From: a virus
DNA length: 26,878 nucleotides
Virus record (IMG/VR): IMGVR_UViG_3300017782_000172
Location: 1 to 26,878 of that record
Strand: one strand, 5' to 3'
In this document: piece by piece, positions 1 to 26,878 of the stretch
Position numbering within the stretch: position 1 is the first letter of the stretch
Layout of the letters: each line of letters opens with the position of its first letter
The notes under the pieces: generated by a model
Told to the model about the DNA's origin: nothing
Seen by the model: the letters and a program-made list of their open reading frames with translations, nothing else
The model's database searches: none
Program-made: the position numbers and the translations under genes

Positions 1-705
1 GCGCTCCCAGCCGCCACTACAGCGGCGACTCCTGGAGCAACTACAGCAGGTGCTTTAAGCGGCATGAGTGCAAGCATGATGATGGGCGGCGTAGGCGCGT
101 TAATGATGACTCCGGTCGTCTTAAGCAAGCTATTCGGTGACGGCCCTAGCGCAGCACCAACACTAGGCGAAGAGTTCAGGCCTAAGCCAGAGAACCTCAC
201 AGGCGTAGCTTCTGTAGACATCAGCATGGCACGTCCTGGAATGCTGGAAGTGACACTTGAAGACGGTAGCACTAAGACAGTACCAGGCGGCGGAGAGCTT
301 AACCAGTTCCAACGCGGCCTCCAAGGCGTAGAGAATCTTAAGTTCGACCCTACAACTGGGTTAATCTTTGACATGAGAGCTCAAACAAGTAAAGACGTAA
401 TAGATCCTGCAACAGAGCGCTTACAAACACGAGGCGGCACTGTAGTAGGCGGCGCAGGGGACTTCGGCATAGCAGGCAAGAGCGCAGACGTAGGTAAGAT
501 ACTCCCTGGAGCGGCTCAGGAGCCTCAGCAAGCCCCTGAAGGTGCCCAACCTACAGCTGGACAAGTTACACCTACTCAGCAAGCTCCTGAGGGCCAGCAG
601 CAGGTATCTGGAGGCACTAGGCTAACTGCAGCAGGCTTACAACCTAATTCCTTCCGTACATTTATCCAAGAATATAGAGACAAACAGAAAGCAGGAGCAG
701 AATAA
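1..705 (+). CDS. Virion-region protein of unknown function, 5' end outside window
   Basis: The frame is open from base 1, so the first ATG at 64 is probably internal and the gene starts upstream. The visible part has an Ala/Thr/Gly-rich start, then a Met-rich hydrophobic stretch (GVGALMMTPVVLSKLFG), a central part with no recognised motif, and a Pro/Gln-rich tail in which QQAPEG occurs twice. It lies just before the scaffold and capsid genes, where podoviruses usually have portal-associated or minor virion proteins, so a structural or assembly role is inferred from position only. Its stop overlaps the next start (TAATG). I do not recognise the family. Confidence 0.75.
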   Translation, partial: ALPAATTAATPGATTAGALSGMSASMMMGGVGALMMTPVVLSKLFGDGPSAAPTLGEEFRPKPENLTGVASVDISMARPGMLEVTLEDGSTKTVPGGGELNQFQRGLQGVENLKFDPTTGLIFDMRAQTSKDVIDPATERLQTRGGTVVGGAGDFGIAGKSADVGKILPGAAQEPQQAPEGAQPTAGQVTPTQQAPEGQQQVSGGTRLTAAGLQPNSFRTFIQEYRDKQKAGAE

Positions 706-1160
706 TGCCAACCGAACAGGAAATGATGATGCAAATGGAACAAGCGGCTACACCACAGCCGATAGCTCAAGCAGAGCCAGCTCCAGCACCTCAGGCAGCC
801 CCACAGGCGGCTCCTCAAGCAGAACCAACACTGGCTGACGGCCTAGATCAAATGCTAGCCCAGATGCCACCAGAAGATCAACAAGTAATCGCAGAATTTA
901 TGACACCAGAGACAGTAAGGATCACTAAGATCGTTGGAACTGCTCTAGCTGGCCCAGAGATTGGGCAACAAGTCGCGGATTACTTTAAAGAGATTGCCAA
1001 CCCAGAAATCATGCTTATTCCTCTCCAACGCGAGATGGCTATGCAGGTTCTGGCAGAAGCAGGGGCTGAAGCACCAGTAGCCCCCGGTGTAGCCGAAGAT
1101 ATTGGTGCAAGCAAAGAGGCTACTCCGGCTCCAGAAATGGAAATGGGCCCCTCAACTTAA
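705..1160 (+). CDS. Pro/Ala/Gln-rich acidic protein before the scaffold gene
   Basis: 151 residues. The start overlaps the previous stop (TAATG) and has a CAGGAG ribosome site about eight bases upstream. The first 45 residues are Met/Gln then Ala/Pro/Gln-rich with repeated APQAAPQA units, probably disordered. Residues about 50-115 look helical (AEFMTPETVRITKIVGTALA and following). The C-terminus is again acidic and Pro/Ala-rich. It sits between a presumed portal-proximal gene and the scaffold gene, so an assembly chaperone or minor head protein is possible. Function is unknown and no family is recognised. Confidence 0.75.
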   Translation: MPTEQEMMMQMEQAATPQPIAQAEPAPAPQAAPQAAPQAEPTLADGLDQMLAQMPPEDQQVIAEFMTPETVRITKIVGTALAGPEIGQQVADYFKEIANPEIMLIPLQREMAMQVLAEAGAEAPVAPGVAEDIGASKEATPAPEMEMGPST

Positions 1161-1223
1161 AGAAGACCTTAACAGGTTCTCTTTGGGCCACTTTGCCTAG
1201 CAAACCCCCAAGAAGGAGAACTG

Positions 1224-2183
1224 ATGATGACGACACTTCCTAAATCATCTGAACTATCCGTCGATGACGCTATCAAAGCGGTAGAAGAAATGCGACAAAG
1301 AGAATTATCGAAACCCGAAACTGAGGATACTCCACAGACTGCCCCTTCCGAAGAAGCGTCCGGCCAGACATCTGAAGAAGCAACGCAAGTTACTGAGGAC
1401 CCCAAAGCAGAAAGTATAGATAGTGACCTTGGCGATTCTGATAGCTTTATTGAAGAAACTAAAACTGAAGATAAAGCAGAAGACACCCAAGATATAGAGG
1501 AAGTATCCTCTAGCGACTCTGAAGACGAAGGCTGGAAAAAGCGTTATGGCGACCTTCGTAAAGTCGAGCAATCCTTGAGAGAAGAAATTAATACTCTTAA
1601 GACTGCTGTTGACGATGCGAATAAACCTGAGCTTAACCTGAAATCGGCTGACGAGTTGGAAGCTTTTTCTAAAGAATATCCAAACCAATACGCAATTTTG
1701 GAAACTCTAATCCACAATAAACTAAGTGAAGCGGATGAGAACGTACAGAAGCGTCTTGAGGATGTTCAGAAGGTTACTGAAGCAGTAGCTAAGAAAGAAG
1801 CTCAAGCCCGTTTAATTGAAACAGTATCTAAAGCACATCCAGATGCTCTCAAGGTTCGCAACTCGGAAGAGTTTAAAGCCTGGTTCGAGAAGCAGTCAGA
1901 TAGCCGTAAGAAACTGTTCGGTAAAGACCCTCAGTTAGTAATCGATGGCCTTACTCTTTATAAGAGTGAGACTAAGAATACTAAGAAAGAGGAACAGGCG
2001 AAAGCTTCCCAGGTAGTAACTACTTCGAAATCTTCGGCAGAGCCAAAAGGCGAGGCGAGTAAAAAATATTTATATACTGAGTCTCAAATTGCGTCAATGT
2101 CTCAACAAGAGAAGCACCAACGCGCTGAGGATATTATGACTGCCTACAGAGACGGTAAAATCTTACTCGATCTAAGCAGTTAA
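1224..2183 (+). CDS. Capsid scaffolding protein
   Basis: 319 residues, strongly acidic at the N-terminus (about residues 1-100, rich in Glu/Asp/Ser/Thr), followed from about residue 102 by a predicted coiled coil (KKRYGDLRKVEQSLREE) and a helical charged middle, then a Lys-rich tail. This composition and its place directly before the major capsid gene are typical of podoviral scaffolds such as T7 gp9, which template procapsid assembly and then leave. A good ribosome site (AGAAGGAGAA, 1211-1220) precedes the ATG; a second in-frame ATG follows at once. The call rests on composition and order, not on a conserved motif. Confidence 0.8.
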   Translation: MMTTLPKSSELSVDDAIKAVEEMRQRELSKPETEDTPQTAPSEEASGQTSEEATQVTEDPKAESIDSDLGDSDSFIEETKTEDKAEDTQDIEEVSSSDSEDEGWKKRYGDLRKVEQSLREEINTLKTAVDDANKPELNLKSADELEAFSKEYPNQYAILETLIHNKLSEADENVQKRLEDVQKVTEAVAKKEAQARLIETVSKAHPDALKVRNSEEFKAWFEKQSDSRKKLFGKDPQLVIDGLTLYKSETKNTKKEEQAKASQVVTTSKSSAEPKGEASKKYLYTESQIASMSQQEKHQRAEDIMTAYRDGKILLDLSS

Positions 2184-2218
2184 AACTTTTTTAACTTAAC
2201 TCTAAAATGGAGACTATT

Positions 2219-3148
2219 ATGGTACAAGGCGCACCATCGGCTGCTCCCGGTCACGGTAATTTTCCGAATAATCGGTTCAGCCCAACTATCTTCGCTGAGA
2301 GTTTGATCTACTTTAACCGGATCTACTCTGTATGTGACGAGATCACGAATACCAAGTTTGATGGCACTATTGCTTCTCAAGGTGATCGTGTGGAAATCTT
2401 GAAAGAGCCTGAAATCAACGTGTTTGATTATCAGCGTGGACAAGAGCTTCCAATCCAGTTCTTAGATGATGACTACATTCAAATGAACATTGACCAAGCT
2501 AAAGCATTTAACTTCTTGGTTGACGACATTGAGAAACACATGTCACACATCGACTGGATGACTACGGGTAAAGACACTGGCTTGTATAAGCTTGTTAATG
2601 CTAAAGATGCTAACATCTTACAATACATGCATGACAACGCTACTGACGCAAGTGATTTAGGTAGTGCTGGCTCAGCAGTTACCGTCGGCTTCGGCGGCGG
2701 CGCAGCTATCACCCCTCTTGACGTAGTTAACCACTTAGCAACCCAACTCGATGAGAATGATACTCCTCGTGATGATGGTCGCTTCTTCCTTGCTTCACCA
2801 GCTTTCTACGAAGCTCTACGTAAAGAAGACAGCTCCCTCATCAATGCAGAAGTAACTGGAGATCCTATCTCTGCTCTTCGTGATGCTAAGTATGGTTTAG
2901 GCAATGCAGGTATTAAGCTTCACGGCTTTAACATGTACATGTCTAACAACAACCCAACTAGCTCATCTAGTGACGTTACTGTGATGGCAGGTCATAAAGA
3001 TGCTGTAGCAACCGCTACTGCTATTCTTAACACTCGTGTTGTTCAATCTGAGCGCACGTTCGGTGATCTGTGTCAAGGTCTAATCGTTTGGGGCCGTCGC
3101 GTCCTTAAAGCGGAAGATCTGTTCACTGGTTACGTTTCAATTGCTTAA
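2219..3148 (+). CDS. Major capsid protein
   Basis: About 309 residues from the chosen start. It follows the scaffold gene and has the look of a HK97-fold coat protein: an N-terminal arm with FSPTIFAESLIYFNRIYSVC, an early beta strand region (GDRVEILKEPEINVFDYQ), a loop with DYIQMNIDQAKAFNFLVDDI, and a C-terminal domain with a peptide binding-like pattern (RTFGDLCQGLIVWGRRVL). An upstream in-frame ATG at 2207 would add four residues, but TGGAG (2208-2212) lies six bases before the ATG at 2219 and no ribosome site serves 2207, so 2219 is preferred. The product forms the icosahedral shell around the DNA. Confidence 0.85.
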   Translation: MVQGAPSAAPGHGNFPNNRFSPTIFAESLIYFNRIYSVCDEITNTKFDGTIASQGDRVEILKEPEINVFDYQRGQELPIQFLDDDYIQMNIDQAKAFNFLVDDIEKHMSHIDWMTTGKDTGLYKLVNAKDANILQYMHDNATDASDLGSAGSAVTVGFGGGAAITPLDVVNHLATQLDENDTPRDDGRFFLASPAFYEALRKEDSSLINAEVTGDPISALRDAKYGLGNAGIKLHGFNMYMSNNNPTSSSSDVTVMAGHKDAVATATAILNTRVVQSERTFGDLCQGLIVWGRRVLKAEDLFTGYVSIA

Positions 3149-3166
3149 TCTAGGAGGTACTACATT

Positions 3167-3649
3167 ATGGCTACAATTACTGTAACTAATCAAAAATCAG
3201 GTAGTACTGGCAATTACTTCGGTCTTAACAAGCCTATGCAGTTTGTTATTGATCTAGGTAAAGCAGCTGCTGATACAGTTAATGCTTACTCAACAGGCGA
3301 CACTCTTCTTTGTGAAGTAGTTGATCTCCCTGCTGACATTCAGATTAAAGACCTTCACGCGGAAATCGTGGAAGCTTTACCTGCATCAAGCACTACCAAC
3401 ATCGGTACAACTTCAGCTGATCCCGACGAATATGTTGACGGTCAAACTGACGTTGCTGTCGGCCAGTTCACTGGATACGTTGCTGTCACTTACCCTGAGA
3501 TTATCACCACTGCGAAAACACTTTATGTGCAAGTCGCTAATGCTGGTGCAATCACTTCCGGTAAGATCGCTGTAATGGTTGATGCGGATATCCCGCTTTC
3601 AGCTGTTCCAGAGCGTGCAACATATCGCGATGATTACCCTAATGCATAA
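3167..3649 (+). CDS. Small beta-rich capsid-associated protein (decoration or head protein candidate)
   Basis: 160 residues, rich in Thr/Val/Ala with alternating hydrophobic residues, so probably mostly beta strand (for example VGQFTGYVAVTYPEIITTAK and the run after it). A strong AGGAGG site (3152-3157) lies ten bases before the ATG, consistent with high expression. It is placed directly after the capsid gene and before a stable hairpin, so it probably shares the abundant capsid transcript. A decoration, fibre or head-stabilising role is inferred from size, strand content and position; no family motif is recognised. Confidence 0.7.
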   Translation: MATITVTNQKSGSTGNYFGLNKPMQFVIDLGKAAADTVNAYSTGDTLLCEVVDLPADIQIKDLHAEIVEALPASSTTNIGTTSADPDEYVDGQTDVAVGQFTGYVAVTYPEIITTAKTLYVQVANAGAITSGKIAVMVDADIPLSAVPERATYRDDYPNA

Positions 3650-3657
3650 TTAGGTTC

Positions 3658-3687
3658 TGGGGAGGGGGCTTATTTGTTCCCTCCCTA
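3658..3687 (+). terminator. Strong hairpin after the capsid transcript
   Basis: GGGAGGG (3660-3666) pairs with CCCTCCC (3679-3685), seven perfect pairs, extended by two G-U pairs inwards and a G-U and T-A pair outwards. The loop is about eight bases. No T-run follows, so it is not a textbook intrinsic terminator. A partial terminator, or a 3' end that protects the capsid mRNA, both fit its place between the head and tail genes. Confidence 0.55.
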
Positions 3688-3709
3688 ACTACTAACTAAA
3701 GAGAGCAGC

Positions 3710-4423
3710 ATGTCAACAAACGATTACACATTCTTAGGTCTTTGCAATGATATATTAGAAGCGCTTAATGAAGTGCCTCTTTCAGCCTCCACCTTTGCTG
3801 GAGCATCAGGGTTTCACAAGCATGTTAAAAACAGTGTGAATGCTGCTATAGAAGATATATACAATGAGGAAGACAACGAGTGGCCTTGGCAGGTAACTGA
3901 AGGCACCATCAACAGCACAGGCACAGGCAAGCTTATAGCAGGCACTTCTGAATACGACATAAATAGCGACGCTATCTGGGTAAACTGGGATAGCTTCTAC
4001 ATCGATCGAGATGCAACACTAGATAGGCCAGATCACGTTGAGCTGAAGCTTAAAGACTGGGACTACTACAGAGATTACTTACGGGAAGATTCAATCAATG
4101 GAGGAACTAACGCACGTAACAAACCACAAGACGTTATCCGCACAGAAGACAACAAAGCGCTCTTCAACCCTATTCCCGATGACACATATACAGTTAAATA
4201 TAATTACTTCGCAGATTTTACTCCACTATCTGCAGACACAGATGTTCCTAGCGTTCCCCAGCAGTATCGTAAGTGCATATACTGGGGTGCTATGCGGTAT
4301 GCTTATGAGTTCCGCGATGATCGGAGCAATACAGACAGAGCAGTAAAGTATTGGGAAGATTGGGTCAATAAAATGAGACGTTCCCTTATTCCTCAAGATA
4401 ACGTTATGAGGTTTGAACCATAA
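3710..4423 (+). CDS. Head-to-tail adaptor (tail tubular protein A type)
   Basis: 237 residues. The pattern of a helical N-terminus with an acidic EDIYNEEDNEWPW segment, then a strand-rich part (GTSEYDINSDAIWVNWDSFY), then a C-terminal helix with aromatic and charged residues (YWGAMRYAYEFRDDRSN) matches the podoviral adaptor/tail tubular A proteins that bind the portal and extend the channel. It is followed directly by the nozzle gene with a TAATG overlap, the usual gp11-gp12 type order. A weak purine-rich ribosome site (AAAGAGAG) precedes the ATG. The call is from pattern and order; sequence search would be needed to fix the family. Confidence 0.7.
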   Translation: MSTNDYTFLGLCNDILEALNEVPLSASTFAGASGFHKHVKNSVNAAIEDIYNEEDNEWPWQVTEGTINSTGTGKLIAGTSEYDINSDAIWVNWDSFYIDRDATLDRPDHVELKLKDWDYYRDYLREDSINGGTNARNKPQDVIRTEDNKALFNPIPDDTYTVKYNYFADFTPLSADTDVPSVPQQYRKCIYWGAMRYAYEFRDDRSNTDRAVKYWEDWVNKMRRSLIPQDNVMRFEP

Positions 4424-5949
4424 TGGGTGAAGATTTTGGAAGCCAGGTTATAAGCTGTCAAGGTGGCCTCGTAGAGTCAGAAGATGTCCTACGACAAGGC
4501 ACAGAGCTTATAGGTACTGCAACAAACTTAATCAATATGGAACCCTCCTTAGAAGGCGGCTATAAGCGCGTCCTAGGTTACGACAAGTTCGACTCTAACG
4601 CGGTTCCAGGCACAGGGCCCATCCTCGGCGTAGGTGTGGCCTTAAGCGGAGTCTTCGCAGTGCGTAAGGTAAGCACTGATAACCAGATATTCTACAGCAC
4701 AGGCTCAGGCTGGTCAGCAGCGCTTAATACAGCTGCTAGAACAGGTAGTGTCTCTAAAGCAAGATTCTTAAGTTTTGCTTTCTCAGAGCCTGCAATTATT
4801 CAAACTGATGGAGTTAACCCTGCTTGGTATTACAATGGAACTACTGACACTCTTATTAACGGTACAGGCGCTCCCACAGCTCCTAAGTATGCATTATACT
4901 TTAAAGGACGTGTACTACTGGCCCCAGCTTCAAACACATCTTCTGTAGCTATTTCTGCTCCTAACGCAGTAACAGACTTTGACGGGGCTAACGGCGCATT
5001 AGAGATTAACGTAGGTGATGAGGTTGTTGGTGTTGCTAGCTTCCGCGACATCCCTTACATCTTCTGTAAGAACAGTATATTCAAGCTCGTCGGTTCAACC
5101 ACAGCTGACTTCCAAATCCTTGAAGTTTCTAAAAACATAGGTTGCGTAGACGGAGACACCATACAAGAGGTAGCAGGAGATTTAATCTTCCTAGCACCAG
5201 ACGGCTTCCGAAGCGTGGCAGGTACAGAGCGCATCGGTGATGTAGAGCTCGGCTTATTTAGCCAGCAGATTCAACCTTCGGTGCGTGATTTAGTAACAAC
5301 ATACGGAGCAGGTAAGTGGTGCTCAGTGTATGTGCGGAAGAAAAACCAATATAGAGCACTCCCTTTAGACACGAGTGCAGGTGATGATGATGCAGAAGGA
5401 TTACTTGGAACATACAAAGACAACGGCTACGAGTGGGCTAAGCTTAAGGGTTTCCCTGCTTATGTGGCAGATGCGGCTTATGACGGCACGAATGAGTGCG
5501 TCGTATTTGGCCATTACTCAGATGGTTACGTTTATGAGATGGAAGAGGGCAACGATAGAGATGGATCTGCTATTACTTTCAACTATTGGACTCCACATCT
5601 AACATTCGGTGATGCTGAAATACGTAAAGTTTTCCACGAAGCTACTATGTACTTCAAAGGTTCTGGTGCTTCAGATGTTAACTTAGATTTAATCTTAGAC
5701 CTAGCAGACCCTGACGTGCTCCAGCCAGCTACAATCCCCTTCACAATCGACGCATCTTCAGTAGTCTGGGGAAGCTTTGTTTGGGGAGCCTCTAACTGGA
5801 CAGCAGCAGCACCTAACCCGAAGGTAAAAGAATTATTAGTCGGCTCCGGCTTCACAGGGCAATTCAGATTCAGTGGTTCACACACTGGTAAAGCACCTTT
5901 TAGAATTGACAATATGCAGATAGAAGTAGCTGCGAAAGGACGAAGATAA
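4423..5949 (+). CDS. Tail nozzle/stopper protein (tail tubular B or P22 gp10-like)
   Basis: 508 residues, start coupled to the previous stop by TAATG. The N-terminal part has NLINMEPSLEGGYKRVLGYD, the Gly-Tyr-x-Arg-x-x-Gly-Tyr pattern seen near the start of podoviral nozzle and stopper proteins. The rest is strand-rich with regularly spaced Trp/Phe and Gly, suggesting a beta-propeller like those of T7 gp12 and P22 gp10. It would close the tail channel, retain DNA and carry the fibres. Downstream is a fibre gene, again with TAATG overlap. The family name is inferred; the tail role is better supported than the exact homology. Confidence 0.7.
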   Translation: MGEDFGSQVISCQGGLVESEDVLRQGTELIGTATNLINMEPSLEGGYKRVLGYDKFDSNAVPGTGPILGVGVALSGVFAVRKVSTDNQIFYSTGSGWSAALNTAARTGSVSKARFLSFAFSEPAIIQTDGVNPAWYYNGTTDTLINGTGAPTAPKYALYFKGRVLLAPASNTSSVAISAPNAVTDFDGANGALEINVGDEVVGVASFRDIPYIFCKNSIFKLVGSTTADFQILEVSKNIGCVDGDTIQEVAGDLIFLAPDGFRSVAGTERIGDVELGLFSQQIQPSVRDLVTTYGAGKWCSVYVRKKNQYRALPLDTSAGDDDAEGLLGTYKDNGYEWAKLKGFPAYVADAAYDGTNECVVFGHYSDGYVYEMEEGNDRDGSAITFNYWTPHLTFGDAEIRKVFHEATMYFKGSGASDVNLDLILDLADPDVLQPATIPFTIDASSVVWGSFVWGASNWTAAAPNPKVKELLVGSGFTGQFRFSGSHTGKAPFRIDNMQIEVAAKGRR

Positions 5950-7088
5950 TGACCTCATGGTATACTAGACAAGCCTCAGCAAACATTGCTAATGGTAATA
6001 CAGCCGATGCGGATGACATTGATTTAGAATTGGATGCCGTAAAAACAGGTATAGACAACTCAATGAACTCTTCTACAGGCCACGCTCATGATGGTACTGC
6101 AGACAATGGCCCTCAGATCAGCCTCACAGCGTCCGTGACAGGCACTTTAGGCGTAACTAACGGAGGCACCGGAGCGGCTACTTTCACTGACGGAGGCATA
6201 CTCCTAGGCTCAGGAACAGGAGCTTTCACAGTTACAGGACAGCCAACTAACGGACAGTTACTTATAGGCTCTACTGGAGTTGATCCAGTATTAGCCACAC
6301 TTACAGCAGGCGAAGGGATAGATATTACAAATGGTACAGGTACTGTTACGATTCTTGGCGAAGACGCTACAACTAGCAATAAAGGTGTGGCCAGCTTTGT
6401 TTCTGCTGACTTTAGCGTGTCTTCTGGCGCTGTTAGCCTCGGAGATGACGTTGTAAAGGACATTAGCACTGACTCAGGTGCAGTAACGCCAGCTACACAT
6501 ACGTTTACTATAGCAGGCGGCACAGGTATTGACACTAGTGGCTCAGGCGACACAGTTACACTGGCGGTTGACTCCACAGTTATTCAGACAGGGGATGACC
6601 CTCAGTTTGGTGGTACGGTTACTGTTGGTCAGGATATTGTACACTTAGCAGACTCAGACACTAAGATTCGATTCACTAACGACAAGATAGAGTTCCAAGC
6701 AGGCGGCACTACATTCTTAGAGCTTACTGAGGACACAGCAGATGATGCTACGTTTAATGTTCCAGTCTACGCATTCCCTAAAGTAATTGAAGACACAGGT
6801 GCAACAAACACGCTCGCTCTAACAGACGCTAACACAGTACAGCGCATGAACCGAGGAACAGCACAAGCAGTTACAATCCCTACTAACGCTTCTGTAGCTT
6901 TCACAGTAGATGAAACACAAATTGCCTTTCTACAGCAAGGAGCTGGTGCAGTAACTATTACAGGCGATACAGGCGTTACAGTCAACGGAACTTCAGCTGG
7001 CTCAGTAACTATTAATGCTCAGTACAAGTCATGCTTAGCTATTAAGGTAGCGACTGATGAGTGGATCATTGTAGGAGATGCTAGCTAA
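5949..7088 (+). CDS. Tail fibre-type protein
   Basis: 379 residues, low in Lys/Arg and rich in Gly, Thr, Ala, Val and Asp. Residues about 1-60 form a probable attachment region ending in STGHAHDGTADNGPQI, a motif common in phage tail fibres near the hinge. Then come collagen-like and beta-repeat segments (GVTNGGTGAATFTDGGI; LLGSGTGAF) as in side-tail fibres, and a C-terminal beta domain ending NEWIIVGD-like (DEWIIVGDAS). It would project from the tail and contribute to adsorption. TAATG overlaps link it to both neighbours. No chaperone or endosialidase domain is seen. Confidence 0.75.
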   Translation: MTSWYTRQASANIANGNTADADDIDLELDAVKTGIDNSMNSSTGHAHDGTADNGPQISLTASVTGTLGVTNGGTGAATFTDGGILLGSGTGAFTVTGQPTNGQLLIGSTGVDPVLATLTAGEGIDITNGTGTVTILGEDATTSNKGVASFVSADFSVSSGAVSLGDDVVKDISTDSGAVTPATHTFTIAGGTGIDTSGSGDTVTLAVDSTVIQTGDDPQFGGTVTVGQDIVHLADSDTKIRFTNDKIEFQAGGTTFLELTEDTADDATFNVPVYAFPKVIEDTGATNTLALTDANTVQRMNRGTAQAVTIPTNASVAFTVDETQIAFLQQGAGAVTITGDTGVTVNGTSAGSVTINAQYKSCLAIKVATDEWIIVGDAS

Positions 7089-8026
7089 TGCTTAATCTTC
7101 TTGGGCTATACGGCGCAGGAGCGCGGAAAGACTTCAGCTTAACCGAGTATGAAGGCACCGGCGCTGCGCAAAGTATTGTCACAGGAGTAGGCGGCTTCAG
7201 TACAGGAGGCTTCGCTTGGCTTAAAAACCTCGACTCTTCTGACAGTCATTACCTGTTTGATACGGTAAACGCAGCTACAAACTATACTACAAGTGACACA
7301 AACGCAGCTCAAGCGACAGATGCAAACTCTCTCACGAGTTTTAACGGAGGAGGGTTTAGCGTAGGCACTAGCACTAAAGCTAATGATTCAGGCGACACTT
7401 TCACAAGCCTTTCTTGGGCAGAGCGTGAAGGGTACATGGACATTGTTTCATACACAGGCTCAGGGTCTAACCAAAGCGTGGCGCACAGCTTAGGCGTGGC
7501 TCCGAAGTTCGCCTTAGTGAAAGATTTAGATGCAACTGCTGACTGGGCAGTCTGGCACCCAAGTATTGATGTAGGGCTAGATCGTTATATCCTAGAGCTT
7601 AACAACGCAGATGCACGTGTTCTCTCTACTACAGCATTCCAACAGACAGCACCAGACAGCACTAACCTTTATGTAGGCGCTAACACGCAAACTAATGCTA
7701 ATACCAATGACTACATTGCTTACTTGTTTGCTGAAGTAGCAGGTTCCAGTAAGTTCGGTTCTTATGCAGGGAACGGGGGAAGCCAATCAATTACTGGTAT
7801 AGGCTTTAAACCTACAATCGTTCTTATTAAAGATGTAGGTAATTCTGTTGACTGGACGCTCATGTGGGAGAGAACAGCAGGAAGTGTCACCTACATACGC
7901 CCGAATACTTCAGATATAGGGCAGAACACCTCTAACGCCCAGATCACTGACGATGGGTGGGACTTCAGCGCAGGAGGCTTCCAAAACACGACAAGCAGGA
8001 CTTATATATACGCTGCGTGGAAATAA
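7088..8026 (+). CDS. Receptor-binding candidate with three DUF7483-like repeats
   Basis: 312 residues. A unit starting Y-x-G-x-G-x-x-Q-S-(I/V) and running to a (L/V)K-(D/N) turn and a Trp appears three times: near residue 21 (YEGTGAAQSI ... WLKNLD), near 122 (YTGSGSNQSV ... LVKDLD ... WAVWHPS) and near 224 (YAGNGGSQSI ... LIKDVG ... WTLMWER). The pattern with NDYIAYLFAEVAGSSKFGSY between units resembles the DUF7483 domain of marine phage fibre and minor tail proteins. It ends with YIYAAWK. Position after the fibre gene and before the ejection genes suggests a distal adhesin. Family naming is from memory of the pattern. Confidence 0.65.
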   Translation: MLNLLGLYGAGARKDFSLTEYEGTGAAQSIVTGVGGFSTGGFAWLKNLDSSDSHYLFDTVNAATNYTTSDTNAAQATDANSLTSFNGGGFSVGTSTKANDSGDTFTSLSWAEREGYMDIVSYTGSGSNQSVAHSLGVAPKFALVKDLDATADWAVWHPSIDVGLDRYILELNNADARVLSTTAFQQTAPDSTNLYVGANTQTNANTNDYIAYLFAEVAGSSKFGSYAGNGGSQSITGIGFKPTIVLIKDVGNSVDWTLMWERTAGSVTYIRPNTSDIGQNTSNAQITDDGWDFSAGGFQNTTSRTYIYAAWK

Positions 8027-8029
8027 TAC

Positions 8030-8058
8030 TTGACAAAACCTTTAAAATATGGTACAAT
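8030..8058 (+). promoter_or_regulatory. Consensus sigma70 promoter with extended -10
   Basis: TTGACA (8030-8035), a 17-base spacer, and TACAAT (8053-8058), preceded by TG at 8050-8051 for an extended -10. It fills the only gap (8027-8063) in the tail-ejection gene block. The start site would be about 8064-8066, on or beside the ATG of the next gene, so its transcript would have no leader. Confidence 0.75.
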
Positions 8059-8063
8059 AAGAT

Positions 8064-9491
8064 ATGGCAGATAGAACAAGCTCACAGTTTCAACAAATGT
8101 ATACAGACCCCACAGCACGTGCGGGTATGTCCTATAACGAGCTCATAAGCACTGGATTCACTCCTCTAGAGGCCGCCACAGCTGCTAGTGGATTTAGCCA
8201 AGCTTTCGGCGGAGGGCGTGCGCAACAGTATCGCCAGCAAGCAGGCCTAACAGACACAGGTATCGTGCAGCAGTATGCAGCACCTACTTTACCTCAGTAC
8301 CAGCAAACTCAGATAACTAATCCGCAACTGCCAGCGGGAACAGAGTTTACACCAGAGATGATCACACCTCAAGCTGGGGAGTTTATTGATCCTAATGCAT
8401 ATAACATTCAACAGCCTATCACAGCAGCTCAGCCAGCCCCTATAGGCCAAGTATCTACCATACAGGGCACTCAAGCAGCAGCTCCGCAAGCTGTAGACGC
8501 TGAAGCTATTGCAGCAGGCGTGTCAACCGACTCAGCAACCTACGATCCAACATTGACAACTGCAGTAGATCCTATGCAAGCTGCTCAAGGAGCTATCTCA
8601 GAGATGGCTACTGTACAAGGCCAGCTTAAGCAGCTCTACTCAGACTTCGATGAAGCAGCTCCACCAGCGTGGGCTCAAGGTGCTATTAATAAGGCTGAAT
8701 CAGTTATGTCAGCAAGGGGCTTAGGTGCTTCTTCAATAGCTACCACAGCTATCGTACAGGCTGTCCAAGAGCAGGCAATTAACATAGCAGCTACTGATGC
8801 AAGCTCATACTTCCAAATGGATATGACTAATCTTAATAACCGTCAGCAGGCCAACCTAGTTAACTTCCAAGCTAGACAACAGAACATGCTGACTGATACC
8901 AGCATCCAGAATGCAGCCTCCCAGTTCAACGCTCAGAGCATGACTCAAGTAGAACAGTTTACAGCACAGCTGATTGGCAACATTAAGATGCAGAACCAGC
9001 AGCTGACAACTCAAGTGGAGACTTTCAATGCAGCTGAAGAGAACAAGATTGCAGCCCAGAACGTGGGTAACGAAATCGAAGCTGCGAAGTTTGATAAGAA
9101 CATGGAGATGGCGGTTAGTCAATATAATGCTGGCATGGAGTTTAATCGTCAGCAGTTTAATAGTAATATGTCTGCTACTATCGATCAGGCTAATGTACAA
9201 TGGCGTAGGAATCTTAATACGGCCAATACAGCATCTATCAACGCAGCTAACCAAGCAAACGTAATGAATAAGTATAACCTGTCTAGTGTATCCATGAATA
9301 ACATGTGGCAGGCATTCAGAGATGAGGCTGCGTGGGCATTCACCGCGTCAGAGAACGAGAAGCAGCGCACATGGAACACAGTTCAAGCTGCGAACAACAG
9401 GCAATTTAACAGCCGTAACGATGAAACGTGGCTCAGCGACTTAGGTGAGATGGGCGGACAATGGTTTGGCAAGAATGTGTTAGGATTATAA
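8064..9491 (+). CDS. Gln/Asn/Ala-rich internal virion (ejection) protein
   Basis: 475 residues, very rich in Gln, Asn and Ala, almost without Cys. Residues about 160-475 are predicted to be long helices with repeated Q/N/A/M heptad-like stretches (for example NFQARQQNMLTDTSIQNAA), as in the internal core proteins of marine podoviruses. An N-terminal region of about 150 residues is Pro/Gln-rich and probably disordered. It would travel in the capsid and be injected with DNA. The ATG at 8064 has no clear ribosome site and coincides with the predicted start of the 8030-8058 promoter; the next in-frame ATG (8097) also lacks one. No enzyme motif is seen. Confidence 0.75.
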   Translation: MADRTSSQFQQMYTDPTARAGMSYNELISTGFTPLEAATAASGFSQAFGGGRAQQYRQQAGLTDTGIVQQYAAPTLPQYQQTQITNPQLPAGTEFTPEMITPQAGEFIDPNAYNIQQPITAAQPAPIGQVSTIQGTQAAAPQAVDAEAIAAGVSTDSATYDPTLTTAVDPMQAAQGAISEMATVQGQLKQLYSDFDEAAPPAWAQGAINKAESVMSARGLGASSIATTAIVQAVQEQAINIAATDASSYFQMDMTNLNNRQQANLVNFQARQQNMLTDTSIQNAASQFNAQSMTQVEQFTAQLIGNIKMQNQQLTTQVETFNAAEENKIAAQNVGNEIEAAKFDKNMEMAVSQYNAGMEFNRQQFNSNMSATIDQANVQWRRNLNTANTASINAANQANVMNKYNLSSVSMNNMWQAFRDEAAWAFTASENEKQRTWNTVQAANNRQFNSRNDETWLSDLGEMGGQWFGKNVLGL

Positions 9492-9492
9492 T

Positions 9493-9867
9493 ATGAGTTT
9501 ATTTACCACTGCTTTAGATTTTGTGCGAGATGGGTTAGACACTGTAGCTGATGTAGGCAGTGAGTTCTTTGACAGCTTGATTGACTCTACCGGAGACGCT
9601 CCTAGAGAGATCGCTACACGCCCTGTAGAGGCTACCCAACCTGCGGATTCTCCCTTGACAAGCTCTGTATTAGCCTCTATTAATAAACTTATAGATAAAG
9701 ACCGTAAAGAGTCTACTACATACACAGAAGAAGGCGCTTTCATGAGCACAACACCCTCACGCTCGCTCTCAGCTACAACTGAGCCTGTAGCATCTGTAAA
9801 CATTAAAGAATTAGATAGGGTATGGTACACACGTATGAAAACATTTGCTGAAGGAGGCATGGAATAA
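9493..9867 (+). CDS. Small virion-region protein of unknown function
   Basis: 124 residues starting one base after the previous stop; its own stop overlaps the next start (TAATG). The N-terminus (FTTALDFVRDGLDTVADVGS) could form an amphipathic helix. The middle is Thr/Pro/Ser-rich and probably disordered. The C-terminus (ELDRVWYTRMKTFAEGGME) is helical. It lies among internal protein genes, so a minor virion or assembly role is likely by position only. An equally long antisense frame exists but lacks a ribosome site and neighbours on its strand. Confidence 0.7.
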   Translation: MSLFTTALDFVRDGLDTVADVGSEFFDSLIDSTGDAPREIATRPVEATQPADSPLTSSVLASINKLIDKDRKESTTYTEEGAFMSTTPSRSLSATTEPVASVNIKELDRVWYTRMKTFAEGGME

Positions 9868-10370
9868 TGGTAGAAGAAATTAATAAGTTCTCAGCACCTG
9901 CTCCTGGCTTCGGCCTCACTCAAGCTCCAGGTGAGATGCCTTATGAGCAGCCGCCTCAGTTCACTGACTTAGAGGAAGCTTCGGAGTTCCTGTTCGATAA
10001 CCTTGTGAAGCCTAAGGTAGCTGGCAGATTGATCCACTTGCTCAAGAAAGGGATGCCTGCAGAAGCTTTCGTAAATATGATCATGCAAGAGGGCACTCAA
10101 GGCGGTAAGTTTGGTCCTGATTTAGCAATGCTGCTGACACCTCGGATGTTAGCCACTGTAGTTGCTATTGCGCAGCGGGGAGGACTAAAGCCAGCTAAAG
10201 ACTTCCGCATTCTGAATGAGCATGAGCTTGTTGAAGATGTGCTTGGAGAGATTGGTGAGCCTGAGGTAACCGAAGAAGAAGTTATTGAGGAAGCTGAGGA
10301 AATGGAAGGCTTTATGGCAGGTGCTGAAGAAGCTCCTGAAGAAGTAACTGAAGAAGGGTTCATGGTATAA
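9867..10370 (+). CDS. Small virion-region protein with acidic tail
   Basis: 167 residues. After a Pro-rich start (SAPAPGFGLTQAPGEMPYEQ), residues about 35-115 are helical and fairly hydrophobic (FLFDNLVKPKVAGRLIHLLK; LLTPRMLATVVAIAQRGG), followed by a strongly acidic Glu-rich tail in which GFM and EEVTEE recur. The start overlaps the preceding stop (TAATG). Its place between internal protein genes suggests a minor virion or assembly protein. I do not recognise a family; the acidic tail could serve as a charge tether, but that is speculation. Confidence 0.7.
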   Translation: MVEEINKFSAPAPGFGLTQAPGEMPYEQPPQFTDLEEASEFLFDNLVKPKVAGRLIHLLKKGMPAEAFVNMIMQEGTQGGKFGPDLAMLLTPRMLATVVAIAQRGGLKPAKDFRILNEHELVEDVLGEIGEPEVTEEEVIEEAEEMEGFMAGAEEAPEEVTEEGFMV

Positions 10371-10373
10371 ATT

Positions 10374-11498
10374 ATGGCTAAAAGTTTTTTAAAAGGTTTC
10401 ACTGAAGGCTTAGGCGATCAATATACTCGTAAGCTGGAAGCTGATGAGAAGAGAGCCCAGAATGCTGATAAGTGGAAGTATAAAGAAAAAGAGATTAATG
10501 CTGAGCTTGAAAACGAGAAAGCTCTTAAAAAGATTGAGGATGATAAAGAATTAGCTACTCAAGCTAAGAAAACACGTATGCTTGACCCCTCAACACCTAT
10601 GGCAGAAGTTTTGAAGCTAGCGGCGGAAACAGGCACAGACACTAAAGAGATTAAAAACTTACGTGAAATACGCGAAGCAGAGCTTATTAATCGCGGAGAT
10701 TTTAACTTTATTATAAACCGCAAAAACAATTTTGAAAGCGCTTATAGAGAAGCCCGCCCTGAGGCTACTGATGATGAGATAAACCAAGCTTACAATACTG
10801 AGGTAGTCGGCAAGAAAACAGGCACCAAAACTACAGTAAACATAGCCCCGCCAACTGGGGAAGCTTTTGATGCACCTTCTAAAGACATAAGTGATGCGCG
10901 TACTATGGCAGATATCACAGAACAAGCGACTAACCACATGGTAAAAATCGTAGGCTTCTTGGATGAGTTCCCTAGTATTACAGGTTTTGTAGGTAAACTC
11001 AAAGGCCAAGCAAGTAAGTTAAGTAATGTCTTTAACGAGCAAGGCTGGGACGGACTTTCTAGCGCAGCGGAAGGCTTAGGTTTGAACGAAGAAGAGTTTG
11101 ACGCGTTCACAAGGTTTGTATCCGCAGGCCAGCAGCTTAATTTAATTATGGCTAGCCCGCTTGTGAAAGAGTCCCGCATAACTGACACGGAACGCGCCAT
11201 GTCTGAAGTCATCACTTCTGTGCTTGGTGGGACAACCTCAGCTAAAGAAGCAAAGATTAAGATTGAAGAATTAATGGATACTGTAACCGAAACACGTTAT
11301 AATGCAGTTAGAACCTTAAAGACTGGTAAAATGCTTAGTGAAGGAAACGAAGCGTTTTATGAGGCTAGACAGCCTAAAGAAGAAGCTGCTCCTGAAGCTC
11401 CAGCTAAGCCTGCAGGTCTTCCTGAAGATGCAAGACAAGCAGCTGACGGCGACTGGTATGTAGAACGTAATGGTAAATTTATGAAGGTTATTCAATAA
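10374..11498 (+). CDS. Coiled-coil internal virion protein
   Basis: 374 residues. Residues about 15-70 are a charged Lys/Glu coiled coil (KWKYKEKEINAELENEKALK), the middle is helical, and the C-terminus after an Ala/Pro/Glu linker ends in a short domain ARQAADGDWYVERNGKFMKV. That last pattern (ARQA-x-DG-x-WYV ... K-x-x-x-V) recurs at the C-terminus of internal virion proteins of several podoviruses as I recall. Its start is four bases after the previous stop and its stop overlaps the next start. It probably forms part of the ejected core with its 1110-residue neighbour. Confidence 0.7.
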   Translation: MAKSFLKGFTEGLGDQYTRKLEADEKRAQNADKWKYKEKEINAELENEKALKKIEDDKELATQAKKTRMLDPSTPMAEVLKLAAETGTDTKEIKNLREIREAELINRGDFNFIINRKNNFESAYREARPEATDDEINQAYNTEVVGKKTGTKTTVNIAPPTGEAFDAPSKDISDARTMADITEQATNHMVKIVGFLDEFPSITGFVGKLKGQASKLSNVFNEQGWDGLSSAAEGLGLNEEEFDAFTRFVSAGQQLNLIMASPLVKESRITDTERAMSEVITSVLGGTTSAKEAKIKIEELMDTVTETRYNAVRTLKTGKMLSEGNEAFYEARQPKEEAAPEAPAKPAGLPEDARQAADGDWYVERNGKFMKVIQ

Positions 11499-14400
11499 TG
11501 GTAAAATTTGAGCCTGTAGACTATAATCCTTTTGAAGAGGAAGATACTTCCATTAAGCTTGAAGAGGTAGACTACAATCCTTTTGAGGAGACACCAGAGC
11601 CCTCAGCGGTGGAAACACCAGTCGAGAGAGACTTAGGCTTAGCGGCTAAGCTGACTTCAGGTATCCCTGTAATCGGCCCTCTTATGGGTATGCGGGGCGT
11701 AAGCGAGCATGAGCGCATAGAACAGCGTAAAGCAGCTTTAAACACTATGCCGGAAGGTTTCGTCCCTGAGACAGATCTCTCAGCACACCAACGAGGCTTT
11801 ATCCAGCGTTCTGATGAGCTCACAGAGAAGCAACGTAAGTTTTCTGAGTATTATCCTGAAGGCGAGCTTAAGGCAGTTCCCTACGAATGGGACACTCTTA
11901 CAGGTAAGAAACAAACTGAAACAGAAATATATAGAACATCACCAGACCAACCTTGGCGGCCGCTTGATGAAGAGGCGGTAACGTTAGAGGATGTAGTGGA
12001 GTTTACTTATGATGATGCGCCTGTGATTGCAGCTGAAGTCGGCGCTTTCTACCTAACAGGTGGAGTTCCTTTAATCAAACGTGCACTAGCGACTGCATCT
12101 ACAGTAGCGTTAACAAGAATGGCGAGTGAGCAAGCTGAAGAATTAGCTGGCTACCAGGATACTCCTTTAATGGGGCAAGTCCAGAAAGCAGGTATTGAGG
12201 CTGCAGCTACATTAGGTACTGAGCTAGTTGCTGGACCTTTAGGTGCTGGTGTTCGAGGTACTATCCCTACAACTAAAATGACAAAGGCTGCTTTAGAAGA
12301 AGCAAAGTTAGTTGTGGATTACATTGAGCAAGAAGGCATTGAAACAAACTTAACTGCTGGCCAGATAAGCAGCTTTCTACAGCGCGCAGAAAATAAAGCA
12401 GAAGCTATTACTGGCTTAATAGGCGCGAAGAAGGATGAACAAGCTAAAGCTATGATTGAGGCTATGGAGCGAGATTATGTGGAAATGCTCTCTCAGGCAG
12501 AGCCTCTTCTATCTGATGCCACCCTACGCAGCTCGATTGACAAACAAAAAGTTTCACTACTTGATGACTTAAGCAAGCCTGCCACTACACTAGAGCAGGG
12601 TGCTGAGGCAGCTCAAGAAGGTTATGCTAAATGGGTAACTGAGACTGAAACACAGATAGATGATATCTACAACGAAGCTCTAGGATACGCTGACGAGGTT
12701 ACATTTAACCTAGCACCTCTGAAAGCAAACGCAAATGAATTGAAAGCTAAAGCTGCAGCTCCGTTCCGCCAAACAATTACTGAAGTGAACGAGGAGACTG
12801 GGGAAGAGGTACTTAAGGTGGTCGATCGGACATTTACCACAAGCGAGCAGAAGTCCCTAAATCAGTTCTTAGATGTGATTGAGGAAGTTGATCTCCTGCA
12901 AGAGGGTGTCCAAGGCTACGAAGCGCTTAAAGGACTGCGCAGTAAATTAAATGATTTTGCCTACCCTAGACAAGCGGGCGAAGTGCCCTCAACAGTGCAG
13001 AAGTATGCACAAGGGCTGTCAGCTAATATAACCAAAACTATAGAAAAACCTTTAGGAGATTTCAGCCAGGAGTTTTCTGATACATGGTTAAAAGGTAATG
13101 TAGCACACAAAGAGAAAATGAAGGTTCTGCAAATGAATGCTGTTAAGAACTTACGCGGAGCTGAAGAGCTCTCCACCGTAGTTCCTGACCTGTTTGACCC
13201 GAAGCGGCTAACCTCAACTAAGCAGATATTAGAAGCGTTACCTGCAGATAAACGCACTGAGACTGTGGATGCTTTCAAGGCTTATCTACTGTCGGATTTA
13301 GATAACTTAGGAACTAATCTTAATAAGTTCATTGGAGGTGACGGCCCTGAGGTGTTAGGCTTAGCCTTGTCTCCTGAAGAGGTAACTACCTACAGACTAG
13401 TAGCTGATCAAGTAGCTCAAATCAATAATGGAATAACTTCGAAGCTTCTAAAGCGCGCAGACTCTGCAGCGCAAAGGGCCTTAAGCATGGCTCAAGATGC
13501 GACTTCGGTTGAGATGGATGAGTTTGTTAAAGAGTTTGGTGAAGAAGGACGCACAGCTCTTAAAGCAGCAATTATGAAAGACCTCTCAACGAAAGTAGTT
13601 AAGACAACTGGCGCAGCGACCGATGCAGCCGACTTAGTTACACGCGGGACTAAGCGAGGCATGGACTTCCAAGCTTATGTCAAAGAGGTTGACAGCTTAA
13701 AGAAAAAAGACTGGTTTACTAACGTGTTTACCGAGCCTGAGATAGAATCACTGTCTCGCAAGCAAGCATTCTCTGCGTTTATTTCAGCAGGCCAGGCAGA
13801 CCCTGGTGCAAGCCTCCAAGCAGCTGAGCTAGTCGCTACAATCTTATCAACACAAGCTTTGTCTGATCCTCGTAAGTGGACTTTAGCTTTCCTTGATCTT
13901 AAAGCCCAGAACCGTCTAGCTAAGATGTTTGTTAGCCCAGTTTTAGGCAACATTATACTAAGCGGCAGAGGCGCAGCTCCTGAAGATGCTACTAAACAAT
14001 TAGTACGTGGTTCAGCTTTATTCCTAAATCGCCTTACAGATTATATGCAAGACGTTAGAGTTGTTGAGGAGGATTCCACAGACACTTCCAGTGAGTTGGA
14101 GCGTTTGAAGGGTTTAGACATGGACAAGTACGCTCCTGAGTATCGTAATTATTTAGAGCAGCGGATACAGAAGCTTGAAGATCTTGATGCTGGCCAAGGA
14201 GACGACACAATAGGAGGCGGAGCAGACTCAGATTTTATGGCCGCCCCTGAGATGGGCGACCTAGGCAGCTTCATGGATAAGTACGACATCCCTGAGAAGC
14301 CGATGACAGCTCTAGACGAAGAGCCTGCTAAAGAGGGCTCTATTGAAGAAGCCTTGAACGCAGCTGTAGACACCAGCGGTGTAGACTACGGCGTAATGCG

Positions 14401-14830
14401 TAAGATTGCAATGGCTGAGAGCAGCTTGAACCCTAAGGCAAAAGCTAAGACCTCCAGCGCAAGCGGTTTATTCCAAATAACTTCAGGCACGTGGAAGAGC
14501 CTTGTGAAGAAATACGGGGCTGACTTAGGTGTTGCTATGGGTGATCGCATGGATCCTATCGCCAACGCTAAGATGGCTGGAGTGCTTATGAAGGAAAATA
14601 AAGACGCAATAGAACGTAAGCTAGGACGTGAAGCCAAGCCAGGAGAGCTCTACGCTGCACACTTCTTAGGCCAGTCAGCCGCAAAGAAACTATTAACAGC
14701 TCCTGACTCAGCTATCGCTGCAGATAAATTCCCAAGTGCCGCTAAAGCAAACAAGCCTATCTTCTATAAGAACGGCAAGGCTCGCACTGTAGCAGAGGTT
14801 AAGCGAGTGTTAGAAGCTAAAGTATCATAG
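11498..14830 (+). CDS. Ejection protein with C-terminal lytic transglycosylase
   Basis: 1110 residues, the largest gene here. The N-terminus carries VDYNPFEE twice (residues 7-14 and 24-31). Residues about 165-250 contain hydrophobic Ala/Gly/Val-rich stretches that may enter the membrane. A long helical region follows to about residue 900. The C-terminal domain from about residue 962 is a soluble lytic transglycosylase: catalytic Glu974 in MAESSLNP, then ASGLFQIT and LYAAHFLGQSAAKKLL. By analogy with T7 gp16 (where this domain is N-terminal) it would locally cut peptidoglycan and help form the trans-envelope channel. The start overlaps the previous stop (TAATG); the stop overlaps the endolysin GTG. 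Confidence 0.88.
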   Translation: MVKFEPVDYNPFEEEDTSIKLEEVDYNPFEETPEPSAVETPVERDLGLAAKLTSGIPVIGPLMGMRGVSEHERIEQRKAALNTMPEGFVPETDLSAHQRGFIQRSDELTEKQRKFSEYYPEGELKAVPYEWDTLTGKKQTETEIYRTSPDQPWRPLDEEAVTLEDVVEFTYDDAPVIAAEVGAFYLTGGVPLIKRALATASTVALTRMASEQAEELAGYQDTPLMGQVQKAGIEAAATLGTELVAGPLGAGVRGTIPTTKMTKAALEEAKLVVDYIEQEGIETNLTAGQISSFLQRAENKAEAITGLIGAKKDEQAKAMIEAMERDYVEMLSQAEPLLSDATLRSSIDKQKVSLLDDLSKPATTLEQGAEAAQEGYAKWVTETETQIDDIYNEALGYADEVTFNLAPLKANANELKAKAAAPFRQTITEVNEETGEEVLKVVDRTFTTSEQKSLNQFLDVIEEVDLLQEGVQGYEALKGLRSKLNDFAYPRQAGEVPSTVQKYAQGLSANITKTIEKPLGDFSQEFSDTWLKGNVAHKEKMKVLQMNAVKNLRGAEELSTVVPDLFDPKRLTSTKQILEALPADKRTETVDAFKAYLLSDLDNLGTNLNKFIGGDGPEVLGLALSPEEVTTYRLVADQVAQINNGITSKLLKRADSAAQRALSMAQDATSVEMDEFVKEFGEEGRTALKAAIMKDLSTKVVKTTGAATDAADLVTRGTKRGMDFQAYVKEVDSLKKKDWFTNVFTEPEIESLSRKQAFSAFISAGQADPGASLQAAELVATILSTQALSDPRKWTLAFLDLKAQNRLAKMFVSPVLGNIILSGRGAAPEDATKQLVRGSALFLNRLTDYMQDVRVVEEDSTDTSSELERLKGLDMDKYAPEYRNYLEQRIQKLEDLDAGQGDDTIGGGADSDFMAAPEMGDLGSFMDKYDIPEKPMTALDEEPAKEGSIEEALNAAVDTSGVDYGVMRKIAMAESSLNPKAKAKTSSASGLFQITSGTWKSLVKKYGADLGVAMGDRMDPIANAKMAGVLMKENKDAIERKLGREAKPGELYAAHFLGQSAAKKLLTAPDSAIAADKFPSAAKANKPIFYKNGKARTVAEVKRVLEAKVS
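11516..11590 (+). repeat. Direct repeat encoding VDYNPFEE twice
   Basis: Two 24-base copies (11516-11539 and 11567-11590) match at 22 positions. Both differences are synonymous (Tyr TAT/TAC and Glu GAA/GAG), so the peptide is kept exactly. They lie at the N-terminus of the ejection protein. Confidence 0.85.
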
Positions 14831-15456
14831 TGAAGTTCCTAACATACTTAATACTATTCCTTACAGCGTGTAGGCCAGAGCTAGCAACTCCAGTTACAAC
14901 CAAAGAAGAAAAGAACGCAATCATCGACAAGACAGTAAAGCTTGAAGGTGGCTACGTAAACAACCCTAACGACTCAGGCGGCCCTACTAAGTACGGCATT
15001 ACCCTGAGGACACTACAGAACTACCGCAATGACCCTAACCTTGGCGCTAACGACGTAAAGAAGCTAACTAAAGAAGAAGCTAAAGATATCTACGGTAAGC
15101 TCTACTTCGATGATGCTGGCGTAGGTTCCTTGCCTAAGTCTATCCAAGACTTTATGTTCGACATGAACGTACACCACGGCATGGGACGCTCAACAAAGAT
15201 ACTCCAGGAGAGCCTTAATGAGCTGGGTGCGGATATTGCTGTAGATGGCGGCTTAGGTCCTGCTACTAAAGGCGCACTGGATGATTACCTAGGTGACTCT
15301 GAAGATGGCGACGAAAGAGATCGCAAAGAGAAAGCCTTACGTAGGCAGCTATTGCGGAGACGCAAAGAGTTCGTGAGGAAGCTCGCTAAGCGGCGGCCTA
15401 AGGATAAGGAGTTCCTAACTGGATGGCTAAACAGAATCAACAAGTTTGAGGTATAA
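14830..15456 (+). CDS. Endolysin, GH108 family, with lipobox-like N-terminus
   Basis: 208 residues. Residues 39-58 hold the GH108 lysozyme-like signature E-G-G-Y-V-N-N-P-x-D-S-G-G-P-T-K-Y-G-I-T with Glu39 as the likely catalytic acid. The second half (DFMFDMNVHHGMGRSTKILQ, then VDGGLGPATKGALDDYL) matches the peptidoglycan-binding domain that usually follows. The enzyme would cut glycan strands at lysis. Residues 1-14 are a hydrophobic export signal ending LTAC, a lipobox with Cys14, so it may be exported or lipidated rather than released by a holin. It starts with GTG overlapping the upstream TAG, with no obvious ribosome site and no downstream Met before the domain. Confidence 0.88.
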   Translation: MKFLTYLILFLTACRPELATPVTTKEEKNAIIDKTVKLEGGYVNNPNDSGGPTKYGITLRTLQNYRNDPNLGANDVKKLTKEEAKDIYGKLYFDDAGVGSLPKSIQDFMFDMNVHHGMGRSTKILQESLNELGADIAVDGGLGPATKGALDDYLGDSEDGDERDRKEKALRRQLLRRRKEFVRKLAKRRPKDKEFLTGWLNRINKFEV

Positions 15457-15457
15457 C

Positions 15458-15652
15458 ATGGATAAACTATTAAACATTCTTACAGAGCTTAACTGGCTTA
15501 AAGTTATTGTGCTGCTTCTAGCAGCCTTAGTACTGGCTGTACTGGACGGCTTGTTCCCTGTAATTATATTAATTGGACTTGTCCTCTACCTTACACCAAA
15601 GCTTCGGCCTGTTATGTGTGACTGGCTTAAGAGTCCTTACTGGAGATTATAA
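15458..15652 (+). CDS. Small holin-like membrane protein
   Basis: 64 residues from the ATG at 15458, which has GAGGT (15448-15452) five bases upstream; the longer TTG frame from 15446 is not needed. Residues about 13-30 and 34-46 are very hydrophobic (WLKVIVLLLAALVLAVLDG; FPVIILIGLVLYL) with a short DGLFP turn, so a hairpin of two membrane segments is likely. The C-terminus is basic and Trp-rich. It overlaps no gene but begins two bases after the endolysin stop. Size, topology and position fit a holin or pinholin; sequence alone does not prove it. Confidence 0.75.
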   Translation: MDKLLNILTELNWLKVIVLLLAALVLAVLDGLFPVIILIGLVLYLTPKLRPVMCDWLKSPYWRL

Positions 15653-15657
15653 GCAAC

Positions 15658-15684
15658 AAAAAAGGCCCCTTAGTTGGGGCCTTT
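15658..15684. terminator. Bidirectional intrinsic terminator between convergent operons
   Basis: AAAGGCCCC (15661-15669) pairs perfectly with GGGGCCTTT (15676-15684), loop TTAGTT. The A-run 15658-15663 gives a U-run for - strand transcripts; on the + strand TTT and TTTA follow. It lies 6 bases after the last + strand gene and about 20 bases from the last - strand gene. Confidence 0.92.
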
Positions 15685-15705
15685 CGTTTATCTAGGAGTT
15701 GGCTC

Positions 15706-16143
15706 TTAGTCTAGCCGCTCAATAGCACGCTCAAGATACCACTTAGCTTTCTCAAGATCCTGCTTAAGTTTCCCCTTACGCCCACAGCGAGCAACATACT
15801 TAGTCACATTAGCTAGGTGCGGGGATATCTCATGTGGCCAATCAGTAGTCCACGCTTCGATAGCTTCAATAGCTTGCACAGGCCCCTCATAATGTTTCGG
15901 GTGGTTAATTACATCTTCTTTACCCCCCTGCTGCCGAAACTCCTCACCCGAACGTACGGTCAGGCTCTCATAAGGTTCTTTAGTGTATCCTAAATCATAA
16001 CTTTCAATCTTAGCTTCACCCGTCGGTGAGGCTTTTTTTGTGTCTAGCCATTTACTAGCAAACTCTTCCTTACTCATAGTACCTCTCATTAGTGCAACTT
16101 TATCGGCCATTTGTTGTGTTTCTTCGTTAGTTAATATTGTCAT
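15706..16143 (-). CDS. DUF3310 protein
   Basis: 145 residues. The C-terminal 70 residues carry the DUF3310 pattern: VINHPKHYEGPVQAIEAIEAW, then HLANVTKYVARCGRKGKLKQD and DLEKAKWYLERAI. This family is widespread in phages, often annotated as nucleotide kinase-like, with no firm biochemical role. The N-terminal 75 residues are an added helical and polar region. The start overlaps the previous stop as ATGA and has AGAGAGG about eight bases upstream. It is the last gene of the - strand block, just before the shared terminator. Confidence 0.85.
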   Translation of the reverse strand: MTILTNEETQQMADKVALMRGTMSKEEFASKWLDTKKASPTGEAKIESYDLGYTKEPYESLTVRSGEEFRQQGGKEDVINHPKHYEGPVQAIEAIEAWTTDWPHEISPHLANVTKYVARCGRKGKLKQDLEKAKWYLERAIERLD

Positions 16144-16397
16144 TGTATTGCCTCTCTATCTCCACAGTAAACTAAAACTTCATGCATTACCTTATTATAA
16201 AACAGCTCTTCTAAGCTAGCAAGATAAAGCTCCACACTTAGTCCAACCTCATCAGCATCCAGCATAGGATACTCAATCCGTATATCGTTTACAAACTCAT
16301 CAATTAAATCATTACGCCTAACAAAGCCCTCTTTAGCAAGCTGGCTCGTGCTATGGCACTCTATGTTTAAAGCTCCTGTGCTATTTTTATAAGCCAT
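16140..16397 (-). CDS. Small protein of unknown function
   Basis: 85 residues, mildly acidic, with a helical middle (LIDEFVNDIRIEYPMLDADE) and a probable helix LSVELYLASLEELFYNKVMH. GGAGG lies about ten bases before the ATG. It overlaps the upstream gene's end by about 31 bases and ends by an ATGA overlap with DUF3310. No motif is recognised. A TATAAT with a weaker -35 sits inside it on the same strand (16194-16222). Confidence 0.65.
   Translation of the reverse strand: MAYKNSTGALNIECHSTSQLAKEGFVRRNDLIDEFVNDIRIEYPMLDADEVGLSVELYLASLEELFYNKVMHEVLVYCGDREAIQ
16194..16222 (-). promoter_or_regulatory. Weak promoter candidate before the DUF3310 gene
   Basis: On the - strand: TTGCTA (16222-16217, four of six), 17-base spacer, perfect TATAAT (16199-16194). 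Start near 16187, about 44 bases before the DUF3310 ATG. It is inside the preceding small gene. Confidence 0.3.
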
Positions 16398-16537
16398 TCG
16401 CCTAGTGCCTCCACATCTCGTTTACTTGTAATGCCAGCTTCATTCAGCTCCAGCGTAATGCCGCTATCGTCTACAAACTTAGCTACAGAGTTATCTGTAA
16501 GGTAGAAGGTTGAGCTCCTTAGACCGACACTACTCAT
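16367..16537 (-). CDS. Small protein of unknown function
   Basis: 56 residues if it starts at the ATG at 16537, which overlaps the upstream stop by eight bases; a further in-frame ATG at 16546 is possible, and the longer frame to 16582 would run deep into the upstream gene. The product (STFYLTDNSVAKFVDDSG and a C-terminal LGEWLIKIAQEL) looks like a small strand-helix protein with an acidic tendency. The ribosome site is weak, suggesting translation coupled to the gene before. Function unknown. Confidence 0.55.
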   Translation of the reverse strand: MSSVGLRSSTFYLTDNSVAKFVDDSGITLELNEAGITSKRDVEALGEWLIKIAQEL

Positions 16538-16736
16538 AGTCCGCATCCCGTAGCTCAGTAAGCAGCGTGATAAAGTCATCAAGCAGATCCCAGCTCAAGC
16601 GCACAGGAGTACGCCCGTCTAGGCCGTCAATCTCAAAGTATTCGCCGTAAGTGTCATCACTCACGCGGACTCTAGCTTCAACAGCTGCCCCGTGTATAAT
16701 ATCGTAGATTGCTTCAGTAGACTTCTCGATAGCCAT
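16530..16736 (-). CDS. Small acidic protein of unknown function
   Basis: 68 residues with 17 Asp/Glu against 6 Lys/Arg. The pattern EARVRVSDDTYGEYFEIDGL then VRLSWDLLDDFITLLTELRD suggests two or three strands followed by a helix. The start shares TAATG with the stop of the gene before. No family is recognised. It belongs to a run of four small overlapping genes. Confidence 0.65.
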   Translation of the reverse strand: MAIEKSTEAIYDIIHGAAVEARVRVSDDTYGEYFEIDGLDGRTPVRLSWDLLDDFITLLTELRDADYE

Positions 16737-16921
16737 TATAGTTCTCCTTCAAGTGATTCATCATAACCGCCCCAGACGCTGTGGGTGGACATGTCTACAG
16801 AGGATAGATCAAAGTAATGCTCTTTAAGTTCTAACTCCTGTACATGCTTCGGTAGCAGCTTAAGTATTAAATACTTACGCAGCCCTTTAGTGTTCTCTGT
16901 AACGCTTTGCTTAATCTTCAT
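16736..16921 (-). CDS. Small protein of unknown function
   Basis: 61 residues from the ATG at 16921, which overlaps the upstream stop by eleven bases; starts further up (to 16969) would overlap that gene more. The N-terminal part is basic (KQSVTENTKGLRKYLILKLL), the C-terminal part acidic with Trp (HSVWGGYDESLEGEL). Its stop overlaps the next start (TAATG). No motif is recognised; existence is supported by tight packing between two better genes. Confidence 0.55.
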   Translation of the reverse strand: MKIKQSVTENTKGLRKYLILKLLPKHVQELELKEHYFDLSSVDMSTHSVWGGYDESLEGEL

Positions 16922-17144
16922 CAGTGGCATCCGTAGCAATACGAGTGAGCTCGTCATCGATCTCCTCAATCACTAAGTTTAAGTTCTTAAGGATAACCTG
17001 AGCAGCTACTAGAGCTGGTGTACAGATATCCTCATCGAGCTCAAGGATATCGACTAGCGTGTCGTCTACCTCAGTTATGAGTTGCCAAGCAGGGTTACCT
17101 GTGTCGTCTACGATGTCTTTAATTTCTATAGTTACTTTAGCCAT
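16911..17144 (-). CDS. Very acidic small protein
   Basis: 77 residues with about 21 Asp/Glu and only 4 Lys/Arg, net charge about -17. It starts with a strand-like segment (MAKVTIEIKDIVDDTG), then strand and helix with hydrophobic residues (TPALVAAQVILKNLNLVIEE), and ends IATDATDED. GGCGG lies upstream of the ATG. Charge and size are those seen in some phage DNA-mimic or inhibitor proteins, but nothing in the sequence shows that function. The 69 bases before it are AT-rich without a clear promoter. Confidence 0.65.
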   Translation of the reverse strand: MAKVTIEIKDIVDDTGNPAWQLITEVDDTLVDILELDEDICTPALVAAQVILKNLNLVIEEIDDELTRIATDATDED

Positions 17145-17213
17145 ATAATGCCGCCATGTAAAATGCTGTGAATAAAAAAATTATGAATAAAACTCTGATC
17201 GTCTCTAACATGC

Positions 17214-17507
17214 CTAGTCCCATAGGTTAGTATAATGCTTAGTAAAAAGGCTCAGGACTTCTTCTTTTTCTTGGAGAAATGATTCACTGAATGTGTTGAA
17301 TGCTTCATCTTCATACTGGCTGAAAAAGTCTGCCATTCTTATAAGTATATCATACCATTCTTTCTCTGTCAAGCCTAAAGGATGGCCATGTGAGTTTTCT
17401 GCTAAATATTTTAACCTAGGAGCTAGGAAAGCTGCCGTAGCTACGTCAAGGTTCCATGAGTCTATTGCTACTTCGCTAATGAACAAACGCTTCAGTTTTT
17501 TAAACAT
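17214..17507 (-). CDS. Small helical protein of unknown function
   Basis: 97 residues. After a basic N-terminus (FKKLKRLF), the body LAPRLKYLAENSHGHPLGLT, then EKEWYDILIRMADFF follows a pattern I have seen in uncharacterised phage proteins (Arg-Leu-x-Tyr-Leu ... Gly-x-Pro ... Glu-x-Trp-x-x-Ile-Leu-x-x-Met). It is probably all helical and cytoplasmic. It overlaps the upstream gene by 16 bases, with GGAGG rather far from the ATG. Function unknown. Confidence 0.65.
   Translation of the reverse strand: MFKKLKRLFISEVAIDSWNLDVATAAFLAPRLKYLAENSHGHPLGLTEKEWYDILIRMADFFSQYEDEAFNTFSESFLQEKEEVLSLFTKHYTNLWD
17344..17370 (-). promoter_or_regulatory. Promoter candidate with short spacer and extended -10
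   Basis: On the - strand: TTGACA (17370-17365), 15-base spacer, TGA then TATACT (17349-17344). The short spacer weakens it but the TG extension may compensate. It lies inside the 97-residue gene and would serve the small acidic genes downstream. Confidence 0.3.
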
Positions 17508-17683
17508 TGCGCTAATCTAACCTCCGTATGCTTAAGTTGATCCTTCAGTGCCTCAATCTCATCAGCCTGCTTATTAATAGTCTTCACATAGAGGTCGTTG
17601 TCTTTACGGTTATCTGCAAGCCTGCGCTCGTAGACATCACATTTCTTAGCTAGTAGTCTGTGTGCTTTACTCTTGAATATCAT
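17492..17683 (-). CDS. Small coiled-coil protein
   Basis: 63 residues, Lys/Arg-rich at the N-terminus (FKSKAHRLLAKKCDVYERRL), then a regular heptad coiled coil (INKQADEIEALKDQLKHTEV). A clear GAGGAGA ribosome site lies seven bases before the ATG. It overlaps both neighbours by 16-17 bases. Length and pattern suggest a dimerising helix, perhaps a binding partner of a host or phage protein; no family is recognised. Confidence 0.65.
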   Translation of the reverse strand: MIFKSKAHRLLAKKCDVYERRLADNRKDNDLYVKTINKQADEIEALKDQLKHTEVRLAQCLKN

Positions 17684-18059
17684 TAGTAGTCTCCTCTGTG
17701 CTTAAGTGTTTAATTCGTTCAATCCAACCATACTTATTAAAAAACCTATCGTACATTGCTAGCCTAGCATCCCTTAAGGCGTCAGCCCTGTCCGGGTGCT
17801 CTTCCTCTTTAGCTTTAAACGCTTCATTCCATTCTTCAAAGTCGTTAATAAGCTTACGGGTAGTCTCAGCAGACATATCATCGAAGCTAGGGATAGTGAC
17901 GCTTAAGTCTCTCTGTCCTAAGTTGTGGCGTAAGTAGGCTCTGCCTCCGTCCACCATAGCTTTGCCGCATGAGCATGTCCGATAGTCGTGCCTAAACGTA
18001 GACTCTAGAATGTCGTCACAGTAAACGCACTGTGCTCTGTTTCTTAGGATTATTGTCAT
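17667..18059 (-). CDS. Zinc-ribbon protein, DUF7695-like
   Basis: 130 residues. The N-terminus NRAQCVYCDDILESTFRHDY followed by CSCGKAMVDGGRAYLR gives four Cys (11, 14, 29, 31) in a CxxC...CxC zinc-binding arrangement, and VDGG-x-x-Y-x-R, the pattern of a small phage family I recall as DUF7695. The rest is a helical C-terminal extension (TRKLINDFEEWNEAFKAKEE). Biochemical role is unknown; nucleic-acid or protein binding is likely for such ribbons. The start is coupled to the previous stop by TAATG. Confidence 0.7.
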   Translation of the reverse strand: MTIILRNRAQCVYCDDILESTFRHDYRTCSCGKAMVDGGRAYLRHNLGQRDLSVTIPSFDDMSAETTRKLINDFEEWNEAFKAKEEEHPDRADALRDARLAMYDRFFNKYGWIERIKHLSTEETTNDIQE

Positions 18060-18433
18060 TACTCTACCTCCGGCATGAAAAATGGCTTACTGTTGCGCTG
18101 GATTATTGAAACATACTTGTCAGTTTCTTCTAGCTCTACCGGGTCAATGCACAAATAAACGCTATAATTATCGTCTGTTACGTCCATTACTTCCAAGTGC
18201 CAATCGCCGTGCAAAATAATATCACCTTCTTGCGGCTCAAAGATATGCTCGCTGTCTGGGTGGACGTAAAGCAATTCTTCGTCATGCTCTACTAAGGATT
18301 CAAAAGCATAATCAAAAGCTATATCTGACACGGACTGAACCACATCCTCATTATCAGCCACCACAACCTTAACCCCATGTTCTCTTGTCATATAAGCGGC
18401 TGCAAGTGGGTCTGAGTAGAATAGCTTAGTCAT
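18059..18433 (-). CDS. Acidic protein of unknown function after nrdB
   Basis: 124 residues from the ATG at 18433, which shares TAATG with the nrdB stop; five residues further upstream would be inside nrdB. The middle is a helix with many acidic residues (VSDIAFDYAFESLVEHDEEL), and the second half is strand-like (GDIILHGDWHLEVMDVTDDN), perhaps a small barrel. Coupling to nrdB suggests joint expression with the reductase, but there is no motif to tie it to that reaction. Confidence 0.7.
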   Translation of the reverse strand: MTKLFYSDPLAAAYMTREHGVKVVVADNEDVVQSVSDIAFDYAFESLVEHDEELLYVHPDSEHIFEPQEGDIILHGDWHLEVMDVTDDNYSVYLCIDPVELEETDKYVSIIQRNSKPFFMPEVE

Positions 18434-19389
18434 TACTCCCACCCCCATTCACCAGTTAAACCTCCAGCTGCGTAATCAGTGACGCGCTGCTCGAAAAAGT
18501 TAGTATGGTTAGCTCCTCCAATAATGTTAGATATCCAAGGTAATGGGTTATCTCTCACGTTATAGTTCCCTTTTAGTCCTAATTGTATTAAACGCCTGTC
18601 AGCAAGGTATCGGATATAAGCTTTCACCTCAGAGGCTTCTAACCCCTCAATACCATCATAGCAGTTTTTGAACGCTAAGTCAATAAATTTATCTTCTAAT
18701 TCGACAGCATCTCTAAACATCTGGTAAATGTCTGCTTTAAGCCTATCTGTGACTGCGTCAGGGTTCTCCTCGACAAACTTCTGGAAGAGCTGCACCATAC
18801 CTTCAACGTGTAAGTTCTCATCCTTGATTGACCACTCGTTGATTGTGCACAAGCCTCGAAGCTTGCCGTAGCGTTGGAAGTTAAGCAGAATAGCGAAAGC
18901 GCCGAACAGGCATACTCCCTCACTCACGACTGTTCTAGCTACTGCCCGAGCGATGCCTGGGGTAGTGGATACGTCCATGTTAGTCATTTCTTCTAGTCGC
19001 TCCACAAGTTCACCATACTCTTGGAAAACTGAAAAAGAATCCATAGGAAGCCCTACCGTATCCACAAACATGGCGTAGGCACGCTGGTGGATACACTCAC
19101 GCGCTAAGAAAGATATTAACATGTGAGTTACCGACAGGTTCTGAAACGTGGGGAGGAAAAAGTCACTATAGCCTTTAGCTACTTCAACGTCGGACTGAGT
19201 AAACGTTTTCATTATCTCTGTGATCAAGCTTTTCTCAGCGTCTGTTATCGTCCCATCTCGCCACTGCCTGAGGTCTTCCTGTAAATCAGCCTCAAGCTCG
19301 TGCCAATGCATTTGCTCACTAACAACTGCTTTATTCATTAAATCTGGGTAGTCTATTGCCCAAGTCTTGTTTGCTTCTGTTACGCTCAT
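18433..19389 (-). CDS. nrdB: Ribonucleotide reductase class I, beta subunit
   Basis: 318 residues, the radical-generating subunit that works with NrdA to make deoxyribonucleotides from ribonucleoside diphosphates. All six metal ligands of a class Ia enzyme can be placed: Asp67, Glu98 and His101 (ARECIHQRAY), Glu157 (VVSEGV), Glu191 and His194 (KDENLH). The radical tyrosine is present as Tyr105, four residues after His101. The C-terminal acidic/aromatic tail (GLTGEWGWE) is the part that docks onto NrdA. Length is slightly below the E. coli protein (376). GGAAGGA lies upstream of the ATG; nrdA ends 15 bases upstream. Confidence 0.96.
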   Translation of the reverse strand: MSVTEANKTWAIDYPDLMNKAVVSEQMHWHELEADLQEDLRQWRDGTITDAEKSLITEIMKTFTQSDVEVAKGYSDFFLPTFQNLSVTHMLISFLARECIHQRAYAMFVDTVGLPMDSFSVFQEYGELVERLEEMTNMDVSTTPGIARAVARTVVSEGVCLFGAFAILLNFQRYGKLRGLCTINEWSIKDENLHVEGMVQLFQKFVEENPDAVTDRLKADIYQMFRDAVELEDKFIDLAFKNCYDGIEGLEASEVKAYIRYLADRRLIQLGLKGNYNVRDNPLPWISNIIGGANHTNFFEQRVTDYAAGGLTGEWGWE

Positions 19390-19404
19390 GTTATTATCCT
19401 TCCG

Positions 19405-21174
19405 TTAACCGCTACATCCTATACAATCGTCAAAGTCTTGTAAAGCTTTTCTTTCGATTTTTTTATTAACATGCTCTACTTTATTTTGGGCTTCAGTCCG
19501 TAGGTAGTAGAGCCCTTTAAGTTTACTTTCCCATGCGTCTAAATGTACTCGGTTTAAGTATGCTTTATCCGCGTCTCGCGGGAAAAAAAGGTTCACAGAC
19601 TGTCCCTGGCATATGTATTGTTGTCTATCAGCAGCGTGCTGGATCACCCACCTTTGGTCAAGCTCTACGGCAGTTTTGAATACCTCTTTATCATGCTCAG
19701 TGAGGAACTCAAGGTGCTGTACAGATCCTTCACATTCCTCAATAGAGTCCCAGACTTCCTCTGAATCCTGCCCCAGCTCTTGCAACCTTCTCTCCAACGC
19801 TTTGTTAGTTATGATGTCTGTACCAACACGAGTCCGGTGTGTATATTGGTTAGCTCTCCAAGGTTCAATGGAAGGTGAAGTCCCTAAGATGATACTGTTG
19901 TTAGCATTAGGAGCTACAGCCATTAAGTGAGAATTGCGCTCTTTCGCAACACCTTCCCCGTCCCTATACACACCGCGCTCCTTCCCCAGTGCTCTAGTAC
20001 TGAGCTTAGCCTTCTCCTGTATTCCTCTAAAAATGTTTTTGTTAAAAGCTTGGGCGATAGGGGACTCAAAGGCAACATTCTTTTTCTGTAGGTAGCTATG
20101 AAACCCCATAGCGCCCAACCCTAAACTTCTTTCTCGCTCTGCTGAATGTACCGCTGAAGGGAGCGAGTCTTTAGCGTTGGTTATGAAATACTCTAACACA
20201 TTATCCAAGAACCTTATTAAATCTGCTACCATGTTAGTATCTTTCCATTCATCATAGTATTCCAGATTCACTGAGCTTAAGCAACAAACTGCAGTTCTGT
20301 CTTTAGCGGTAGGTAAGTGGATTTCTTGGCAGAGGTTAGACCCGTTAATTCGTAGGCCTGCATCTTTAAGAGGCTGAGGTAAGTTCCTGTTAGCTTCATC
20401 AATGAAATTCAGGTAAGGCTCGCCAGTACGGTAGCGCATCTCAAGTATGCGGTGCCACAGTTCTCGTGCTTCGTATGTATCGTAAACTTCCCCACTGTGT
20501 GGGCACTTAAGAGTCCATGTATCCCCTGATTTGACTGCCAGCATGAACGCATCTGTAATATTAACTGCATGGTGTAAGTTGAAACATTTACTGTTAACAT
20601 CGCCACCAGTAGGTGCTCGCATGGAAAGGAACGTTAAGATATCTGGGTGTGAGATATCCATATAAGCCGCGTAACTTCCCTTACGTGTCACCCCTTGGCG
20701 GTATGCTACCATATCTGCGTCCACAGTTTTAAGGAACGGCATAGGCCCTGGCGCTACCCCGTTAACAGCCCGTACATCCGACCAATGGCCTCCTACGCCT
20801 CCGCCCTTAACTGATAGTAGACGTTCCTCAATGGTGTGGTTGTTAAGCCCGTCAATAGAGTCATCTACATAAGTGAGGAAGCATGAAATAGGCAAGCCTC
20901 GTGGTTTTTCTCCCCAAGCTGGTGCATTGCTCAGTACTGGCGAAGCGAACATAAACCAATGGTTGCTAGCGTAAGTATAAATGCGCTGAGCTAACTCTAC
21001 ATCTGGAAAGGGCGCATCAGGAGCTGAGCAGTATGCCGTAGCTGCCCGAGCTAAAGCTTTCTGGGGGCAGCCAGCGTCCTCTTCAATCATATAATAGTTC
21101 TGAAGCAGTTTTACAGCTTGCGCCGTAAACTTAGCGTTGTTCTCTTGATTAATTATAATTCCTCTGTGCTCCAT
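19405..21174 (-). CDS. nrdA: Ribonucleotide reductase class I, alpha subunit, lacking the ATP cone
   Basis: 589 residues from the ATG at 21174 (GGTGGG upstream); the frame opens four codons earlier at a TTG. Active-site residues are present: Cys98 (PISCF, E. coli Cys225), Asn280/Cys282/Glu284 (SNLCQE), Cys297 (VCCLSS), the tyrosine pair Tyr556-Tyr557 (GLYYLRT) for radical transfer, and a C-terminal Cys584-x-x-Cys587 pair that would be reduced by thioredoxin or glutaredoxin. Compared with E. coli NrdA, Cys98 is about 127 residues closer to the N-terminus, so the ATP-cone that senses dATP is missing. Transcribed from the promoter at 21292-21320. Confidence 0.96.
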   Translation of the reverse strand: MEHRGIIINQENNAKFTAQAVKLLQNYYMIEEDAGCPQKALARAATAYCSAPDAPFPDVELAQRIYTYASNHWFMFASPVLSNAPAWGEKPRGLPISCFLTYVDDSIDGLNNHTIEERLLSVKGGGVGGHWSDVRAVNGVAPGPMPFLKTVDADMVAYRQGVTRKGSYAAYMDISHPDILTFLSMRAPTGGDVNSKCFNLHHAVNITDAFMLAVKSGDTWTLKCPHSGEVYDTYEARELWHRILEMRYRTGEPYLNFIDEANRNLPQPLKDAGLRINGSNLCQEIHLPTAKDRTAVCCLSSVNLEYYDEWKDTNMVADLIRFLDNVLEYFITNAKDSLPSAVHSAERERSLGLGAMGFHSYLQKKNVAFESPIAQAFNKNIFRGIQEKAKLSTRALGKERGVYRDGEGVAKERNSHLMAVAPNANNSIILGTSPSIEPWRANQYTHRTRVGTDIITNKALERRLQELGQDSEEVWDSIEECEGSVQHLEFLTEHDKEVFKTAVELDQRWVIQHAADRQQYICQGQSVNLFFPRDADKAYLNRVHLDAWESKLKGLYYLRTEAQNKVEHVNKKIERKALQDFDDCIGCSG

Positions 21175-21198
21175 TAGTCCCACCAAAATTTAAAGGTT

Positions 21199-21253
21199 AA
21201 AAAAGAGCAGTTTAAAGTCGTGCTCAGGACTTATTGAGATTTCACGTTTGAGC
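21199..21253 (-). promoter_or_regulatory. Possible attenuator in the nrdA leader
   Basis: Reading the - strand, GAGCA (21225-21221) can pair with TGCTC (21209-21205), followed by six U (21204-21199), a weak terminator-like hairpin of 5 pairs. The overlapping TGAGC (21226-21222) can instead pair with GCTCA (21253-21249). The two structures exclude each other. Both stems are short, so chance is possible. Confidence 0.3.
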
Positions 21254-21291
21254 TGCCTTAGTAGCAAGCTTGGAAATCTTCTATCTCTATA

Positions 21292-21320
21292 TTTATAACA
21301 TATCTAATCTTCTATGTCAA
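21292..21320 (-). promoter_or_regulatory. Consensus extended -10 sigma70 promoter before nrdA
   Basis: On the - strand: TTGACA (21320-21315), 17-base spacer ending in TGT, and TATAAA (21297-21292). The -35 lies in the last codons of the upstream gene. The start site would be near 21285, giving a leader of about 110 bases before the nrdA ATG. It is the only sizeable gap (21175-21303) in the - strand block. Confidence 0.8.
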
Positions 21321-21639
21321 GCTTTTCATGATGTTTTTTCATGTTTTCTAAAGCTATCGCTGAGTTAACCTCATAGCGTTCCTGACGTAGTTTTTCTTTT
21401 AAGTTATCTCGAGCAAAGAACATCTCCTCCCCGATTGAGAGACATTCGTTAATCATTCTACTTTTGGTTTCAAGACGCTCAGCGCTTGCTAGAGTGCCCT
21501 GCGTTTTTAGAAAAGCTTGTAAAGCTACTTGAGCATACTGGTCAATGATTTTCATGTCTTCTTCTAATATGTCCAAATGATGCTTTTTTGTCGGCTCTAC
21601 TAGCACAAACTTATTGTTCTTCTTATGTACTTCAGTCAT
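21304..21639 (-). CDS. Small helical protein of unknown function
   Basis: 111 residues, Lys/Glu-rich and almost entirely helical (LDILEEDMKIIDQYAQVALQ; SIGEEMFFARDNLKEKLRQE), a possible coiled coil. AGGAG lies seven bases before the ATG. It is the last gene before the nrdA promoter, whose -35 overlaps its 3' end. No family is recognised. Confidence 0.7.
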   Translation of the reverse strand: MTEVHKKNNKFVLVEPTKKHHLDILEEDMKIIDQYAQVALQAFLKTQGTLASAERLETKSRMINECLSIGEEMFFARDNLKEKLRQERYEVNSAIALENMKKHHEKLDIED

Positions 21640-21640
21640 T

Positions 21641-21805
21641 CTATTCTCCTATTATGTTGTATTCGTTATCTTCATGTTTAGTTAGCTTATCCCAAAGATC
21701 AGCTAGGTCAGGGTCTGCAATGCGCTGCTCCATTTTATATTGAAGCTCACTCATTACTAGGCTCTTCAGTTTCGCAAGCTCCGTAACAGTTAAGTTAATT
21801 TCCAT
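21641..21805 (-). CDS. Small protein of unknown function
   Basis: 54 residues from the ATG at 21805, which has GAGGAG seven bases upstream, inside the end of the nuclease gene; the longer frame from 21859 is not needed. MEINLTVTELAKLKSLVMSE then two helices with acidic end. It overlaps the upstream gene by eleven bases and ends one base before the next start. Unknown function. Confidence 0.65.
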   Translation of the reverse strand: MEINLTVTELAKLKSLVMSELQYKMEQRIADPDLADLWDKLTKHEDNEYNIIGE

Positions 21806-22325
21806 CGAGAAGCTCCTCAAGTTTATCTGCAGGTACTCTGTACTCATCTGCGATCTCAAGGAGCATCTCTTGGTCTAACCCATCAGCATGCATGAACTTC
21901 TTACACATTGTTGAGGCCATGTCCATTCGTTTGTTCTCATGGTCTTCCCCATCTAGGTAATGCTCTTCATCAGCTTTGCTCTGGGAATAAGCGTAGAGTA
22001 AGTCTTCAAAGAACTCCCACTCTATGACAGCTAAAGGTTTCTTACGGTCACCTTTAATAGCAGCTACAGGAGCATAGCCACCAGCATTAGCTTTAGCTTG
22101 GTCTAGGATTGAATAGATAGCGAAAGACTTACGATGCTTACACTCGATACTGATTGGCATGTGCTTACGAGCTAGGGGGCTAAGTAAGATGTCCTCACCC
22201 CCAGCGCCCATAGAGCACCACCCTATGTCTTCATCATCAAGTTCTCTCCAGAAGAGCCTCTGTAGTGACTCACTGATTAGCTTCTGGAATTGCCTACCCT
22301 TGTTTTTTGCTGATGCTGGTTTCAT
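21795..22325 (-). CDS. PD-(D/E)XK-type nuclease
   Basis: 176 residues from the ATG at 22325, with AAGGA seven bases upstream; the frame continues to 22364 but would overlap the metallophosphoesterase. The core is GRQFQKLISESLQRLF, then GAGGEDILLS with Asp45 and, about 16 residues on, ECKHRKS with Glu61 and Lys63: the D...ExK arrangement of restriction-fold nucleases. The following GGYAPVAAIKGDRKKPLAVI strands complete that core. The acidic C-terminal 60 residues are an extra helical part. It may be a resolvase or recombination nuclease needed to process replicating DNA; the exact substrate is unknown. Confidence 0.8.
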   Translation of the reverse strand: MKPASAKNKGRQFQKLISESLQRLFWRELDDEDIGWCSMGAGGEDILLSPLARKHMPISIECKHRKSFAIYSILDQAKANAGGYAPVAAIKGDRKKPLAVIEWEFFEDLLYAYSQSKADEEHYLDGEDHENKRMDMASTMCKKFMHADGLDQEMLLEIADEYRVPADKLEELLDGN

Positions 22326-22335
22326 TTGTTTGTCC

Positions 22336-22860
22336 TTATAATATACTAAGTTTGCGTTCCTCATTGTTAATCATTTGCCTTACTTCTTCATAGTTAATTG
22401 GGGCTAGGTTCGGGAGTTTTTCACAACATACGTTAACATAGATCTTTCCCTGCATGTCAAAGGTTCCAGAGTGCGCATGTCCGTGGACGTTGGCTTTAAA
22501 CCTATGCTCTAGCTGGTAGGGATGTACAGGAATGTGCGTCAGTATTAAATCATGGAAATACTTTGCCCCTGAGAGCTTATGGAAATATCGTAGGTAATCT
22601 TGAGAAGCATATGTGTCGTGGTTCCCTAGAATTAAATACTTCAAGCCGTTGAGCTCCCCAGCAATCTCAAGATATTTCTTCCCAAAACAAAAGTCGCCTA
22701 AGTGAAATACCTTATCATTCTTGCCTACCACAGAGTTCCACCCTACGATTAGAGCTTCATGCATCTGCTCTAGAGTTTCAAAAGGACGTGCTTCTGCTTC
22801 AAACTTGAGGATATTAGCGTGGCCAAAATGCGTGTCGCCGATGAAGAAAGTTTCGCCCAT
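22336..22860 (-). CDS. Calcineurin-like metallophosphoesterase
   Basis: 174 residues covering a complete small phosphoesterase: Asp9-x-His11 (IGDTHFGH), Gly55-Asp56 (HLGDFC), Gly79-Asn80-His81-Asp82, His109 (LTHIPVHP) and His126-Gly-His128-Ala-His130. These residues bind two metal ions and hydrolyse phosphate esters. The substrate cannot be read from sequence; phage members may act on nucleic acid ends, nucleotides or second messengers. The start overlaps the previous stop (TAATG). No signal peptide, so cytoplasmic. Confidence 0.92.
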   Translation of the reverse strand: MGETFFIGDTHFGHANILKFEAEARPFETLEQMHEALIVGWNSVVGKNDKVFHLGDFCFGKKYLEIAGELNGLKYLILGNHDTYASQDYLRYFHKLSGAKYFHDLILTHIPVHPYQLEHRFKANVHGHAHSGTFDMQGKIYVNVCCEKLPNLAPINYEEVRQMINNEERKLSIL

Positions 22861-23090
22861 TATACCGCTAGCTCAGGTGTGTTCAGTAGAGGCTCCACTG
22901 GCTCTTCCTTAGGAGCAGGGATACCATCTACATCAATTTGAGTTACAGTGTCAAGCGGAAAGAACTTAATGCTCTTAGTGTCGTCGTCGTTCTCGAAGAA
23001 GAGCTGGAACATAGTGCCCATAGGAGCAATGTTAGCTACGTCGTTAAATGTTTGTTCGCCTGTGTCTTTGTTATAGAATGTTACTTTCAT
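22860..23090 (-). CDS. Small acidic protein of unknown function
   Basis: 76 residues with a strand-rich start (MKVTFYNKDTGEQTFNDVAN; GTMFQLFFENDDDTKSIKFF) and a Pro/Glu tail. This could be a small beta-barrel, perhaps single-strand DNA or protein binding, but there is no diagnostic motif. A purine-rich AGAGAAAGA precedes the ATG. Its stop overlaps the metallophosphoesterase start. A TG-TATAAT extended -10 lies about 50 bases upstream. Confidence 0.65.
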   Translation of the reverse strand: MKVTFYNKDTGEQTFNDVANIAPMGTMFQLFFENDDDTKSIKFFPLDTVTQIDVDGIPAPKEEPVEPLLNTPELAV

Positions 23091-23091
23091 T

Positions 23092-23223
23092 TTAATCTTT
23101 CTCTAGTTGGTTTATATATCTAGGCTTACTCGTGTTGCCTCTTATTATATCAGACATCCCAGCAAATACAAGACCTAAAATGCTAGCAATGACTAAAATA
23201 ATAACTAGGTTAATAATACGCAT
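23092..23223 (-). CDS. 43-residue membrane protein
   Basis: A short gene that fills the 132-base gap between two others. It starts with ATG sharing TAATG with the MazG-like stop and ends one base before the next ATG. The product begins with basic-polar MRIIN, has one clear membrane segment (LVIILVIASILGLVFAG, about residues 6-22) and a polar C-terminus of about 20 residues (SDIIRGNTSKPRYINQLEKD). It could be an inner-membrane protein acting on host envelope, exclusion or lysis timing; only the topology is visible. Confidence 0.65.
   Translation of the reverse strand: MRIINLVIILVIASILGLVFAGMSDIIRGNTSKPRYINQLEKD
23144..23171 (-). promoter_or_regulatory. Extended -10 promoter candidate
   Basis: On the - strand, TG-A-TATAAT (23152-23144) is a perfect extended -10; the -35, TTGTAT with 16-base spacing, is poor. 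It lies inside the 43-residue gene, about 50 bases before the next gene's ATG at 23090. Confidence 0.3.
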
Positions 23224-23678
23224 TATACAATCAGGTCCCCAAACCTTGGCGGGGCAAACGTGTCAGGCTTCACAACCTTACCTTTGCTGTTGTATAGCAC
23301 GCTGCCATCTTCCTGGCGTTTACTATTGTTTGCTTCAATAACACGTCTAAAGCTCTCAATAGATTTCTCTTTAGCTTCGTCATGGTTGCAGCCAAAGTAG
23401 CGGAACGTCTTGTAGATTCCGTTGAAGGCTACCACAGCTAAGTCACAGAATCCGTCTACTAGGTCTTCTTCTGATTCACTGTAGCGCTCAACCAAAGCAA
23501 ATGCTTGCTCCGTCTCCCTCAGTTCTTCATAACAGTAGTCTAGTGCGTTAGCGATTTTCTTAAGCAGCAATTCTACAGTCTCTGCTGAAGACTCGTAGTT
23601 ATAGATTGCTCGATCATCTCCCATAAACTCGAAGTCTAAACTCCAGTCCATGTTCTCATGTAATAGTGACTTTTGCAT
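23223..23678 (-). CDS. MazG-like nucleotide pyrophosphohydrolase
   Basis: 151 residues. The helix pattern with Glu51-Glu52-x-x-Glu55 and, about 20 residues later, Asp75-x-x-x-Asp79 (EEDLVDGFCDLAVVAFN) is that of the all-alpha MazG/PRA-PH fold, which binds Mg and cleaves nucleoside triphosphates to monophosphates. The end (VIEANNSKRQEDGSVLYN, then GKVVKPDTFAPP) matches phage members often annotated as phosphoribosyl-ATP pyrophosphohydrolase-like. Likely role: nucleotide pool control, perhaps dCTP/dUTP or ppGpp; substrate not readable. GGAGAG precedes the ATG, which shares TAATG with the exonuclease stop. The promoter at 23742-23770 would serve it with a short leader. Confidence 0.85.
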   Translation of the reverse strand: MQKSLLHENMDWSLDFEFMGDDRAIYNYESSAETVELLLKKIANALDYCYEELRETEQAFALVERYSESEEDLVDGFCDLAVVAFNGIYKTFRYFGCNHDEAKEKSIESFRRVIEANNSKRQEDGSVLYNSKGKVVKPDTFAPPRFGDLIV

Positions 23679-24460
23679 TATGTACTCTCCGGTGTATACA
23701 ATATTACTTCTTTCTTCTTCTTGTCCCAGTCTTCACTTCTAAGTATACGTGCACATCGTAGCTGTGTCAAGGCATCTTTTTCAGTTAAGCCTGCTTTTTC
23801 GTACGCTTCCTTAGTCGCCTCCCAAAGTCTGCTAGCTGGGACACCTGGGCCGCCTGCATCGTCTAGTATCTTCTGCGCCTTAACTGGACCACAGCCAGGC
23901 AAACCTAAGTAGTTATCTGTGCGGTCACCAGTAAGCGCTTGGATAAAGAGCTCATAATTAGCATCAGCTTCTGGTATCTCCTCAAGATTCCCTTGGTCAG
24001 GATTGTATAGCCAGCCTGGGATAGTCTTAAAGTCTTTATCAATACTGCAGATGATCTTACGCTTATCTCCGTGGTAACTACTGTCTGTACTTAAGATACC
24101 AAGCATGTCATCAGCTTCAATACCCTCGATCAGCTTACCGTGTTTTCCTCCGATCATCTCGTCTCGGATCTTATAGAGGAGCATAGGCTTACGGGTTTCC
24201 TTACGATTTTCCTTATAGCTTGCTAGGACCTTCTTTCGGAAGTTTTCTTTACCTGTAAAGCCTATAGTATAGCTGGTTGTTTCAAACTTGTCAAGCAATT
24301 GTTTGATATTATTCTTAGCGTAATCTTTAACTGCTGTGTAGTTTGCTGACAGCACCCAGTTATGCTCGTCCCACCGTACCTCAGTTTCATTAATACTACA
24401 AGCTTTATAGCAGATAATATCACCATCAATCAATAAATGGTTTTTAACCTCTGTACTCAT
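23678..24460 (-). CDS. 5'-3' exonuclease (FEN/T7 gp6 type)
   Basis: 260 residues with the full set of flap-nuclease motifs: LLIDGDIICYKA (metal ligands Asp12, Asp14), NFRKKVLASYKENR, GIEADDMLG, SIDKDF, and LTGDRTDNYLGLPGCGPVKA with the helix-hairpin-helix DNA-binding loop. It would remove RNA primers, degrade host DNA for nucleotides and act in recombination. AAGGAG lies seven bases before the ATG, inside the end of the preceding nuclease gene. Length is close to T7 gp6 (300). Two sigma70-type promoter sequences lie inside the gene on the same strand. Confidence 0.94.
   Translation of the reverse strand: MSTEVKNHLLIDGDIICYKACSINETEVRWDEHNWVLSANYTAVKDYAKNNIKQLLDKFETTSYTIGFTGKENFRKKVLASYKENRKETRKPMLLYKIRDEMIGGKHGKLIEGIEADDMLGILSTDSSYHGDKRKIICSIDKDFKTIPGWLYNPDQGNLEEIPEADANYELFIQALTGDRTDNYLGLPGCGPVKAQKILDDAGGPGVPASRLWEATKEAYEKAGLTEKDALTQLRCARILRSEDWDKKKKEVILYTPEST
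23742..23770 (-). promoter_or_regulatory. Intragenic sigma70-type promoter before the MazG-like gene
   Basis: On the - strand: TTGACA (23770-23765), 17-base spacer, TATACT (23747-23742). Predicted start near 23735, about 57 bases before the MazG-like ATG. It lies in the coding sequence of the exonuclease, in the less conserved C-terminal part. Confidence 0.55.
24266..24294 (-). promoter_or_regulatory. Intragenic sigma70-type promoter inside the exonuclease gene
   Basis: On the - strand: TTGACA (24294-24289), 17-base spacer, TATACT (24271-24266), same hexamers and spacing as the one at 23742-23770. Start near 24259. There is no gene start just downstream, so it may be fortuitous or give an internal transcript. 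Confidence 0.45.
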
Positions 24461-24878
24461 CTAAAGACTCCTTTCCATAGGTCCACTCTTGGCTCACAAG
24501 ATACCTATCAGTTGGACGACGTTTATTACCGTACATGTCATCTAGTACTAGGCACTTCACGTTAACTTGAGTTGCTGGAATGATCCATATTCTCTTCACG
24601 TCATCTATAACAACTAGGAAATCATATTGATCTGTGTATTCCCTATCATTGTTAGTTGTAACAACCTGTAAATATTTATTGCCATTCTGTGGCGTGCCTT
24701 GCCAGCTGGCTTTCTTTACCTGCATGCGGTCTAAGCGCCTGCCACGCTCTACAATAAAATCTACAGACCCCTGCTGTATGGAAGGCCAAAAAACTTGGTA
24801 ACCTTGTTCTAAAAAGTGGTGAGCTGCTAGGTATTCACACCAAGCTCCTTTGGAATGTGTCTTATGTGGTTTACTCAT
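24444..24878 (-). CDS. PD-(D/E)XK nuclease, possible Holliday junction resolvase
   Basis: 144 residues from the ATG at 24878, with GGGAG seven bases upstream; the frame extends to 24902 inside the HNH gene. KGAWCEYLAAHHFLEQGYQV with Glu15, then QQGSVDFIVER with Asp40, then DRMQVKKAS with Gln53-Val-Lys55: the E...D...(E/Q)xK signature of the group that includes archaeal resolvases and cyanophage-type homing endonucleases. Position between the polymerase and the exonuclease, where T7-like phages often have endonuclease I or similar, supports a role in resolving branched replication intermediates. A retired homing enzyme is the alternative. Confidence 0.8.
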   Translation of the reverse strand: MSKPHKTHSKGAWCEYLAAHHFLEQGYQVFWPSIQQGSVDFIVERGRRLDRMQVKKASWQGTPQNGNKYLQVVTTNNDREYTDQYDFLVVIDDVKRIWIIPATQVNVKCLVLDDMYGNKRRPTDRYLVSQEWTYGKESLDEYRG

Positions 24879-25395
24879 TCGGTTTCTCCCTTTCAATGAC
24901 ATTTAAGTGTGCATAATCTTTATAATAATGTAAAGCAGCTGCGTTATAAGCCTCAGCGGCTTCGTGCTTACATGTAAAAAGCCCTAAGTGAGCGTTCTTC
25001 CCCCCTACATATATTTGTGCTCGCCAGCGCTCTCCATGTGCGTTAACTCCTTTATACCCGCTAGTGTTATTTTTAGATTTTCTCTGGTTATGTTGATTTT
25101 CCCTTAAGGAAGAGATACGGAGATTAGCTAAAGTGTTGTCCAATCCATTATGGTTTATGTGATCTACAACCTTTCCTTCTAAAGCTTCTTTCCCATATTT
25201 TTCCTCTAACAGCGCTCTGTGCAGTCTTATTTGCGTGGGGCTACCTTCCATGCGCTCCTTCTTTGTAGCTCGCCTGCGTGCATATATGTTCCACTTATCC
25301 TGCTGAATACACCATTTAAACTTATTAAGTTCCTCAAAGTGCTCATCATCTACTAGGGCCACTTTGCCTTGGGTTAGTTTTATTTCTTTTACCAT
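24871..25395 (-). CDS. Free-standing HNH homing endonuclease with AP2 domain
   Basis: 174 residues. Residues about 57-105 form an HNH nuclease core (Asp78-His79 in VVDHINHNGLDN, then NLRISS, His102-Asn103 in RENQHNQ). Residues about 112-165 are an AP2 DNA-binding domain (SGYKGVNAHGERWRAQIYVG, then LGLFTCKHEAAEAYNAAA). Such enzymes nick or cut a specific target in related phages so that their own gene spreads. It is inserted directly after the polymerase gene: its ATG shares TAATG with the polymerase stop, and its end overlaps the next gene by eight bases, so it is integrated in the operon without breaking a neighbour. Confidence 0.93.
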   Translation of the reverse strand: MVKEIKLTQGKVALVDDEHFEELNKFKWCIQQDKWNIYARRRATKKERMEGSPTQIRLHRALLEEKYGKEALEGKVVDHINHNGLDNTLANLRISSLRENQHNQRKSKNNTSGYKGVNAHGERWRAQIYVGGKNAHLGLFTCKHEAAEAYNAAALHYYKDYAHLNVIEREKPNE

Positions 25396-26878
25396 TAATG
25401 CGTTTCCTTCCAGTTGTCTCCAATCAAGGCGTTAGCAATTAAAGGACAAGTAAAGGTAGGAAAATGCTCAATAACTTTTGGCATTTCCTCCACGCATATT
25501 TCAGCTACTCTCTTAGCATGGCTCTCCAAGGTCTCCCATTGTCCTTCATCATGCGTCCACAAGACTTGCTTAGCGTCTAGCCCTTCCTCCCTTATTCTTT
25601 TATTAACTAGAACAAGCCAGACTTTGCACGTTAGCGCACCAGCACTCTGCAGTAGCGTATTCAATGCTGCATGTGAATGTCTGATATGCAGTTGCCTCCC
25701 ATCAAGGCCGATCAAGTAGCCATTAGCTTCAGCTTCTTCCTTAACCTGAGCACCTAAGTCAGCCACCGCTTGGTTTGCCTCAAGGAACTGCTCCTTAAGT
25801 AACGCACCTTTGATATAAGCTGCATGGTCATCTTCAGTGTAAGCTTTAGGTTGCTTCTTATACTGCTTAGCATATTTGTTCTGCTGCTTAAAGTACCACT
25901 CAGCGCTCTTCTTTAGTTTATCCTCAGCAAGCAGCTCACGTTTCTCTGTTTCATCAAATCCTACAGTAAGCCCAATCTTGTAATTGCCTCCCCCGTATAG
26001 CCACGTATAGATAAACTTCTTGGCTTCATCCCGTGTCTTAAGCCCTGCACTGATTTGGTTCAACGTGTGGATATCTGTGCCTTCTTCTTTAGAGCCCTCA
26101 CACACAGCCTGCTCATAGAGGCCATCATCATACGGCTTGAGGAAGTTCGCCAAGCAGCGTAGCTCAAGTCCATCAGCATCAGAGCCTACAAGTTTATACC
26201 CAGGCTTAGCAACGAACAAGGAACGACACTCAGCACCGTAAGGACTGTAGCTAGCAGGCACTTGGCCTAAGTTCGGACTACTATGAGTAGCACGCCCAGT
26301 TACAGCTCCGTTGTGAATCACGCGACCGTGGATGCGGCCATCATCAGCCACCTTCTTAAGCCAAGCCTGCATACCTTCAGCTAGCTGCCCTAGTCGCTTA
26401 TTCACAAGTAAGTATTCAGTAAATAGTTTAGCCACAGGGTACTCTAAAGACTCTAACACAGTCTCATCTACCTTAGGCTGGCCTGTGTCAGTAAACTCAC
26501 GAGGCACCCAACCGTATAAGTCGGTTAAGCCCTGAGCAATATGCTGACGAGAGGCTGGGTTAAACGGAACCTCCTTGATACGTACTGGCCCTTCTTCAAT
26601 ACGATCAAAGAGGCTCTTAAAGGTCCCAGAGTAGTCAGTCTGCTTTTTCCACTCACGGAGCTTATTCTGTAGTTTAGTCTTAGTCGAAGCTTTCCATACA
26701 TCTCCAGTCTTCGTCTTAATGAGGAAGTATTCTGGAGTCTTCATTTCGATGCGCTTGCCCTCGAATGTAGCCCTCAGCTCGTTAAGGATCTCTGTACGTC
26801 TCTGCGCTAAGACAGTCTGTAGCTCTCTAGCAGCTGGTATGTCGAACTTAACACCAGTCATCTCCTGCTCAAACATAA
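25395..26878 (-). CDS. polA: DNA polymerase I family (T7 gp5-like), 5' part outside window
   Basis: The visible 493 or more residues contain the whole polymerase domain: motif A GSDADGLELRCLANF, motif B RDEAKKFIYTWLYGGGNYKI, motif C WTHDEGQWE, and a C-terminus IGDNWKETH that aligns with the T7 gp5 end. The residue matching E. coli Phe762 / T7 Tyr526 is tyrosine (Tyr290 counted from the ATG at 26876). The T7-type N-terminal 3'-5' exonuclease is not seen and must lie beyond base 26878, so the ATG at 26876 is probably internal. It is the replicative polymerase. A gene directly downstream encodes a homing endonuclease. Confidence 0.96.
   Translation of the reverse strand, partial: MFEQEMTGVKFDIPAARELQTVLAQRRTEILNELRATFEGKRIEMKTPEYFLIKTKTGDVWKASTKTKLQNKLREWKKQTDYSGTFKSLFDRIEEGPVRIKEVPFNPASRQHIAQGLTDLYGWVPREFTDTGQPKVDETVLESLEYPVAKLFTEYLLVNKRLGQLAEGMQAWLKKVADDGRIHGRVIHNGAVTGRATHSSPNLGQVPASYSPYGAECRSLFVAKPGYKLVGSDADGLELRCLANFLKPYDDGLYEQAVCEGSKEEGTDIHTLNQISAGLKTRDEAKKFIYTWLYGGGNYKIGLTVGFDETEKRELLAEDKLKKSAEWYFKQQNKYAKQYKKQPKAYTEDDHAAYIKGALLKEQFLEANQAVADLGAQVKEEAEANGYLIGLDGRQLHIRHSHAALNTLLQSAGALTCKVWLVLVNKRIREEGLDAKQVLWTHDEGQWETLESHAKRVAEICVEEMPKVIEHFPTFTCPLIANALIGDNWKETH

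Follow-up and report, generated by a model that had tools for sequence, protein, structure and literature searches.

The locus and its promoter

The stretch of DNA analysed here, referred to throughout as the window, measures 26,878 bases and is a fragment of a marine-type phage; its structural genes form a block read rightward, and its replication and nucleotide genes one read leftward. In the structural block a tail-fibre-type gene (7088-8026, + strand; PF24299/DUF7483) is followed by a 475-codon gene (8064-9491, + strand), and the 37-base gap between them holds an entire promoter sequence in the same orientation. The -35 hexamer TTGACA (8030-8035) begins 3 bases behind the upstream stop at 8026 and is followed by a 17-base spacer (8036-8052) with an extended -10 TG at 8050-8051, by the -10 hexamer TACAAT (8053-8058), preceded by TG-G, and by a purine-rich five-base discriminator, AAGAT (8059-8063), in which no Shine-Dalgarno (SD) sequence can fit before the start codon ATG at 8064-8066. 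Direct reading confirms the coordinates and spacing given for these elements in the first-pass annotation, and the site at 8030-8058 has the make-up of a sigma70 extended -10 promoter, with 11/12 consensus bases, 17-base spacing and the TG. The first base of the -10 box (8053) lies 11 bases from the ATG (8064).

The 475-codon gene is the first behind this promoter. Its protein has no Pfam or PHROGs match, the AlphaFold2 model was too poor for a fold search (pLDDT 53.6), and a scan of bacterial genomes gave no relative; we infer an ejection protein from the position of the gene only, and an earlier suggestion that the product is an abundant virion protein finds no support in these searches or in the model. 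The rest of the putative sub-operon (9493-15652, + strand) comprises ORFs at 9493-9867, 9867-10370 and 10374-11498, an SLT transglycosylase gene (11498-14830, + strand), a glycosyl hydrolase 108 endolysin gene (14830-15456, + strand) and a small last ORF. A terminator-like hairpin (15661-15684, + strand, also readable on the - strand) could end the sub-operon. No terminator was found in the gap before the 475-codon gene, so that upstream transcription probably reads through the gap into this gene, and the internal promoter is read as securing or boosting the sub-operon 8064-15652.

A T7-like single-subunit RNA polymerase (PF00940) was found neither in the window (G000, a fragment) nor in the contigs of two relatives, L002 (G001) and L003 (G002), the T7 control being positive, and the host polymerase is therefore the likely user of the promoter. 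A promoter for a phage RNA polymerase was considered and rejected, as there was no polymerase gene and no repetition of the promoter, a second copy being absent from both the window and G001. The best promoter of G001 (39736-39708) stands ahead of the entire structural operon and shares its type with the window site, so the sequence predicts no difference in timing. The idea of the first-pass annotation that the promoter separates ejection genes from head and tail genes in time is thus left without support, given this shared host sigma70 type and the lack of a phage polymerase in the genomes searched.

A hexamer match alone means little, since a simple hexamer scan of the first 20 kb gave 30 sites against 26.1 expected in shuffles, with no overall excess; for the same reason the weak matches of 7-10/12 before other orthologues were taken as noise. 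The 8030 site is one of only two in that scan with 11/12 consensus bases and the TG. With a weighted matrix, the approximate weights of which we set ourselves, it ranks second among the sigma70-type sites of the window and had its equal in 0/20 dinucleotide shuffles, and the other top-ranked sites lie within opposite-strand genes or farther from any start codon. A chance match, in a gap conserved for some other reason such as a binding site or an RNA signal, would have the merit of accommodating a spacer that is 16/17 identical to that of L002 for no known reason. We consider it very improbable in view of the rank of the site in the window and the 20 shuffles, and because six phages that belong to one clade have the promoter at this position; the lack of an Rfam match speaks against an RNA signal. 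Searches for tRNA and tmRNA likewise returned no matches.

The best promoter-like site of the window is TTGACA-17-TGA-TATACT on the - strand (17372-17336), with an in-frame ATG at 17336 following after 7 bases. This ATG lies inside a 97-codon ORF (17214-17507), which has a strong SD at its own start and of which no homologue was found in G001 or G002; it is possibly an internal leaderless start, or due to chance. On the - strand of G002 (40140-40112) the sequence TTGACT-17-TGA-TAGGAT stands six bases before the ATG of a 102-codon ORF, with a score inside the chance range.

Start codon and predicted transcription start

The calculated SD pairing energy before ATG 8064 is -2.8, compared with a median of -6.0 for the window genes (rank 30/34), which bears out the earlier remark that the gene has no clear ribosome site. 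Energies of -4 or better are found for 76% of the window genes and for 18% of random positions, and the L002 orthologue also has an energy of -2.8, where medians are near -6. The major capsid gene was dismissed as a further SD-less case, its first ATG having been wrongly chosen; ATG 2219 is preceded by GGAGA.

The ATGs at 8097 (Met12) and 8127 (Met22) are in frame with the gene, and a true start at one of these would give the mRNA a leader of 33-63 bases. Such a start is hardly credible, as neither Met is shared with L002, which has Leu at the Met12 position, and as no in-frame ATG, GTG or TTG lies between the L002 start ATG and a conserved block, TDPTxRAG, just behind the start. This block (residues 14-21, TDPTARAG in the window and TDPTSRAG in L002) straddles Met12/Met22, and no SD precedes either codon. 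An N-terminus at Met12 or later, which the first-pass annotation had set against its own reading, therefore gains no support from the relative, and on sequence evidence the start codon of the 475-codon gene is fixed at ATG 8064. AlphaFold2 models residues 10-40 better than any other part of the protein (pLDDT about 76-84), which fits a real N-terminal segment. The proteins of the window and L002 have an N-terminal segment of ~80 residues (8064-8300 and 2989-3220, respectively) that is absent in L003, L231, L234 and most orthologues.

Counting from the -10 box places positions 6, 7 and 8 at 8064-8066, the very range in which transcription had been proposed to start. In the survey as quoted in PMC5730371, starts at positions 6, 7, 8 and 9 after the -10 box make up 8, 55, 29 and 7%; there is a strong preference for starting at a purine that follows a pyrimidine, and starts shift upstream where the discriminator is purine-rich (PMC5730371). 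In the window A8064, preceded by T, is at position 6, T8065, preceded by A, at position 7, and G8066, preceded by T, at position 8. The positions and the purine/pyrimidine rules, which are those of E. coli, together make A8064, which leaves an intact 5'-AUG, and G8066, by which the AUG is lost, the likely predicted starts. The T before A8064 and the purine-rich discriminator both favour position 6 under the same rules (PMC5730371).

Leaderless expression of the 8064 gene is, on balance, what we would predict. Against it, position 6 takes 8% of starts and position 7 takes 55% in the survey (PMC5730371), and in four of the six promoter carriers the -10 box is followed by a leader of 20-59 bases. 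In Streptomyces, most documented leaderless genes have six or more bases from -10 to start (table in PMC3160421), and the five bases from -10 to AUG are at the short end of leaderless spacing. A start shifted by two bases would delete the AUG, and the choice of start site would thus set protein output.

The survey figures also bear on an alternative in which the promoter is real, but most transcripts start at T8065 or G8066 without the full AUG; its task would be to supply the genes from 9493 onward, with the 8064 gene expressed mainly from read-through mRNA. Positions 7 and 8 account for 84% of starts in the survey as cited in PMC5730371, and G8066, a purine, has a pyrimidine before it and a G behind it, an arrangement favoured according to that paper. 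T8065, however, is a pyrimidine after a purine, which is disfavoured, and the purine-rich discriminator is expected to draw starts upstream; the read-through mRNA would itself offer no SD for the 8064 gene, and in L002 the spacing is unchanged, though a shift of 1-2 bases would rescue a leader or the AUG. We regard this alternative as unlikely, and keep to a start at A8064 for a useful share of the transcripts as the favoured prediction.

Conservation and history of the promoter

L002, the nearest relative, is a 59,093-base contig with the gene order of the window and a protein 56% identical to that of the 475-codon gene. Across the 37-base gap, 32/37 bases are identical between the two, whereas identity at the four-fold degenerate sites of seven flanking genes is 37% (258/694; Fisher p = 2e-9), and the remaining window/L002 gaps align less well, with many indels. 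The L002 elements are a -35 TTTACA, a -10 TAAAAT and a discriminator AAGCT, and the distance from -10 to ATG is five bases in both phages. Loss of the hexamers in close relatives, by which the first-pass annotation would have judged its reading wrong, is not seen in this closest one, and the conservation of the gap that it looked for in related phages is found, both in L002 and through the presence of the promoter in the clade described below. The spacer (window 8036-8052, L002 2955-2975), 16/17 identical in this pair, is not conserved in L003, L231, L234 or L240; such conservation between the window and L002 appears to exceed ordinary promoter needs, and a second signal may overlap the spacer. 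The window and L002 are one sister pair, so their five-base spacing is one evolutionary observation.

The L002 contig has a perfect 77-base direct repeat near both its ends (27-103 and 58595-58671), with the second copy at the end of the ribonucleotide reductase gene; it may be the trace of circular joining or of the duplication of a gene end.

A nucleotide search of phage records gave no match to the window, so the comparison rests on IMG/VR contigs and distant isolates, and more than 90 orthologues of the 475-codon gene were examined for the promoter. It also precedes the orthologue in L003, L231, L234 and L240, where the -35 is TTGACA at the same place as in the window, the -10 is TATAAT (TAAAAT in L234) and the distance from -10 to ATG is 25, 24, 20 and 59 bases, respectively; the other orthologues examined have no comparable promoter. 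A TATGG is common to the window, L002, L003, L231 and L240. In a tree of 23 dereplicated proteins the six promoter carriers form one clade with L232 and L233 (support 98/97), in which the latter two are without the promoter and the window and L002 are sisters (support 100/100). This distribution requires the promoter to have changed state at least twice, for instance through a gain and a loss. Outside the clade the gene lies close behind a small gene, or overlaps it, usually with a purine-rich SD and without a comparable promoter. The comparison with relatives supports a real, functional promoter, as far as can be predicted, and by its distribution this promoter is a property of one phage lineage, with the leaderless geometry confined to one branch, that of the window and L002, where it is probably derived.

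The relatives also serve to weigh a further explanation, that the gene is translated without an SD from the long upstream mRNA, by way of an unstructured A/U-rich region or by re-initiation after a three-codon frame (8049-8060), with a promoter that is weak or additive. The gap is A/T-rich and the promoter is not preceded by a terminator; most orthologues are read from the upstream operon with no promoter at the gene; and the entire gap, spacer included, is conserved beyond what a plain promoter needs. Yet the conserved bases match both hexamers, their spacing and the extended -10, and four relatives keep the promoter with a different leader and spacer, while the TATGGTA motif itself accounts for the mini-frame. 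Translation from the long upstream mRNA seems to us rather improbable.

The explanation that we favour, to which we assign a probability of roughly 60%, is that the 37-base gap would act within the structural operon as an extended -10 promoter for host sigma70, from which transcription would begin at AUG 8064 or within two bases of it. The resulting mRNA would lack a 5' leader and carry the ejection-type and lysis genes of the sub-operon 8064-15652. A8064 would be the first base in a useful share of the transcripts, and translation of the 475-codon gene would be leaderless, from an AUG at the very 5' end and without SD pairing. The parts of this explanation that we infer are promoter activity, the exact 5' end, leaderless translation and the extent of the operon. 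The better reading of the site is that of an internal promoter for a putative ejection-lysis sub-operon, turned leaderless in one branch.

Recurrence in phages and comparison with known systems

The spacing between promoter and AUG was compared in 118 consensus extended -10 promoters listed from IMG/VR, a non-random sample in which each has an ATG 2-30 bases behind the box, an ATG that opens a frame of at least 60 codons being taken as a gene start. Among the matches listed, gene starts make up 14/24 of the ATGs at 5-8 bases, 6/14 at 9-10 (20/38 for 5-10 bases) and 3/20 at 11-16, and their share is higher again from 18 bases on; with bins chosen after seeing the data, the difference from 11-16 bases gives a Fisher p of 0.01 for 5-10 and of 0.005 for 5-8. 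In a separate sample, gene starts account for 35/120 of the ATGs that lie exactly five bases behind the box and for 92/2087 of nearby ATGs, again among the matches listed; the nearby ATGs are a lenient control, as genes often follow promoters. The genes of the close-spaced group are diverse, and the close -10/AUG geometry recurs in phages, in both respects among the matches listed. This pattern of spacing is consistent with selection that favours leaderless starts and disfavours very short leaders.

A wider proposal, which we put forward tentatively, is that leaderless expression from promoter-AUG fusions is common but unmapped in lytic environmental phages, selected at 5-10 bases with 11-16 avoided, and that the promoter persisted in the present lineage as its message changed from leadered to leaderless. 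The bimodal spacing in the phage promoters listed suggests that such genes are frequent and countable, and the relatives with the same promoter and varied leader lengths allow the shift from leadered to leaderless to be studied directly.

Orthologues of the 475-codon gene occur in phages of alphaproteobacteria and of gammaproteobacteria, and among isolates the closest at the protein level are HMO-2011-type phages and their relatives. The HMO-2011-type phages (HMO-2011, HTVC033P and the CRP phages) resemble the window in having an orthologous structural block, in which tblastn matches to the 475-codon gene, at 25-42% identity, are followed by a similar gene run; the likeness is partial and distant, and we make no claim of group membership. 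The HMO-2011-type isolates examined have no promoter before the gene, and HTVC033P has the purine-rich GGGAGATA before the ATG. Papers on HMO-2011-type phages make no mention of promoters or RNA polymerase. In Pelagibacter phage HTVC033P (L139) the region upstream of the orthologue (5673-7787) is annotated with two 2OG-Fe(II) oxygenase genes and a putative ferrochelatase; the window and L002 have tail-fibre genes at this position, which looks like a site of gene exchange.

TA-led (leaderless) bacterial genes, as defined by Zheng et al. 2011 (PMC3160421), carry a -10-like box whose first base lies some 10-12 bases ahead of the start codon, and the 8064 gene, with 11 bases, an AUG start and no SD, has the same arrangement. 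Mapped leaderless mRNAs number 375 in Caulobacter (PMC4117421) and 171 in Sinorhizobium (PMC3616915), and these, like the TA-led genes, share with the window a -10-like box at a similar distance and the lack of an SD. All of these differ from it in being cellular genes, and the bacterial 5' ends were mapped by RNA sequencing, whereas that of the window gene is predicted from the sequence.

Our literature search found no paper on leaderless late phage genes, which is no proof of absence. To our knowledge very few leaderless phage messages are known, mainly that of the lambda repressor. We take the window site to be a genuine conserved promoter abutting an AUG, and the 8064 gene to have a probable leaderless phage message. 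The lambda cI mRNA from PRM is alike in its sigma70-type promoter, placed for a start at the AUG, and in its lack of an SD, with six bases between -10 and AUG where the window has five. It differs in that cI is a lysogenic repressor, whereas the window gene belongs to a structural operon, with no sign of lysogeny seen in the window, and in that the relatives of the window, unlike the cI/PRM case, keep the promoter with a leader.
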